Shown: piece after piece, positions 1 to 64,000 of the stretch | Layout of the letters: each line of letters starts with the position of its first letter | How positions within the stretch are numbered: position 1 is the stretch's first letter | From: Isosphaeraceae bacterium EP7 | GTDB taxonomy: Bacteria > Planctomycetota > Planctomycetia > Isosphaerales > Isosphaeraceae | DNA: 64,000 nt | Assembly: GCA_038400315.1 (NCBI GenBank) | Contig: CP151667.1 | Span: 3,359,174 to 3,423,173, forward strand | Direction: 5' to 3' | Notes under the pieces: model-generated | What the model saw: the letters and a program-made list of their open reading frames with translations, nothing else | Database searches by the model: none | What the model was told of the DNA's origin: nothing | Translations under genes and position numbers: made by a program

Positions 1-1185
1 GAGGGTCGATTTCGACCGCTTGTCGGAGTCCGAGATGAAGTACCAATGGCCCTCGTACTCGATGGCCACGGCGGCCTCCTTCGGGCGTTTCTTCTGGGAG
101 CAGACCTGGAACACGCCCCGCGTCACCGCCGTCCAGTCGAAGGTGAGGCCGTCGGGCCCCAGCGTCTGGGCAGCCAGGCCGCGACAGGCGTGCTCCTCGG
201 GCACCCGCACGCCCTTGGACAGGAACGCGAGCATCTCCAGCAACGTCCGGGTGCGGATGTCGACGGAGTCGAGGGCATCGGGCAAGGGGAGGAGCCCGAT
301 GCCGCCGGGCACGTCGACCCGCTTGACCCCATACTCGAGGCGACCCGGCGTGAGCCGCAGCAATTGCCGCAGCTCGTCGGCCTCGGGGTGACCTTGAGCG
401 GCTGGCGAGAGCGTGAGCTTATACCCCGGTTCCGTCCGGGTGAGGATGACCTCTTCCGGCCGCTCCGACACTCGATATTCGAGCTTGTTGCTCGCAGCCT
501 GCACGAAGTCCGACCCGTCAACACGGCCCGCCGCAATCGCGGGAGAGACGGGTTTTGACAGGTCGGCCGAGGCGAGGACGATGAGCCGCTCGCGGCGAAG
601 GTGGCCCGCGAGGTGGGACATCTCGCCGAACGGCGTCGGCGTCGGCACGGATTCGGGGATGAGCTGCTCGGCCCCCGGGGCGTTCTCCAGGCCGTTGACG
701 TCGGCGACCATCACGCGGAGCACGTCGTCGAGGCTCCAGCCGTTGTTGGCCATGAGCCCCAGGGCGGTGATGCCCACCGGGGCGACCATGGTCCGGGTCA
801 GCTCGGTCGGGTCACGCGGCGTGTAGCTCAGCGTGGGGGCATCGCGGAACTGGAGCGAGGCGTCGCCGAAGAGCGACAGGTTGGGCGAGTCCCGCTCCTT
901 GCCGCCGGTGAGGCCGCCCCGGCTCGACAGCTCGAACTGGCTGGTGATGGCCGAGACGTCCATGAAGGAGGGCAAGTCGCCGTAGCGGAGGCGGACGATG
1001 TTCCGCAGCCACTGCTGCTCGCTCGTCTCGTGGACGGCCTGGTCGTATCGGAGCCGGGTGAGTTCGAGCCCCCGAGGGCCGATGCAGCCGGGGAGTGCGG
1101 CGACGAGCAAGGCCCCCCAGAGAGCGAGGTGAGGCCCGCAACGGGTGGGGGCAACGCTCGCCTTATTGCCCTCGACACACGGCAT
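1..1185 (-). CDS. Planctomycete lipoprotein, 3' end cut by window edge
   Basis: The reading frame is open from an ATG at 1185 to the left edge, so about 395 residues are visible and the C-terminus is missing. The N-terminus has a hydrophobic stretch ending in a lipobox (LPGC, lipidated Cys about residue 34), which predicts an outer-surface or periplasmic lipoprotein. The rest aligns by eye, motif for motif, with the lipoprotein at 58492-59748: both share a RY.....T..QQ/EQ.L.N.VRLRY segment after the lipobox, a S.ITSQFE motif, a LSKGVRVPEEHA-like motif and a GHWYFI/GYWFFI motif near the C-terminus. The function is not known. Strong overlapping frames on the plus strand are shadows of this gene. 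Confidence 0.8.
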   Translation of the reverse strand, partial: MPCVEGNKASVAPTRCGPHLALWGALLVAALPGCIGPRGLELTRLRYDQAVHETSEQQWLRNIVRLRYGDLPSFMDVSAITSQFELSSRGGLTGGKERDSPNLSLFGDASLQFRDAPTLSYTPRDPTELTRTMVAPVGITALGLMANNGWSLDDVLRVMVADVNGLENAPGAEQLIPESVPTPTPFGEMSHLAGHLRRERLIVLASADLSKPVSPAIAAGRVDGSDFVQAASNKLEYRVSERPEEVILTRTEPGYKLTLSPAAQGHPEADELRQLLRLTPGRLEYGVKRVDVPGGIGLLPLPDALDSVDIRTRTLLEMLAFLSKGVRVPEEHACRGLAAQTLGPDGLTFDWTAVTRGVFQVCSQKKRPKEAAVAIEYEGHWYFISDSDKRSKSTL

Positions 1186-1317
1186 GACCCGCCTTTCTTG
1201 TGGACCAGATGCGAGTGGTCCCGCTCTAGAATCTGTCAGATACAGCGGCCCGCATCTTCGGGAAAGCTCCTGCAGTCGTCAAGGTTGGTTCGCTTCATCG
1301 TTCATTCACCGCCGATT

Positions 1318-2316
1318 TCACTTCTCGGAAGGGAAGACGAGGGACCAATCTCGCTTCATATCCACGACGGTCCAGCCCCGAGCCGGTGCCTCATCCAGGG
1401 CTCGGACCAGGCGACCGATGACCGAATCGCGGTCATAGGCATACTCGCGTTCCGCGTCGGTGTGGTGGACGATGAGCCCGAACCGAGGGCCGGTCCCCGA
1501 GGTGACGTAGCGGAGCATCTCGTAATCGCCATCGGAGTTGCCGAACGCCGCGATCGGCCGCTTCCCGATGAACTTGCCGATGCCGACCGGCTTTCCGGCA
1601 TGGTCGTCGATGAAATCAACCTCGGGCAGTCGCATCAGTACCGGGGTTTCGCCACGCAACTCGTATCGCGTCTTGACCGTGCTGCCAACAACCTTGTCCG
1701 GAGGGATGCCGTAGACCGGCTCGGCCCAGACACGCATGAATTCGATGCCCCCACCCGACACGATGAACGTCTGAAATCCGTTCTCCCGGAGGTAGGCGAG
1801 CAGTTCGAGCATGGGCTGATAGACGCACCTCGTGTAGGGCCGCTCGAAACGCGGATGCTTGGCCGTCGCAATCCAGTCGCGAACGAGCAAGGCGAACTCC
1901 TCGCTCGTCATCCCGGCATGGGTGGCGGTGACGAGGTCGACCAGGCCCTTCTCCCCCAGACTGGCGAGGGTCGCACGGTCCTTTTCGAGCAGGGCCTTGA
2001 AAGGCTGCTGCTGCTTCCATTCGGGATGGTCCGGGGCCATCGCCTGGACGCGGTCGCGGACGAACGCGGCCTGAACGTACATGGGCTGTTCGCACCAGAG
2101 GGTTCCGTCGTTGTCAAAGACCGCGATTCGGTCGGCGACGGGGACGAAATCGGGAGACCCTTTCTCCGTCACTTTGGCGACGAACGCCAGGATGGCCTTC
2201 TTGGAAGCGACGTCATTCCACGAGGGCAAGGGACCATCCGAGGCCCGGACCGGACTCACGAAGAGCGTACCTAGGGCGACGACCAAACCGCCCAGGGACG
2301 TGAAGGCTGGACGCAT
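1318..2316 (-). CDS. Secreted HAD-superfamily phosphatase
   Basis: 332 residues. It starts at the ATG at 2316, which has AGGAG eight bases upstream; a longer in-frame extension lacks such a site. Residues 1-25 form a signal peptide ending near VRA-S. HAD motif I is clear (D68-N-D70-G-T72, Asp nucleophile and acid/base), motif II is in SGGG at 187-190, and the acidic motif IV is in GNSDGDYEM at 259-267. This predicts a periplasmic phosphomonoesterase; the substrate cannot be read from the sequence. It lies 90 bases downstream of the sulfatase gene on the same strand and is probably co-transcribed, a pairing that fits scavenging of sulfate and phosphate esters. Confidence 0.85.
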   Translation of the reverse strand: MRPAFTSLGGLVVALGTLFVSPVRASDGPLPSWNDVASKKAILAFVAKVTEKGSPDFVPVADRIAVFDNDGTLWCEQPMYVQAAFVRDRVQAMAPDHPEWKQQQPFKALLEKDRATLASLGEKGLVDLVTATHAGMTSEEFALLVRDWIATAKHPRFERPYTRCVYQPMLELLAYLRENGFQTFIVSGGGIEFMRVWAEPVYGIPPDKVVGSTVKTRYELRGETPVLMRLPEVDFIDDHAGKPVGIGKFIGKRPIAAFGNSDGDYEMLRYVTSGTGPRFGLIVHHTDAEREYAYDRDSVIGRLVRALDEAPARGWTVVDMKRDWSLVFPSEK

Positions 2317-2406
2317 CGAGAAAACTCCTGGCTTGAATGAGAAGCGGCGACCGAGGGCCGACGGGCTTCCTCGGTCGCCGCTCCGAAAAGGCATCCGGCA
2401 GGCGAA

Positions 2407-4176
2407 TTACTGAGATGAAGCCTCTTTCAACTTTTCGAGGACCTCATCGAGATTGAAACTCGCGGCCTTCTGGCGTTGCGGGAAGTCCTTGAAGGTCATG
2501 AGGAACTTGCCCACGTAGTCTTGGGCCGGGACGAACAAGTAGATGTGGTCGAACAACCAATCGTAGTAGGTGTTCGATGTAACGTCAGCCCGCTCGTAGG
2601 GGTCGGTCCGAAGGTTGAAGAGCTTGGGAACCCGCAGGTTCACGAACGGCTCGGCCCAGACCTGGAGCGTGCCCCGCACCCTCTGCTCCAGGAAGACGAG
2701 CTTCCAATTGTCGAAGCGGAGGCCCGTGACCTGCTGGTCGTCGTTGCAATAGACGAACGACTCGCGAGGGCTCTTTTCGGCCTGGCCTGCCAGGTAGGGG
2801 ACCAGGTTGTAACCGTCGAGGTGGACCTTGTAGGTCGTATCCCCCACGGCGTGCCCCTTGAGGAGCTTCTCCTTCACGTCTCCATCACCCGCCATGGCGA
2901 GGAACGTGGGGAGCCAGTCGTGGTGGCTGACCATCTCGTTGGACACCGTGCCCGGCTTGATTTTGCCCGGCCAACGAACCATCGCAGGGACGCGGTAGGC
3001 ACCCTCCCAGTTCGTGTTCTTCTCGTTGCGGAAGGGGGTCATGCCCGCGTCGGGCCAGGTGTTCATGTGCGGGCCATTATCGGTCGAGTACATGACGAAC
3101 GTGTCGTCACCGAGCTTGAGCCGGTCGATGGCGTCGAGGACCGTGCCCACGTTCTTGTCGTGGTCGATCATCGCGTCGTGGTATTCGCTCTGCCAGCGGC
3201 CCGACTGACCCTGGCTCTCCGGCTTCGGGTGCGTCCGGAAGTGCATGTGGGTGAAGTTCACCCATAGGAAGAACGGCTTATCTTCCTTCGCCTTCCGCTC
3301 CATGAAATCGACGGCACGGGCGGCAGTGTCGTCGTCAATCGTCTCCATCCGCTTCTTCGTGAGCGGCCCGGTGTCCTTGATGACCTGCTTGCCGATCTTG
3401 CCGAACCGGGGGTCGACGGTCGCGTCGTCTGTCTCCGTGGCCTTCGAGTCCATCACGCCCCGCGGGCCGTATTTCTGGCGGAAGGCCGGGTCCTTGGGAT
3501 AGTCGCGGTTCTCGGGCTCCTCCTCGGCATTCAAATGGTAGAGGTTGCCGTAGAACTCGTCGAAGCCGTGGACGGTCGGCAGGAACGCATTGCGGTCGCC
3601 CAGGTGGTTCTTACCGAACTGCCCGGTGGCGTAGCCGTGCGGCTTGAGCAGCTCGGCGATGGTCGGGTCTTCCTTCTGGAGCCCCAGCGTCGCACCGGGG
3701 AGCCCGACCTTGGTCAGGCCGGTGCGAAGCCCGTGCTGGCCGGTGATGAACGAGGCACGCCCGGCGGTGCAGCTCTGCTCGGCGTAGTAGTCGGTGAAAA
3801 TCATCCCTTCCTTGGCGACGCGGTCGATGTTGGGAGTGCGGTAGCCCATCACCCCCATCGAGTAGGCACTGACGTTCGACTGGCCGATATCGTCGCCCCA
3901 GATGACGACGATATTGGGCTTCTTCTTGGCCTGGGCCGGAGCAGCCTGGGTGGGCTGAACGGCGGTCGTGGCGAGGGCGAGGAGGGCGTTCCGGCTCAAA
4001 CCCTCCGAGCAGGAAGACTTGGCTTCGGAACCGGTCGTCACCTCGGTAGACCGAGTCATCGGCTCATTCGCCGCCAGTGCGGTACGCGGGATGCCGAGCC
4101 CGCCCGCCGCGACGAGGTATCCCAACCCCGAGCCGAGGCCAAGGGCGAACAGGGCTCGTAACATCGTCCTTTTCAT
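2407..4176 (-). CDS. Arylsulfatase (type I sulfatase, FGly-dependent)
   Basis: 589 residues. After a hydrophobic N-terminal signal (residues 1-37) the alkaline-phosphatase-like fold begins with PNIVVIWGDD, whose Asp95-Asp96 bind calcium. The formylglycine motif C136-T-A-G-R follows the C-x-A/P-x-R pattern, so C136 should be converted by a sulfatase-activating enzyme. Later calcium/active-site residues are visible in the STDNGPH segment. The family hydrolyses sulfate esters, in planctomycetes mostly on polysaccharides, in the periplasm. A second hydrophobic patch (about 63-80) lies before the domain, so the mature N-terminus is uncertain. It is the first gene of a probable pair with the downstream HAD phosphatase. 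Confidence 0.9.
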   Translation of the reverse strand: MKRTMLRALFALGLGSGLGYLVAAGGLGIPRTALAANEPMTRSTEVTTGSEAKSSCSEGLSRNALLALATTAVQPTQAAPAQAKKKPNIVVIWGDDIGQSNVSAYSMGVMGYRTPNIDRVAKEGMIFTDYYAEQSCTAGRASFITGQHGLRTGLTKVGLPGATLGLQKEDPTIAELLKPHGYATGQFGKNHLGDRNAFLPTVHGFDEFYGNLYHLNAEEEPENRDYPKDPAFRQKYGPRGVMDSKATETDDATVDPRFGKIGKQVIKDTGPLTKKRMETIDDDTAARAVDFMERKAKEDKPFFLWVNFTHMHFRTHPKPESQGQSGRWQSEYHDAMIDHDKNVGTVLDAIDRLKLGDDTFVMYSTDNGPHMNTWPDAGMTPFRNEKNTNWEGAYRVPAMVRWPGKIKPGTVSNEMVSHHDWLPTFLAMAGDGDVKEKLLKGHAVGDTTYKVHLDGYNLVPYLAGQAEKSPRESFVYCNDDQQVTGLRFDNWKLVFLEQRVRGTLQVWAEPFVNLRVPKLFNLRTDPYERADVTSNTYYDWLFDHIYLFVPAQDYVGKFLMTFKDFPQRQKAASFNLDEVLEKLKEASSQ

Positions 4177-4715
4177 GATGTGGTGTTCCGAGAGGTGAAT
4201 GGGTTGCGGCGAAGGGAGTCCCGGCCGAAATCGTACTGTAGCCTATGGCAGCGGATGCAACAGCGATAGCCCCGGATCCCGAGTCCCAGACTGCCTCAAA
4301 ATGCTCGTATTTGAGACCATCCAACGAGGCTTCGTGTGGACCGGACGCCGATGCTCGGCATCATAGGGCACGCCAAGCGTGTCAAATCGGGTGTCCCCCG
4401 TATCGGCCACATCGAGACGAGCATCCCATGTTGGTCGCGGGCTAGCCGGCTAGGCTAGATATGCGGTCCGGCTAGGCCTCGGAGACAGGCCAGCTTACGC
4501 CGTCATTGGATCAAGTCCCACTGCGTATACCCCTGCCCGAAAGCCGGATTCCAGGTGCGGTGACATTGACGCACTCACTCGAATCCTTCATCGGTTAAGT
4601 GGGATCGACGCAATTGGAACCTTAAGACCCAGGAATCGAGATATCAGCCACCCGCCCTTTTGCCGGAGATCATTCCCAGTATTTGGGGCAAGGAGGTCGT
4701 GCCACGAATCGGGAA
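4177..4715. other. Intergenic region, no gene seen
   Basis: About 540 bases between the sulfatase start and the hairpin at 4716. No open frame here has coding-like third-position bias or a ribosome binding site, and no RNA gene was recognised. The sulfatase promoter should lie in the first 200 bases, but I could not assign convincing -35 and -10 boxes. Confidence 0.5.
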
Positions 4716-4758
4716 AAGGGGACTGGCACCCGCGCTTCGCTGCGGAGCCAGTCCCCTT
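4716..4758. terminator. 12-bp perfect inverted repeat, terminator or REP-like element
   Basis: Arms AAGGGGACTGGC (4716-4727) and GCCAGTCCCCTT (4747-4758) match perfectly around a GC-rich interior that can also fold (CCGC...GCGG). It sits 26 bases past the stop of the minus-strand gene at 4785. On the minus strand the arm is followed by a short T run, as in a factor-independent terminator. The self-contained palindrome also looks like a repetitive extragenic palindrome. Confidence 0.65.
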
Positions 4759-4784
4759 ATCTCGCTACTCAAGCGGGGACCGCT

Positions 4785-6128
4785 TTAGCGGAGTTTCGTG
4801 GCGGTGACCAGCTCGCCCATATCGGAGCGCATCACCATGGAGCTATCGCCGATGGAGTGGATGGTGTTGTACAGGACGTGGCCGGCGAGGCTGAAGTCGG
4901 TCGTCCGGAGGATCTCGGCGGTGAGGATCCCTCGGGTGTAAGACCAGCGACCCGACGACGTGGTGTCGCCCCCCTGGAAGAGCCGCTTCATGGCTTGCCT
5001 CCAGGCACGCGTCGCGGTGAACGAGCCGTCGGGCCGGATCACGAACGTGAGGGTGCCCTTGCGGTCGGTGATCTTCCAGGAGCCGATCAGACGCTCGTTG
5101 ACCTGGCTGTCGACCGACTTGACCATCGGGCGGGCCTTCACCACCTCGGTCGTGATCTCGGGGAGCGGGTCCTTCCGGGGTTCCGGCCTGGGGGTGGCGG
5201 GGGCCATCTTGAGGTCGAACAGCATCCGATTCGAGCCGCCCGGGGCTTCGAATCCGGTCGGCCGGTCGTCGTCCTCGGACTTGGCCAGGCAGAGATTGAG
5301 GTGGTCGCCGTTGAACTTGTAGATCCCCTTGAGGACCTGGTCGAACTGGTCGGTGACGTTGACCTGGCTGGGAGATTTGGTGGGATCGATCTGGATCGCC
5401 GAGATCCTTCGCTCGCCCGTGACCGGAGAAGTGAGCCGGGCCGTGCGGGTGCCGATGACGATCCGGTTCCGCTCGGCGAACTTCGCCCGGATCAGGTTGC
5501 TGCCCATGGTGTCGCCGTCGTCCACCATCGAGACGATGTCCCAGTTGCCCGCCAGCAGCTCGTGAGCGCGGCGGACTTCCGGGCTGAACTGCGAGGCGCG
5601 GTCGCGGGCGGGCTTGTGATACTCCTCCTCGTCGGGCGGGGCGAGGACCGGGAGGGACGTGGGAACCGGGGCGACATTGGAGGCCGGCGCCAGCGCCAGG
5701 CTCACCAGGATCCGGTTCGACCCCTGAGGCGCCTCGAATTTGTCCGGCCGATCTCCGGTCTCCTGGGACTGCACGCAGAGGATCAGTCGATCGCCGTCGA
5801 ACTGATAGATGCCCGGCAGGATGCGATCATTGCGGGAAATGATGTCGATTTGACGGGGGCTCTTCGACGGGTCGAGCCGGTAGGCGAGGTTCCTGGTCTC
5901 CAGCGTCTCAGGGTTCTCGAACGTCAGCATCCGCTCCGAGATGCGCAGGACACCTTCCTTGGCGAGCTTCCGCCCCACCAACTCGGCCCCCAGGCGTTCG
6001 CCCCCCTCGGTCAGCGAGGCGATGCGCCAGTCGCCGACGAAGAGTTCCTTGTCGCGGCGGACGGCCGCCGTGTCGTCGGCGGCGAGGCAGGCCGCGGAAG
6101 CCAGCAGGGGGAAGAGCAGGGCAATCAT
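4785..6128 (-). CDS. Secreted protein with two TIGR03067-like domains
   Basis: 447 residues. The start at 6128 is chosen because a signal peptide (MIALLFPLLASAACLAADD) follows at once; the frame stays open for 78 codons upstream without signal-like features. Two internally repeated domains (roughly residues 20-115 and 165-270) share the order 'ELLAG(N/D)W.I.SL...GE', 'IDPTKSP.Q(I/V)', 'G(I)Y.F(N)GD.L.LC' and 'DRP..FEAP.GSNR'. This is the pattern of the planctomycete TIGR03067 family. A third C-terminal unit (about 310-447) begins LIGSWKI and looks like a related beta-barrel. Export to the periplasm is expected; the molecular role is unknown. Confidence 0.8.
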   Translation of the reverse strand: MIALLFPLLASAACLAADDTAAVRRDKELFVGDWRIASLTEGGERLGAELVGRKLAKEGVLRISERMLTFENPETLETRNLAYRLDPSKSPRQIDIISRNDRILPGIYQFDGDRLILCVQSQETGDRPDKFEAPQGSNRILVSLALAPASNVAPVPTSLPVLAPPDEEEYHKPARDRASQFSPEVRRAHELLAGNWDIVSMVDDGDTMGSNLIRAKFAERNRIVIGTRTARLTSPVTGERRISAIQIDPTKSPSQVNVTDQFDQVLKGIYKFNGDHLNLCLAKSEDDDRPTGFEAPGGSNRMLFDLKMAPATPRPEPRKDPLPEITTEVVKARPMVKSVDSQVNERLIGSWKITDRKGTLTFVIRPDGSFTATRAWRQAMKRLFQGGDTTSSGRWSYTRGILTAEILRTTDFSLAGHVLYNTIHSIGDSSMVMRSDMGELVTATKLR

Positions 6129-6542
6129 GGGGTGCGTTCCATCCGTGGATTTCGATCCGAATGTCCGGAGTCCGCCTGAATTTGTAGCAAAATGCGTGAA
6201 TCCGGCAAAGGTGGACTTCCGGTCAGCGAAACTCGCCCGCGGGCCGATCTTCCTCGACCTCGTGAAACGGAAAAAGAAGGCCCGTTCTTCTCTCCCTTTG
6301 GGCGACTTCCCAGGCGGGTTCGTCTCCCTTCGAGGCCCGTGCCGAGGATTCGAGGACGGCACTGTCGAAGCCAGATCTCACGGTATCGAGGGGGAATTTC
6401 GAGAGGCGGCCGGTTATGGGTCGTCAGGTCGATCGAGAAGCCTCGCCCTTCAACTCGAGGGACGAGCCCGTGTTCCTCTGAGCCCGAAGTCGCTCAGGCC
6501 GAGGTCGAGGGCCGACGGGATCGCGCACGACGAGTCGGGTGC
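6129..6542. other. Intergenic region between two minus-strand genes
   Basis: About 410 bases. A plus-strand frame is open across it, but it continues as the shadow of the next gene and has no start signal of its own. I see no RNA gene or repeat. The promoter of the TIGR03067-like gene should be near 6130-6250, a locally less GC-rich part. Confidence 0.4.
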
Positions 6543-7745
6543 TCACCCGCCGATTGTGAGGTCGGAGGCGGGCACGCCGAGCAGCGTACGGAGGGTTGTC
6601 GCGATGTATTCCATGTCGGGCTTGGCCTGGGCGGCGGGCCCCGACATGAGGATGTCCGGTTCCTGACCGATCGGGTCGTTCCCGAAGATCAGGACGCGGG
6701 TCTGGCGTCCGCCACTGCCATCGCCGGAATCATCGAGCCTCGTGTCGGCGCGGATCGACGCGATCTCATGCGACTTCCAGGTCCTGCGCGACGTCCCACG
6801 CAGGCCCTTCGTCTCGAGCGTGAGGGAGTCCGGGGTGACCGTCAGGGCCTGGGACGATATCGCGTCTCTCGTCGAGAGGACGACGAAAACGCAGAGATAG
6901 ATCAGGAGCAAGCCCGAGCAAAACAGATTGCTGAATTGATCGAGTTTCGTGCTGTCTACGGGCAAGCCGAGGAACGGAAGGAGCGCCGCGGAGAGCGCGA
7001 AGATCAGGACCCCGATTCCAGAGGCCGTGACATTCGTCGATTCGAACACGCGGAACCCCTTGCGTGGCCTGATGATCCGGGTTTCGCCCGTCACCAGATG
7101 CTCGATGGTCAACCGAGATCCCGCGGGCAGGTCGCGCCGCTCGCGGATGCCGGTCGAGACGTTTGAGTGTTCGCGGACGGCGAGCTTCCCCGGGCCGACC
7201 TCGACGAAGTCCGGGTCAATCGGCAGTTCTTTCCAGCGCGTCGACAGCTCGACGGCCAGGGCCATGAGCATCTCACGCGAGTAGTTCCCGCCCAGGATCC
7301 TCATCCGGCCGAAATCGTCCTCGGCCGCCAGCAGATGGCCCCCGCCACCCTCGCGAGTCACCGTGAATTGCGCCACGTCCGAACGCCGGGCGGTCGTCGA
7401 CCAGGACAGCGGGCCGAGCCGCCAGGTCGCCCGGATCGCCACCGCATCGAGCGTCAGCTCGTCTCGACCGGCCAGCCGCCTGAGGAGATTGAAGACGAGC
7501 GAGGGGACCGAGGCGAGGATCGTCAGGCAGACGAGTACGAGGAACGCCTCGCGCGAGGCCCATCCGCGTCTCATCGTCGTCGGCACGTCGATCATCAGGA
7601 CGTACCCGCCCGCCACGAGACAGAGGACGAACCTGCCGAGGGAATTGAACCAAGGGATCGGCTCGCGTGCGGACGTGGGGAGGGTGTAGGCCCATCCCTC
7701 GGGCGTCTTGGCGGAGTCGAACCAGCCGTGAGGTCGGGTTTGCAT
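6543..7745 (-). CDS. Membrane protein of unknown function
   Basis: About 400 residues from the ATG at 7745, which has GGGGGGAT upstream; an alternative ATG at 7781 would add 12 residues. Two transmembrane pairs are visible (about residues 38-55 with 70-88, and 243-262 with 278-290). Each pair is followed by a soluble beta-rich segment beginning with similar 'RDELTLDAVAIRATWR' and 'ALTVTPDSLTLETKG'-like strands. The protein may therefore be an internal duplication of a two-helix plus PH-like unit. No catalytic motif was seen. Confidence 0.7.
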   Translation of the reverse strand: MQTRPHGWFDSAKTPEGWAYTLPTSAREPIPWFNSLGRFVLCLVAGGYVLMIDVPTTMRRGWASREAFLVLVCLTILASVPSLVFNLLRRLAGRDELTLDAVAIRATWRLGPLSWSTTARRSDVAQFTVTREGGGGHLLAAEDDFGRMRILGGNYSREMLMALAVELSTRWKELPIDPDFVEVGPGKLAVREHSNVSTGIRERRDLPAGSRLTIEHLVTGETRIIRPRKGFRVFESTNVTASGIGVLIFALSAALLPFLGLPVDSTKLDQFSNLFCSGLLLIYLCVFVVLSTRDAISSQALTVTPDSLTLETKGLRGTSRRTWKSHEIASIRADTRLDDSGDGSGGRQTRVLIFGNDPIGQEPDILMSGPAAQAKPDMEYIATTLRTLLGVPASDLTIGG

Positions 7746-7905
7746 CGGCAGATCCCCCCGAGAGCGATTCTCGCCCATCATCGATCATCGTCGAGTGTCA
7801 GCGAGGAAAGTCACCCGCTGGTCGGGCCTCGCCCGACGCTCATTGACGGGGGGTCGGATCGGCACGCGACCTGGCCGCCGGGCGGCGATCGAGCCGTCGG
7901 GCCGG

Positions 7906-7933
7906 GAAAAGGGGCCCCCGCGCGGGCGGGGGC
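7906..7933 (-). terminator. Factor-independent terminator
   Basis: Perfect 8-bp stem (7914-7921 with 7926-7933), followed on the minus strand by four T. It sits 8 bases past the stop of the small gene at 7942 and supports that gene being real. Confidence 0.6.
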
Positions 7934-7941
7934 TGGGCGAA

Positions 7942-8115
7942 TCAGTCGAGGGGGATCGGGCCTTCTTCGTCGTCGGTCTCGTCGGGTATCTCGGGGGAGT
8001 CCGGCAACGGGACGGGGACGGTGGGGGGGTCGGGAGGCGGCGGCGGAGGCGGGGGAATCGGATCGCCGTCGAGCGGGATGGCCCCTTCTTCGTCGTCGGG
8101 CAGGTCGGGGGTCAT
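7942..8115 (-). CDS. Small acidic proline-rich protein
   Basis: 57 residues from the ATG at 8115, with GAGGAT about ten bases upstream. The sequence is a near mirror: a DDEEGAIPLD block, a central run of eight prolines, then a DDEEGPIPLD block at the very end. It has no signal peptide or hydrophobic helix and is strongly acidic, so it should be an extended, unstructured peptide. A hairpin terminator follows directly. I do not recognise a family. The repeated end blocks could be binding motifs or a cleaved or modified peptide, but that is inference. Confidence 0.5.
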   Translation of the reverse strand: MTPDLPDDEEGAIPLDGDPIPPPPPPPPDPPTVPVPLPDSPEIPDETDDEEGPIPLD

Positions 8116-8377
8116 GGTCGTTGAGATCCTCGGGGGGCGGCGGCTGGACGGGGCGGCCTGGTCGGCCCTGAGAGTGCCGCGGGCCATCTTAACAAGATCG
8201 GCCGGTCCGGGCCCGTTGCGTGTGACGCGGGCGAGATGCCGGGGCTCGATGATTCCCGTGGGCCTCGCTCGCGTCAAGAACCTCGGTGGATGGGCCGCCG
8301 ATCATGGGGAAGGTACTCGATCGTTCGAGCTTCCCGATAAGACGCTCTCTCTCGTTAACGAATATTGTATTGTTAAA

Positions 8378-8415
8378 ATATTGATATCTATTTTACTTAT
8401 TGAATTTATCAATAT
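8378..8415. repeat. AT-rich patch with 9-bp inverted repeat
   Basis: Arms ATATTGATA (8378-8386) and TATCAATAT (8407-8415) lie in an almost pure AT stretch (8351-8420) inside GC-rich DNA. The right arm overlaps the stop codon of the minus-strand hydrolase. It may be a terminator, an upstream promoter element of the flanking DNA, or a protein-binding site. Confidence 0.45.
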
Positions 8416-9374
8416 AAATTTGGCCTGATTCCGAGAATCTGGTCGGGCGTCTCTCCCCGGCCGACGCGTGCGCAGAAGTCGAGCACGGCCGTGCGATATC
8501 GTTGGGGGGCGACCTCGAGGATTTGATGGTGGCCGGCGCCCTGGATGATCACCAGTCGCGAGTGCCTCCGGACGCGGTCATGCAGGGCGATGGCCTCGGC
8601 GGGCAGCGCCAGGCGGTCGGCGCCGGCGGCCAGGATCAGAATCGGCACGCCGGCCGGCGATCGGCCGATGGCGCGGATAGGGGAGATGTCGGCGAATTCG
8701 GGGAGGACCAGCGGGGCGGTCGCCCGCAGGCCGAGATACGCGATCAGGTCGAGGACCGGCGGGAGATAGGCCCTGGTTCGATTCCTGACGGCCGTCACCA
8801 GGTCCTGGAAGGGGCTCTCGAGGAGATAACCCCGCACGCGGCCACCGAGTTCCTCGGCCGCGAAGATCGCCGCGGCCGCCCCCAGAGAGACGCCAACCAC
8901 GACCACGGGCTTGCCCGGCCGCCTCCGCTCGAGGAAGTCGACCGCTGCCGTGACATCATGCCTCGCGCCCAGGCCGAAGGTGTTGGACTGGCCCGTCGAG
9001 TCGCCGTGCGAACGGAGTGAGATGAGCAGCACGGAGCAGCCCGCGGACGCCGGCACCTCGGCCCGGCCCAGGCAATTCCGCCGGCTCCCGCCATTGCCGT
9101 GCAGGACCAGGACCGAGGGGGCCTCATCGTCGGTGCCGGCGGCGTACCAGGCCCCGACCTCCTGGCCGTCGACGGTCTTGAGCCGATGCGGCTCCAGCAG
9201 GCCCCAGCCGACGATCGGCGGAGGTTCGGCGAACGGCGGCCTGGGCCTGCGCGTGAGGCGGTACGCGACGCCGAAGGAGGCAAGCATCCAGCAGGTCAGG
9301 CCCAGGATGCCCACGATCAGCAGACGTCGAAATCGCCCGTTCGCTCTGAGTCTGGCGAGGCCGAGGTCCATCAT
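8409..9374 (-). CDS. Membrane-anchored alpha/beta hydrolase
   Basis: About 321 residues (start at 9374 or one codon later). One N-terminal transmembrane helix (about residues 18-38) is followed by an alpha/beta-hydrolase domain. HGNGG at 92-96 forms the oxyanion region, the nucleophile elbow is GVSLGAA with Ser163, the acid is probably in AGADRLA and the base in GAGHHQI. The family resembles the ABHD12/13-type serine hydrolases (esterase or peptidase). The C-terminus runs into an AT-rich inverted repeat. The substrate is unknown. Confidence 0.8.
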   Translation of the reverse strand: MMDLGLARLRANGRFRRLLIVGILGLTCWMLASFGVAYRLTRRPRPPFAEPPPIVGWGLLEPHRLKTVDGQEVGAWYAAGTDDEAPSVLVLHGNGGSRRNCLGRAEVPASAGCSVLLISLRSHGDSTGQSNTFGLGARHDVTAAVDFLERRRPGKPVVVVGVSLGAAAAIFAAEELGGRVRGYLLESPFQDLVTAVRNRTRAYLPPVLDLIAYLGLRATAPLVLPEFADISPIRAIGRSPAGVPILILAAGADRLALPAEAIALHDRVRRHSRLVIIQGAGHHQILEVAPQRYRTAVLDFCARVGRGETPDQILGIRPNLY

Positions 9375-9456
9375 GCATCCCCCTGTGGTCCATCAGGTTC
9401 GCCCGTGCGACCATCCATGGTTGCTCGATGGGCGGCCGATGTCCAGCGGGGTCGGT

Positions 9457-10380
9457 TCAGGACTGGATGGCCTTGAGGTAGCGGTCGGCGGAGCGGCGGA
9501 CGACTTGCTTGCCCTGGGTGGGGACGACTCCCTTGCCCCGGACGACGAAGGCGCCGTAGATCCGGTCGTAGGCCAGGGGTTCCAGGCAGTCGACGACGTG
9601 GCGGATGGCGGGCGCGTTCAGGGGGATGTAGTTGGGATAGCTGTACATGAAGCTGACCTGCTTCGGATCCATGCAGATCTGCGGCTGATCGCCGGCCATG
9701 AGCGCCCCCTTGCCGCCGGCGCCCGCGGGCCAGTGCAGGACCTGATAGCCCGTGAAGTGGCCGCCGGTTCGCACGAGGTTCAGGCCGCCACGCAGGGGTT
9801 TGGACTCGCCGTCCCAGAACTTGATGCAGGGGTCGGGGCGCATGACCCAGGGGGTCTCGGCCCGGTGGATGTGGACGGGTGCGTCGTCGAAGGCCCGGCT
9901 CCACTCGACCATGGTGGTGTAGTAGTGCGGGTGCGAGATGGCGATCTCGGCGATACCCCCGAGTTCCTTGATGCGCGAGACGGTGGCGTCATCGATGAGG
10001 CCGACGCAGTCCCAGAGGACGTTGCCCTCGGGCGTCCTGATCAGGAAGGCGCGCTGGCCGATGCCGGCCTTGGGCTCGGTGTTGATCGAATGGAGGCCGT
10101 CTTCCTCGGCATTGATGACGTTCTTGTGGGTGGTCCTGAGCTTGTCGAGCGTGGTCCACATCTGCCCCTCGGGCGGGACGTACTGGCGCTCGTCGTCGCA
10201 GATGGCGCAATGGTCGGGGGGCTGCTCGGTCTCTGCGAACTGAGTGCCGCAGGTGACGCAGAGGTAAGGCGTGCCCGAGTTCGGGGCCGCCGCCCGTGCG
10301 CCAGAGGCGAGCGCCGCCATCGCGGCGGCGGAACGAGTCGTTTCTTTCATGAAGGTCCTGCGCGTCGGGTCCTGGCTCAT
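9457..10380 (-). CDS. Tat-exported MBL-fold protein with rubredoxin-like N-terminus
   Basis: 307 residues. The ATG at 10380 is chosen because it opens a twin-arginine signal (R7-R8-T-F) and an Ala-rich h-region. Next comes a rubredoxin-like zinc or iron knuckle (C41-x2-C44 and C58-x2-C61). The rest resembles the metallo-beta-lactamase fold, with an HPHYY segment in place of the usual H-x-H-x-D-H, so the metal site is reduced or unusual. Fusions of rubredoxin and MBL domains are known in redox proteins; here the order is rubredoxin first. A decayed copy of its 5' half lies at 11703-11983. Confidence 0.75.
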   Translation of the reverse strand: MSQDPTRRTFMKETTRSAAAMAALASGARAAAPNSGTPYLCVTCGTQFAETEQPPDHCAICDDERQYVPPEGQMWTTLDKLRTTHKNVINAEEDGLHSINTEPKAGIGQRAFLIRTPEGNVLWDCVGLIDDATVSRIKELGGIAEIAISHPHYYTTMVEWSRAFDDAPVHIHRAETPWVMRPDPCIKFWDGESKPLRGGLNLVRTGGHFTGYQVLHWPAGAGGKGALMAGDQPQICMDPKQVSFMYSYPNYIPLNAPAIRHVVDCLEPLAYDRIYGAFVVRGKGVVPTQGKQVVRRSADRYLKAIQS

Positions 10381-10824
10381 GGCCGTCGTTCCCCCGGGAG
10401 AGGAGAGAGGTGGGCGGATCGGCCCCGCGCGTGGCGAGGGCCGGTCGAGCCCTGAGTTTAGAGGGTCTCGCCGGCCGCCGCCACGCGCGGGGCTGGGGAG
10501 ACGACCCGATTGGCATCCGGCGCCGGTCGTAGTCAACTCGGGGTCGCGGGCTCCGGTCAAGCCAGCACTTCTGTCCCTCAAAGTTGTCGAGATGCCCGGA
10601 CCTTCGAGGATTGCATAATAGACGTGAAAAATGCCGACTCCAGATGTGCCGGACTTCGCAGTGGAATTGATTTGGGAGATGAGGGGAAAATAATGGGAGG
10701 TTATGATGCATTCTTTGATTATCGGCCTCGGTCGCCGACCGCCTCAGCCTGGAGATTTTCCTGATAGTCCAATGATTCAACTGCCGTCGTTCTGTCAATA
10801 AAATCCAAAATAAGGACGGTCATC

Positions 10825-11706
10825 ATGCTTCGGACATTCCCTGCGAAAGTGACCGCCCCGGCACTCGTCGCGATCTGGACCGCCACCTGTCTCCAGGCCC
10901 AAGAACGCTCGCTCTCGGAAGCCCGGACAAGAGCGACCGATCCTGCCAAGGCCACAAGCACACAAACAAAATCCGCCGCTCATAAGTTCGACAAGACAGA
11001 GACTTCGATACCTAGCCTTTTGAGTTCGGAAGTCGTCAAGAGAGAGATCGGCATTAGTCAACAGCAAGAGATGGCGATCGATACAATCAGCAATCTGTAC
11101 GGACGCCAATTTCCAGAGCTAGGGATGCGGCTTCGCAACGCTAGCGACCCTGAGGAGAAGGCTATCGTTGAGGCTCAGATTGCTGAGTTTCAAGCCGAAC
11201 TCGATGACGCAATTTACACAAAATTGAGTCGCCCCCAAGCCCGCCGTCTGACACAAATCGTCGCACAAAATGCCGGCCTGCGTGCCCTGACTAATCCTCA
11301 GGTGGCGAGTGCTGTCGGGCTCTCTCCTTTCCAGCAGGAAGCGATCGTCTTCGCTCTTCAGCGTTTCGATGCCGAGGAGCAAGTCATGCGAGCCCAATTT
11401 CAGGAACGCGACTCCACCGATCGAGCCAAGATCGCTCACGACGATTACGAATCACTGGCGGCCTTCTCAAGAAATAAAGACAGACTGGATCGCATTAAAA
11501 CACTCAATCGAAGTATCCAGCAGGCTCGTTCCAAGGCCGATCGCGAAATTCTGAAAGTCATGACAAAGAGACAAGAGAAGCGGTTTCAGCAATTGTTAGG
11601 CCGTCCGGTTATTGAAGGCGATGAAGGTGGCGCGGCCGATCAGGCCGGAAATCGGACCGGCGAAGAGGCAACCGCCGTTCGAAAGGAGGTTGAACGTAGG
11701 CCTTGA
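10825..11706 (+). CDS. Secreted helical protein of unknown function
   Basis: 293 residues, with AAGGA eight bases before the ATG. A signal peptide (to about residue 26, ending LQAQ) is followed by a mostly helical, Q/E/R-rich protein. Two similar units are visible, each with 'LSRPQ.RRL.QI' or 'LSPFQQEAI' patterns, a type common in planctomycete exported proteins. Base composition and codon use are clearly less GC-rich than in the neighbours. The last residues run to the edge of the decayed duplication at 11703, so the native C-terminus may have been altered by that event. Confidence 0.7.
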   Translation: MLRTFPAKVTAPALVAIWTATCLQAQERSLSEARTRATDPAKATSTQTKSAAHKFDKTETSIPSLLSSEVVKREIGISQQQEMAIDTISNLYGRQFPELGMRLRNASDPEEKAIVEAQIAEFQAELDDAIYTKLSRPQARRLTQIVAQNAGLRALTNPQVASAVGLSPFQQEAIVFALQRFDAEEQVMRAQFQERDSTDRAKIAHDDYESLAAFSRNKDRLDRIKTLNRSIQQARSKADREILKVMTKRQEKRFQQLLGRPVIEGDEGGAADQAGNRTGEEATAVRKEVERRP

Positions 11707-11983
11707 TGGCCTTCCTGTGGGTGGTCCACATCTGCCCCTCGGGCGGGACGTACTGGCGCTCGTCGTCGCAGATGGCGCAATGGTCGGGGGGCCTGCTCGG
11801 CCTCGGCGAACTGGGTGACGCAGAAGTAGGGTGTGCCCGAGTTCGGAACCGCTGCCCGCGCGTGGCGAAGGCCGGTCGAGCCCTGAGTTTAGGGCGCACT
11901 CCGGCCGCCGCCAATCCTGGGGCGGGGAGACGACCCGCTTGGCAATTGGCGCCGGTCGTAGTCAACTCGGGGTCGCGGGCTCC
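11703..11983 (-). pseudogene. Decayed partial copy of the rubredoxin/MBL gene 5' region
   Basis: 11721-11855 matches 10151-10290 (the CxxC knuckle region) and 11855-11983 matches 10428-10554 (the upstream region). The start codon, the Tat signal and about 130 bases between the two blocks are deleted, as are about 20 bases near 11718. The copy has no usable start and cannot make the protein. It sits just upstream of the esterase gene at 12015, so the copied upstream DNA could still act as a promoter. Confidence 0.75.
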
Positions 11984-12014
11984 TCGGTGTTATCGCCCCT
12001 TCGGAAGAAACCCA

Positions 12015-13232
12015 ATGATGGAACTGCGGCGCCTTGTCCCGATCCTACTCTGCCTGCTCTCGCTGCCGGGTCTGTCGAAGGCCGATAACCCGCCCTTGAT
12101 GCGGGCGACGCCCGAGATGTTGCGTGCACCGGCGACCTACCCCGCGCCCGACTTGAAGGCCGATGGCCTGGAGGCCATCTTCTTTGAAGGGATGCCCTGG
12201 AAGGGGAAGCCGACCCGCGTCTTCGCCTGGGTCGGCATGCCCAAGCTGGCGCCCGGCGAGAAGGCCCCCGGCATCGTCCTGGTGCACGGCGGGGGCGGGA
12301 CCGCGTTTGCGGAGTGGGTGAAGCTCTGGGTGGGCCGTGGCTATGCGGCGATCGCGATGGACACCTGCGGGACCGTGCCCAGGGGTACCTACGGCAAGTG
12401 GGAGCGGCACGACGCGGGAGGGCCGCCGGGAAACGACTTTGCCGGGGCCAGCCTGCCGATGGAGGATCAGTGGAATTATCACGCGGTCGCCGACGTGATC
12501 CTGGCGCACTCGCTGCTGCGGTCGAGGCCTGAGGTCGACGCGGGCAGGATCGGGGTGACGGGGATCTCGTGGGGGGGCTACCTCACCTGCATCGCGTCGG
12601 GCCTGGACGACCGCCTGAAGTTCGCCGCGCCTGTGTACGGCTGCGGGTTCCTGGGCGAGAACTCGGTCTGGAAGCCGGAGATCGACAAGCTGGGTGAGCG
12701 AGGGGCGCGCTGGCTGGCCACCTGGGATCCGTCACACTACCTGGGCGCGGGGACGATGCCCAAGCTCTGGGTGACGGGGACGAATGACTTCGCCTACCCC
12801 CTGGATTCCCTGGCCAGGTCGACTCGAAAGGCGGGGGGGCAATCGACCCTCTGCATCCGCCTGCGGATGGTGCACGGGCATGGCGGGCCGGGCGAGAACC
12901 CCGAGGAGATCCGCGCCTTCGCCGACTCGATCGTCAACGGCGAGAAGCCGCTGGCCAGGATCGCGGCATCGGAGACGCTCAAGGATCATTCGATCCAGGT
13001 CTCGTGCCGATCCGAGGTCCCCATCGTCAGGGCCGAATTGCTGTTCACCAAGGATGCAGGGCCCTGGCCTGAACGGCGCTGGGAGGCCGTCGACGGCGTA
13101 CTCGTCGCGGGCGGAGAGAAGGCCACGGCGAAGATCCCGGAGGGGGCGACGGCCTACTTCTTGAACCTGGTCGACGAGCGTGGATTGATCGTGAGCAGCG
13201 GGCTCGAAATGCCGAAGGCGGCGGATCGATAA
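12015..13232 (+). CDS. Secreted acetyl-esterase-like alpha/beta hydrolase
   Basis: 405 residues. The start at 12015 (or 12018) has GGAAG upstream and opens a signal peptide (MELRRLVPILLCLLSLPG). The alpha/beta-hydrolase core shows LVHGGGG (oxyanion), the nucleophile elbow GISWGGY, an acid in TNDFAYPL and a base His in the MVHGHG segment. This pattern fits the acetyl xylan esterase/dienelactone hydrolase group. A beta-sandwich-like C-terminal tail follows. The protein is likely periplasmic and may deacetylate polysaccharides; that substrate is inferred from the family only. Confidence 0.8.
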   Translation: MMELRRLVPILLCLLSLPGLSKADNPPLMRATPEMLRAPATYPAPDLKADGLEAIFFEGMPWKGKPTRVFAWVGMPKLAPGEKAPGIVLVHGGGGTAFAEWVKLWVGRGYAAIAMDTCGTVPRGTYGKWERHDAGGPPGNDFAGASLPMEDQWNYHAVADVILAHSLLRSRPEVDAGRIGVTGISWGGYLTCIASGLDDRLKFAAPVYGCGFLGENSVWKPEIDKLGERGARWLATWDPSHYLGAGTMPKLWVTGTNDFAYPLDSLARSTRKAGGQSTLCIRLRMVHGHGGPGENPEEIRAFADSIVNGEKPLARIAASETLKDHSIQVSCRSEVPIVRAELLFTKDAGPWPERRWEAVDGVLVAGGEKATAKIPEGATAYFLNLVDERGLIVSSGLEMPKAADR

Positions 13233-13246
13233 ATGAGGGCGGTTCT

Positions 13247-13266
13247 CCCCCCGGGCAACCGGGGGG
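13247..13266 (+). terminator. Hairpin with GCAA tetraloop
   Basis: CCCCCCGG and CCGGGGGG pair around GCAA, a very stable GNRA loop, 15 bases past the esterase stop codon. No T run follows. Confidence 0.6.
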
Positions 13267-13642
13267 ACGTGGCCTCGATACACCGCGGAACCGGCCCCCG
13301 CATTGCCGCCCGGCCCGGGGCGGCGATGCCATGGTCGATAGGTATCACCGAATATTGTTTAATTATGATATAAAATCATGTAGAATTTGACGAGGCGATC
13401 CCGGCCGAGCGGTCGCTCTCGAGTCAACGATGGGGATCTGGTCGGCGTGCGGCCTCATCCCCGAACTCCTCCGGACCGATGCATCTCGCGAAGGCTCCTG
13501 TTCAACGGCCGGCGATATGTGTCTGAACCGCGATGTGGTACAAAGCCCTCCCCGGCGGCGTTTCCATGGAGGTGACGCGGTGGTGCGGTGGATGTCGTAC
13601 CTGGGTTGTCGGATGCGACAGTGGCCCGGAAAGCAGCGGTAA
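13267..13642. other. Intergenic region with AT-rich patch
   Basis: About 375 bases without a supported gene. 13346-13390 is strongly AT-rich and contains ATGAT-ATAAA-ATCAT. It is the natural place for the promoter of the gene at 13643, although I cannot fix the -35 and -10 boxes. Confidence 0.4.
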
Positions 13643-14470
13643 ATGAGCGACGTACGAACCGCGACTCACAGGGGTTGCAAACTTGCGTACCGTATCCGTG
13701 GGGATGGACTGCCGGTTCTGTTCATCCAGGGGGTGAACACGCACGGGGACGGCTGGAACCCGCAGGTCGACGGCCTCGCAGAGAGGTATTCCTGCCTGAC
13801 CTTCGATCATCGAGGAATGGGCGGGAGCGACCGCGGAACCGAACCGATCACGGTCGAACAGATGGCGGCCGACGCGGCGGCCGTGATGGATGCGGCCGGT
13901 TGGGAGTCGGCCCACGTCGTGGGGCACTCTCTCGGAGGTCCGGTGGGCCTGCAACTCGCCCTGACCGATCGCAAGCGGGTCAGGAGTCTGGCCCTGCTCT
14001 GCGGTTTCGCCTGCGGGAAAGATGTTGGGCCGCTGTCATGGCGACTGGCGTGGGCGGGGATGCGGATGCAGCTCGGCACTCGGGCGATGAAGCGGCGGGC
14101 ATTCCTCGAACTCGTCGTTCCGCCGGGAACCACGGGCGACCGGGATGCGATGGCCGTCGAGCTGGCCACACGATTCGGCCACGACTTGGCGGATCAGCCG
14201 CCCGTGGTGAAGGACCAGATGAGAGCGATGCGGGCGTTTGATGCCATGCCGAGGCTCGGCGAGCTGGGCGGGTTTCCGACCCTGGTTGCGAATGCCGAGT
14301 TCGACCCGATCGCCCCTCCGAAGCTGGGGCGCGCGGCCGCGGCCGCGATTCCGGGTGCCAGGTACGTCGACCTGACCGGGGCGTCGCACGGGGTCATTCT
14401 GACCGAGCCGGGACGGGTCAACGAATTGCTGGCAGCGCACTTCGAAGAGGTCGAGGCGAATCGAGCCTGA
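13643..14470 (+). CDS. Alpha/beta hydrolase
   Basis: 275 residues with no signal peptide, so cytoplasmic. The fold markers are FDHRGMGGSD, the nucleophile elbow GHSLGG (Ser96), an acid in AEFDPIAPP and the base His in GASHGV. It belongs to the large haloperoxidase/ester-hydrolase group of alpha/beta hydrolases. The substrate cannot be predicted. It stands alone: the downstream genes are on the other strand. Confidence 0.85.
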   Translation: MSDVRTATHRGCKLAYRIRGDGLPVLFIQGVNTHGDGWNPQVDGLAERYSCLTFDHRGMGGSDRGTEPITVEQMAADAAAVMDAAGWESAHVVGHSLGGPVGLQLALTDRKRVRSLALLCGFACGKDVGPLSWRLAWAGMRMQLGTRAMKRRAFLELVVPPGTTGDRDAMAVELATRFGHDLADQPPVVKDQMRAMRAFDAMPRLGELGGFPTLVANAEFDPIAPPKLGRAAAAAIPGARYVDLTGASHGVILTEPGRVNELLAAHFEEVEANRA

Positions 14471-14670
14471 GACCGAAGCCTCGTCAGCCCCCATCGTGGC
14501 GAGTTCTCACGCGTCGAGGCTGATGCGGAAAGCCGAGGAAAAGCCGCTTGAGCGAGACGGCACATGATGGACCGCACCAGCAGGTCGACTGTCCTCAGCA
14601 CTCTGGGTCGTGGGCAAGGATCGTCCATGTCGCTCGGCTCCGGTTCCTCTTACGGCCCGCGGCGCATGGT

Positions 14671-14711
14671 AAGGGCCGGCGCGGCCCGGGTTGCGGGGGG
14701 CGCCGGCCCTT
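14671..14711 (-). terminator. Terminator hairpin of the DUF1559/lipoprotein operon
   Basis: Perfect 12-bp arms (14671-14682 and 14700-14711) around a GC-rich loop, 36 bases past the lipoprotein stop. No T run follows. Confidence 0.65.
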
Positions 14712-14746
14712 GGAGTCAGGTCGGATCATCGATCGGTCGAGGGCCG

Positions 14747-15265
14747 TCATTCGGTCAGTTCGATGTCGATGGTGTTGGACCCGGACTTGACCTCTTTCTC
14801 GAGGCCGGAGGTCGTGGGGGCCTCGTACCTGGCGGGGATGGTGCCGGTGGCCTTGTGCTTGGCGACGGCCTTGGCCTGGAGCTCGGGGGGGATCCGGGTG
14901 TAGGTGACCTTCTTCTTCTTGGCCAGCGCATCGGACTCGGCCTGGAGGGCGCCGGAGTCGAGCTGCCGGTCGCTAACGGTGACCTTGTAGGTGCCGGGTA
15001 TGGCGCCATCCTCGGGCTTCAGGGTTGTGAGCTGGTAGGTGCCGTCCTGGATGTTGCCGCTGGCGGCGTGGCCGTCCTCGGCGCTTGGGATGAAGTTGAT
15101 GGAGCCCTTCTTGACGGGCTCTCCCTTGTGGGTGACCTTGCCGCTGACGGCGTAGCGTGTGGGCATGCCGCCGTCGTCGTCGCCGCAGCCGGCGAGGGTC
15201 AGGGCCAGGGAGAAGGCGATCGCCGCGGGGGCGGCAAGTCGGCGGGCCTGGAAGTCATTAAGCAT
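14747..15265 (-). CDS. Small lipoprotein with carboxypeptidase-regulatory-like domain
   Basis: 172 residues. The start at 15265 gives a lipoprotein signal with lipobox LAGC (Cys27) followed by an acidic GDDDGG linker. The body is one beta-sandwich of the transthyretin/carboxypeptidase-regulatory type (SGKVTHKGEPV, then GSINFIP and GTYKVTV). Such proteins commonly sit directly after DUF1559 genes in planctomycetes, as here (86-base gap with a strong hairpin). Likely a surface or periplasmic protein with an adhesion or scaffold role; that role is inferred from context. Confidence 0.8.
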   Translation of the reverse strand: MLNDFQARRLAAPAAIAFSLALTLAGCGDDDGGMPTRYAVSGKVTHKGEPVKKGSINFIPSAEDGHAASGNIQDGTYQLTTLKPEDGAIPGTYKVTVSDRQLDSGALQAESDALAKKKKVTYTRIPPELQAKAVAKHKATGTIPARYEAPTTSGLEKEVKSGSNTIDIELTE

Positions 15266-15294
15266 GAGCGTGTGTCCCGTCGTCGATCCATCGA

Positions 15295-15330
15295 CCGGGG
15301 GGCGGCGGCGCCTCGCGCCGTCGCCCCCGG
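15295..15330 (-). terminator. Intercistronic stem-loop between DUF1559 and lipoprotein genes
   Basis: About 15 pairs (CCGGGG... with ...CCCCGG) with one bulged G and one G-U pair. It lies between two same-strand genes, so it may act as a partial terminator or mRNA stabiliser that keeps the pilin-like product more abundant than the lipoprotein. Confidence 0.5.
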
Positions 15331-15351
15331 GATGGATTAAGGCGTGGTGGA

Positions 15352-16425
15352 TCAGAATGCGTCGGAGCTGACGATCTCTCCGCCGTTTCGGCTGCCGATG
15401 GCGGCGTAGGAGGCGCGATTGATGGAGCTCTTGAGGAAGCGGACGGATCCGTCGGCGAAGGTGAAGTTGGCCCCGCCCGGGTGGCGGCTCTTGAAGCCTC
15501 GCGCGGCGTAGCTGTAGCGACAGGTCCAGTCGACCGAGTTGTAGTTGCCGACGCAGGCGTCGTAGCGAGCGTTGCTCTTCCAGTTGAGCGGGATGGTGAC
15601 GCCGGCCCCGCCGCCGGTGAATCCCCAGAATTCGTTGTTGGCGTCCTCGTCGGGGAGACCCTCGCCGTAGAGGATGGTGTTGCTGGTGCCGTCGGTGACC
15701 GAGGCCAGCGAGGCGATGCCGCCGGTGGAGTAGTCGGAGAATCCGCGCATCGATCCGCTGTTGTTGCTGGTGCCCCACCAGCCGTTGTAGCCGATGCGCG
15801 GGTTGACGCCGGCGCTGCTGGCGTTGGGTGTTTCCCAGGGATTGGTGGTGCCGACGAGGGTCTCGATGGCGTAGTTGTCGCCGAAACTCATCAGGTAGTT
15901 GGAGACGGGGACGAGCTGGGTGCCCGTGCCGCCGACCGGGGTGTTCGGGGGATAGGGGGGCGTGACGGTGGTGACGGTGCCGCCGGGCCCGCCGTAGGGG
16001 ACGAAGCCGACGGGGCTCTGGCCCTGGCCGTCGGAGGGACACAGGAAGGCGGCGACGGAGGTGTACCAGACGGTGGCCATGGCCGGGCCGCTCAGGTTGT
16101 TGAGGATGCTGAAGTTGATGGCGTTGTACTGGTTATTGGCCTCCATCTGCGGCAGGATCATCGCCCGCCAGGTCAGGCCATTGCTGGTGAAGTTGAAGCC
16201 CCCGTTGGTGGCCCCCGGGGGGAAGAGGTCGGTCTGGCTGATGTAAGTGTGCGTGGCCAGGCCCAACTGCTTCATGTTGTTGGTGCACTGGATGCGCCTG
16301 GCGGCCTCTCGTGCGCTCTGCACGGCGGGCAGGAGCAGCGCGATGAGCACCGCGATGATCGAGATGACCACCAAAAGCTCGATGAGGGTGAAGCCGGCCT
16401 TGGGCGATTTGCGACGGAATTGCAT
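15352..16425 (-). CDS. DUF1559 pilin-like protein, copy 1
   Basis: 357 residues from the ATG at 16425 (GGAG upstream). The N-terminus has the type IV prepilin cleavage and methylation motif: a short basic leader, G-FTLIE and a long hydrophobic helix, followed by the conserved QSAREAARR segment. The C-terminus has the family's HPGGANF.FADGSVRFL motif. DUF1559 proteins are among the most expanded families in planctomycetes and are thought to form pseudopilin-like surface structures. It is almost identical in sequence and length to copy 2 at 17087-18160. Expected export uses the type II secretion/prepilin peptidase route. Confidence 0.9.
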   Translation of the reverse strand: MQFRRKSPKAGFTLIELLVVISIIAVLIALLLPAVQSAREAARRIQCTNNMKQLGLATHTYISQTDLFPPGATNGGFNFTSNGLTWRAMILPQMEANNQYNAINFSILNNLSGPAMATVWYTSVAAFLCPSDGQGQSPVGFVPYGGPGGTVTTVTPPYPPNTPVGGTGTQLVPVSNYLMSFGDNYAIETLVGTTNPWETPNASSAGVNPRIGYNGWWGTSNNSGSMRGFSDYSTGGIASLASVTDGTSNTILYGEGLPDEDANNEFWGFTGGGAGVTIPLNWKSNARYDACVGNYNSVDWTCRYSYAARGFKSRHPGGANFTFADGSVRFLKSSINRASYAAIGSRNGGEIVSSDAF

Positions 16426-16724
16426 GGGGACATAGCTCCGCGAGGTGCCGATTGGGAGAGGCGCGAGGCGAATCACCGGGGCGCGCCAGGGCGATCGTCG
16501 AGGGGACCCTCGAGAGAGGCCGGCGCCGGGCGGATTCGTCGTCGCGCCCGGCCTGGGCGTCTGACTTCGGGAGGCCGGTTCGCCGACGCATTTTGATACG
16601 TCGCCGAAGGGGCCGCGACGATCCTCGTGGAATCGACGCGATGCCGGCACATGGCGGCCAAGGCCGACCCGCCCGTCGATCCGGGTTAGTCGGCCGGCAC
16701 GCTTCCCTGAAGAGATTCGTTCAC
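16426..16724 (-). other. Long 5' untranslated leader of DUF1559 copy 1
   Basis: About 300 bases lie between the predicted promoter (16731-16759) and the start codon. No supported open frame is present. A similarly long leader precedes copy 2, and the last 25 bases before both starts are alike. The leaders could carry post-transcriptional control. Confidence 0.4.
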
Positions 16725-16730
16725 CACCTC

Positions 16731-16759
16731 ATTTATTCGGGATTGCGGGCGAAGGTCAA
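16731..16759 (-). promoter_or_regulatory. Sigma-70-type promoter of DUF1559 copy 1
   Basis: On the minus strand: TTGACC (16754-16759), 17-base spacer, ATAAAT (16731-16736). The 29 bases at 16747-16775 match 18451-18479 at 28 positions, while the surrounding sequence has diverged, which supports selection on this element. Confidence 0.65.
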
Positions 16760-16775
16760 GGGTGGAAATTTGTAT

Positions 16776-17025
16776 AACATCGATCTGGGCTCCAGGTTGC
16801 AATCGCCTAATTCTGTGAGGCTTGCGTCAATGATGGATGGACTGAGCCAGTCAAGTAACCTCCGAGACGTTGATCCGATTCGCGTTGGATTCGGGATTCA
16901 TCCGGCACTAGGTCATCTAGATTTTCTCATCCTGACGCGGCGGATCTCGGTGACTCTCGGGTGGGGTGCCCGGCGGTCCACTCGAGACGGTCGCTGGCCC
17001 GATGATGCGCCGCATGCGGCATCGC
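16776..17025. other. Intergenic DNA between the promoter of copy 1 and the terminator of copy 2
   Basis: About 250 bases with no gene, repeat or RNA element that I can support. Confidence 0.4.
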
Positions 17026-17071
17026 CGGATCGGCGGGGTCGGCCTGTCTCGCCATCACCCCCGCCGATCCG
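17026..17071 (-). terminator. Terminator of DUF1559 copy 2
   Basis: Perfect 13-bp arms (17026-17038 and 17059-17071) with a 20-base loop, 15 bases past the stop codon. No T run follows. Confidence 0.65.
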
Positions 17072-17086
17072 TCTCGCAATTTCGGA

Positions 17087-18160
17087 TCAGAATGCGTCGG
17101 AGCTGACGATCTCTCCGCCGTTCCGGCTGCCGATGGCGGCATAGGAGGCGCGATTGATGGAGCTCTTGAGGAAGCGGACGGATCCGTCGGCGAAGGTGAA
17201 GTTGGCCCCGCCCGGGTGGCGGCTCTTGAAGCCTCGCGCGGCGTAGCTGTAGCGACAGGTCCAGTCGACGGAATTCCAGTTGCCCACGCAGGCCTCGTTG
17301 CGGCCGTTCGTCTTCCAGTTGAGCGGGATGGTCACGCCGGCGGAGCCGCCGGTGAAGCCCCACATCTCATTGTTGGCGTCCTCGTCGGGGAGACCCTCGC
17401 CGTAGAGGACGGTGTTGCTCGTGCCGTCGGTGACCGAGGCCATCGTCGCGGTGCCGCCGGTCGTGTAGTCGGAGAAGCCCCGCATGGACCCCGAGTTGCT
17501 GGTCGTGCCCCAATATCCGTTGTAGCCGATGCGCGGGTTGACGCCGGCGCTGCTGGCGTTGGGTGTTTCCCAGGGATTGGTGGTGCCGACGAGGGTCTCG
17601 ACGGCGTAATTGTCGCCGAAACTCATCAGGTAGTTGGAAACCGGCATCAGCTGGACGCCCGTGCTGCCGACCGGAGTGTTGGGGGGGAAGGGGGGCGTGA
17701 TGACGCCCATGGACCCATTAGGACCGCCGTAGGCGGCGAAGCCGACGGGGCTCTGGCCCTGGCCGTCGGAGGGACACAGGAAGGCGGCGATCGAGGTGTA
17801 CCAGACGGTGGCCATGGCCGGAGCGGCCAGGGCGTTGGTGATGCTGAAGTTGATGGCGTTGTACTGGTTATTGGCCTCCATCTGCGGCAGGATCATCGCC
17901 CGCCAGGTCAGGGCATTGCCGGTGTTCCCGAAGCCGTCCTTGATGGCGCCCGGGGGGAACAGGTCGCATTGGCTGATGTAAGTGTGCGTGGCCAGGCCCA
18001 TCTGCTTCATGTTGTTGGTGCACTGGATGCGCCTGGCGGCCTCTCGTGCGCTCTGCACGGCGGGCAGGAGCAGCGCGATGAGCACCGCGATGATCGAGAT
18101 GACCACCAAAAGCTCGATGAGGGTGAAGCCAGGCCTGGACGACGTGCGACGAAGGGGCAT
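17087..18160 (-). CDS. DUF1559 pilin-like protein, copy 2
   Basis: 357 residues from the ATG at 18160, the same length as copy 1. The prepilin leader (SRPGFTLIE), the hydrophobic helix, the AREAARR segment and the C-terminal HPGG...FADGSVRFL block are all present. Long stretches of DNA at both ends are identical to copy 1, so duplication was recent or the copies undergo gene conversion; the differences cluster in the middle of the protein. Unlike copy 1 it has no lipoprotein partner and ends at its own terminator. It has its own copy of the TTGACC/ATAAAT promoter. Confidence 0.9.
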   Translation of the reverse strand: MPLRRTSSRPGFTLIELLVVISIIAVLIALLLPAVQSAREAARRIQCTNNMKQMGLATHTYISQCDLFPPGAIKDGFGNTGNALTWRAMILPQMEANNQYNAINFSITNALAAPAMATVWYTSIAAFLCPSDGQGQSPVGFAAYGGPNGSMGVITPPFPPNTPVGSTGVQLMPVSNYLMSFGDNYAVETLVGTTNPWETPNASSAGVNPRIGYNGYWGTTSNSGSMRGFSDYTTGGTATMASVTDGTSNTVLYGEGLPDEDANNEMWGFTGGSAGVTIPLNWKTNGRNEACVGNWNSVDWTCRYSYAARGFKSRHPGGANFTFADGSVRFLKSSINRASYAAIGSRNGGEIVSSDAF

Positions 18161-18427
18161 GGAAGCGTGACTCCGCGAGGTTCCGATGTGAGGTGTGGGG
18201 CGGAATGAATCGGCACGCCGGGGCATCGCGGACCGCTGTCCCTCAAGGGGATGCGGGCTGCGTGTTTCGGGCGGCCGGGTCATCGCCACAACCCAGGACT
18301 TTCGCCGCGGGGGGAGCCGCGCAGGGTCGGGTCAGGTCGACTTGAATCCGACGGGGAGAGGTCTTCGTCAGCCGGTTGAGGACCCAGATCGAGTGTCCGG
18401 CCCTTTTGTCTCCGAAAGAATTCGTTG
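18161..18427 (-). other. Long 5' untranslated leader of DUF1559 copy 2
   Basis: About 268 bases between the promoter and the start codon, with no supported open frame. It has diverged from the leader of copy 1 except close to the start codon. Confidence 0.4.
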
Positions 18428-18434
18428 ACTCCCC

Positions 18435-18463
18435 ATTTATCCGACATTTCGGGCGAAGGTCAA
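18435..18463 (-). promoter_or_regulatory. Sigma-70-type promoter of DUF1559 copy 2
   Basis: On the minus strand: TTGACC (18458-18463), 17-base spacer, ATAAAT (18435-18440). Box sequences and spacing are the same as in the promoter of copy 1. The conserved block extends upstream of the -35 box as an A/T-rich ATACAAATTT segment, which could be an UP element or operator. Confidence 0.65.
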
Positions 18464-18479
18464 TGGTGGAAATTTGTAT

Positions 18480-18825
18480 CAATTGGGCCCGCATCCCGAG
18501 CCGGAAGTGGTTTTTAGAGTTGGGATTGCGTCAGACGTGAGGTCTCTTTATCGGGGCGAAAGGATTGGGTGTGTTGATTTGATGTGCGTCGGATCAAGAA
18601 ACGGAGAATTGAATAACGCTGGAATCGACTGGCGAAATTTCAAGGGCGTGGAGGGTCGATCCGCCCGCTCGGCGGGGCGGAGACCGGCGAGGGAGACTCG
18701 TCGACGGGCCCCTTGGCGAGCCAGGATCCCGGCCGATCGGGGGTGCCCGGGGGGAATCGGTCGACGGCGACCCGGAGGGCGAAACGCCCCGGATCCTCCC
18801 GGAGGGCTGGAGGGACTCCCTGCGA
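18480..18825. other. Intergenic region, no gene seen
   Basis: About 345 bases. The first half is moderately AT-rich and the second half GC-rich. No supported frame, RNA or repeat. Confidence 0.4.
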
Positions 18826-20265
18826 TCAGAGGAAGATCAGGCGCACCAGCAGGAAGGGGGGCAGCAGCACGACGAGGCTGTAGCCCATGTAGCCGAAGAA
18901 TCCGGGCATGGCGACGCCCTGGCGCTCGGCGATGGCCTTGACCATGAAGTTCGGGCCGTTGCCGATGTAAGTGCAGGCGCCGAAGAAGACGGCACCCAGC
19001 GAGATGGCCGCAAGCAGGCTCTGGGGCACGGATCGGCCGCCCGAGAGGGGGACCATCTGGCCCTCGGCGGGGCCTTGCCGGGCCTGGGCCAGTTGGAGGA
19101 AGACGAGATAGGTGGGGGCGTTGTCCAGGACGCTGGAGAGGGCCCCGGTGGACCAGTAGAACGAGGCGGGCGTCGACAGCGGGAGGTCTCCGCCGCGTGC
19201 CTCGAGGAGTTCCAGCGGCGGCTGCATGGTCACGAAGATGCCGAGGAACAGGCAGGCGACCTCGGCGATGGGCGTGTAGTTGAATTCGAGCTCTCGCCTG
19301 AGCCCGCGCGGGGTGGTCGCCAGCGACAGCCCGGCCAGGATGAGCAGGACGGCCTCGCGGGCGTAATCGGGCACGATGGCGGTAGTGCCCGGCAACGGCC
19401 GGCCCGGGACGATGAGGGCCACCGACAGCACGGCCAACGCCAGCCAGACGACGTTGATCGTCCCGCGAAGGCGCACCGGGACGCGAATCGACTCGTCACG
19501 TGCGAGGTCTCGCGGCGTCTCGCGGCGATAAGCCAGGCGGTCCCAGACGTAGTAGGTGGCCAGAATCGTAGTCACGCAGACGGCCCAGGGGCCGACCAGG
19601 TTCAATGTCCAGAGGAACGGGACACCTTGCAGGTAGCCGAGGAAGAGGGGGGGGTCGCCGATGGGCAGCAGGCAGCCGCCGACGTTGGAGACCAGGAAGA
19701 TGAAGAAGAGGACCGTGTGGCGGACGTGGACCCGCTCTCGGTTGGTCTGAAGCAGCGGCCGGATCAGGACCATCGATGCGCCGGTCGTGCCGATCAGGCT
19801 GGCCAGAAGAGCCCCCAGGCCCAGGATGGCGGAGTTGATCACCGGCCTGGCGGGCAGGTCGCCCGTGAGCCGCAGGCCGCCGGCGATGACGTAGAGGCTG
19901 AAGAGGAGCGTGACGAACGGGACGTAGTCGCCGAGCACCGAGTGATGCAGGACGGCCAGGACCGACGAGGCGCCGGGTTCCGCCCCGTGGTAGCCGTGGC
20001 CGCGGGTCGCGTAGTGCGCCAGGACCAGGCCGCCGAGGACCAGCCCGACGAGCAGCTTCGACCGGTTGCGCTCCCACCAGTGGTGCGTGCGCCCCAGCAG
20101 CGGCAGTACGGCGATGGCGGCCAGCAGCAGCCCGAAGGGGAGGCCCCAGGCGACGTGCGGCACCTCGTGCGATGGCTCCGCCGGATGGGCGCCCAGGGCG
20201 ACTGCGGCCTGGAGCGTGAGCAGGGCGCAGGCCGATGCGGCGACGCGGAGGGGCAATCGGGGCAT
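18826..20265 (-). CDS. NhaD-like sodium:proton antiporter / citrate-transporter family protein
   Basis: 479 residues from the ATG at 20265, which begins a signal-like hydrophobic segment; the longer frame upstream has no membrane character. About 11-12 transmembrane helices are visible. Family signatures include the SNVGGCLLPIGDPP motif (N and D in helical breaks of the ion-transporter fold), SVLDNAPTYLVF in the second half and an IGNGPNFMVKAIAE stretch. These are typical of NhaD and related anion/Na+ transporters of the inner membrane. An exchange of Na+ for H+ is the likely role; the substrate is inferred from the motifs. Confidence 0.85.
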   Translation of the reverse strand: MPRLPLRVAASACALLTLQAAVALGAHPAEPSHEVPHVAWGLPFGLLLAAIAVLPLLGRTHHWWERNRSKLLVGLVLGGLVLAHYATRGHGYHGAEPGASSVLAVLHHSVLGDYVPFVTLLFSLYVIAGGLRLTGDLPARPVINSAILGLGALLASLIGTTGASMVLIRPLLQTNRERVHVRHTVLFFIFLVSNVGGCLLPIGDPPLFLGYLQGVPFLWTLNLVGPWAVCVTTILATYYVWDRLAYRRETPRDLARDESIRVPVRLRGTINVVWLALAVLSVALIVPGRPLPGTTAIVPDYAREAVLLILAGLSLATTPRGLRRELEFNYTPIAEVACLFLGIFVTMQPPLELLEARGGDLPLSTPASFYWSTGALSSVLDNAPTYLVFLQLAQARQGPAEGQMVPLSGGRSVPQSLLAAISLGAVFFGACTYIGNGPNFMVKAIAERQGVAMPGFFGYMGYSLVVLLPPFLLVRLIFL

Positions 20266-20321
20266 GGTGGCTCGCTTCGTCGCTGGCGAACTGGTGTGGG
20301 GCTGGAGGATGCGTGCGTGCG

Positions 20322-20537
20322 TCAGCCGGTGGCGGCCTCGGCGGCGGGGATGTCCTCCAGGCTTTCTCGCCACTCGACGGAGTAGCCGTTCTCGCGGGCG
20401 AATTTCTCGATCTCGTCCCGGGTCTGGGGGATGCCCATGCCGCTGATCTCTCGGTAATACCCGCTGCCCGACCGCTTCCAGGAGACTTCCTGGCCGAACC
20501 AGTCGTTGCCCGCCTTGTACACGATGAGGCTCTTCAT
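20322..20537 (-). CDS. Small conserved-looking protein of unknown function
   Basis: 71 residues from the ATG at 20537. The sequence is well mixed, with aromatic pairs (NDWFGQEVSWKR, SGYYREISG) and a charged helix (RDEIEKFARENG), as expected for a small folded cytoplasmic domain. It lies 56 bases upstream of the antiporter gene on the same strand and may be co-transcribed. I do not recognise the family. Confidence 0.6.
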   Translation of the reverse strand: MKSLIVYKAGNDWFGQEVSWKRSGSGYYREISGMGIPQTRDEIEKFARENGYSVEWRESLEDIPAAEAATG

Positions 20538-20714
20538 GGACCGGGAGCTCCGCGTTGCCGCAACGTGCGTCGAGGAGGAAATAACGGGCCCCACGCGCGA
20601 GGCCCCGGGGCGGAGCATTCTAACCTGCCGGGGGCCGGTTTGAGAATCCAGGAGGCCATCCGCGAGGTCCGCCGCGGTGAAGGGGCGGTCGTCAACCCCG
20701 CGCGGCGGCCTCGC

Positions 20715-20924
20715 TCAGATCACCCTGTCGCGGGCGAACCCGAACGCTCCGACGCCGCCGTTGAAGGCGAGCTCATCGAGGCGGAGACGCCCGGGGAATC
20801 GAGCCGAACACATGAAAGAAGGATGACGGGCGACCTCGACAAATTCGCCGATCAGCGGGCGGCGACCTGATGGAAACGCTGGGCCCGGGATCTCGATGGG
20901 CGGTGCGGCGGCGGGCGATCTCAC
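20715..20924 (-). CDS. Possible short gene, weak support
   Basis: 69 codons, or 32 from an inner ATG, with GC-rich third positions. There is no clear ribosome binding site and no recognisable motif. The rest of the interval 20641-20920 shows nothing else. It could equally be non-coding. Confidence 0.2.
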   Translation of the reverse strand: MRSPAAAPPIEIPGPAFPSGRRPLIGEFVEVARHPSFMCSARFPGRLRLDELAFNGGVGAFGFARDRVI

Positions 20925-21940
20925 TTGTCGATCACGCCGTCCTTCAGGGATTCGGCGAGGGCGCGGATCCGGTCGGCGTCCTCCTCGGTGTCGCCGATCA
21001 CGTTGAGCGTGTAGAACTCCTTGCCGAAGACCAAGGCGTTGCCGATGTGAACTCTCCGGCCGTCCGGGGTTGTCGCGGAGATCTTGGAGAAGACACGATC
21101 GGGGATAGGCGGGGTGTCGGGGTGCTGCGTGACCTTCACGTTGGTGAAGCCGCTCTCCTTGATGCCTTCGTGCAACTTGACGAAGTAGCCCCTCAGGGCG
21201 TCCGCTCTCCTGGCCTCCACGGCAGGAATACCGGCGGCCGTGGTCAGCGATGCGTAGAGCGACGAATCATCACTCGTGCAGAAGTAAACCTTCGATTTGC
21301 GGCCTTTGCTCTCGAGGGGTTGGTCGTGCCAGGCGTAGCCCTTGCCGATCGAGTCGATCCGGAAGGAACCGGGGACGACCAGGGGTTCGCCCTCGGCGGC
21401 CTTGGCCCCGGCTTCGGGGGCAGCTTCGCCGGGCCCTTCATCCTTTTCCTTCGCCTCGACCGCCTTGCGGGCGGCCTTGCGGCCGGCGATGACGGAGGAG
21501 GCGTCCACGCGCCAGTGGCCGTCGACTTTGGTGCAACGGAACGGGATCGGCTGGCCCTGGGGCAGTAGCAGGGCGTGGTCGTCGTTCACATCCTCGTCGG
21601 TGACCTTGACCACCCTGCCGCGGGGGAGCGTCCACTCTTCGCCAGGCTTGAGTGCCTTGATGGGTTGGCGAGCGATCAGGCCCTTGGCGATCGCCGCCCT
21701 GAGCTTGGGGATCGGCTGGCCCCCCAGCAGGACGTCGAAGTCCTCGTGGGGCAACGCCACGGCACGAAGCTTTGTCTCATCTCCGTCGAGCATCGCGCCC
21801 AAAAACCCCCGCAGTGCTCCCTCGGGGGACGCATTCGCGTCCGCCTTGGGCTTGTCGGAGGCTTTGGTCGCCTCGGCCTTGGGCTGAATCGCATCGGGAG
21901 CTTGCAGGATGAGCGAGGCGGCGAGGAGAAGCGTGAGCAT
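20921..21940 (-). CDS. Secreted protein of unknown function
   Basis: 339 residues from the ATG at 21940, which has AGGA before a C-rich spacer. A signal peptide (MLTLLLAASLILQAPDA) is followed by a charged linker, then a domain resembling stress- or nutrient-exposed planctomycete proteins ('LRGFL.AMLDGDE..LR'). The C-terminal part contains 'YFVKLHEGIKESGFTNVKVT' and 'GKEFYTLNVIGDTEEDADRI', alpha/beta in character. It lies 64 bases downstream of the dihydroxyacetone kinase gene and is probably co-transcribed with it, but no metabolic link can be read from the sequence. Confidence 0.7.
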   Translation of the reverse strand: MLTLLLAASLILQAPDAIQPKAEATKASDKPKADANASPEGALRGFLGAMLDGDETKLRAVALPHEDFDVLLGGQPIPKLRAAIAKGLIARQPIKALKPGEEWTLPRGRVVKVTDEDVNDDHALLLPQGQPIPFRCTKVDGHWRVDASSVIAGRKAARKAVEAKEKDEGPGEAAPEAGAKAAEGEPLVVPGSFRIDSIGKGYAWHDQPLESKGRKSKVYFCTSDDSSLYASLTTAAGIPAVEARRADALRGYFVKLHEGIKESGFTNVKVTQHPDTPPIPDRVFSKISATTPDGRRVHIGNALVFGKEFYTLNVIGDTEEDADRIRALAESLKDGVIDK

Positions 21941-22004
21941 GGGGGGAATTCCTGAAGGGTCCGCGTTGGCTTCGGTGGAAGGGCCAGGCGTGAACTCTGA
22001 TCGA

Positions 22005-23735
22005 TCAGGAGATGCCGGCGATGGCGCGCATCCAGGTGGCGACGGCGATGGCTCCGGGGTCTGGATGGCCCAGGGCTCGGTCTCCCAGGTAGCTGGAGCG
22101 GCCCTTGCGGGGGGGCATGGTCGCGGTGGAGTTGGCCCCGGATTGGGCTGCGTCGGCGGCGGCTTTTTGGGCCGTCTGAGCGGAGTTTCCGGCGGCGATG
22201 GCATCGGAGAAGGCTTGCGAGGCGGGGTGGAGGGCGTCGAGCATGGTGCGGTCGCCGGGGGCGGCTCCTCCCAGGTCGGCGATGGCCTCGACCCCGGCTT
22301 CGAAGGCTTCGGACCAGGTACGGAGTGGGATGTTTTTCGGATCCTGAGTCGCGGATTTCAAGCGGGCGGCGGCCCGCAGGGCGAGGACGGCGTAGAGCGG
22401 GCCGGAGGTTCCGCCGAGGGACCGTTGCAGGGTGACGCTTAGGGCGTGAAGGGTCGCGGCGGGGTCGTCCAGGGGATAGGTTGGCATGGCTTCGAGCACG
22501 GCGTTGGCGCCTCGGGCCAGGCTGATGCCGAGGTCTCCGTCGCCCACGGCCCGGTCGAGTTCGGTGAGGCGCGGGGCGTCCTTGATGAGCGAATTCGCCG
22601 CGGCGCGGATGGCACGTTCGAGGGCGAGGCCAACGGGAGTCGTTGGGGGATTGGCCTTCGCGGGGGCGGTTTCGGGGGTGGGATCGGGGGTTGCGTCGCG
22701 GTGGCCTCGGGGACGATTCAAGGCGGCCTGATTGGGCCAGGCGGGGGCGTCGGTCGTGGCGTCGAGGCGGGCCAGGCGGGCGTCGTCGAGCTTCAGGACC
22801 GTCAGGGAGACGCCGGCCATTTCCAGGGCGGTGAGGAATGTTCCCGCGTAAACACGCTCGATCGTCAGGCCGGTTGCTTCCAGGGATGAGATGGCGTGCC
22901 GCGCCACGATGGCCAGCTCCATCGTGGGCGTGGCGCCCAGGTTGTTGACGAGCAGCGCGATCCGATCGCCGGGCTTTAACGCCAGCTCGGCGACGATGGG
23001 CGCGAGCAGGAGGTCGACGATGTCGTCGGCCGGGCCGATGCACCGGCGCTCGACGCCGGGCTCGCCGTGGATCCCCAGGCCAAGCTCGACCTCGTCGGGC
23101 CCCAGGTCGAAGCCGGGGGCGCCGGCGGCCGGGACTGTGCAGGGGGAGAGCGCCACGCCCATCGTGGCCAGGTTGGAAGCAGCATCGCGTGCCTCGGCGG
23201 CGACCTCGAGGAGACTGAGGCCGGCCGCCGAGGCCGCGCCGGCGACCTTGTGCACGAGCACCGCGCCGGCCAATCCGCGAGGGCCTGCCGTCTGGCCCGT
23301 CGAGCCGCGCAGGGCGACGTCGTCGGCCACGAGGACGACCTCGACGGGAATTCCACCGGCACGCGCCATCTCGGCGGCCAGGCCGAAGTTCAGGCGGTCG
23401 CCGGTGTAATTCTTCACCACGAGCACCGCCCCGGCGGGCCCCGCTACGGCCTGGATGGCGGCGAGCACGGAGTCTGGGTCGGGCGACGTGAAGACGTCGC
23501 CGGCCACCGCCGCGGAGAGCATTCCTTCGCCGACATATCCCGCATGAGCCGGCTCGTGCCCGCTGCCGCCCCCCGAGATGACCGCCACCTCGCGCGGCCT
23601 CGCGGCCCCCGCGTCAAGGCCGGCCCGGACGACGACCTCGTGCCCGGGCAGCTTCCGCAACCCCGGCCAGATGGCGACCAGGCCTTCAATCATCTCCGGG
23701 ACGACCGAGCCCGGACGATTGATGAGCTTCTTCAA
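22005..23735 (-). CDS. dhaK: ATP-dependent dihydroxyacetone kinase (DhaK-DhaL fusion)
   Basis: About 576 residues. I place the start at a TTG (23735), because the product then begins MKKLIN, as DhaK proteins do; in-frame GTGs at 23750 and 23762 are alternatives. The DhaK half (1 to about 330) has SGGGSGHEPAHAGYVG, whose His forms the hemiaminal with dihydroxyacetone. The DhaL half (about 370-576) has the Mg-ADP site GDGDLG and SLGGTSGPLYA. The fused, single-chain form uses ATP rather than the phosphotransferase system. Product: dihydroxyacetone phosphate for glycolysis. The gene just downstream is a secreted protein. Confidence 0.9.
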   Translation of the reverse strand: MKKLINRPGSVVPEMIEGLVAIWPGLRKLPGHEVVVRAGLDAGAARPREVAVISGGGSGHEPAHAGYVGEGMLSAAVAGDVFTSPDPDSVLAAIQAVAGPAGAVLVVKNYTGDRLNFGLAAEMARAGGIPVEVVLVADDVALRGSTGQTAGPRGLAGAVLVHKVAGAASAAGLSLLEVAAEARDAASNLATMGVALSPCTVPAAGAPGFDLGPDEVELGLGIHGEPGVERRCIGPADDIVDLLLAPIVAELALKPGDRIALLVNNLGATPTMELAIVARHAISSLEATGLTIERVYAGTFLTALEMAGVSLTVLKLDDARLARLDATTDAPAWPNQAALNRPRGHRDATPDPTPETAPAKANPPTTPVGLALERAIRAAANSLIKDAPRLTELDRAVGDGDLGISLARGANAVLEAMPTYPLDDPAATLHALSVTLQRSLGGTSGPLYAVLALRAAARLKSATQDPKNIPLRTWSEAFEAGVEAIADLGGAAPGDRTMLDALHPASQAFSDAIAAGNSAQTAQKAAADAAQSGANSTATMPPRKGRSSYLGDRALGHPDPGAIAVATWMRAIAGIS

Positions 23736-23933
23736 GGCACCCGCCCCCACGTCCAAAGACACGTCGCCCCAGCCCGCGATGATGCACTCGCGGTGGGCGC
23801 ACCGCCAGGGGGTCGGGCGGCGAGGGAGGGGGCCTCGGAGTCGACCGTGGCGCGGTCGTTGGCGGCGCATGTCCGGGCCGGATACGATCCCCCTCGTGGG
23901 ATCGGGGCGGATCGGGGCATGGGAGATCCAGCG

Positions 23934-24395
23934 ATGGCGTTCAGGGCGAAGGCGGCAGGGCGGGGCGGACTGGTGCTGGGGGCGCTCGCCCTGGCGGCGG
24001 CGATGGGGCCGGGGCAGGAGCAAGGCCAGCCGCCGGCGAAGGCGGCCAGGGCCGAGGTGGCGTCGAGGTCGCAGGCCGCCGGGAAGGCGAAGGCGGCGGC
24101 GGCACGCAGGGCGTATGAGCAGGCGCGGGCGTTCTATGTCGAGCGGCAGCCGGGGGCGTGGCTCGACGGCACCTACCTCTGGTCGGTCAGGATGCTCCAC
24201 GCCGCTCTCGAGATGGCCGAGAGAGCCGAGTCCCGCGAGGCGGCGTACAAGGTTCATCTGGAGGGCATGGCGTCACTCGAACGGTTGCTACGGCGGACGG
24301 CGCGGATTGGCATGACCAACCAGTTCGATTTATCGGCCGTCGAGTTCTACAGGATCGAGGCCGAGCAGTGGCTGGAGCGCGAGCAGGCGAAGTGA
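23934..24395 (+). CDS. Small exported helical protein
   Basis: 153 residues. The ATG at 23934 has GGAG eight bases upstream; an ATG at 23919 is the alternative. The N-terminus is a signal peptide (GGLVLGALALAAAMG), then an Ala/Lys-rich region and an amphipathic helical domain with conserved-looking aromatic positions (YEQARAFY, YLWSVRMLHAALEMA). Its order of helices recalls short planctomycete TPR-less helical proteins. No function can be assigned. It faces the polyferredoxin gene across a shared terminator. Confidence 0.6.
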   Translation: MAFRAKAAGRGGLVLGALALAAAMGPGQEQGQPPAKAARAEVASRSQAAGKAKAAAARRAYEQARAFYVERQPGAWLDGTYLWSVRMLHAALEMAERAESREAAYKVHLEGMASLERLLRRTARIGMTNQFDLSAVEFYRIEAEQWLEREQAK

Positions 24396-24410
24396 GGGCG
24401 GTGCGAATGC

Positions 24411-24442
24411 GAACGGCCCCCCGCGGGTGCGAGGGGCCGTTC
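24411..24442. terminator. Bidirectional terminator between convergent genes
   Basis: GAACGGCCCC and GGGGCCGTTC pair perfectly (10 bp) between the stops at 24395 (+) and 24469 (-). Confidence 0.65.
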
Positions 24443-24468
24443 GGGGTGACGCGGCGATCGAGCCTGGC

Positions 24469-26163
24469 TCAGACGGTGATCCAGTCGGCGGCGGAGGGCT
24501 CGTCGACGAGGCTGAGCAGGAGCGAACGGGTCTTGTCGCGGGTCTCGCCGATGGCGGTGACGTAGACGGCCGGGTCGTCCTTCACCGGGCACTCATGCTC
24601 GCAGATGCCGCAGCCGATGCACTTGACCGGGTCGATGAAGGGACGCTTCAGCTCCAGGGTGGCGCCCCAGCGGTCGGTGACGGTGACGTTCCTGGTGAAG
24701 ATCGCCTTGGGGCTGACCGGGCAGACCTCCTCGCAGACGACGCAGCTGGTGTCCATCGCCCAGGGGAGGCAGCGCCCCTGGTTGTAGAAGGCGGTGCCGG
24801 TCTTGACGGGGCCCTTGCTCTCGAAGGGGCCGACGCCGAGCTTCTCGGCGATGGAGATCTCGCGGATGGCGCCCGTGGGGCAGACCTGGCTGCACAGCGT
24901 GCAGTTCAGCTCGCACCAGCCCATCTTGGAGATCATGATCGGGGTCCAGAGCCCCTCGACGCCCGCTTCGAACAGGGCCGGCTGGAGGACGTTGGTGGGG
25001 CAGACCCGGATGCACTGGTCGCACTTGATGCAGCGGCGGAGGAACTCATCCTCGGCCACGCTGCCGGGGGGGCGGATGACGGCCTTGTTGAAGTTCTTGC
25101 GGACGCCGCCGGAGAGCCGCGCCATGGGGAAGAAGAGGACGCCGAAGACGCCGGCCAGCATCAGCTCGCGGCGGCCGACGGCCGGGTAGGTGATCTCGCT
25201 GGCCTTGCGCGGCAGGAACCGGTAGGAGAGGGCGTCGTGCGGGCAGTCCTCGATGCAGTTGAGGCAGACGAAGCATTCGCTCTTGCGCAGGTCTTTATGC
25301 GGGTCGGAGGCGCCTTCGCAGTTCTTCAGGCAGAGGTCGCAGTCGGTGCAGCGAACCGGGTCGCGGTCGATGCGCCAGAGCGAGAACCGGCTGAAGACGC
25401 CGAGCAGGGCGCCCAGCGGGCAGATGGCCCGGCAGAAGAACCGCGGGATCCACCAGTTGGCCACCAGGAATCCGATGAAGATGAGGCCGACGAGCCAGGC
25501 CTGCCAGTACTCGCGGGGCTCGGAATAGACCGACTCCGACGCCTTGTGCACGGTGGGCAGGACGCTGGTGGTCATCGACCGGACGGTCAGCGCGATGGGG
25601 TCGAGCAGGCCAATTTGCAGCGTGCTGTTGCCCACCTTGTGCTGCTCGGCCGAGCTGGCCAGGCCGGTGCCGACTGCGCCGAAGGCCCGCGCGAAGACGT
25701 TGCGCTCGGGCGTGTCGACCTGCGCCTCGCGGAAGGCCCGGCCCACGTGGTTGGGGGCATCGAGCACCGTGGGCACGATCCAGAGGCTGGCCATGGCGAG
25801 CATGGCGGCAAGGATGTAGTACTTGATCGCGTAGATCGGCTTGTATCTGTTGACCTCGATGAGCGCCTTCGTGTTCCGGCGATTGCCGATGAACCCGAAG
25901 ATGTGGTGGAGGATGCCGAAGGGGCACATCCAGTTGCACCAGACGCGGCCGAGCATCATCGTGATGGCGATGACGACCAGGCCCCAGACGAGGTTGCGGT
26001 AGATCGTGTGCGTCGTCAGCGCGGTGGCCAGCGCCACCAGGGGCGTGGCCTCCAGGAAGATCGAGACCGGCCAGCCCTTCAAGTAGCGCAGGTCGGTGAT
26101 CAGCAGGAAGAACAGAAAGAGGCCGAGGAACAGGGCCTCGTAAGCTCGTCGGATCTTAACCAC
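24469..26163 (-). CDS. NosR/NapH-like polyferredoxin membrane protein
   Basis: 564 residues. About five transmembrane helices in the first 250 residues carry the paired CNWMCPFG and CRAICPLG motifs typical of NapH/NosR/CcoG-type proteins. The rest is soluble and holds repeated 4Fe-4S motifs: CTDCDLC, CFVCLNCIEDCP, CIKCDQCIRVCP, CELNCTLCSQVCP, CVVCEEVCP and CIGCGICEHECP. The protein should move electrons from the quinone pool or cytoplasm across the membrane. It is the last gene of a five-gene same-strand run with the DUF362 and DUF6599-like genes, and it probably works with them in one redox complex. Confidence 0.85.
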   Translation of the reverse strand: MVKIRRAYEALFLGLFLFFLLITDLRYLKGWPVSIFLEATPLVALATALTTHTIYRNLVWGLVVIAITMMLGRVWCNWMCPFGILHHIFGFIGNRRNTKALIEVNRYKPIYAIKYYILAAMLAMASLWIVPTVLDAPNHVGRAFREAQVDTPERNVFARAFGAVGTGLASSAEQHKVGNSTLQIGLLDPIALTVRSMTTSVLPTVHKASESVYSEPREYWQAWLVGLIFIGFLVANWWIPRFFCRAICPLGALLGVFSRFSLWRIDRDPVRCTDCDLCLKNCEGASDPHKDLRKSECFVCLNCIEDCPHDALSYRFLPRKASEITYPAVGRRELMLAGVFGVLFFPMARLSGGVRKNFNKAVIRPPGSVAEDEFLRRCIKCDQCIRVCPTNVLQPALFEAGVEGLWTPIMISKMGWCELNCTLCSQVCPTGAIREISIAEKLGVGPFESKGPVKTGTAFYNQGRCLPWAMDTSCVVCEEVCPVSPKAIFTRNVTVTDRWGATLELKRPFIDPVKCIGCGICEHECPVKDDPAVYVTAIGETRDKTRSLLLSLVDEPSAADWITV

Positions 26164-26223
26164 GGATTCCTCCGGCGGGCTCGTTGAGGCATGCGGGCGA
26201 AGGTGCCAGTCGGGATGAAATTC

Positions 26224-26859
26224 TCATGTGAGAATCCCCGTGAGGTCGAGTCTGAATCCGGGGAGCACGTCCTCACCATCGAGCGAGGCGGGCCGCTCGA
26301 GGATCTGAGGATCCCGGCCAGGCCTGTAGATCTCGGCGGTGACTGAGATCGGGTCAATCAGCCACCCGAGCCGAGCGCCCTGCGCCAGGTACTCGACCAT
26401 CTTGTCGCGGACCTTGGGCTGGGAGTCGCTGGGTGAGCGCAGCTCGATGACGAAGTCGGGGCAGATGTGGGCGAAGGCCTTGCGCTGATCGGGAGTCAAG
26501 GCGTCATATCGCGATCGTTCGATCCAGGAGGCGTCCGGGGCGCGGATGGCACCATTGGGCAGTGTGAACCCTGCGGAGGAGTCGAAGACGTAACCGAGCC
26601 TCGCCGTTTCATTCCAAATGAAGAGCCGGGCGGTGATCCCGGCGTTGGCGTGACCTGTGTCGGAACCCGCGGGTGCCATGGCAATGAGTGTCCCGCTTGC
26701 GGAGAGTTCCAGCCGCAGGTCGCTGTTGAGACGGCAAAGCTCGGCGAACCCAGCCGCCGAGACGGTGAGGTCGACATCGGGCGTGAGACGCAGCTCGACC
26801 GGCGGTGCGGCGACGGGGGGTGAGCTGGCTCGGGGCCTGGCGACGGATGTCTGGCTCAT
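26224..26859 (-). CDS. Uma2 family protein (PD-(D/E)XK endonuclease-like), copy A
   Basis: 211 residues. The ATG at 26859 has GGAGG nine bases upstream, in the last codons of the other Uma2 gene, so the two are coupled (1-base gap). The Uma2/DUF820 pattern is present: LSASGTLIAM.P, then APDASWI, then DFVIELRSPSDS..., then KM.EY...G..LGWLIDP. The nuclease-like acid is D in APDASW and the E-x-R/K pair is in IELRS, where the usual K is R. Biological role of the family is not established. It lies inside a redox operon. Confidence 0.8.
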   Translation of the reverse strand: MSQTSVARPRASSPPVAAPPVELRLTPDVDLTVSAAGFAELCRLNSDLRLELSASGTLIAMAPAGSDTGHANAGITARLFIWNETARLGYVFDSSAGFTLPNGAIRAPDASWIERSRYDALTPDQRKAFAHICPDFVIELRSPSDSQPKVRDKMVEYLAQGARLGWLIDPISVTAEIYRPGRDPQILERPASLDGEDVLPGFRLDLTGILT

Positions 26860-26860
26860 C

Positions 26861-27532
26861 TCAGGCATCCTCCGCCGGTGGCGTCTCGGGCTCGGGGGCT
26901 GCAAGAGGTTTCGCGGGCGGCGCCCAATCGTCGGCCAGCTTCAGGAGTTCGGCCAAGGGGAGGACGAAGCCGGGAAGCAGGTCGGTCTCGTGGGATTGGC
27001 CCTCGGTGACGACCTTGGTGAGGGTCCGGTCGCCATCTCGGCGGTGGACGGTCATCGTGCGGCGGTATCGGTCGATGATCCAGTACTCGCGGACGCCGAT
27101 CGCCAGGTACTCGTCGCGCTTGATCTCGTAGTCGCGGCGGATGTCCCGCCTGGATCGGGAGACGAACTCGACGGCGATGGCGGGGACGTCGACGCGGGGG
27201 TCAGGCGTGCGTCCCAGTCCGACCCAGATGGCCCGGTCCATGCGGCGGCGGTCGTCGCCGACGGGGATCGTCTGCTCGGGCAGTGCTTTATCGATCGCCG
27301 ACCCTTGCGGGTGGTTCCGCTTATGCGACATCAGCAGGAAGCCGAGGAATTCGTTGGGGTCGACTTCGCCGTTTCCTGGGTGGGGTGACACGACAAGAAC
27401 TCCGCCGATCAGCTCGTAGCGATTGCCCCGCCCGGTCGTGGCCCGGTCGAATTCATCCGGGGTGAGGTGCACGCCCGCGAGCCCGGGGGCCAGGCGCAGA
27501 CGCGACGTCTTCCTGGTCAGCTCAAGGCTCAT
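26861..27532 (-). CDS. Uma2 family protein (PD-(D/E)XK endonuclease-like), copy B
   Basis: 223 residues from the ATG at 27532 (AGGAG eleven bases upstream). Motifs: RYELIGGVLVV.P, then VDVPAIAVEFVSRSRRD, then YEIKRDEYLAIGVREYWIID. The expected order of D, E-x-x/K and the final D is there, with VEFVSRS replacing the more usual VEV.SPS. It begins 60 bases after the DUF362 stop and its stop is one base before the start of copy A. Uma2 genes are hugely expanded in planctomycetes and cyanobacteria. The two copies are quite different in sequence, so this is not a recent tandem duplication. Confidence 0.8.
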   Translation of the reverse strand: MSLELTRKTSRLRLAPGLAGVHLTPDEFDRATTGRGNRYELIGGVLVVSPHPGNGEVDPNEFLGFLLMSHKRNHPQGSAIDKALPEQTIPVGDDRRRMDRAIWVGLGRTPDPRVDVPAIAVEFVSRSRRDIRRDYEIKRDEYLAIGVREYWIIDRYRRTMTVHRRDGDRTLTKVVTEGQSHETDLLPGFVLPLAELLKLADDWAPPAKPLAAPEPETPPAEDA

Positions 27533-27591
27533 GGGCGGGGGCTCCTGGCGGGGTAGACGCGTCGGGCGTTCGGCGCGGTCGTAGCTAGGGC

Positions 27592-28695
<1,104 letters not shown>

Positions 28696-28816
28696 CGCGG
28701 ACCTCGTCGAGAAGATGTCACGCCGCGGCGGGGGGGCGTGGCGGATGTTTGGGCTCGGTCGGAAGGGGGAGGGGCGGGTCGCGGCAGGGATGCAGTGGCA
28801 ACCCGCCCGGGGGCGG

Positions 28817-30475
28817 TTATTTGCTTTCGTCGCCCCCGGCCTCGGGCTTCTTGGCCGAGCCGGTGTCGACGATCGGGACGACAGTGGGGAGCGACTTGGC
28901 GAATCCCTTGGCGAAGACCTCGGCCTTGGCCCCGTCGGTTGAGCCGTTGACCCCGGCCAGGGCATTGCCCTTCAAGATCAGGACGTCGACCAGACCGATG
29001 TTCGAGCTGACGACGATCTTATCGGCCCCTTCGGCGGGCAGTTCCTTCACCTCGGCACCGTCCAGCTTGGCCCCGGCCAGGTACTCTTCGAGCACGGCCT
29101 TGGCGGCGGCGGGGTCGGCGTAGGGGCGGATGAAACCCTGGAACGCGACGTCTCCATCCTGATAATCGGCCATGAAGACGTCGGACAGGAATGCGTAGCC
29201 GAAGACGTCCTGCGCGATGTACTTGGGATTGGCCTTGGCCGGCCCGTCCGGAAGCAGTGCGAAGAGGTCCTCGGGGGTCGCCTCCTTCTTCTGCCCCGGC
29301 GATGCCCCGGCGCCTTCGCCTCCCTTCATCGCCTTGGCGATGCGTCCCGCCAGGTTGAGGGCGAAATCGGCGAAGGTGGAGTGATCCTTCGTCGAGACGA
29401 TCTGGATGTAATACTTGCCGGTGTAGAACAGGGTGCTGCCGGCTGAGGTGTAGCCCTCGGTGCCGATGGGCTGGACGCTCACGCCATCGGGCTTCTCGCT
29501 GCCGTACTTGCCCAGCGCCTTCAGCGGATTGGCCATCTCGAAGATGTAGAGCTGCACCTCGTTGGAGTCGTCACCGATCGGGTGATAGTAGGTGTAGGCC
29601 ATCCCCCGGACGTCGTACTGGGTGAAGCTCTCGGCGCGGCCGTCGATCTTCTCGAAGAGGTTCTCGGCGTTGAACGTCTCTAGGTAGCGGTCGCCACTCT
29701 TGGCCACCATCCAACCTCCGGGCAGGTCGGTCAGGGGGAGGAAGGCGGCCAGCGGCTTCTGGGGCGCGGGGACGGTGGCCAGCTCGGCGTCGGCCTGTTC
29801 CTTGGTCAGTCCCGGCCCGGGGGCGGGGGCTGCCGCCACGGCCGCAACCGGGGCGGGGGCCAGGTTGGCCGGGGCGCCGGTCGTGCCTCCGCCGATGGCG
29901 GCGAGCTCGACCGGCGGGGCGGTCAGGTCGATCAGCTGCTGCGGGCCATCCAGCCCGACGCTCTTGCGCACGGCGGCCAGGGTCTGGAGCACGTCGGGGA
30001 TCGTCGCGGCGACCTGCGCCGAGGTGCCGGCCACCGCACGCAGGCGGATCATGGCCTCATCCAGCTTCTTCACCGAATTGAGCAGGTTCTTCCGCTCGTC
30101 GGCCAGCCGGGCCATCTCGACCCGGACCCCCTCGTCGGCCGCCTTGATCGTGGCGTAGCCGCGGCCTTGCTCCAGCACAGACCAACTCTTGTTGGGGTCG
30201 AACTCGTAGCGGTCCTTGTCGAACGACTCGCTCTTGACGACCAGGGCCAGGAAGATGGCCGGGATGCCCATCACGAGCATCATCGAGCAGACCACCGACC
30301 AGAACGCGGGCTTCAGCATCACCCGGCCACGCCTGGCCTCGAACCACTTGGTGTTGCCCAGCACGGCGAACGCGATCGGGGTGCTCGCCAGCGCGATGAG
30401 CCCCGCGGCGATGGCCAGCGTCATCAACGGGTCGGTCCAGAACTTGTCGCCCAGCTTGATCAGCATCTCACGCAT
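28817..30475 (-). CDS. Membrane protein with DUF6599-like C-terminal domain
   Basis: 552 residues. The ATG at 30475 has a GGAGGCG site nine bases upstream. Two transmembrane helices (about residues 15-40 and 53-80) precede a coiled-coil-like helical stretch (110-180), a Pro/Ala linker (195-240) and a soluble domain. This domain has 'NAENLFEKIDGRAESF..YDV.GMAYTYYHP', a pattern I associate with DUF6599, in which haem- or redox-linked roles have not been shown. It is the first gene of the run that continues with DUF362, two Uma2 genes and the polyferredoxin. Confidence 0.7.
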   Translation of the reverse strand: MREMLIKLGDKFWTDPLMTLAIAAGLIALASTPIAFAVLGNTKWFEARRGRVMLKPAFWSVVCSMMLVMGIPAIFLALVVKSESFDKDRYEFDPNKSWSVLEQGRGYATIKAADEGVRVEMARLADERKNLLNSVKKLDEAMIRLRAVAGTSAQVAATIPDVLQTLAAVRKSVGLDGPQQLIDLTAPPVELAAIGGGTTGAPANLAPAPVAAVAAAPAPGPGLTKEQADAELATVPAPQKPLAAFLPLTDLPGGWMVAKSGDRYLETFNAENLFEKIDGRAESFTQYDVRGMAYTYYHPIGDDSNEVQLYIFEMANPLKALGKYGSEKPDGVSVQPIGTEGYTSAGSTLFYTGKYYIQIVSTKDHSTFADFALNLAGRIAKAMKGGEGAGASPGQKKEATPEDLFALLPDGPAKANPKYIAQDVFGYAFLSDVFMADYQDGDVAFQGFIRPYADPAAAKAVLEEYLAGAKLDGAEVKELPAEGADKIVVSSNIGLVDVLILKGNALAGVNGSTDGAKAEVFAKGFAKSLPTVVPIVDTGSAKKPEAGGDESK

Positions 30476-30819
30476 CGCGTAGCCGCCTCCGGACCATGGG
30501 GGGGCGTTCTTCCGCAAAGGGTTGCCGCCGCCAGGACGGATTATATCGGACAGAAGGAGGGTGCGGCAATCGCCATGCCACAACCCGGGTGATGCAGGCC
30601 GGATCGGACTCGCCATGCCCCGAATCCGGTCGTCACCGTAACTCCTTTACCATCCCCACCCTGAATGAATAGACTCGGGACACCGGCCGCCCGACTGGCC
30701 CCGACACCTGGGACTCGATGCTGAGAGCTTTGTTCGACAAAAATTCGACGAGACAGGTGAGGTCCGCGGCGGATCGAGGTCGGCGGTCCATCCATTTCTT
30801 GCCAACGGGGGACGCGGGA

Positions 30820-31800
30820 ATGCGCCCGGAGAGTTGCTTCGCCCTGTTTTCGGCCCTGATCCTGGCGGCAACCGCCCACGGGCAGGCGCCGAAGCGAGAT
30901 TATCGGGCCGACATGCGCGCCTTCGTGGCTGCAATCAGCCTGAAGGCCAAGGCGCAAACTCCGGGGTTCCTGGTCGTGCCGCAGGGGGGCCTGGAGCTGT
31001 TGACCGAGGATGCCGAGCCGGACGGCAAGCTGGCGGCCGCCTACCTGGGTGCCATCGACGGCGTCGGTCAGGAGGAGGTTTTCTACGGTTTTGAGAACGT
31101 GGACGACCGCAAGACGCCAAGGCCGGAGTCTGAGGCCTTTCTGAAACTCCTGGACGTGGCGAAGAAGGCCGGCAAGGGTGTGCTGGTGACCGACTACGCC
31201 ACGAAGAGGCCCTTGGTCGATGACGCCTACGCCCGCAACAAGGCCGCCGGACTCGTCGGGTTCGTGGCCGACCGTCGGGGCCTGGACAGGATCCCGCGTT
31301 ATCCGGCCAAGCCGCCGGGCGTGAACACAGCCGACGTCCGGTCCTTCGCCGACGTGAAGAACTTCCTCTACCTGATCGACGGCGGCCGGTTCGAGACGCT
31401 CGCCAACTACCTGGGGGCGATGGCGAGGACCGACCACGACTTACTTATCATCGACCCGTTCTCGGGCGACTGGGCGCCCACCGCGGCCGACATCGACCGG
31501 CTGAAGCGCAAGCCGGGCGGTGGTCGTCGGCTCGTGCTCTGCTACCTCAGCATTGGCGAGGCCGAGGACTATCGCCCCTACTGGAAGCCCGCCTGGACCA
31601 AGGCCCCGCCGCCGTTCCTGGGCCCCGAAAACCCCGACTGGAAGGGGAACTTCTCCGTCCGTTACTGGGATTCCGCCTGGCGGTCGATCATCCTCGACGG
31701 CCCCGGCTCGCCCCTCGGACGCATCCTGGCGGCCGGCTTCGACGGGGTCTATCTCGACAAGGTCGACGAGTATGGCTGGTTCGAGGACCACCCCGAGTAA
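30820..31800 (+). CDS. TM1410-like secreted protein (endo alpha-1,4-polygalactosaminidase-like)
   Basis: 326 residues from the ATG at 30820, which opens a signal peptide (CFALFSALILAATAHG). The fold is a TIM barrel of the TM1410/GH114 type: DLLIIDPF..., then LVLCYLSIGEAEDYRPYW, then a W..I(I/L)..R..G..FDGVYLDKVDEY motif. The Glu in SIGEAE and the Asp in YLDKVD are the candidate catalytic residues. The family includes proteins that cleave galactosaminogalactan-like polymers; older annotation as an extracellular cysteinyl-tRNA synthetase homologue is misleading. It converges on ftsY with a 12-base gap. Confidence 0.75.
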   Translation: MRPESCFALFSALILAATAHGQAPKRDYRADMRAFVAAISLKAKAQTPGFLVVPQGGLELLTEDAEPDGKLAAAYLGAIDGVGQEEVFYGFENVDDRKTPRPESEAFLKLLDVAKKAGKGVLVTDYATKRPLVDDAYARNKAAGLVGFVADRRGLDRIPRYPAKPPGVNTADVRSFADVKNFLYLIDGGRFETLANYLGAMARTDHDLLIIDPFSGDWAPTAADIDRLKRKPGGGRRLVLCYLSIGEAEDYRPYWKPAWTKAPPPFLGPENPDWKGNFSVRYWDSAWRSIILDGPGSPLGRILAAGFDGVYLDKVDEYGWFEDHPE

Positions 31801-31812
31801 GGCCAGGTCAGA

Positions 31813-32718
31813 TCAAGTGAAGAGGGATTCGACGAAGTCGTCGGCGTCGAACGGCTGGAGGTCGTCGATTCCCTCGCCCACCCCGATGAACTTGACGGGC
31901 AGGTTCAGGATCTGGCGGATGGCGACGACGACCCCTCCCTTGGCGGTGCCGTCGAGCTTGGTCAGGATCACGCCCGTGCAGCCGATGCTCTTGGTGAAAG
32001 CCTCGGCCTGGCGGATGGCGTTCTGGCCGTTGGTGGCGTCAAGCACGAGCAGCGTCTCGTGGGGGGCGCCACCGATTTTGCGGCGGACCACGCCGTTGAC
32101 CTTCTCCAGCTCGCGCATCAGGTGCGACTGCGTGTGCAGCCGGCCTGCGGTGTCGACAATCAAGACATCCACCTCGCGAGCCAGGGCACGGTCGCACGCG
32201 TCGTGCGCCACGCTCGCGGGATCGGCCCCGGGGGCTCCGCGGACGATCTCGGAGCCCGAGCGTTCGGCCCAGATGGCGAGCTGGTCGGCCGCGGCGGCGC
32301 GGAAGGTGTCGCAGGCGGCGAGCAAGACAGACTTGCCCTCCCCCTTGACCCGCTGGGCCAGCTTGGCGATCGAGGTCGTCTTGCCCGACCCGTTGACCCC
32401 CGCGATGAGGTAGACCGTCGGCTTTTTTGGTGCGACGGCTAGGGTCCCGGGCCTGGGGTCGGCGAGCAGGGCCTTCAGGCTCCCCTTGACCAGCGTGATC
32501 AGCTCCTCGTCGGCGGTCTTGCCGGCGTAGGCCTCGCGCACCTCGTCGACGATCTTGGCGGTAGCCTTCACGCCGACGTCGGCCTGGATGAGCCGGGCCT
32601 CGAGCGCATCGAGGAACGACTGGTCGACCGTCCGGCCGAACCACGAGCGGACGTCGAAGAGCTTGGCGGTCCTGGAGAGCCCCTGGCGGAGTCGGTCGAG
32701 CAGGCGTTTCGCGGCCAT
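31813..32718 (-). CDS. ftsY: Signal recognition particle receptor FtsY
   Basis: 301 residues: only the NG domain, without the long acidic A domain of enterobacterial FtsY. The SRP-GTPase motifs are complete: G1 GVNGSGKTT (107-115), the DTFRAAA segment (137-143), G3 DTAGR (189-193), G4 TKLD (253-256) and the closing GVGEG...DLQPF. It docks ribosome-SRP complexes at the inner membrane for cotranslational insertion. The gene is 123 bases downstream of the PHP gene and on the same strand. Confidence 0.95.
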   Translation of the reverse strand: MAAKRLLDRLRQGLSRTAKLFDVRSWFGRTVDQSFLDALEARLIQADVGVKATAKIVDEVREAYAGKTADEELITLVKGSLKALLADPRPGTLAVAPKKPTVYLIAGVNGSGKTTSIAKLAQRVKGEGKSVLLAACDTFRAAAADQLAIWAERSGSEIVRGAPGADPASVAHDACDRALAREVDVLIVDTAGRLHTQSHLMRELEKVNGVVRRKIGGAPHETLLVLDATNGQNAIRQAEAFTKSIGCTGVILTKLDGTAKGGVVVAIRQILNLPVKFIGVGEGIDDLQPFDADDFVESLFT

Positions 32719-32841
32719 CGCAGTCCCGGGGGCTGGTTCGAGCGTCGAAGTTCGGAGGGGCCGAGTCCGTCCGTTTGCCGGCCTCGTCAGTTCAAGACGA
32801 TATCGCGCCGACGGTCGATTTGAGAAGGGCAGGGCGCCCGC

Positions 32842-33726
32842 TCAGGCCCGTGCGACGCCGGCCTCAGACCGTTCCCGCAGCCGTTCGAGGTCGGCCGTGG
32901 GCGTCGTGATCGCCCCCAGCCAGCGGCCAGGTCGGTCGGGGGCGTGGAAGTCGGAGCCGGCGGTGGGGACCAGATCCAGCAAGGTGGCCCACTCGCGCAG
33001 GCGGGACTCGCGGCGGGCGTCGACGGCGTGGTAGTCGACCTCGATGGCGCCCATGCCCGCGTCGGCGTAGTCGCGCAAGGTGGCGAGCCGCAGGTCGTGG
33101 GGCGGGTGCGCCAGGCCGGCGACTCCGCCGGCTTCGCGGATAACCCGGATGGCCCTGTGCCACTCGACGCGCGGCTTGGGAACCTGCGCGGGGCCGTCGT
33201 CGCCCAGCCAGCGAGCGAACGCCTCGCGGCGGGTGGGCACCTGGCCGGTGCGCACCAGGAAGTCGCCCAGATGCTTGCGGCCCAGGGTGGCACGCGGAAA
33301 AGCCCGGCGCAACTGCTCGTGGTCGACCCGCAGGCCGAGCCCGGCCAGCCGGGCGATCATGCCGGCCAGGCGCGTGTCCCGCTCGATGCGCATCGAGGCG
33401 GTCAGCTCGACCAGGGTCGGGTCGTCGTCGCGGACGAAGTGGCCGAGGATGTGGACCTCTCGGCCGTCGCGCTCGGCGGTCAGCTCGATGCCGCCGACCA
33501 GCTCGATGCCCAGGCGTGCCGCTTCGGGGCGGGCCACGGCCAGGGCTGAGAGGCTGTCGTGGTCGGTGATCGCCAGGGCGGCAAGCCGCATGTTGGCCGC
33601 CGCCTGAACCACCTCACCCGGCGAGCAGGCGCCGTCGGAGTGGGTCGTGTGGACATGCAGGTCGGCCCGGCCGGCCTTCGAGGCATCAGGCATCGCGGCC
33701 GGTCCTTGCCTTCGGCCCCGGCTCAC
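32842..33726 (-). CDS. PHP-domain phosphoesterase
   Basis: 294 residues if translation starts at the GTG (33726) that overlaps the nusB stop as GTGA; an ATG at 33693 is the alternative, with AAGGA upstream. PHP metal motifs: DLHVHTTHSDG (motif I), AITDHDS (II), ELVGGIELTA (III), GLAHPP and a GSDFHAP (IV). This is the YciV/TrpH group (5'-3' exo-oligoribonuclease or 3',5'-bisphosphate phosphatase in characterised members). Translational coupling with nusB fits a role in RNA turnover. Confidence 0.85.
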   Translation of the reverse strand: MSRGRRQGPAAMPDASKAGRADLHVHTTHSDGACSPGEVVQAAANMRLAALAITDHDSLSALAVARPEAARLGIELVGGIELTAERDGREVHILGHFVRDDDPTLVELTASMRIERDTRLAGMIARLAGLGLRVDHEQLRRAFPRATLGRKHLGDFLVRTGQVPTRREAFARWLGDDGPAQVPKPRVEWHRAIRVIREAGGVAGLAHPPHDLRLATLRDYADAGMGAIEVDYHAVDARRESRLREWATLLDLVPTAGSDFHAPDRPGRWLGAITTPTADLERLRERSEAGVARA

Positions 33727-34862
33727 GACGTTTCGGGCGTCGTCTCGTCGCCGAGCCCGGCCGTCTCGTCAGCGATCTCTTCCCAGGCAAGCGACTCGTC
33801 GGCGATTTCGGCCACCTCGTCGTCGGCCTCTTCGCTGGCGACCGTCTCGGCCAGCTCCGTCTCGGCCAGCTCCGCCGCAGCTCTCTTGGCCCTGGCACGC
33901 GCCTTCTTGGAATCCGAGGAGGGCCTGCGATTCTCCAGGTTGATAACCACCTCGGGGCCCTTCTCGGCCTCGACTTCGGGGGCAACCTCGGGTTCCAGGG
34001 GGGGGAGTGGGGCGTTGGGGTCGATCCCCTGGAGGCGGTCAAGGATGCCGTTGACGAACCGGCTCGACTGCGCGGTGCTGTACCGCTTGGCCAACTCAAG
34101 GGCCTCGTTGATGGCGAGCCTTGCGGGCACGTCGGGCGAGTACAGAAGCTCGAAGGCACCCAGACGCAAGATGTTGCGGTCGATGGCCGCCATCCGGTCG
34201 ATCCGCCAGTTCTCGGCGAACCGGGAGATCAGGTTGTCCAGCGTCTCCTGATGCTCCTGGACTCCGTCGATCAGGTCGATGGCGAAATTGATCTGATCCG
34301 CATCGCCGCGGAGCCTCCGGTTGATGAACCGGCTGATCTGGCGGGTGGAGACCCCTTCATTCTGCTCGGCCTGATACAGGACCTGGAGCGAGATCTCGCG
34401 GCACCGGGTCCGCCTCATCAGCGGCGACCGCGACGCCAGGCCTTCGGGCGTCTCGTCGACAGGGGCGACCGGCGCCGAGGCGGCCTCGAGCTCCGACTCC
34501 TCGATCCGCCGCGCGATGGGAGCCATGACAACCGGCGGCTCGGGCGTCTCGATGAGCGTGGGCGCCGGCTCGGCCTCGGGCTCAGGCGTCTCGACCTCGT
34601 CTCGCGGGGCGAACGGAGACGCGGCCCGCTGGGCCTCGGTTGACCTGCGGGGCGGGGGGACATCCTCGGGCGAGAGGGCCAGGCCATACTCGATCAGGTC
34701 GCGCAGCAGGCGATCTTCGAGGTGATCCCCTTCCTTCAATCCCATCGACTCGAGCAGCTCGCGTTCTCCCGCTTCGGTCAGCGGGTGGGTGACGATGCGG
34801 CTATTCAGGGTCGAGACGATGAAATATCCGGTCCCGTCCTTCTGTCTCCGTAAGACCGGCAT
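33723..34862 (-). CDS. nusB: Transcription antitermination factor NusB, with long extensions
   Basis: 379 residues from the ATG at 34862 (GAGGCG nine bases upstream); an ATG at 34922 is possible. The NusB core occupies about residues 150-280 (RTRCREISLQVLYQAEQ, then RMAAIDRNILRLGAFELLY, then INEALELAKRYSTAQSSRFVNGILD), which binds boxA RNA with NusE. Typical NusB is about 140-160 residues. Here an extra N-terminal domain of about 75 residues, a Pro/Glu linker and an acidic Glu/Ala-rich C-terminal tail are added. The N-terminal part (LRRQKDGTGYFIVS) looks folded. Confidence 0.85.
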   Translation of the reverse strand: MPVLRRQKDGTGYFIVSTLNSRIVTHPLTEAGERELLESMGLKEGDHLEDRLLRDLIEYGLALSPEDVPPPRRSTEAQRAASPFAPRDEVETPEPEAEPAPTLIETPEPPVVMAPIARRIEESELEAASAPVAPVDETPEGLASRSPLMRRTRCREISLQVLYQAEQNEGVSTRQISRFINRRLRGDADQINFAIDLIDGVQEHQETLDNLISRFAENWRIDRMAAIDRNILRLGAFELLYSPDVPARLAINEALELAKRYSTAQSSRFVNGILDRLQGIDPNAPLPPLEPEVAPEVEAEKGPEVVINLENRRPSSDSKKARARAKRAAAELAETELAETVASEEADDEVAEIADESLAWEEIADETAGLGDETTPETS

Positions 34863-35040
34863 GCAACAACGCCTCTTTGGCTTCACCGATACCTGCTGCC
34901 GACCCGGCTTCCGGGTCTTCATCCAGACGGGATTATACGCCGAGTCGGGCCCAGACGAGAAGGCCAGCCACGCGGGCCGGTCGCGGAGACGCCCTCGGAC
35001 GGCCCTGGCCCGGACACCTCTCGGCGGCAACCCACCCCGA

Positions 35041-36039
35041 TCAGCGACGGCGCCATAACACCAGCGCCACGACCAGGACCGCGACACCAAGGCCGATCGA
35101 AACGCGAGAGGGCGTCACAACTCCCTCCTCGGGAATCGTCACCCGGATTGCCTCGGTCGTCGTGTTCGCGATCGGGGGCGGCGCCGGCGGCGAGGCGACC
35201 GGCCGTGGCTTGCCCTTAACCTCGTATTGCTTGTTCGTCAGCGTGGCGACGACATCGGCGCCGGGATGATTGGCAGGCCAGAAGGTCGAGCGGGGATACT
35301 CCTGATCGAAGGCGATCCGCTTCACCGTGAGCTTCTGGCGAAGCGTCGCCTCGTTAGGCGTGCCGCGACCCACATGGGTCGCCCTCTCGGACTTGATCGG
35401 GAATGGCCGGCTTCGGACCTGGTCAAGCTCCGTCGCGACCCATGTCGACAGCGGCGGCTTGCCGTTGTACTCGCTCACGCCGTCGAAAATCTCGACCTTC
35501 AACGGAACCGACATTGCCTTGTCGAGGTGGAAGACGATTTGCTTCTTCGCGCGATTCCACGGGACGTCGCGAAACAGGAAGATTTCGCATTCGCGGGCGA
35601 GAACTCGGCCCTCGCCCACATACTCCGCCCTGGGCATCGCCTCATGCAGCGGGACGGCTCCGAGGTAGGAGTATCGGAGGGGAACGGGGCGGACGGTCCA
35701 GGCCCCTCGGTCCTCGACGGAGAAGGATTTCTTGATGACGATCTGACGCTCGAGCGCCAGGTCGTCCTTGTCGTAATTCACGTTGGCTCAACGATCACCA
35801 TCGCAGTACGAGGTCGAGCGGCCCGTCTTCCCGTCGGTCTCATGCGTCCGGTCGTCGAGCATCCTCTGCCCGGCGGCGGTCTCGACGTATCGGGCCTCGA
35901 TCCGTTGAATCCTCGATTGGTCAGCCGGGACGATCGAATCGGGGATCACCTGCTCGGTGAGGGCGTCGACCTCCACGGACATCCAACTCTCCGAGGCGAC
36001 CTTGAGCCGCTCGGCCGCCTGAGTCATGCGATCCGGCAT
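35041..36039 (-). pseudogene. C-terminally membrane-anchored protein interrupted by an in-frame TGA
   Basis: From the ATG at 36039 (GGAG upstream) the frame reads 83 codons to a TGA at 35788-35790. It then continues in the same frame for another 249 codons to 35041 with the same coding character. The break is between ...SYCDGDR and ANVNYDKDD. The protein would be 332 residues: a mostly beta soluble domain, a Pro-rich linker and one C-terminal transmembrane helix with an RRR end. A GTG at 35781 could restart translation but would give a protein without its N-terminal quarter. Explanations: nonsense mutation (most likely), sequencing error, or readthrough/selenocysteine. Confidence 0.65.
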
Positions 36040-36199
36040 CGGGGAGGCTCCGAACTGTGAGGGGTGACCCGCGGGGCGTGGGAATTTTCCGGGGCGAACG
36101 CCAACGTCCGAGTGATCGTCTCGCGGACGCGCCAAGGGCGTTGGAGAAGTCGCGCGTCTCCATCGTGGGACCTCATCGGCCCACCAACCTTCGATATCC

Positions 36200-37219
36200 T
36201 TATGGGACGTCCGAGATCACCTCTCCCCCATCGCGGGTTCCGAGGCTTCGCCAGATCGCCGGGTCGATCGCCGAGCCGTACCAATGCACGGCTCCGTCGG
36301 CGGTCAGCGCATTGACCCCGCCCGGATGACGACTCCGGGCCCCGAACACACCTGCTCCGAAGAACCCATCATATCCGTAATCGGGGATCGGACTGTTCGG
36401 CGGGGTTGCGACGAAGAAGGTCGTGAAGATGGCGCCCGAGATCAGCCAGTTGCTCCCGGCGTCGAGCCGCGCACGCGACGTTTCAACCAACCGAGAGCAG
36501 ACGGCAACCCAGCCGTCGGCGCTCCTCGGGGTCGGATTACTCTGTCTGTAAACCCAATCTCTGGATGAGGAATAAGTGCCGCCATGGCCCGAGCCGATGG
36601 GCTTCTCGGAGAATGCCAGGGTGTGCGAGAGGCCGTCACGGAAGCTAGACAGGCGATTCGGCCGCCCCCAGAAGAACGCCCCGACGTCATCACCCACGCA
36701 GCCGTGGCACGCCCCGGCGTTTGCCCGATAGCCATTCGCCCCACCATCGTCGCCGGATCTCGGGTCGGAGGGGCAGAGGAAAGTGCCCACGGAGAGTGCT
36801 ATCACCGTCGAGTTTCCGGGATCGATGGCAATGATACCGGAAGATGTTTCGAGATTCGCCGTATAGCTGATTCCCAGGGAAAAGTTGATTGCGTTATAAA
36901 TTCCCCCTTGTTCCAGAAAAGGGAGGAGCAGGGATTGCGGCGAGAAATACGTAACTCGATGCGGAGACCCGGCCGCATCGCCGGTCGAGGTCGAGGGGGG
37001 GACCGCATCCCACGAGTCGATATAGGAGTGAAGGGCCAGGCCCAACTGCCTGAGGTTATTGGAGCACGCGACACGCCTGGCCGATTCGCGGGCCGACTGA
37101 ACCGCCGGCAAGGTAAGCCCCACGAGCAGGCCGATGACGCCGAGGACGACCAGCAGTTCGATCAGGGTGAACCCTCGGAGGGGTTCCGGCGCGGCCCTTC
37201 GTGTCGAAGAGTTGCTCAT
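36200..37219 (-). CDS. DUF1559 pilin-like protein, copy 3 (divergent)
   Basis: 339 residues from the ATG at 37219. The prepilin motif (LRGFTLIELLVVLG), the QSARESARR segment, the LCPSD motif and the C-terminal RHPGGVN.L.ADGAVHWYG block mark the family. It is shorter and much more divergent than the two copies at 15-18 kb, has extra cysteines (ACHGCVG) and does not share their promoter sequence. No lipoprotein partner follows. It is expected at the cell surface or in pseudopilus-like fibres. Confidence 0.88.
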   Translation of the reverse strand: MSNSSTRRAAPEPLRGFTLIELLVVLGVIGLLVGLTLPAVQSARESARRVACSNNLRQLGLALHSYIDSWDAVPPSTSTGDAAGSPHRVTYFSPQSLLLPFLEQGGIYNAINFSLGISYTANLETSSGIIAIDPGNSTVIALSVGTFLCPSDPRSGDDGGANGYRANAGACHGCVGDDVGAFFWGRPNRLSSFRDGLSHTLAFSEKPIGSGHGGTYSSSRDWVYRQSNPTPRSADGWVAVCSRLVETSRARLDAGSNWLISGAIFTTFFVATPPNSPIPDYGYDGFFGAGVFGARSRHPGGVNALTADGAVHWYGSAIDPAIWRSLGTRDGGEVISDVP

Positions 37220-37750
37220 GGGTTGGTCGCCTCCCGCACTTCGACCGGGGCGACGACTCGCGTCGCGGCGTTATCCGACGCATGCAGAATGGCAGGATGG
37301 GAGCCCGGGCCGATGATCGTTGGCACAATTGTTACCTTCTCCAATCACCGGACTACGCCGCACAACAACCGATTCCTAAGCAGCCAATGCCCCGATTTGG
37401 CGGCAAGCAGCCGTGAGGACGGCCCGATCGAGCGCAATGCCGATGATGCAACCAAAACGATCGCAAAACCAATCAACCATTTCCTGATATTTCTTGCCCC
37501 ACTCGATCCATTCGAACAGGGTTCCTGCCATCAAAGAACAAGTGAGATCAGGCAGAATCTGATTGAGTTGACTGTGGCAATCAGGATGAATTTTGCAAAA
37601 GAAAATCGCGTCACTGTTCAGAATTGAGAATGCTACAACCCGTCGCCGTAGAACGCTAGGTCGGACGGGCGAGTTGCGTCCATCGAGGTGTCACGCCTCC
37701 ACAGACCGGCTCCCGACGCGGGTCGGGGCCGGCCTGTGTAAGGCGTGGCC
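37220..37750. other. Intergenic region of lower GC
   Basis: About 530 bases between the DUF1559 start and the decarboxylase stop. 37330-37640 is distinctly less GC-rich. Only short frames are present (for example a 34-codon minus-strand frame near 37490 with an ill-placed AGGA), and none is convincing. No RNA gene or repeat was recognised. Confidence 0.4.
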
Positions 37751-39433
37751 TCAGACTCGCTCGGCCATCCGCTTCGCCATGCGGTCCAGCGCGGGGCTCC
37801 GGTCGAGCTTGTCCAGGTGGACATTCAACAGGCTGAAGCTCGACGCGTTGGCCTGGGCCCTGGCCAGCGCCTCGTCAAGCTCGTCCTCGGTGCGCACCTC
37901 GATGCCCAGGCCGGCGCCCAGGACTTCGGGGATCTTGTGGAAGGCCCAGGGGTGGATGTCGTTGAACGGGCCTTCGAGCAGGAACCGCTCGGTGGTGTAG
38001 CCGTGGTTGTTCAGCACGATGACGATCGGGTTCAGGCCGTTGCGGGCGACGGTGGACAGCTCCATGCCGGTCATCTGGAAGGCTCCGTCGCCGACGATCA
38101 CCAGCGAACGGGCCCCCGGATTGGCGATCCCCGCGCCCACCGCCGCGGGGACGGCGAAGCCCATCGACGTGTAATAGGCGGGGCTGATGAACTCGGTCCG
38201 CTTGCCGATCGACAGGTCGGCCGAGCCGAACAGCGAGTCGCCGATATCGGCGATCACCACCGTGTCCTCGGTCAGCATCGTGTTGAGCCGGCTGAACAGC
38301 CGTGCGGTCGTCATCGCCTTGCCGCGCTCGGCCACCCAGGGGCCCGGCTTCGGCGGCCTGGGGGGCATCGGCGTGGTGGCGCGCGGGATCTTCCGGGCCC
38401 GCAAGGCCCGGATGAAGTCGTCGAGCCGGACGTCCCGATAGTGGTGGTAGCGAATATGCAGGTCTTCACTCGTGGCGTCGATGCACCGCGACTGGTCGAG
38501 CTTGGCGGTGAAGATCCCCAGATTGATGTCGGTGAGGAAGCACCCGAGCATCAGCAGGCAGTCGGCCGACTCCACCGCCTCGGCCACCTCGGCGCGGCCC
38601 ATGGCCCCTTCGTAAACGCCGATGAACAGCGGGTGGCTCTCGGGCACGACGCTCTTGCCCAGCAGGGTCGACGCGATCGGCAGGTTGACCGCCTCTGCCA
38701 GCGCCAGCAACTCATCCTGAAGGCCGAACCGGTGGATCTCCACGTCGGCCAGGATCATCGGCTGCTTCGCCTTCGTCAGCATGGAGACCGCCTCGTCGAC
38801 CGCCTCCCGCAGCGCATCGGGGTCGCTGGGGGGGATCGGCGCGGGGGCCCTGTGCGGCACCACCTGGCGGGCCTGAACCATGTCACGCGGCAGTTCCAGG
38901 TACACCGGTCTCTTGTACCGGACCGCCGCGGCGAGCACCCGGTCGATCTTGTCGAACGCCGTGACCGGGTCGTCGAGCACCGCCGAGGCCACCGTGATCT
39001 TCTCGAAGACCTCCAGCTGGGTCGAGAAGTCGCGCACCTTGTGATGCAGCAGCGGGTTGCTCACTCGTTCCGAGATCCCGGGCGACCCCGACAGCACCAC
39101 GACCGGGCTCTTCTCGGCATAAGCCCCGGCGATACTGTTGCAGGTCGATAGCCCCCCCACACAGTAAGTCACGCAGACACATCCCAACCCGTTCACGCGA
39201 GCATATGCGTCCGCGGCGAACCCCGCGCTGTCCTCACGCGTCATCCCGATGACCTCGATCGGGCTGTCTTCCAGCATCTTGTACAGCCCGAGGATGTAAT
39301 CACCCGGGATCCCGAACAGATGCTTGAGCCCCAGATCCTGGAGCCGCTGGACCAGGTATCCCCCGATCGTGACCTCACCGGCCCGCGCGTCCTTGCCATC
39401 GAGCTGCGCGTCCGCGTTCGCCGTCGTTGCCAT
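37751..39433 (-). CDS. ThDP-dependent 2-oxo-acid decarboxylase (pyruvate/indolepyruvate decarboxylase-like)
   Basis: 560 residues, the usual length for the family. Three domains: the N-terminal PYR domain carries the catalytic Glu (E67 in [16 protein letters not shown]) that activates the thiamine ring, and the paired histidines H130-H131 that distinguish pyruvate-decarboxylase-type enzymes. The C-terminal PP domain has GDGAFQM...LNNHGY, the Mg-diphosphate motif, near residues 445-475. It should convert a 2-oxo acid to an aldehyde and CO2 in the cytoplasm; pyruvate, indolepyruvate or a branched-chain oxo acid are all possible. It stands alone. Confidence 0.88.
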
Positions 39434-39695
39434 CGGTCGTCTCCTTCACGTCCGGTTCGGTCCGGCCGGCCCCGACCCCGGGGCCGCCGCACGCTCTCCC
39501 TTTCATTGTAGGCGCCAATCCCCCGCCCCGAAACTCGCCGCGATGCGTCACATCCGTGGGTGGCGGAAGGACCCCCCACCGACTTCGTCTTTCGTGAGTC
39601 GATCGAGATAGTTAAGATTCAGCCCCTGGGCGGCCCGCCGGGGTCCTCTCCTCAACCGGCACCGCATCGATCGACTCTCCTGGAATTGAGGCGGT

Positions 39696-41867
39696 ATGGC
39701 CATGCTCGGATCTTGCGTTTCGCTGGCATTCGCCCTGCTGGCGGGGGTTGCCCCCGCGGAGGCGGGCCGGCCCAACATCGTCGTCGTGATGAGCGACGAC
39801 ATGGGTTACTCGGACCTGGGCTGCTACGGCGGGGAGATCGGCACGCCGAACCTCGATGCGCTCGCCTCGGGCGGGGTCCGGTTCACGCAGTTCTACAACA
39901 ACGCCCGCTGCTGCCCCACCCGCGCATCGCTTCTGACGGGCCTGTACCCCCACCAGGCCGGCATCGGTCACATGACGATTGACCGCGGGTTCGACGGTTA
40001 TCGAGGTACGCTGAACCGGCAATCCGCCACCATCGCGCAGGTGCTGCGCCCCGCGGGCTATCGCACCTACATGGCCGGCAAGTGGCACGTCACCCGGGGA
40101 GTCGGCCAGAACGCCGATCGGGCCGACTGGCCGATCAAGCGCGGGTTCGACAAGTTCTACGGTACGATCGCCGGTGCGGGAAGCTATTACGACCCGACCT
40201 CGCTCTGCCGCCAGGAAACCCTGATCACGCCCGAGAACGATCCCGACTACGCGCCAGACGCCTACTACTACACCGATGCCATCTCCGACAACGCGGTGCG
40301 CTACCTGAAAGACCATCGCCAGGAATCGCCCGACAAGCCCTTCTTCCTCTACGTCGCCTACACGGCCGCCCACTGGCCGATGCAGGCGCCCGAGAAGGCC
40401 ATCGAGAAGCAAAGAGGGAAGTACGAAGCCGGCTACGCCCAGGCCCGCGCGGCCAGGCTTAGGCGCATGAAGGCCCTCGGCCTCGTCCCCCCCGAGACCG
40501 ACCTTTCCCCTGGCGCCGAGAGCTGGGACGAGGTCGGTGACAAGGCCTGGGAGGCACGCGGCATGGAGGTCTACGCCGCAATGGTCGACACGATGGATGC
40601 CGGGGTCGGCCGGATCGTGGCACAATTGAAAGAGAGCGGCCAGCTCGACAACACGCTCATCCTCTTCCTCCAGGACAACGGCGGTTGCGCCGAGCTGACC
40701 GGGCGCAAGGATAACGGCAACGCGCCCGAGGCCTTGAAGCCGCTGGGCCGGGACGGGCTCCAGACCCGTGTCTCGCCGCCGATGCAGACCCGCGACGGTC
40801 GCTGGGTGAAGACCGGTCCGAAGGTTCTGCCGGGCCCGGCCGAGGCTTACATCGCCTACGGGCGAGGCTGGGCGAACGTGAGCAACACGCCGTTCCGGGA
40901 ATACAAGCACTGGACCCACGAGGGCGGGATCTCGACCCCCCTGATCGCCCACTGGCCGGCCGGAATCAAGGGTGAACGCGCCGGCAAGCTGGAGACGCAG
41001 CCCGGCCACCTCATCGACCTCATGGCGACATGCGTCGACCTGAGCGGCGCGGCCTATCCCACCAAGATCGACGGCCAGCCAATCAAGCCGCCCGAGGGCG
41101 TGAGTTTGCGCCCGGCCTTCGACGGCAAGCCCCTGGCACGGACCTCCCCCATCTTCTGGGAGCACGAGGGCAACCGCGCCGTCCGCGACGGTCGCTGGAA
41201 GCTCGTCGCCAAAGCCGACGCCCCGTGGGAGCTCTATGACATCGACGTCGACAGGACAGAATCCACCGACCTCGCAACCTCGCATCCCGACCTGGCGAAG
41301 AAACTCGCCGCACAATGGGACGCCTACGCCGCCCGCGCGAACGTCTTGCCGCTGGGCGCCTGGCGTGCCCCGGACGACGCCACTGCCTCGCTGAGCACCG
41401 AGCGACGCTTCGATCTCAAGGCAGGCGCCCGCCTGGGTCGCGCCAACGCCCCGGCCGTCGCGGGACGGGCCTTCGCCGTCGGGGCCAAATTCGCTACGAC
41501 CCCGGAGTCCGGTGACGGGGTCCTCATCGCCCAGGGCGCAAACTCGCATGGATATGCCCTCTACCTGAAAGACGGGACACCCAGGTTCGTCGTCCGCACC
41601 CCCGCGGGCTCCTTCGAGATCGCCGGCAACCCACTTCCAGCCGGCCCGCACGACGCCCGGGCTCGGGTCGACGACCAGGGTACGCTTTCCCTCGAAGTCG
41701 ACGGCAAGCCGGCCGCCTCACCCGTCCCAGGCAAGCTCCTGGCCCGCATGCCCGCCGATGGGCTGGAAGTCGGCCTGGATGCCGGCGGACCCGTAGGCCC
41801 CTACGAATCGCCGTATTCTTACGCCGGCACGATCGAATCGGTCGTCATCGAGATCGCCCCCAAGTAA
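39696..41867 (+). CDS. Arylsulfatase with C-terminal beta-sandwich domain
   Basis: 723 residues with a signal peptide (to about residue 23, AEA-GR). The sulfatase domain starts PNIVVVMSDDMGYSDLGCYGG (Ca-binding Asp34-Asp35). The formylglycine motif is C72-C-P-T-R76 followed by ASLLTG, and FLQDNGGCAE gives the second metal pair. After about residue 550 a concanavalin/LamG-like beta domain follows, with repeated 'DGK...' strands, probably for carbohydrate binding. It should be periplasmic and cleave sulfated glycans. Needs a formylglycine-generating enzyme that is not in this window. Confidence 0.92.
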   Translation: MAMLGSCVSLAFALLAGVAPAEAGRPNIVVVMSDDMGYSDLGCYGGEIGTPNLDALASGGVRFTQFYNNARCCPTRASLLTGLYPHQAGIGHMTIDRGFDGYRGTLNRQSATIAQVLRPAGYRTYMAGKWHVTRGVGQNADRADWPIKRGFDKFYGTIAGAGSYYDPTSLCRQETLITPENDPDYAPDAYYYTDAISDNAVRYLKDHRQESPDKPFFLYVAYTAAHWPMQAPEKAIEKQRGKYEAGYAQARAARLRRMKALGLVPPETDLSPGAESWDEVGDKAWEARGMEVYAAMVDTMDAGVGRIVAQLKESGQLDNTLILFLQDNGGCAELTGRKDNGNAPEALKPLGRDGLQTRVSPPMQTRDGRWVKTGPKVLPGPAEAYIAYGRGWANVSNTPFREYKHWTHEGGISTPLIAHWPAGIKGERAGKLETQPGHLIDLMATCVDLSGAAYPTKIDGQPIKPPEGVSLRPAFDGKPLARTSPIFWEHEGNRAVRDGRWKLVAKADAPWELYDIDVDRTESTDLATSHPDLAKKLAAQWDAYAARANVLPLGAWRAPDDATASLSTERRFDLKAGARLGRANAPAVAGRAFAVGAKFATTPESGDGVLIAQGANSHGYALYLKDGTPRFVVRTPAGSFEIAGNPLPAGPHDARARVDDQGTLSLEVDGKPAASPVPGKLLARMPADGLEVGLDAGGPVGPYESPYSYAGTIESVVIEIAPK

Positions 41868-41889
41868 GGGGCCTCGACCCGTCGAATCC

Positions 41890-41922
41890 GGGCGGGGCGA
41901 TCACCCCTCGATCGCCCCGCCC
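41890..41922. terminator. Bidirectional terminator overlapping the eutC stop
   Basis: Perfect 13-bp arms GGGCGGGGCGATC and GATCGCCCCGCCC around ACCCCTC, between the sulfatase stop (41867, +) and the eutC stop at 41901 (-), which lies inside the hairpin. Confidence 0.7.
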
Positions 41923-42695
41923 ATTCGCATTTCGAAGCCCTCGGCCTGCTCCTTGACCTCCACCCCGCCGAGCTGCCGTTCGATCATCCGGGCGGCCAGC
42001 GCCGCAATCCGCGGGGCCGCCTGTTCGGGCGTGACGCCTCGCGAGTGGATATTCGAGATCAGGTTCCGATGGGCATCGGTCTGCCCCGCGCACGGCCGGA
42101 AGGCCAGATACGCCGACAGGCTCTCCGCCGTCGCCAACCCGGGCCGCTCGCCGATCAACAGCACAACCACCGTCGGGGCCAGCAAATCCCCCAGGTCATT
42201 GATCACGCCCACGCGGCAATGATGAATGAGCATCACTCGACCCATCGTCCACCCTCGCTGCCCGGCCTCCTCGGCCAGCAACGGCAGCAACACCGGAACC
42301 TGGACCCTCACCGCCTCCGACGAGAGCCCATCGCCGATCGCCACCTGCAAGGCCGCCCCGCGAGGACAATCCCGGCTGATCGCGGCCCTGGCCTCGTCAT
42401 TCAGGCTTCGCCCCAGGTCAGGCCGACGCAGGTACTCGGCCTTGTCCGCGGCACGGGTGCAGACCTCGAAGATGCCGAACCGCTCAACAAGCTCATGGGG
42501 TAGGTCATCCATGGATAGCTCGGATCGAACTGCATCCAGGGCCGCGGCGTGGTCTAGCCGCAACGCCAGCTGGGTCTCCGTGCGATAAGACGTCCCCGCC
42601 CGTCCGACGAAGATCCGCGCGGGCGTTCGGGCCCGTAGCGCCGCCTCGCTGGGCGCGACTTCGGCAGGCAGGTCTTCGGTCGGTTCAGGGCTCAC
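41901..42695 (-). CDS. eutC: Ethanolamine ammonia-lyase small subunit
   Basis: 264 residues. The EutC family is recognisable from ARIFVGRAGTSYRT(E)TQL...DHA.A.DAV, the VAIGDGLSS segment, LIGERPGLA.AESLSAYLA and ISNIHSRG. With EutB it forms the adenosylcobalamin-dependent enzyme that splits ethanolamine into acetaldehyde and ammonia; EutC supplies much of the B12-binding site. It follows eutB by 43 bases on the same strand. No shell-protein, permease or reactivase gene is adjacent. Confidence 0.93.
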   Translation of the reverse strand: MSPEPTEDLPAEVAPSEAALRARTPARIFVGRAGTSYRTETQLALRLDHAAALDAVRSELSMDDLPHELVERFGIFEVCTRAADKAEYLRRPDLGRSLNDEARAAISRDCPRGAALQVAIGDGLSSEAVRVQVPVLLPLLAEEAGQRGWTMGRVMLIHHCRVGVINDLGDLLAPTVVVLLIGERPGLATAESLSAYLAFRPCAGQTDAHRNLISNIHSRGVTPEQAAPRIAALAARMIERQLGGVEVKEQAEGFEMRMGGAIEG

Positions 42696-42738
42696 GAGGT
42701 GGAATCTCCGTGGTCGGCCGGTTGCGGCGCATCCAGCG

Positions 42739-44157
42739 TTATCGCCCTGTCAATTCAAGAAGCCTGCGGAACTCCTTCGCATCATGATCGAGCAAGCCAG
42801 CCCGGCCGGGCGCAAGTCGCCCGGCCCGGGTGATTCCCCGGCCTTCCAGCCAGGCGGCGAACTCGGGGGCGGGGGCCAGGTGGAGCAGGCGGCGGACTCC
42901 GGCAGCGTCGTGAAAGCTGGTGGACTGGTAGTTGAGCATCACGTCGTCGGAGGCGGGGACGCCCATGACGTAGTTGCATCCGGCCGTGGCAAGGAGCAGG
43001 AGGAGGTTGTCGGTGGTGTTGCCGTCGGCGTCGGCGTGGTTGGTGTAGCAGACGTCGCAGCCCATCGGCAGGCCCATCAGCTTGCCCAGGAAGTGGTCTT
43101 CCAGGCCGGCCCGGATGATCTGGCGCTCGTCGGCCAGGTATTCGGGGCCGATGAATCCGACCACGCTGTTGATCAGGAACGGGTCGAACGCGCGGGCCAG
43201 GCCCTGGGCCCTGGCTTCCAGGGTGAGCTGGTCGACATCGTGGTGCGCACCGGCCGACAGGGCGCTTCCCTGGCCGGTCTCGAAGTACATCACCTGATCG
43301 CCCGCCCAGGTCACGTCGGCGCGTGCCCGGTGCGACTCCAGGACCCGCTCCCGGCCCTCGGTCAGCATCGCCAGCGAGATGCCGAAGCTGGTGTTGGCGG
43401 CCTGAGTTCCGGCGATCGACTGGAAGAGGAGGTCGACCGGCACGCCCCGCTCCAGGCAGGCAAGCTGGGTGGTGATGTGGGACAGGCAGCAGGCCTGGGT
43501 CGGGATTTCGAGCGTGCCGATGAGCGCGTCGAGAGACCGGAGAATGGCCCCCACGGCGTCGACGGATTCGGTGGCCGGATTCACACCAATCACCGCGTCG
43601 CCGCAGCCGTAGGCGAGGCCGTCGAGCGTCGAGAGCAGGATTCCGCCGGGGTCGTCGGCCGGGTGGTTGGGCTGGAGCCTGACGCCGAAGACGCCGGCCT
43701 GGCCCATCGTGTTGCGGCACCGTGTGACGACCCGGACCTTGGCGGCGGCCAGGATCAGGTCCTTGTTCCCCATCAGCTTGGCCACGCCCGCGGCAATCTC
43801 CGGGGTGATGGCCGCGTGTAGGGCGGCGATCTCGGGCCCGCCGGTCTCGTCATCGAGCAGCCATTCGCGAAGCTCGCCCACCGTCCAGCCCGCGATGGCG
43901 GCGAACCCCGCGCGGTCGTGGCGGTCGACCAGCAACCGGCTCACATCGTCTTCGTCGGGATCGATGACGGGGTTGTCGGCGATCTCGCTCAAGGTGAGCC
44001 CGGCCAGCACCGTCTTGGCGGCCACCCGCTCGCGCTCGTTGGCGGCGGCCAACCCGGCGAGCCGGTCGCCCGACTTCGCCTCGTTGGCCTTGGCCAGGAC
44101 CTCTCGCAAGTCGTCGAAGACGAATCGCTCGGATCGCAGGGTGGTTGCATACGTCAT
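42739..44157 (-). CDS. eutB: Ethanolamine ammonia-lyase large subunit
   Basis: 472 residues from the ATG at 44157, the usual EutB length (about 450-470). The barrel's signatures are visible: GDRLAGLAA.....R..AK..L..L.L.EI, then CRNT.G..G.F..RLQPNHP.DD, then GDAVIGVNPATES, then TYFETGQGSALSA.AHH-like FETGQGSALS, and NYQSTSFHDA near the end. It holds the active site for ethanolamine and faces B12 in EutC. I found no cobalamin riboswitch upstream. IS5-like sequence begins 264 bases upstream, so its promoter region may have been rearranged. Confidence 0.93.
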   Translation of the reverse strand: MTYATTLRSERFVFDDLREVLAKANEAKSGDRLAGLAAANERERVAAKTVLAGLTLSEIADNPVIDPDEDDVSRLLVDRHDRAGFAAIAGWTVGELREWLLDDETGGPEIAALHAAITPEIAAGVAKLMGNKDLILAAAKVRVVTRCRNTMGQAGVFGVRLQPNHPADDPGGILLSTLDGLAYGCGDAVIGVNPATESVDAVGAILRSLDALIGTLEIPTQACCLSHITTQLACLERGVPVDLLFQSIAGTQAANTSFGISLAMLTEGRERVLESHRARADVTWAGDQVMYFETGQGSALSAGAHHDVDQLTLEARAQGLARAFDPFLINSVVGFIGPEYLADERQIIRAGLEDHFLGKLMGLPMGCDVCYTNHADADGNTTDNLLLLLATAGCNYVMGVPASDDVMLNYQSTSFHDAAGVRRLLHLAPAPEFAAWLEGRGITRAGRLAPGRAGLLDHDAKEFRRLLELTGR

Positions 44158-44258
44158 GAATTGGTCGGATCCTCGGGCCTTCTCGCCCGACTCTAACCTC
44201 CCGCCGCCCGCGTTGCTATGCTCGGGCGGGCCCCGGCCCGGGGCGAGGCCCTCCGGCC

Positions 44259-44420
44259 TCAGCCGGCGATCATCCTCCGCGCGTGGTCGACGTGGCCGGC
44301 ATACCGGTTGTTCGTGGACGCGGTCGCCGGGTTGAACGGGCGGATGATGACCCCGGTGGGGACCAGGCGGTTGTTGGAGTCGATGTGCGGGGGTGTCCAC
44401 CGTTGAGCCGACGATCAGGT
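44259..44420 (-). pseudogene. C-terminal fragment of an IS-split host gene
   Basis: On the minus strand, directly at the IS5 edge, the frame reads YLIVGSTVDTP, then after a one-base shift in a C5 run (near 44393) HIDSNNRLVPTGVIIRPFN... to a TGA at 44259. This reads as the natural C-terminus of the gene whose earlier part is at 48904-49257: the codons GAC and TAC-CTG join exactly if the IS nest and one TA are removed. The end pattern would suit an NlpC/P60-like peptidase domain, which is only a guess. Confidence 0.45.
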
Positions 44421-44570
44421 ACTAAAAGCCTGTTGGGAAAGCGTGACCTAGCCTTCTGGAATGGACACACGAATCGCGTATCCGAGTGACCTGACCCACG
44501 CCGAGTGGGCCCAGGTCTGCCGCGTTATCCCCTCACCCAAGCCGGGCGGGCGGCCCGCCAAGCACGACCG

Positions 44571-44645
44571 GCGGGACATCGTCAACGCCCTACTGGCGGG
44601 ACATCGTCAACGCCCTACTGGCGGGACATCGTCAACGCCCTGCTG
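44571..44645 (+). repeat. Three tandem copies of a 25-bp unit
   Basis: Units 44571-44595 and 44596-44620 are identical; 44621-44645 differs at one base. One unit is native to the transposase gene; the two additional copies add 50 bases and break the frame. The clean copies point to a recent slippage or replication event. Confidence 0.9.
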
Positions 44646-44920
44646 TATGTCGCGCGCACCGGCTGCCAGTGGCGCGCGATCCCGCACGACCTGCCCCCCT
44701 GGGCCACCGCGTACTGGTACTTCCGCATCTGGAAGGCCGACGGCACCCTCGACCGCCTGATGGACCTGCTCCGAGGCGACCTGCGCCAGGCCCACGGCCG
44801 GCCGCGCCAGCCGTCGGCGGCCATCCTCGACAGCCAGTCGGTCAAGACGACGGAAAAAGCGACTGTGTTCCGCGTCAAGTCCCGAAGGCCCGTTTTGATC
44901 GCGAGATCGTGAACTGACCT

Positions 44921-46096
<1,176 letters not shown>

Positions 46097-46574
46097 GGGG
46101 GCCCCGAGGTTACGATGCCGGCAAGAAGGTCGCCGGCCGCAAGCGGCACATCCTCGTCGACGGCCTGGGGCTGATCCTCTCGGTGGTCGTCCACGCCGCG
46201 AGTATCCAGGATCGCGACGGTGCGAGGCTGGTCCTGGCCCCGCTGCGGCACCGCTTCATGCGGCTGCGGCTGATCGTCGCCGACGGGATCGACAACGGCG
46301 GGATCGCCGAGTGGGTCCATGCGTTGCGGGGCCGCAACCGGCTGCGGCTGGAGATCAAGGCGAAGCGCCCCGGTGCCGACAAGTTCGAGCCGATCGCATT
46401 CCGCTGGCGTGTGGAGCGGACCTTCGCCTGGCTGGGGCGGAACCGTCGGCTGAGCAAGGATTACGAGGCGACGACCGCAAGCAGCGAAGCATTCGTCAAG
46501 TTGGCGATGATCCATCTGATGGCCCGCCGACTACCGAAGATGTTGGCGAAAATGTAGCTTTCTCAACAGGCTTT

Positions 46575-47690
46575 AAGTAGGTCACCAGTAGTGATTGGAC
46601 GACTCCCCGGAGTTGACCTATGGTTGCGATAGCCCCACAGAGGACTCGCGACCATGGCCCTGATCACACTCCAGCCGGCCGAGCGCGAGCACCTGCGCGG
46701 CCTGGCCCGTCACTCCGACGACCGCCGCGTCATCCACCGCGCCCTGGCCCTGCTGGACCTCGATTCCGGCCAGCCGCCGCTCGGCTCGGCGTCAGCCGAT
46801 CGACCGTCTACAACTGGGCCGGCCGGTTCGCCAAGGAGCGAGATCCAAGCCCGTCGCTGGGCGATCGCCCACGCGCCGGCAGGCCGCCGGCCGCCAGGCG
46901 GGCCGCCGAAGAGTTGGCCGAGGCCGCCCTGGGGACGGATCCCCGCGCGGCCGGCTATCGCCACACCAACTGGACCGTGCCCCTGCTGCTGGCCCACCTG
47001 AACCGGGCCTCAGGCCAGCAGGCCAGCGGCACCACCATGCGGCGGGCCTTGCACGGGCTGGGCTATCGCTGGAAGCGGCCCCGCTTCGTCCTCTCGCGCC
47101 GATCGCCCACCTGGCGGCAGGCCAAAGGGGGCTGAGGCGCGGGCTGCCCGGACGCACGCGCACCGTCGTCCTCTTCTCCGACGCCACCATCCTCACCGAG
47201 ACTCCGCCGCTGCGGGCCGCCTGGGCCAGGGCTGGCCAGCAGGCCGAGGTGCCGATCACCGGCAACCGCGACCGCCGCGTCCTCTTCGGCGCCATCGCCG
47301 TGGGCCGCGGCACGCTCCGCCTGGACCGCGCCGGGCAATGGAACCAGGACAGTTTCCAGAGCCATCTGCGGCACTTCCGCCCGACCTGGCGCGGCTGGCG
47401 GATCGTGCTGTTCCTGGACCGGGGCTCGCCGCACACGGCCAGGCGGTCGCGGGCCCTGGCCAAGCAGTTCTCCATCGAGCTACGGTTCCTGCCGACGGCG
47501 TGCCCGGAGCTCAACCCGATGGAGGGCCTGTGGCGCGAGATCAAGGGGCAGATCCTGGCCAACGAGCCGACGCCCGAGCTGGACGTTTCGCTGGAGCGTG
47601 CCGTCGATCACCTGATGGCCATGACCGGCAAACAACGACGCCAAACCGCGGGCATCCTCTCCGAGAACTTCTGGCTAGCCACTTAGTGGT
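46575..47690 (+). mobile_element. IS630-family element A
   Basis: The left end directly abuts the IS5 right repeat. Imperfect terminal repeats (left AAGTAGGTCACCAG, right as reverse complement AAGTGGCTAGCCAG) bound a single transposase gene. A TTA at each side fits the TA target preference of the family. Confidence 0.55.
46654..47686 (+). pseudogene. IS630-family transposase A with two frameshifts
   Basis: The first frame starts at 46654 (helix-turn-helix region, RRVIHRALALLDLDSGQ). It passes near 46780 into a second frame (ARLGVSRSTVYNWAGRF) and at an A3G5 run near 47128 into a third (GLRRGLPGRTRTVVLFSDAT) that ends at 47686. The DDE residues are visible in VLFSDAT, VLFLDRGSPH and PELNPMEGLWREIK. 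The second shift is exactly a -1 step and could be programmed; the first looks like an indel. As written, no complete protein is made. Confidence 0.75.
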
Positions 47691-48904
47691 TCATCCGGCA
47701 GGTGATTTGCAGGTGGATGGAGGTATCTCCCAGGAGACCTCGCCATGGCCGCCCGCGTCCTTCTCCGCCCGATGACGTCCGAGGAGCAGCAGGCCATCGC
47801 CGAGTTGCTCCACTCGCGCACCGCCCCGGTCCGCCTGGTCGAGCGAGCCCGCATCGTCCAGGAGGCCGCCTACGGCCGATCGGCCCCCACCATCGCTGCG
47901 GCCCTCGGCTGCTCGCGGCCGACCGTCTATGCTTGGATCCGTCGCTTCAGCGAGCTGGGCATGGCCGGCCTCCAGGAGCGGCCCCGCGCCGGCCGACCGC
48001 CGACCTATACCGTCGACCAGCGGGCCGAGGTCCTGGCCGTCGCGCTGACCGCCCCCCAGGACCTGGGCCTGCCCTTCGGCTGCTGGACGCTCGACCGCCT
48101 GGAGGCCTACCTCAACGAGCAGAAGGACATCGCCATCAAGCGGAGTCGGATCGACGAGATCCTCGCGGAGGAGGGCCTCCGCTGGCGCAAGCAGGAGACG
48201 TGGTTCGGCGAGCGGGTGGACCCCGAATTCGCCGAAAAAAGGGGGCCATCGAGCGACTCTACCGCGAGCCTCCGGCGGATTCGGCGGTCGTCTGCCTCGA
48301 CGAAATGGGGCCGGAGAGCGCCAAAAGCTTCCCGGGACAGAACCCCCTGCGAACCAAGCCCGAGACGACGGCCGAGGGCAGCCGCCAGCCCGCCGGCCGC
48401 GCTCGGCAGGAGGCCGACTACGGCCGCCGCGGCAAGGGTTACGTCTTCGGCGCCTTCCGACCCGCCACTGGCGAAGCCTTCACCCGCCCCTACGACAGCC
48501 GCTCGACCCGCAACTGGGTCGAGTTCCTCGGCCAGGTCGAGGCGTGGGTCCCGGCGGACGCCGAACGGGTCTACGCCATCCTCGACAACCTGAGCGCCCA
48601 CCGCGCCACCGACGTGCTGCTGTTCAGCCTGGCCCATCCCCGCTGGGAGTTCGTCTTCCAGCCAGTCTCCGCGGCGTACCTGAACCTGATCGAGCCGTGG
48701 TGGAAGGTGCTGAGAAGCCTGGCGTTGAAGGGCCGCCGGTTCGAGACTTGGGAGGAGATCTGCCAGGCGGTCGAACGAGCGACAGCGTACTGGAACGCGC
48801 ATCGTCACCCCTTCGTCTGGGGCCGTCGTCGTCGCCATCAACCACGCCGAACGCCGGGAATCGCCGCCGTACCGGGTGTCAGGACACTTGCCGGATGAGC
48901 CACT
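47685..48904 (+). mobile_element. IS630-family element B
   Basis: Terminal inverted repeats 47685-47704 (AGTGGTTCATCCGGCAGGTG) and 48885-48904 (reverse complement AGTGGCTCATCCGGCAAGTG, two mismatches in 20). TA is found at both outer edges. The right edge creates the stop codon of the truncated host gene at 48904. Confidence 0.75.
47745..48898 (+). pseudogene. IS630-family transposase B, single -1 frameshift
   Basis: From the ATG at 47745 (AGGAG upstream) the first frame covers the helix-turn-helix and linker (GCSRPTVYAWIRRF) to the A6G5 run at 48235-48245. The second frame covers the catalytic part (VVCLDEMGPES, ILDNLSAHRA, and LIEPWWKVLRSL in place of the usual NP.E) to 48898. A -1 slip at the A run joins them without any loss. 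IS630-type elements are known to use frameshifting at A-rich runs, so this copy might be active; a one-base deletion is equally possible. Confidence 0.7.
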
Positions 48905-49257
48905 TAGTCCCCCGTCGCCGCCTTGCCGAAGCGGCCCAGCCAGAGCCAGGTGATCGCGTGAGTGACCTTCGACGGGTCGCTCACATCGTTCGGGGCGATC
49001 GTGTCCTGGCTCGGGTTGATGTCGAGGATGTCGCCCGTCTGCAGGTCCTTGACCATCGCGTCGTCGCGTTCCCAGGGCTCCAGGACCAATAGGCTGACGT
49101 GGTCGGCGAGGGAGGCCGGGATGCTGACATCCGAGTTGGACGTGATCGCCGCCTGCATCGTGGGCTTGCTGTCTATGAGGATTCCTATCGCATCGGCGCA
49201 GGTGAGCGTGCTGATGTTTGTGCAGACGACTCCCACGCCCAGGTTCCCCAGGGCCAC
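48904..49257 (-). pseudogene. Host-gene fragment truncated by the IS nest
   Basis: 117 codons with GC-rich third positions, ending DPSKVTHAITWLWLGRFG...TGD. The stop codon TAA is produced by the junction with IS630 element B, so the C-terminus is not native. The native C-terminus appears to be at 44259-44420 on the far side of the nest. Its own 5' end is unclear, because a TGA lies just upstream in frame. The LQTGDILDI ... HAITWLG pattern weakly recalls NlpC/P60-like cysteine peptidases. Not a functional gene now. Confidence 0.5.
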
Positions 49258-49417
49258 GGCGTTTCAGGTCGGGCCCTGCTTCGGCAGCCATCGTGGGGTG
49301 AATCTCCCGACGGGCATCGGCGACCTGGCGGGGATCGGCTGGGTCATGGCCACCGGCTGGGGCGTGCCCGACGGCAAGGTCCTGCTGGAGAGCCTTAAGA
49401 ACCACCCCAGGAAGTGA
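49249..49417 (+). pseudogene. Possible C-terminal remnant of a protein
   Basis: The plus frame reads protein-like (LPTGIGDLAGIGWVMATGWG...GKVLLESLKNHP) up to a TGA at 49417, without a start or domain on the left. It may be a remnant left by rearrangement at the nest. The minus strand has no better reading. Weak evidence. Confidence 0.2.
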
Positions 49418-49448
49418 GCCATCGACACCGGTCCGTCCGGCCTCGAAT

Positions 49449-49488
49449 GCACCGGGCCGAGATGACTCAAGTCATCTCGGCCCGGTGC
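49449..49488. terminator. 19-bp perfect inverted repeat
   Basis: GCACCGGGCCGAGATGACT pairs with AGTCATCTCGGCCCGGTGC around CA. It is 36 bases past the stop of the minus gene at 49525 and could serve either strand. Exceptionally long and perfect for a terminator. Confidence 0.65.
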
Positions 49489-49524
49489 TTCGCGGGGTCG
49501 CGTCTGTCCGGCCCGTCGCGGGCG

Positions 49525-49998
49525 TCAGGCCCCCTCGACGGACTTGCCGAAGAAGGCCTCGGCCTCTTCGATGGCCTGCTGGAAGATGGCCTCGGCCTGG
49601 CTGTCGGATAGGCCGATCAGGTCGCGTGCCATGTCCAGCTTGCGGTGCTCGGCGTCGGTGACCACGCCGTCGGCGATCACGCGGCGGATGAGCAGGGTGA
49701 ACTCCTCGACCATCCGGTCGTGGATCCAGGCGTCTCCCAGGCCCAGGGCGTCGCCGTCGGGGGCGAAGTCGGGCCACTCCGACTTGGAGTCGGGAAGGTC
49801 GTCCAAAATGCGCTGGAGCTTCTTGCGCCAGAGCGTCCGCTCATAGTCGGTGGCGGCGTGTTGGCTGACCACGAAGACGTCTTCGCCGTCGTCGGTTTCG
49901 GGGCCGGCCTCTGCCCAGCGTTCCAGGGCCCTGCGGCGCAGCTCGAGGTCCTTCTCGGAGGAGGACCAGCCTTGGAATAGCCTGGCGAACAAGCTCAT
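49525..49998 (-). CDS. TerB-like helical protein
   Basis: 157 residues, no signal peptide. The C-terminal half (about 85-157) has the look of a TerB/DjlA-type four-helix domain: MVEEFTLLIRRVIADGVVTDAEHRKLDMARDLIG. The 'ADG.VTDAE' acidic turn is typical and may bind metal. The N-terminal half is charged and helical. The cellular role of such domains is unclear (tellurite/phage resistance clusters, DnaJ partners). It is the second gene after the beta-lactamase-like gene, 55 bases away on the same strand. Confidence 0.5.
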   Translation of the reverse strand: MSLFARLFQGWSSSEKDLELRRRALERWAEAGPETDDGEDVFVVSQHAATDYERTLWRKKLQRILDDLPDSKSEWPDFAPDGDALGLGDAWIHDRMVEEFTLLIRRVIADGVVTDAEHRKLDMARDLIGLSDSQAEAIFQQAIEEAEAFFGKSVEGA

Positions 49999-50053
49999 GT
50001 CGATGCCTCCGCGAAGGTGGATCGTCGGTCGCCGCCCCGTCCATGTTCTTCGC

Positions 50054-51022
50054 TCACCTGGACGCGGGGGCGTCGGCGGCCGGCTTGGGCTGGAAGTGGT
50101 CGAAGACCTCGCGGGCGACCTCGGCGCACAGCACGTTGCCGGCGTTCTCGGGAACCCATCGCTTGTCCTCGTTCTTGCTGGTCAGCACGCAGAGCGCCAC
50201 CGGGCCCGACCTGGTCGTCATGATCCCGGCACACGTCCGCGACTCATCCACGCTCCCCGTCTTGAATGCGAGCGGCGTACCATGGGGCAGGAATTTGGGG
50301 AACTTGTCCCTGTCGTCGCAGGTCCGCAGGTGGACCAGCATCGCCTCGCTGGCTGCGGGGCTGACCAGCTCCTTTTTGTGCAGCTTCTCGAACAGCGCCA
50401 CCATGTCGGCTGCGGTCGTGCTCCCCAGGCCGTACTTCACGCTGCGCTCGGGGAAGACCGAGGTCTCTCGGTGGTACGTCTTGGAGTGGATCTTGGTCTC
50501 GGGGAAGCCCAGCTTCTCCATGAAGGCGGCCGTCGAGCCGATGCCGATCTGGTCGAGCACCATGTTCGTCGCGGTGTTGTCCGACGTGAAGATCATCATC
50601 CGCACGGCGTCGCGCAGCGAGAAGGTCGCCCCGTCGGTGAAGTGGGGCGTCAGGATGCCCGACCCCGCCACCCTGTCTTCCTTCTTCAAGGTCAGCATCT
50701 TGTTCAGGTCGACCTCGCCCGCCTCCGACTGGCGATAGGTCTCGATCATCACCGGGAACTTGATCAGGCTGGCCGTGGGCATCGGCACGTCCTGGCGATA
50801 GACGAAGGTCTCGCCCGTGTCCAGATGCTTGACCGCAACGGCGACCTCCCCCTTGTGCGCCTTGATGAGCGGCATCAAGCGGGCGCCCAGGGCCCCGGCG
50901 GTGTCATCGTCGGCGGCCTGCACGGTGCTGGGGCTTGGCATGGGCATCAGGATCGTCGCCACCATCATCCAGAGGGTCATCGTCCCGAGGCCCGTCATCG
51001 TCGCCCATCGTCGCATGCGCAT
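50054..51022 (-). CDS. Class A beta-lactamase-like serine hydrolase
   Basis: 322 residues from the ATG at 51022 (GAGG nine bases upstream), with a signal peptide to about residue 36. The penicillin-binding fold motifs are in order: S85-L-I-K88 (SxxK, nucleophile), S147-D-N149 (SDN) and K254-T-G256 (KTG). The omega-loop ExxLN of true class A enzymes is not obvious; E186 or E192 are candidates. It may therefore be a beta-lactamase, or a related peptidase or esterase. Periplasmic. Whether it gives drug resistance cannot be told from the sequence. Confidence 0.8.
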   Translation of the reverse strand: MRMRRWATMTGLGTMTLWMMVATILMPMPSPSTVQAADDDTAGALGARLMPLIKAHKGEVAVAVKHLDTGETFVYRQDVPMPTASLIKFPVMIETYRQSEAGEVDLNKMLTLKKEDRVAGSGILTPHFTDGATFSLRDAVRMMIFTSDNTATNMVLDQIGIGSTAAFMEKLGFPETKIHSKTYHRETSVFPERSVKYGLGSTTAADMVALFEKLHKKELVSPAASEAMLVHLRTCDDRDKFPKFLPHGTPLAFKTGSVDESRTCAGIMTTRSGPVALCVLTSKNEDKRWVPENAGNVLCAEVAREVFDHFQPKPAADAPASR

Positions 51023-51293
51023 CGTCGTCATCCTCAACCCTGGAGACCTCGGGTGATCCGGTCCCGGCGTGCGTGGCCGTCGTCCCGGCCCGGCCGGGGG
51101 CGACCAATCTGGAGAGGCGCCGCGAGGTGGAAATTGTCTCACGAGAGGCCCGATGCCCCAAGGCCTTCCCGGCGCGACCTGCGCGGGATCCGGGCGGAAG
51201 CGGGCCCGCCGTGCCGCCGCTGTCTTGACCGCCCGCCCGCCCGCCGCCATCGTCATGAGGTGTGGGGAACGAGCACCTTCGAGGAGCCCGGCC

Positions 51294-52601
51294 ATGGCAC
51301 GCCCATCCATCCGCGTCCGATCCCTGATCGCCGGGGCCTTCGTCCTCGCCGCCTCGGCGCGGGCAGACGCCGACAACCCGCAGGTCGGGGCCTCCGCCGA
51401 CATCCCGCAGGGCAGGGCCTTCAATGCCGCCCGCGACGCACGCTTCGGCCTGCTCGTCTCGTGGGGCCTGCACTCGCTCGTCGGCCGCGATGAGCACGTG
51501 ATGGACCGCGACCGCCTGCCCGTTTCCGAATATGAGAAGCTCCCCCCGCGCCTCCAGGGGGGGGCCTACGACCCAGCCGCCTGGGTCAGGGCCGCCAAGG
51601 CCGCCGGCCTGACCTCGATCGCGGTCGTCGCCAAGAACCACGACGGATTCTGCCTGTTCGAGACCGCCCTGACCCGGTTCGACTCCATCGACGCCAGCCC
51701 CTTCGGCAAGGACCCGCTCAAGCCGCTGGCCGAGGCCTGCCGCAAGGAAGGCATCGCCCTCTGGATCGTCTACTCGCTGGCCGACTGGCACCATCCCGAC
51801 GCCCTCCCGCCAGGCAAGACCGGGCGCCAGGCAGGCCGGGCCGGGCCGGGCAACCTGGCCTCATATAACGACTACTACCAGGGGCAAATCCGCGAGCTCT
51901 GCACCAACTACGGGCCCATCGCGGGCGTCTGGCTCGTGGGCGCCTGGGACCGTCCCGAGGCCGACTGGGACCTGGCCGAGACTCACCGGATCGTCCGCGA
52001 GCTTCAGCCCGACGCCCTCATTGGCGACGACCGCCACGCCCCCCCGCCGCAGGGCGACGACCCGTCGATGCGCTTGCGACTGTCCGTCGGATCGGAGAAC
52101 CTCGACGTCGACGTCCGGTTCCTGGGCGGCAAGCCGGTCTCGGAAGTGGTCGCCGCGATGGTCGACGCCGCGGGCCGCGACGCCAACCTGCTCATGGGCG
52201 TGCGGGCCAGGGCCGACGGCTCGCTGGCGCCCGGCGACCTTGAACGCCTGACTGAGCTGGGCAAGTGGCTCTCCACGCACGGCTCAAGCCTGGTCGGAAC
52301 CCGCGGCGGCCCGGTCCCGCCGGCCGCCTGGGGCGCGTCCACCCGCGCCCCGCGCGACGGGGCCATCTATCTGCACATCCTCAAGCCCGACGCCGGCCCG
52401 ATCGTCCTGCCGCCCGGCCTGATGGCCTCCGAAGTCCGCCCGATGGGCCAGCCCGAGGCGACTCGGATCATCGCCAGGACGCGGCCCGGCGGCGGCGTCG
52501 AGGTCGACATCCCGCTGGCCTTGCGCAAGCCCATCGACACCATCTTCGTCGTCAGCCCCATCATCTTCGACGACCAGCGACCCATCCCCCGAGAACCGTA
52601 G
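51294..52601 (+). CDS. GH29-like alpha-L-fucosidase homologue lacking the nucleophile
   Basis: 435 residues from the ATG at 51294 (GAGGAG upstream), with a signal peptide to about residue 24. The barrel follows the fucosidase pattern: FGLLVSWGLHSL, YDPAAWVRAAKAAGLTSIAVVAKNHDGFCLF-type strand, then NYGPIAGVWLVGAWD. In GH29 enzymes the last motif is W-F-D-G, with Asp as nucleophile; here it is W213-L-V215-G. The usual HHDGF is NHDGF. A C-terminal beta domain follows. It is therefore probably a non-catalytic or altered-function relative. It is followed by a redoxin-like gene 2 bases later. Confidence 0.75.
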   Translation: MARPSIRVRSLIAGAFVLAASARADADNPQVGASADIPQGRAFNAARDARFGLLVSWGLHSLVGRDEHVMDRDRLPVSEYEKLPPRLQGGAYDPAAWVRAAKAAGLTSIAVVAKNHDGFCLFETALTRFDSIDASPFGKDPLKPLAEACRKEGIALWIVYSLADWHHPDALPPGKTGRQAGRAGPGNLASYNDYYQGQIRELCTNYGPIAGVWLVGAWDRPEADWDLAETHRIVRELQPDALIGDDRHAPPPQGDDPSMRLRLSVGSENLDVDVRFLGGKPVSEVVAAMVDAAGRDANLLMGVRARADGSLAPGDLERLTELGKWLSTHGSSLVGTRGGPVPPAAWGASTRAPRDGAIYLHILKPDAGPIVLPPGLMASEVRPMGQPEATRIIARTRPGGGVEVDIPLALRKPIDTIFVVSPIIFDDQRPIPREP

Positions 52602-52603
52602 CC

Positions 52604-53251
52604 ATGACCGAGGACGTCCCCGAGCCCATCCCGGTCCCCGCGCCCGCCGCCCAACCCCCGCGCATGGATTGGGTGGCCCTGGCGATGACCGCGGTGATCG
52701 TCCTCTCCCTGGCCCGCTTCGCCTGGGTGCGCTGGTCCCCCGGGGCCCGGCCCAATCCCCCGATCGTGGGCAAATCCATCCCGCCCCTCAGCCTACGGGA
52801 CCCATCCACGGCCGAGCCACTCGTCTGGGTCACTCCCCGAGACCGGGTCACCTGGCTCACCTTCTACTCCGCCACCGACCCCGCCGCCTCTGCCGACCTT
52901 GCCGTCCTCGAATCCACCTGGCACCGCTTCCGCCAGCGGGCCCACTTCGCCATGCTCGCCGTCGCCGCCAACCCCGACCAGGAACCCGCCGTCGCCCGCC
53001 TCCTCGCCCAGACCAAAGCCACCCTCCCCACCGCCGTCGCCACCCAATCCACCCTCGCCACCTTCGACGCCGATCGGGGAACACTCCCCCTCCACCTCAT
53101 CCTCGACACCGACGGAACCCTCCTCGCCATCGCCCGAGGTCGCCCCCCCGGCCAGCTCGAACGCCTCACCGAGACCGTCACCCGCCGCCTCGCCGAGCTC
53201 GATCCCACCGGAGGCGCCCGGTTCGCCCATCTGGCGCCGTCCGGGTCTTGA
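52604..53251 (+). CDS. Membrane-anchored thioredoxin-fold protein without CxxC
   Basis: 215 residues. One transmembrane helix (about 22-40) is followed by a redoxin/TlpA-like domain: 'VGKSIPPLSLRDP', then a strand WLTFYSATDPAASADLAVLE, then LPLHLILDTDGTLLAIARG. The position where TlpA has its C-x-x-C reads ATDPAAS, so there is no redox-active pair. It starts two bases after the GH29-like stop and is probably translated together with it. Role unknown; perhaps a chaperone or binding module. Confidence 0.65.
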   Translation: MTEDVPEPIPVPAPAAQPPRMDWVALAMTAVIVLSLARFAWVRWSPGARPNPPIVGKSIPPLSLRDPSTAEPLVWVTPRDRVTWLTFYSATDPAASADLAVLESTWHRFRQRAHFAMLAVAANPDQEPAVARLLAQTKATLPTAVATQSTLATFDADRGTLPLHLILDTDGTLLAIARGRPPGQLERLTETVTRRLAELDPTGGARFAHLAPSGS

Positions 53252-53386
53252 GGATTCGACCTACTCGTGTCGCCTGGTCTCCAGGGGACACGCATACGGC
53301 GAGCCGCTCTCTCTTGGTGTATCATCGCTCATCCCCGAGATCGCTCGCGGGAGCCCACCCCAATCTCCTCGGTCGGAACCCCCCGC

Positions 53387-54760
53387 ATGCTCCGGCGCAG
53401 GCTCTCGCTCCTCCAGGCCGTCAGCGTGAACATGGCGATGATGGTGGGGGTCGGCCCATTCATCACGATCCCCTTGTTCGTCAAGTCGATGGGCGGCCCG
53501 CAGGCCATCGTCGGCTGGGTCCTCGGCGCCCTGATCGCCATCTGCGATGGGCTCGTCTGGAGCGAGCTCGCCGCGGCGTTCCCCGGCTCGGGCGGGACCT
53601 ATCACTTCTTCGACGAGGTCTATGGGGCCCGTCGCCTCGGGCGCCTGCTCAAGTTCCTTTTCGTCTGGCAGTTCCTCTTCAGCGCACCCCTCGAACTGGC
53701 CAGCGGGGCGCTCGGGCTGGCCCAGTACACGGGCTATCTCATCGGCGGCCTCGACTCGGCCGTCTGGACGCTGAGTCCCTTCGAGAACGCCCCCCAGCTC
53801 ACCTGGCAGGTCAACCGCGGCCAGCTCCTCGCCGTCCTCTTCATGGCCGGGATTGTGGCGATGGCCTATCGAGGGGTCGAATCCGCGGGCCGGATGATGG
53901 TCGTCCTCTGGGCCGGCATGCTCGCGACCGTCGGATTCGTGATCGCGTCATGCCTCGCCCGCTTCCAGCCCTCGCTCGCGTTCACCTATCCCGCAGGGGC
54001 CTGGAGCATGGACCGGGCGTGGTTCGGCGGGCTGGGTATTGCGCTCGGAATTGCCATGTATGATTTCCTGGGATACTACCAGATCTGTTACCTCGGCGAT
54101 GAAGTCTCCGACCCGGCGCGGACGATCCCCCGTTCCATCCTCATCGCCGTCGTCGCCGTCGCGGCGCTCTACCTGACGATGAACCTGGGCATCCTCGGCG
54201 TCATGCCCTGGCAGGAAGTCGCCGCCTCCGGGCACATCGCCAGCGACGTCATGTCCCGCCTCTACTCCCCGCGCGTCGCGCAGGTCGTCACCCTGATGAT
54301 CCTCTGGACCGGCCTGGCGGCCACCTTCGCCGCGATCCTCAGCTACAGCCGGGTCCCCTACGCCGCCGCGCGATCGGGCCACTTCTTCTCGACGCTCGCC
54401 GCGGTCCATCCCTCCGGCCAGTTCCCCCACCGCTCGCTGGTCCTGGTCGGGGTGCTTGCCATGCTCGCCTGCCTGGCCAGCCTGCAAACCGTGATCGAGG
54501 CCCTGCTCGCCTCCCGGATCCTGATCCAGTTCGTCGGCCAGATCGTCACCGTCGCCTACATACGGACCCGCCCCGACCTGGCCGCTCGCCTCTCGTTCCG
54601 GATGATCTTGTACCCCATCCCCGCCTGCATTGCCCTCGCCGGCTGGCTCTATGTCTTCGGCTCATCGTCGCCCCAGGTCATGCTCTACGGGCTCGGCTCG
54701 ATGGCCCTCGGCCTCGTCGTCTTCGGCTTCTGGGATCGCCGGGCTCCCATCGCCGGATGA
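53387..54760 (+). CDS. APC-family amino-acid permease
   Basis: 457 residues from the ATG at 53387. About 12 transmembrane helices. The first helix has the broken G-x-G motif (MMVGVGPFITIP), then GGPQAIVGWVLGALIAI and SELAAAFPGSGGTY, all typical of the APC superfamily. Helix 6 reads YDFLGYYQICYLGDEVSDPARTIPRSI, the usual region after the substrate site. It should import amino acids or related amines in symport with protons or sodium. The substrate is not determinable. Confidence 0.88.
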   Translation: MLRRRLSLLQAVSVNMAMMVGVGPFITIPLFVKSMGGPQAIVGWVLGALIAICDGLVWSELAAAFPGSGGTYHFFDEVYGARRLGRLLKFLFVWQFLFSAPLELASGALGLAQYTGYLIGGLDSAVWTLSPFENAPQLTWQVNRGQLLAVLFMAGIVAMAYRGVESAGRMMVVLWAGMLATVGFVIASCLARFQPSLAFTYPAGAWSMDRAWFGGLGIALGIAMYDFLGYYQICYLGDEVSDPARTIPRSILIAVVAVAALYLTMNLGILGVMPWQEVAASGHIASDVMSRLYSPRVAQVVTLMILWTGLAATFAAILSYSRVPYAAARSGHFFSTLAAVHPSGQFPHRSLVLVGVLAMLACLASLQTVIEALLASRILIQFVGQIVTVAYIRTRPDLAARLSFRMILYPIPACIALAGWLYVFGSSSPQVMLYGLGSMALGLVVFGFWDRRAPIAG

Positions 54761-54919
54761 CTTCGATCAGCCGCGGATTGACCGATTTGTGTGTCGGCAT
54801 CGGAACGCCATTTTCGAAAGCCCATCAATGCGAAGGTCAACGATCGGAAATCGTCCGCTCGCTCGGGGTTGATTTCCGACGACATCGGCGACGATTGCCC
54901 ATCCAGGTGGAGGCCCCCC

Positions 54920-55948
54920 TTGTCCGAACACGATGCCACGCCGCCCGCCGCGTTCCTGGCCTTGCAGAACCTCGTCCTCGGGAAGTGGGTCTCCCAGGCG
55001 GTGAGCGTCGCCGCGAAGCTGGGGGTTGCCGACTCGCTGAAGGACGGCCCCCGCAATTGCGATGATCTCGCCCGGATGCATCAGGCCGACCCCTCGTCGC
55101 TTTATCGCCTGCTGCGTGCTCTGGCCAGCGTGGGCGTGTTCTCGGAGGTGTCCGACCGCCGGTTCGCGCTGACTCCGACGGCCGAATTCCTGCGGTCGGA
55201 CGTCCAGGGCTCGCTACGCGCCGTGGCGACGATGGGCGGCGAAGATTTCACCTGGCGCCCCTGGGGCGATCTCTCCCTCACCGTGAAGACCGGTGAGCGG
55301 GCCTTCGACCGGATCTTCGGGATGCCCCCGTTCAAATACCTGGCCGAGCATCCCGACGCGGCCGCGATCTTCGATGCGTCCATGACCGGCTGGTCGATGC
55401 AGAATTCCAACGCGGTGGCGGCCGCCTATGACTTCTCCGGCATCGGCACGCTGATGGACATCGGCGGCGGCCATGGATATCTGCTCGCCACGATCCTCAA
55501 GGCCAACCCATCGCTCCGGGGCATCCTCTTCGAGACTGCGGAGGTATCCGAGGGAGCAAAGGTTCGGTTCGCGGCCGAGGGGCTGACCGATCGCTGCAAG
55601 GTTGCGGCCGGCGACTTTTTCGCATCCATTCCCGAAGGGGCCGACGCCTGCATCCTCAAGAGCGTCATCCACGACTGGGATGACCGGCTCGCCACGGAAA
55701 TCCTGTCGAATTGCCGGCGGGCCGTCGGTCCCGGCGGTCGCGTCCTGCTCGCGGAGATGGTCATCCCGGCCGGCAATGATCCGCACCCGGGCAAGCTGCT
55801 CGACCTGGAGATGCTCGTCATGGTCGGAGGTCGAGAGCGGACCGAGGAGGACTTCCGCAAGCTCCTCGACGGGGCCGGAATCCGGATGACCAGGATCGTG
55901 CCCACGGCCTCACCGACGTGCGTCATCGAAGGCATCGCGGGCGAGTAA
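54920..55948 (+). CDS. SAM-dependent O-methyltransferase (family 2)
   Basis: 342 residues. I choose a TTG start at 54920 because GGAGG lies six bases upstream and the dimerisation domain follows at once; an ATG at 54791 would add 43 unlikely residues. The winged-helix dimerisation domain (about 15-110) precedes the Rossmann domain, with SAM motif LMDIGGGHGYL, DFF, and the catalytic His in KSVIHDWDD. Family enzymes methylate hydroxyl groups of small secondary metabolites. No biosynthetic cluster surrounds it. Confidence 0.85.
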   Translation: MSEHDATPPAAFLALQNLVLGKWVSQAVSVAAKLGVADSLKDGPRNCDDLARMHQADPSSLYRLLRALASVGVFSEVSDRRFALTPTAEFLRSDVQGSLRAVATMGGEDFTWRPWGDLSLTVKTGERAFDRIFGMPPFKYLAEHPDAAAIFDASMTGWSMQNSNAVAAAYDFSGIGTLMDIGGGHGYLLATILKANPSLRGILFETAEVSEGAKVRFAAEGLTDRCKVAAGDFFASIPEGADACILKSVIHDWDDRLATEILSNCRRAVGPGGRVLLAEMVIPAGNDPHPGKLLDLEMLVMVGGRERTEEDFRKLLDGAGIRMTRIVPTASPTCVIEGIAGE

Positions 55949-55960
55949 TCGACGGAAGAT

Positions 55961-55993
55961 CGGGAGCGGCGCCACCCTGAGCCGCCGCTCCCG
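55961..55993 (+). terminator. Terminator of the methyltransferase gene
   Basis: CGGGAGCGGCG and CGCCGCTCCCG (11 bp, perfect), followed by a T-rich CTTCTCTTCCT, 13 bases past the stop codon. Confidence 0.75.
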
Positions 55994-56054
55994 CTTCTCT
56001 TCCTCATGATCCGGCCCCGTTAAATGGCCGAGACATGAGCACGGATCAACGCGA

Positions 56055-56990
56055 TTATTTGGCCGGTTCCGAGGCCTTCAGGTGCTCGTCGAACCAATCC
56101 ACGAGGGTCGACACGTCCTTGTCGATCCCCGCCCAGCCGTGCGCGGCACCTGGCTTCACGACGAGCTTGGCGGGCACCTTGGCCTCATCGAATTTGGCGA
56201 CGATCAACTCGGCCTGCTGGATGGGGACGAGCTTGTCGGCGTCTCCGTGGATGATCAGGCTGGGGGCGTCGTCGGGGGTGACCTGGTAGGCGGGGGAGAT
56301 CTGCTTGCCGATCTCCTTGAGCTTCGCCTCGTCGACGATTGACACGAAGGCGTTGATCTTCGGGTCCAGCTCGCGGAAGTCGAACGGGGCGCGGAAGCTC
56401 GCGAGCACTCCACGGCCCAATGCGTCTTCGCCGGGCTTGCCGTAGTTGAAGAAGTCGGTGGGCGGGAAGAAGCAGGCCACGGCCTGGACCTTGCTCGAAG
56501 CCTGGTCGATCGGGTCCTTCGCCTTGGGGTCGCCGTCGCCGCCGGCCGTCCCCAGCATCAGGGAGAGGTGCCCGCCCGCGGAGGCGCCCATCACGCCGAT
56601 CCGGTCGCCGTCGATCCCGTAATCGGCCGCATGATAGCGGATGTACCGCACCGCGCGGTTCATGTCGGCGACCACTTCGGGGATGGTGAACTTCGGCTGG
56701 CTGCCGTGGACAACGGCGAAGACCGTGTAGCCGCGCTTCAGGGGCTCGGCGAGGAAGGCCAGGTTGATATTGTCGTGCGACGAGTACCAGCCGCCGCTGA
56801 CCACGAAGATCACCGCCGCGCCGTTGGGCTTCTCCTTCGGCTTGAAGACGTCCATCGTCAGAGCCGTGCCGAATTTCCGCCCGTAAATCACGTCCTCGGT
56901 GCGGGTGAACGCCGGGGCTTCGTCGGCGGGGGCCGCCGTCGAGAGCAGGGTCAGGGCGATGGGCGCGGCGAGCAGCAGTCGGCGAATCAT
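56055..56990 (-). CDS. Secreted carboxylesterase (alpha/beta hydrolase)
   Basis: 311 residues from the ATG at 56990, opening a signal peptide (MIRRLLLAAPIALTLLSTAAPADE). The alpha/beta fold shows the hormone-sensitive-lipase-like VVSGGWYSS, the nucleophile elbow GASAGGH, the acid in HGDADKLVP and the His in GAAHGW. The arrangement fits BD-FAE-type (acetyl or feruloyl) esterases. Likely periplasmic. Its upstream region is shared with the divergent SGNH hydrolase gene 228 bases away. Confidence 0.82.
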   Translation of the reverse strand: MIRRLLLAAPIALTLLSTAAPADEAPAFTRTEDVIYGRKFGTALTMDVFKPKEKPNGAAVIFVVSGGWYSSHDNINLAFLAEPLKRGYTVFAVVHGSQPKFTIPEVVADMNRAVRYIRYHAADYGIDGDRIGVMGASAGGHLSLMLGTAGGDGDPKAKDPIDQASSKVQAVACFFPPTDFFNYGKPGEDALGRGVLASFRAPFDFRELDPKINAFVSIVDEAKLKEIGKQISPAYQVTPDDAPSLIIHGDADKLVPIQQAELIVAKFDEAKVPAKLVVKPGAAHGWAGIDKDVSTLVDWFDEHLKASEPAK

Positions 56991-57217
56991 GGGCGTCGTC
57001 CTTCGGGGGCGGGCAGGGCGGGGCATCGCTGGGGGCTTCGGCGGTCGGAGCCCAGAAGAGGAGGCGCGAGCCCGCTCGGGCCGTCCCAAAAGCATCCCCG
57101 ACCCACACCGTCGCCGCAACCCCGGGGCCGGGCCCCTGGAATCCGCCCGCCGCGTCGGTCAACATCGGGGGCTCGACCGTCCCGAGCCGCCAATTGGACC
57201 GCGAGGAGCCCTCTCCC

Positions 57218-58480
57218 ATGCCGCAAACTCTCCTCATTCTTCTCGCCCTCCTCGCCCAGCCCGATGGGCTTCCCCAAGATGGCCAGCGCATCGTCTTCCT
57301 GGGCGACAGCATCACCAACGCCGGCGGGTTCGTCCGCGAGATCGAGGCCTATCTCGTCACCCGCTTCCCCCGGCGGCACGTCGAGTTCATCAACCTCGGC
57401 CTCTCCAGCGAGACCGTCACCGGCCTCACCGAGACCGACCATCCCTTCCCACGCCCCGACGTCCACGATCGCCTCGCCCGCGCACTGGCGCAGGCCAAGC
57501 CAGACCGGGTCGTCGCCGGCTACGGCATGAACGACGGGATCTATCACCCGTTCGACGACCGCCGTTTCGCCGCCTATCAGGAAGGCATCCATCGCCTGAT
57601 CGCGGCCGTCCAGGCCTCGGGGGCGCGGCTCACCCTGCTGACTCCGGGGCCCTTCGAGGCCTCGGCCATCCCCAACAAGGTCAGGCCCGCGGGCGCCGCC
57701 GACTACAGTTACAAAGACCCCTACGCCCGCTACGACGACACCCTCGCCCGATACGGCAAGTGGCTCCTCACCCAGCGCAGCGACTCCGTCGAGGTCATCG
57801 ACACCCGCTCCGCGATCCTTGCGCAGGCCGAATCCATGCGCAAGAATGACCCCAAGTTTCACCTCACAGGCGACGCCATTCACCCCGGCCCCGACGGCCA
57901 GTGGTTCCTCGCCTCGGCGATCCTGGACGCCTGGAACGCCCCCGCCGAGGTCGATTCCCTCGCGATCGATCCCGCCGCCGAACCCAATTCCAAGGTGACC
58001 CGCGGCAAGCTCGGCGAGCTCACCATCAACCCCGCCCGCACCTCGGTCCAGTTCAACTGGACGACCTTCGTTCCCGCGCCGCCGGACCCCGGCCTGATCG
58101 CGCGCAAACAATTCAACGACCGCCTCAATCGGCAGATCCTGGTCGTGCGCAACCTCGCCGCCGGCCGCTACAGCCTGAAGGAAGGTCAGTCGTCCCTGGG
58201 CCACTTCACCGCCGAAGACCTCGCCGCCGGGGTAAGCCTCCCCTCGCTCGCCGGTCTCTCGACCAACCGCCGCGCCGCCGAGATCCGGGCCCTCCTCGAT
58301 CGCCGGGAACGCCTGCTCTCAGCCGCCTGGCTCGCCCACGTCGGCCACAAGCGTCTCCTGGTCCCCGCCGACCATTCCCTGCCCGAATCCCAGGCCGAGG
58401 CCGCCACGCTCGAAGCCAAGGCCCGCGCGCTGGCGGAGCCCGTTGCTCTCAAGCTCAGCCTGGAACGCATGGGCGACTGA
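57218..58480 (+). CDS. Secreted SGNH/GDSL hydrolase
   Basis: 420 residues. The ATG at 57218 has GAGGAG upstream and opens a short signal peptide; the ATG at 57194 is less likely. Block I is FLGDSITNAGG (Ser31), block II LGLSSE (Gly), block III GYGMND (Asn), and block V D-x-x-H in GDAIHPG. It should deacylate small esters or polysaccharide acetyl groups. A C-terminal extension of about 170 residues (from 250) has helical segments and no recognised motif. It converges with the lipoprotein gene after an 11-base gap. Confidence 0.85.
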   Translation: MPQTLLILLALLAQPDGLPQDGQRIVFLGDSITNAGGFVREIEAYLVTRFPRRHVEFINLGLSSETVTGLTETDHPFPRPDVHDRLARALAQAKPDRVVAGYGMNDGIYHPFDDRRFAAYQEGIHRLIAAVQASGARLTLLTPGPFEASAIPNKVRPAGAADYSYKDPYARYDDTLARYGKWLLTQRSDSVEVIDTRSAILAQAESMRKNDPKFHLTGDAIHPGPDGQWFLASAILDAWNAPAEVDSLAIDPAAEPNSKVTRGKLGELTINPARTSVQFNWTTFVPAPPDPGLIARKQFNDRLNRQILVVRNLAAGRYSLKEGQSSLGHFTAEDLAAGVSLPSLAGLSTNRRAAEIRALLDRRERLLSAAWLAHVGHKRLLVPADHSLPESQAEAATLEAKARALAEPVALKLSLERMGD

Positions 58481-58491
58481 CGCCCGGTTTG

Positions 58492-59748
58492 TCAGCCGCC
58501 CGTCGGCAGCGTCAGCACCGGCCCGCCGGTCTCTTTGCCCGTGTCCTGGAGCGAGAACAGGATCTCCAGCACCGCCAGGATCGACCTCGAATCCACGTCG
58601 GTCTTCGGGATGAAGAACCAGTAGCCCCGGTAGAAGACCGAGACCTCGGCGTCCTTCGGCCGTTGCTTCTGCGAGGCCACGAAGAAGTTGCCCGCCGTCA
58701 CGCTCGTCCAGTCGAACGGCCGGCCGTCGTACCCCGGCGTCATCGGCGCCAGGCCGTTCTGGGCGTGCTCCTCGGGCACGCACACCCCCTTGGACAGGAA
58801 CGTCATGATCTGGAGCATCGAGCGCAAGTTCAGGAAGATCGTGCTCCCATCGTCAAGCGCCCCCGGCGGGCTGCTCTGCGAGTTCGGCTGCAACTCCGAC
58901 TTGATCTTGTACCTGGCCAGGCCCGGCGTCAGGTGGAAGATCTCGGCCATCTCGGCCATCTCGGGCGAGTCGCGGAACGGCGCCCTGATCTTCAGGGTCA
59001 GCTCCTTGTCCCGCTTGTACAGGGCCATCCGGCCCGCCCCTTTGGTGCGGAACACATAGCCGTCCTTCGCCGCGGCCAGCAGGTCGGCCCCCTTCACCTG
59101 GTCGGCGGCAATCGATTCGGAGGCCCCCTCGTCGTCCTCGCTCGTCGAGAACCCGATCTCCGCACCGCCCCGGTCGTCGATCTCCTCAAGCAGCTGGATC
59201 CCCCGGCGGAACCTCGCGTTGTCGTCGGGCGCCCTGGGCACCATGATCGTCCCGCGCACCGCGTTCTGCACGTCGTTGATGTCGTTCATCGTCAGCCAGA
59301 ACAGCTGATCCAGCCTGGCCCCCGCGCTCACCACGCTCAGCAAGTCGGTCGTCAGCGGATTCAGCAGCGCCTTGGCAATCTCCCGCCCCTCCCTCGGGTG
59401 ATAGCTCAGGGTCGGCGTATCACGCACCGCGAGCTCCCCGAACCCCAGGCTGGACCTCCCCGGGAACTGGAGCCCATATCCGCCGTTAAAGTTCCCCGTC
59501 GCGGCCACTTCGAACTGGCTGGTGATGCTCGGCAGGTCGATGAACACGGGCGAATCCGCGTACCGCAGCCGCACCAGGTTCATCAGCAGCTGCTCATCGT
59601 TGGTCGACCGGATCACCTCGTTGTACCGCATCCGCGTCGACCGCACCGCCGCCGGCCCCAGGCAGCCGCAAGCCCCCAGGCAGGCGAGCACCATCGCCGC
59701 CAGCCCCAACCACCCGCCGCCAAAATGTTTGCGTCCCTGCGAATCCAT
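58492..59748 (-). CDS. Planctomycete lipoprotein, paralogue of the gene at 1-1185
   Basis: 418 residues from the ATG at 59748 (GGGGAT upstream); an ATG at 59772 is the alternative. The N-terminal hydrophobic segment has a lipobox with Cys27 or Cys29 (LGACGC). The same conserved blocks as in 1-1185 are found: an RMRYNE segment after the lipobox, SITSQFE, LSKGVCVPEEHA and GYWFFIP near the C-terminus. The two differ most in the middle (the GAEIGFSTSEDD loop). It is complete, so it shows what the truncated gene at the left edge lacks. Function unknown. Confidence 0.8.
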   Translation of the reverse strand: MDSQGRKHFGGGWLGLAAMVLACLGACGCLGPAAVRSTRMRYNEVIRSTNDEQLLMNLVRLRYADSPVFIDLPSITSQFEVAATGNFNGGYGLQFPGRSSLGFGELAVRDTPTLSYHPREGREIAKALLNPLTTDLLSVVSAGARLDQLFWLTMNDINDVQNAVRGTIMVPRAPDDNARFRRGIQLLEEIDDRGGAEIGFSTSEDDEGASESIAADQVKGADLLAAAKDGYVFRTKGAGRMALYKRDKELTLKIRAPFRDSPEMAEMAEIFHLTPGLARYKIKSELQPNSQSSPPGALDDGSTIFLNLRSMLQIMTFLSKGVCVPEEHAQNGLAPMTPGYDGRPFDWTSVTAGNFFVASQKQRPKDAEVSVFYRGYWFFIPKTDVDSRSILAVLEILFSLQDTGKETGGPVLTLPTGG

Positions 59749-60028
59749 CAATCCCCGGCCCATCCCGTCCACCCAGGCGCAGCCTCATCCCGGACCCCTG
59801 CCTTACTGGAATCGTCGCGCTGACCGTCAAACTTGATGAAATCAGCAGGATCGGGGCGACCTGCCGGAAATTCAGTCGGCGACGACGTCCTCGGGATCGC
59901 CGCCGAATGCCGCATTCTCCGCGTCATCGCGGGTTCGCTGCCTGGCTTGTCGCGCCCATCCGCGGTGTCATCTTAACATCAGGCCTTTCCCATCCTTCCC
60001 GCAGCTTGGTGTGCGCCCGCTCGGCCGC

Positions 60029-60628
60029 TCACGTCGGCAAGGGTGGGGCTTGCAACGACCCGATGTGTCGATAAGTGTTGATGAGAACGCCCGAGGGCGT
60101 GGCCTTTGTGCTGACGAAAGCGAGTTCGCGCGGGGCGGCACTGTCCGAAAAGAAGCGTTTGCCCGGACCCAGCAAGACCGGGTAGACGAGCAGCAGAACC
60201 TCGTCGACCAGTCCCTGCTCGAACAGCACGGACGTCAGGGTCGTGCTTCCCCAGACGATCAGGTCGGGGCCGTCGTTCGACTTGAGGCCGCGAAGACCTT
60301 CAAAGATGTCCGCGCCGAGGTCGCCAGCCGGACCCCATCCGAGGCTCTCCGGCCTGTGGGTCGCGACGTATTTCGTCGCGGCGTTCAGGCCGTCCGCGAT
60401 CGGACTGCTCGGCGCCTTCGGCCAGTATCCGGCCCAAAGATCGTAGGTGCGGCGGCCCAGCAGCAGATCGAAGCTCGTGCCCTGCGCCTCGGCGACGGCC
60501 GCCGCCCCGGCCGGATTTCGATAGGGTGCCGTCCATCCGCCATGCGCGTACTCGCTGTCTTCGTCCGGTCCGCCGGGCGAGATCACGCCGTCCAGCGAGA
60601 TGTGTGCGAAGATCCTGATCTTTCTCAT
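60029..60628 (-). CDS. Dihydrofolate-reductase-like (RibD C-terminal type) protein
   Basis: 199 residues. Pattern of the YyaP/RibD-C family: an N-terminal strand IRIFAHISLDGVIS, then LLLGRRTYD, TKYVATHRP, LIVWGSTTLTSVLFEQGLVDE and LLLVYPVLLGPGKRFF. It should bind NADPH or a pterin-like molecule; the reaction is not known for this group. It is the last of four same-strand small genes of a kind often found together near ArsR regulators. Confidence 0.85.
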   Translation of the reverse strand: MRKIRIFAHISLDGVISPGGPDEDSEYAHGGWTAPYRNPAGAAAVAEAQGTSFDLLLGRRTYDLWAGYWPKAPSSPIADGLNAATKYVATHRPESLGWGPAGDLGADIFEGLRGLKSNDGPDLIVWGSTTLTSVLFEQGLVDEVLLLVYPVLLGPGKRFFSDSAAPRELAFVSTKATPSGVLINTYRHIGSLQAPPLPT

Positions 60629-60745
60629 TTCGAGTCTCCATCTGATGGATGGATTGCCTGCTCGGTCCCGACACCGAGCAGCATTTTGATGGAGCGGCGC
60701 AGGTGATCGATGCGGTCCGCGGCGATCACCCGGACGCTCGATTGC

Positions 60746-61129
60746 TCACTCAGCCACGAGCGGAACGAGTGCGCGGAGCTTGCGATCGCGGAGATAGAGC
60801 CCGGCCCACGCGACGACGCCGACGATGACCGGCGCGAAGAACATGCCGTCGTTGGCGTGAACGTGGGTCGCCACCGCGCCGCCGAGGTATGCGAGCATGA
60901 AGAGTCCGCCCAGGTAGCGGGTCTTCGGGACGATGTAGAGGACGAAGATCGCCAGCTCGATGAACCCGATCGGCAGGGCGGAGGAGGCGGGATAGGTCTT
61001 GGACCAATCCTCGACGAAGCCCTTGGGCTGCGCGATCTTGAAGAAGGCGCTGGGCAGGAACACGATGGCGAGGATGCCCGAGAGCACCCAACCGGTCACG
61101 CGCTGCCATTTCGGGATCGTATCCGTCAT
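60746..61129 (-). CDS. DoxX-family membrane protein
   Basis: 127 residues from the ATG at 61129; an ATG at 61138 is too close to its AGGAG. Four transmembrane helices (about 12-30, 50-68, 75-92, 102-118), with the FLPSAFFKIAQPKGF and LGGLFMLAYLGGAVATHV patterns of the DoxX/DoxD-like family. Inner membrane. Family members have been linked to oxidative stress and quinone chemistry, but the exact role is open. Confidence 0.75.
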   Translation of the reverse strand: MTDTIPKWQRVTGWVLSGILAIVFLPSAFFKIAQPKGFVEDWSKTYPASSALPIGFIELAIFVLYIVPKTRYLGGLFMLAYLGGAVATHVHANDGMFFAPVIVGVVAWAGLYLRDRKLRALVPLVAE

Positions 61130-61203
61130 GATCTTCATCGCTCCTGGGTGGTCCGATTCAGGAATCGCAGTCGGGTTACACGAGGCCCGCTGCATTTGCT
61201 TCG

Positions 61204-61554
61204 TCACGATCGAGGCCTGCCCTTTGCCTTCGACTTCTCGTTCTTCTGCACTCGCAAGCCCCAGGCGAGCTCGAGCCCTCTGAATAACTGCTCCGGGGTC
61301 GCCTCTGCCAGGCGGATGTGCGTCGCGCCCTGTCTGCCCCAGCCGCCGGCGACGGGATGGAAAACGTCCGGAGCCTCGGCGAGAACCAATTGCTGCAGCT
61401 CGGGGGAAAGCATCAGATTCCCGAACCCGAGAGGCTCATGGGCGAGAGTCGCGAAGATGCGGCCGCCCACACGGAAGTCGGCAACGCCCATGTGGGCGCT
61501 CTCCTCGGCGTCGTCAAAGCCAAGGGCGAGTTCTCGAAAGTCGTTTGCGTCCAT
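61204..61554 (-). CDS. YjbR/MmcQ-family protein
   Basis: 116 residues from the inner ATG at 61554 (61560 also possible). A CyaY-like fold with FRELALGFDDAEESAHMGVADFRVGGRIFATL followed by HIRLAEATPEQLFRGLELAW marks the MmcQ/YjbR family, thought to be DNA-binding-like but with no confirmed function. It is 74 bases upstream of the DoxX gene. Confidence 0.78.
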   Translation of the reverse strand: MDANDFRELALGFDDAEESAHMGVADFRVGGRIFATLAHEPLGFGNLMLSPELQQLVLAEAPDVFHPVAGGWGRQGATHIRLAEATPEQLFRGLELAWGLRVQKNEKSKAKGRPRS

Positions 61555-61615
61555 GAGCAATGCCTTCCCTGGCGGAGGCGTGCGGGTTCGGGGCCGTTGG
61601 TCTTACTCCTCGGCC

Positions 61616-62095
61616 TTAGCCCCGGCGCGCGGCCTCGATCGCGGCGATGTCGATCTTTCCCATGGTCATCATCGCGTCCATTGAACGCTTCGCGGCGGCG
61701 CGATCCGGGTCGGTCGTCGCGTCGAGCAGCACGCGCGGCGTGATTTGCCAGGAGAAGCCCCAGCGATCCTTGCACCAGCCGCAGGCGCTCTCCTCGCCGC
61801 CATTGCCCACGATCGCGTCCCAGTAACGATCGGTGTCTTCCTGGTTCTCGGTCAGGACCATGAAGCTGACCGCCTCGTTCGGCTTGAAAATCGGCCCGCC
61901 ATTCAGGCCGATGTACGCCTGACCCAGGACGGTGAACTCGACGGTGAGATCCTCGCCCACCTTCGCGGCCGGAAGGTCGACGGCGGAGGGGTTCGCTTTC
62001 CCGACGTGGCTATCGGGGAATACGCTCGCGTAGAACTCGGCCGCCTCGCGGGCCTGGCCACGGTCGAACCAGAGGCAGGTGATCATCTTTGTCAT
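61616..62095 (-). CDS. VOC/PhnB-type glyoxalase-fold protein
   Basis: 159 residues. The 3-demethylubiquinone methyltransferase-like (PhnB) VOC pattern: ITCLWFDRGQAREAAEFYASVFPDS, then VLGQAYIGLNGGPIFKPNEAVSF, then CGWCKDRWGFSWQITP. The usual metal ligands of VOC enzymes are incomplete, so catalysis is uncertain. It is the first gene of the four-gene group, directly next to the ISAs1-like remnant at 62265, which may have cut off the upstream part of this group. Confidence 0.8.
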   Translation of the reverse strand: MTKMITCLWFDRGQAREAAEFYASVFPDSHVGKANPSAVDLPAAKVGEDLTVEFTVLGQAYIGLNGGPIFKPNEAVSFMVLTENQEDTDRYWDAIVGNGGEESACGWCKDRWGFSWQITPRVLLDATTDPDRAAAKRSMDAMMTMGKIDIAAIEAARRG

Positions 62096-62264
62096 GTTCG
62101 CTCTCCTTGCTTGCCGCCGACGAGCGCGAAGGCGGCGACTTGCGGAGCCCCTGTCATCGCCTCGAGAAGTTCCCAGCTTCGGGGATTGGAACGATCTATC
62201 GGCAGGAAGTCAACGGGTGTACAGTAAAAATCGAGAGACGGGAGGCCGTCGTCCATCCATCGCC

Positions 62265-62515
62265 TGGACTGATCGTAGATGGCGTGCCGGGGGCGACTAC
62301 ATCCTGGCCGTCAAGCGTAACCAGGAGACGCTGCACGGCGGGATCACGGGTCACTCGACATGAGTTTCGGCGAGGACCAGAACCGGACGAGAAAGGACCA
62401 TGCGGCGGCCAACCTGGCGGCGTTGCGTCGGATGAGCTTGAGCCTGCTGAAGAAGGAGACAAGTGAGAAAGTCGGGATCTAGAACAAGCGGCTCGTCGCA
62501 GCCCGCAGTAGTCAG
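62265..62515 (+). pseudogene. ISAs1-like transposase remnant
   Basis: Only the middle and C-terminal pieces remain, in more than one frame: GGDYILAVKRNQETLHGGI, then FGEDQNRTRKDHAAANL, then ALRRMSLSLLKKE and an in-frame stop before NKRL. These match the ISAs1-family order (GGDY.LALK.NQ ... R.DH.A.N...LRR..LNLLK). It marks a past insertion at the junction with the low-GC module. Confidence 0.7.
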
Positions 62516-62627
62516 AATTAGCAGGATGCGATTGCTTGCGTGCATGCATAAAATCGCGGAGGTTACTATTCATTTGTGTAGATCGCCGAGTAAGATTAAG
62601 CTGCGATAAAAAAACGGAGAAGGCAAG

Positions 62628-63581
62628 ATGGCGAAGGCACCACGAAAGTCGATCGTAAAGCCCACAATTCTTACAGTTGAGAGAAAGATATATTTCTATC
62701 GTGCGATACTTGGCAAAAACGAAGATCTATCGCCGATCGCATTTGATCCTTCGCCCGTGTTGGAGATTGTCGACCGCTTGACATTCGACCCGCCACAGCG
62801 TTATCAAATTAGCATAGATGGAACAGAAACGCTCTGCATCGTTGACCGTAACACATACCCGCACCGGATCAGACTCTGCAATGTACGTCGATCGGATTTT
62901 CCACATGAGGAAGAAAGAGGTGTCTTCGCTCCACTGAGTATCGCTGCGGGGAAGGGTTTGGTTGAGCCCGTTCATGTCGTCTTCTTCGCTGATAACATCG
63001 TTGGTTGTGAGTTTAACTTCTACGGACCAAGAATCGGAAAATTGAGAACCTATCTGGCGACCAAAGGCGGCGAATTCTGCCGTGAAATCACGTTCGCGGC
63101 GTTGCTACGAAAAAATGCCTCGATGGACCTTAACCGCCTTAGCTCCCTCCGCACTTTTCAACTCAAAATTCACAGCTCATTTGCGGAATCCGTCAAAAAA
63201 GCTGATGAAAGATTGGGCAGTGCGTTTGTTCAAGTGAGAGAAGTAGGAGAAGCAGAGACAATCGAAATTTGCCTCAAACCCGCAACACGCTCAGTCCTTC
63301 AAAAGCTGTCGTCAAGCCTTTTGGAATCGGCGCGTAAACTTACACGAATGCCGGATATTCGCGAACAAGCTAAAATTTTTAAGGTCGCAGGCGAAGATGA
63401 GGAGACAGGAAAGCAATTCGTGATCGATTTGCTGAGCGATCAGCTCATTGCAAAGAAGAAGATCCTCAAGTCAGATCCAAAATCGCGAGCTGTTGACTCA
63501 GAGTCTGCTTATCAGGCCATTGAGGAAGCGTACTCAGAGTTGCGGGGTGAATTGGTAAAAATGTCGGGATTATCTGTATGA
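62628..63581 (+). CDS. Unrecognised soluble protein, first gene of a coupled pair
   Basis: 317 residues, GGAG nine bases before the ATG. No signal peptide or transmembrane helix; rich in Lys/Glu/Ile and in A/T-ending codons, unlike the GC-rich neighbours. The first half (about 20-160) is predicted alpha/beta ('KIYFYRAIL', 'YQISIDGTETLCIVDR', 'VEPVHVVFFADNIVGCEFNFYGPRI'). The second half (200-317) is mostly helical and may be coiled-coil. The stop overlaps the next gene's start (ATGA). I do not recognise the family. Composition, position beside a transposase remnant and coupling to a membrane protein suggest an acquired defence or toxin-like module; this is inference. Confidence 0.75.
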   Translation: MAKAPRKSIVKPTILTVERKIYFYRAILGKNEDLSPIAFDPSPVLEIVDRLTFDPPQRYQISIDGTETLCIVDRNTYPHRIRLCNVRRSDFPHEEERGVFAPLSIAAGKGLVEPVHVVFFADNIVGCEFNFYGPRIGKLRTYLATKGGEFCREITFAALLRKNASMDLNRLSSLRTFQLKIHSSFAESVKKADERLGSAFVQVREVGEAETIEICLKPATRSVLQKLSSSLLESARKLTRMPDIREQAKIFKVAGEDEETGKQFVIDLLSDQLIAKKKILKSDPKSRAVDSESAYQAIEEAYSELRGELVKMSGLSV

Positions 63582-64000
63582 AACTTCTCGTCAGGTTCGC
63601 AGATAATCACTACACGATATTTAGTATTATGGTTGCATCTGCTTCCGAAATTACCGTCGTCTTCTGGGGCGAATGGTACGGCGGGAGGTCTGTGATGTCT
63701 AATGCTCTGCAAGGCAACCGGAGTGCCGTCTATGGAGCATTTGCGAGTATCTTCGGATCATTGCTCGGCTTCGTGATTACGGCTGTTTCCATTGTGCTGG
63801 GATTCTCAACATCCGAGCGACTTGCCATAGTCAGGAATAGTAAGCATTATCCATCGTTGTGGGCGTCCTTTACGCATACGATCAGAATTTTGGGGCTGGC
63901 CACCATTGTTTCAATAGTGTCATTGATTTGTGATCGAGATAGCAATAGTGTGATTGCGCTAACTTATATGGAAATTTATATTGTTTTTTTGTCAGTTTTA
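63578..64000 (+). CDS. Unrecognised membrane protein, second gene of the pair, cut by window edge
   Basis: 141 codons visible from the ATG at 63578, sharing ATGA with the upstream stop. At least three hydrophobic segments are visible: about residues 48-70 (ASIFGSLLGFVITAVSIVLG), 104-122 (ILGLATIVSIVSLIC) and 128 onward (ALTYMEIYIVFLSVL). The first 45 residues are less hydrophobic. Low-GC codon use is the same as in its partner. A membrane effector or anchor is plausible. The C-terminus lies outside the window. Confidence 0.75.
   Translation, partial: MKLLVRFADNHYTIFSIMVASASEITVVFWGEWYGGRSVMSNALQGNRSAVYGAFASIFGSLLGFVITAVSIVLGFSTSERLAIVRNSKHYPSLWASFTHTIRILGLATIVSIVSLICDRDSNSVIALTYMEIYIVFLSVL

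Follow-up and report, generated by a model that had tools for sequence, protein, structure and literature searches.

The window analysed here, a stretch of 64,000 nucleotides from the genome of Isosphaeraceae bacterium EP7, contains on its minus strand a gene interrupted by a single internal stop codon (Table 1). The initial annotation, which gave no strand, had reported that an in-frame TGA at codon 84 splits this gene, and translation of the minus strand confirmed it; the closing stop of the gene is likewise TGA. The GC content at codon positions 1/2/3 is 0.64/0.48/0.83 before the internal stop and 0.65/0.46/0.81 after it, and alignments with homologues run across the stop. The similar codon-position GC and the homologues aligning across the stop indicate a single gene split by TGA, not a chance arrangement, and bear out the earlier observation that frame and codon bias are the same on both sides. 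No other lesion was seen over the 332 codons, as the initial annotation had also stated. The part after the stop ends in a hydrophobic stretch followed by WRRR, and the product would be an uncharacterised, probably membrane-anchored protein.

Table 1. Features of the disrupted gene and its upstream neighbour. Positions are those of the window.
Feature	Position	Strand	Evidence and remarks
Disrupted gene, entire frame from ATG to closing TGA	35041..36039	minus	333 codons including the internal and the terminal TGA; 21 homologues align
In-frame TGA, codon 84	35788..35790	minus	translation and homologue alignment
N-terminal part, 83 codons ahead of the stop	35791..36039	minus	12 of 14 conserved residues kept
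Part after the stop, 248 codons and terminal TGA	35041..35787	minus	48 of 59 conserved residues kept
Hairpin	35737..35766	minus	22 to 51 bases downstream of the TGA; does not exceed the gene background in strength; apical loop UCGA
DUF1559 (SBP_bac_10) gene with N-terminal methylation motif	36200..37219	minus	profile positions 1-267 of 268; directly upstream

The position of the DUF1559 gene is shared with other members of the family. In seven of the nine neighbourhoods fetched, the nearest upstream ORF of at least 300 codons on the same strand is a DUF1559 gene, as it is in the window. The eighth neighbourhood (L117) has two copies, with a DUF1559 gene ahead of the second but not next to the first, and in the ninth (L123) there was no DUF1559 gene among the ORFs picked; the test covered only ORFs picked by codon composition. 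DUF1559 and a protein with a hydrophobic C-terminal end, possibly LolA-like, form a recurrent, uncharacterised pair in the family (L116, L118–L122, L124 and window positions 35041–37219). Excerpts of one study (PMC4807772) describe the DUF1559 domain as seemingly confined to the PVC superphylum.

Several features elsewhere in the window are of separate interest. A fragment of an IS4/5-type transposase (44461–44912) contains a 25-base unit repeated three times head to tail at 44570–44644, which probably shifts the transposase frame, and an IS110-type transposase at 44921–45757 adjoins it. A GH114-like gene (30718–31800) matches only positions 19–118 of the 231 in the Pfam profile, at C-terminal residues 242–352 of 360, and may be truncated just before an ftsY-like gene at 31813–32718. 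Two TAA stops 1735 bases apart (16244–16246 and 17979–17981) have the same flanking open lengths, 82 and 62 codons, and suggest a tandem duplication. A composition scan of the window for other same-frame stops gave 21 places, too unspecific a result to act as a control.

Homologues of the disrupted gene were sought in 45 genomes of the order, all of which belong to one taxonomic family and among which the genus is represented by the window's genome only. A match to the protein family was found in 21 of the 45, weak and partial ones included; 22 matches of at least 118 bits were found in 18 genomes, counting the window's. The nearest homologue is ca. 40% identical. Full-length homologues were found solely in the window's own taxonomic family – in a class-wide draw of 297 genomes, with seven first-look candidates scored per genome, the matches outside it were weak, covered only part of the profile and scored at most 34 bits, and none started before profile position 127. 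A scan of genome contigs, which may not include the window's genome or those very close to it, found no relatives. Only one match was present in the window's genome itself, so no second, possibly compensating copy was found there. The patchy distribution implies that the family is probably dispensable.

A conserved region is common to the proteins of this family, and the majority finish with a hydrophobic stretch and then basic residues. Weak matches to LolA_like (PF17131) in three of 17 members (best E 0.0057) are a point of likeness to LolA_like proteins, from which the family differs in its C-terminal hydrophobic end and in the window's protein itself – no Pfam family was reported for it, even with the limit at E 10, or for either half. 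A LolA-like fold is possible on this sequence evidence, as a lead and not a result. The single NCBIfam match of the window's protein, at its C-terminal end, was to a MYXO-CTERM sorting domain and fell below the cut-off (E 3.5). Weak matches to sorting signals occur in some other members. A single-sequence structure prediction of the window's protein had a mean pLDDT of 35.6.

Ten of the 21 homologues carry Cys at the site of codon 84 and four carry Ser; Ala and Gly are each found in two, and Tyr, Phe and Val in one apiece. These counts omit eight weak, partial profile matches (78.8 bits or less) that start at profile position 171 or beyond and fall short of the site. All 21 have a sense codon here and none has a stop. 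Seven of the codons are TGC and three are TGT, each one step from TGA, and from these residues and codons the simplest change is one substitution from TGC or TGT. The Cys-to-stop change proposed earlier is thus supported, Cys being the most frequent residue at the site, and neither Arg nor Gln, set beforehand as a refuting result, was seen among the 21. With seven different residues across the homologues, this position is not an invariant redox residue. In the gene tree, the nodes beside the disrupted gene have low support (51 and 38), which leaves the ancestral residue a probable one that rests on the residue counts. The terminal branch of the disrupted gene is ordinary, with a length of 1.05 (14th shortest of 22).

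Of 73 conserved residues, the window's protein retains 60, which is among the better values in the family – the range for the other 21 members, counted in the same way, is 56 to 90%. Since both halves are well conserved, the lesion is either young or a base-call error. Of the 2979 single substitutions possible in the gene, 103 would make a stop. Thirty neutral substitutions would leave the gene with no further stop in 35% of cases when stops alone are counted, and with no further lesion in 3% when 0.08 frameshifts per substitution are assumed. Under this assumed frameshift rate the lesion, if real, is probably less than ca. 3% of neutral divergence old, and the conservation of both halves and the lack of another visible lesion favour the recent event suggested in the initial annotation. 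Because there is no second lesion, decay is without independent proof, and a single site has to carry both the age of the lesion and the question of whether the base is real. Stops are also found in two homologues. In that of G019 (L004), a TAG stands five codons ahead of the terminal stop; in that of G029 (L014/L098), the open frame stops short of the hydrophobic end, and the profile match includes both a TGA and a TAA.

The best explanation for the locus, and a fairly likely one on comparative sequence grounds, is that one recent nonsense substitution, at codon 84, disabled an uncharacterised gene that is probably dispensable. The substitution would most probably have turned a Cys codon (TGC or TGT) into TGA. 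Ribosomes would then halt at codon 84 and release a fragment of 83 residues, without the hydrophobic C-terminal end and without the larger part of the conserved domain. The gene, as a member of a patchy and so probably dispensable family, would be at the start of its decay. It resembles bacterial pseudogenes with a single nonsense mutation in having one in-frame stop in a conserved gene of patchy distribution, a sense codon in all homologues, and no stop-decoding machinery found; it differs from them in that a second lesion is not yet present.

The main rival, an error of base calling or assembly, which would mean that the gene is intact in the cell and that the TGA exists only in the record, is unlikely, though not negligibly so. 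Such an error would agree with the TGA as the sole lesion, with halves as conserved as in other members, and with the ordinary terminal branch. However, the assembly looks good (7.2 Mb in 5 contigs, 99.89% complete), and the error would need to be a substitution and not an indel. Indels are the commoner error in long reads.

Downstream of the TGA, the CUGGCG/CGUCAG inverted repeat noted in the initial annotation is present, 27 bases after the stop. The stretch from the TGA, with the outer pairs of the hairpin, has a folding energy of −19.8 kcal/mol (z −2.79), matched or bettered by 3 of 200 shuffles. This comparison with shuffles favours a structure, but the stretch is ordinary against real coding sequence – 156 of 312 overlapping stretches of equal length from the same gene (the hairpin stretch itself included) and 1701 of 2864 stretches from seven genes of the window reach the same or greater stability. 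The stability of the hairpin is therefore not distinctive, and a specially strong hairpin was rejected after the background scan. The apical loop lies 34 bases from the TGA, a spacing allowed for bacterial SECIS elements, and as a small loop containing a G it has a SECIS-like character, on a stem whose stability is only ordinary for the gene. A stricter rule for SECIS elements places the G within the first two bases of the loop; in UCGA it is third, and the loop would fail. Some bacterial elements depart from the model, according to excerpts of PMC12013277.

The hairpin could also bear on readthrough without selenocysteine, in which a near-cognate tRNA-Trp or tRNA-Cys at UGA would allow some full-length protein to be made, perhaps as a form of regulation. 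The constraint still apparent on both sides of the stop would fit this, as would a stem-loop 21 bases downstream. However, the stem-loop is ordinary for the gene, none of the 21 homologues has a stop at the site, and no tRNA with a UCA anticodon was found among the 54 tRNA matches in the window's genome, all of which were read with ARAGORN. Readthrough of this kind is improbable, and it is quite doubtful that low, perhaps regulated decoding of UGA supplies a little full-length membrane-anchored protein and has in this way kept both halves conserved. The earlier suggestion that the stop is read through gained no positive evidence. A suppressor tRNA or a reassignment of UGA to Trp was rejected, given the lack of a UCA anticodon in the 54 tRNAs and a tRNA-Trp with the anticodon CCA.

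The tRNA genes of this genome include four (Cys, Tyr, Ser, Ser) that lie 3–4 bases apart at C1:5595668–5596003 (L072), two of them low-scoring. A low-scoring tRNA-Ile(AAT) is found near this cluster at 5597349 (L087), and a second tRNA-Ile(AAT) at 6894638. The clustered genes are possibly a mobile tRNA array.

The initial annotation had raised selenocysteine at codon 84, and no genes for it were found in the genome. No protein of the window's genome scores over the cut-off for SelA (best 38 bits, cut-off 268), SelB (best 157 bits, cut-off 242) or SelD (best 60 bits, cut-off 125). The best SelA match is closest to a DgaE-like lyase, the best SelB match is EF-Tu, and the best SelD match is closest to ThiL (thiamine-phosphate kinase). 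The best match to the tRNA-Sec model scores 47.4 bits against a gathering score of 47 and is read by ARAGORN as tRNA-Ser(GCT), whereas for the tRNA-Sec of G016 the same program gave SeC (tca). The absence of a selenocysteine system, which had been set beforehand as a refuting result, is thus what was seen in the window's genome.

The same searches found these genes in many relatives. Among 45 genomes of the same taxonomic family, taken as a positive control, SelA was over the cut-off in 30 and SelB in 30; 28 have both, and 13, some of them incomplete, have neither. Calls of tRNA-Sec rested on score, length and anticodon. Matches of 94–96 bases and 62 to 79.5 bits, resembling true tRNA-Sec, were found in 28 of the 45 genomes (that of G016 alone was checked with ARAGORN). 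The cut-off of the tRNA-Sec model was passed by 38 of the 45 and also by 5 of 14 control genomes, so passing it is not in itself proof of tRNA-Sec. SelA or SelB is over the cut-off in 13 of the 17 other genomes with homologues of the disrupted gene. These 13 genomes hold 17 homologues, including all ten with Cys at the site, and none of them has TGA there.

The locus has some likeness to bacterial selenoprotein genes. The TGA aligns with Cys in 10 of 21 homologues and is near another Cys, a stem-loop with a G in its small loop follows, and relatives own Sec genes. One published selenoprotein filter, as given in excerpts of PMC1088965, required more than 50% TGA/Cys pairs, and complete Sec gene sets are reported in Isosphaera pallida and Gemmata obscuriglobus in excerpts of PMC4807772. 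The locus differs from such genes in the lack of SelA, SelB, SelD or tRNA-Sec found in the genome, the lack of a TGA in any homologue, a residue that varies among Cys, Ser, Ala, Gly, Phe, Tyr and Val, and a hairpin of ordinary strength with its G in the third place. The reading of this TGA as selenocysteine by a bacterial Sec system is extremely improbable. It is the missing machinery that decides the question, not the hairpin; to the extent that the assembly is complete, selenocysteine is ruled out, and a Sec system outside the assembled contigs is its only escape. It is just as improbable that the TGA is a fossil, read as selenocysteine in an ancestor that later lost the system and left the stop behind – most genomes of the family are Sec-positive and that of the window has neither SelA nor SelB over the cut-off, but no homologue from a Sec-positive genome has TGA at the site, and more lesions would be expected unless the loss was very recent.

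With no machinery found to read the stop as selenocysteine, the locus is most likely a gene of an ordinary kind that broke recently (or an error of sequencing), and its use is as a clean negative case for selenoprotein calls. A TGA/Cys site with a downstream hairpin mimics a selenoprotein gene, and it takes a check of the Sec machinery, tRNA set and homologues to tell the two apart. Of more general interest than the stop itself is the patchy presence of Sec genes in this bacterial family. In excerpts of an earlier survey (PMC1794560), the Sec-decoding trait was found in 21.5% of the bacterial genomes then sequenced, and most organisms were suggested to have lost it. The patchiness across the present family likewise suggests repeated loss.
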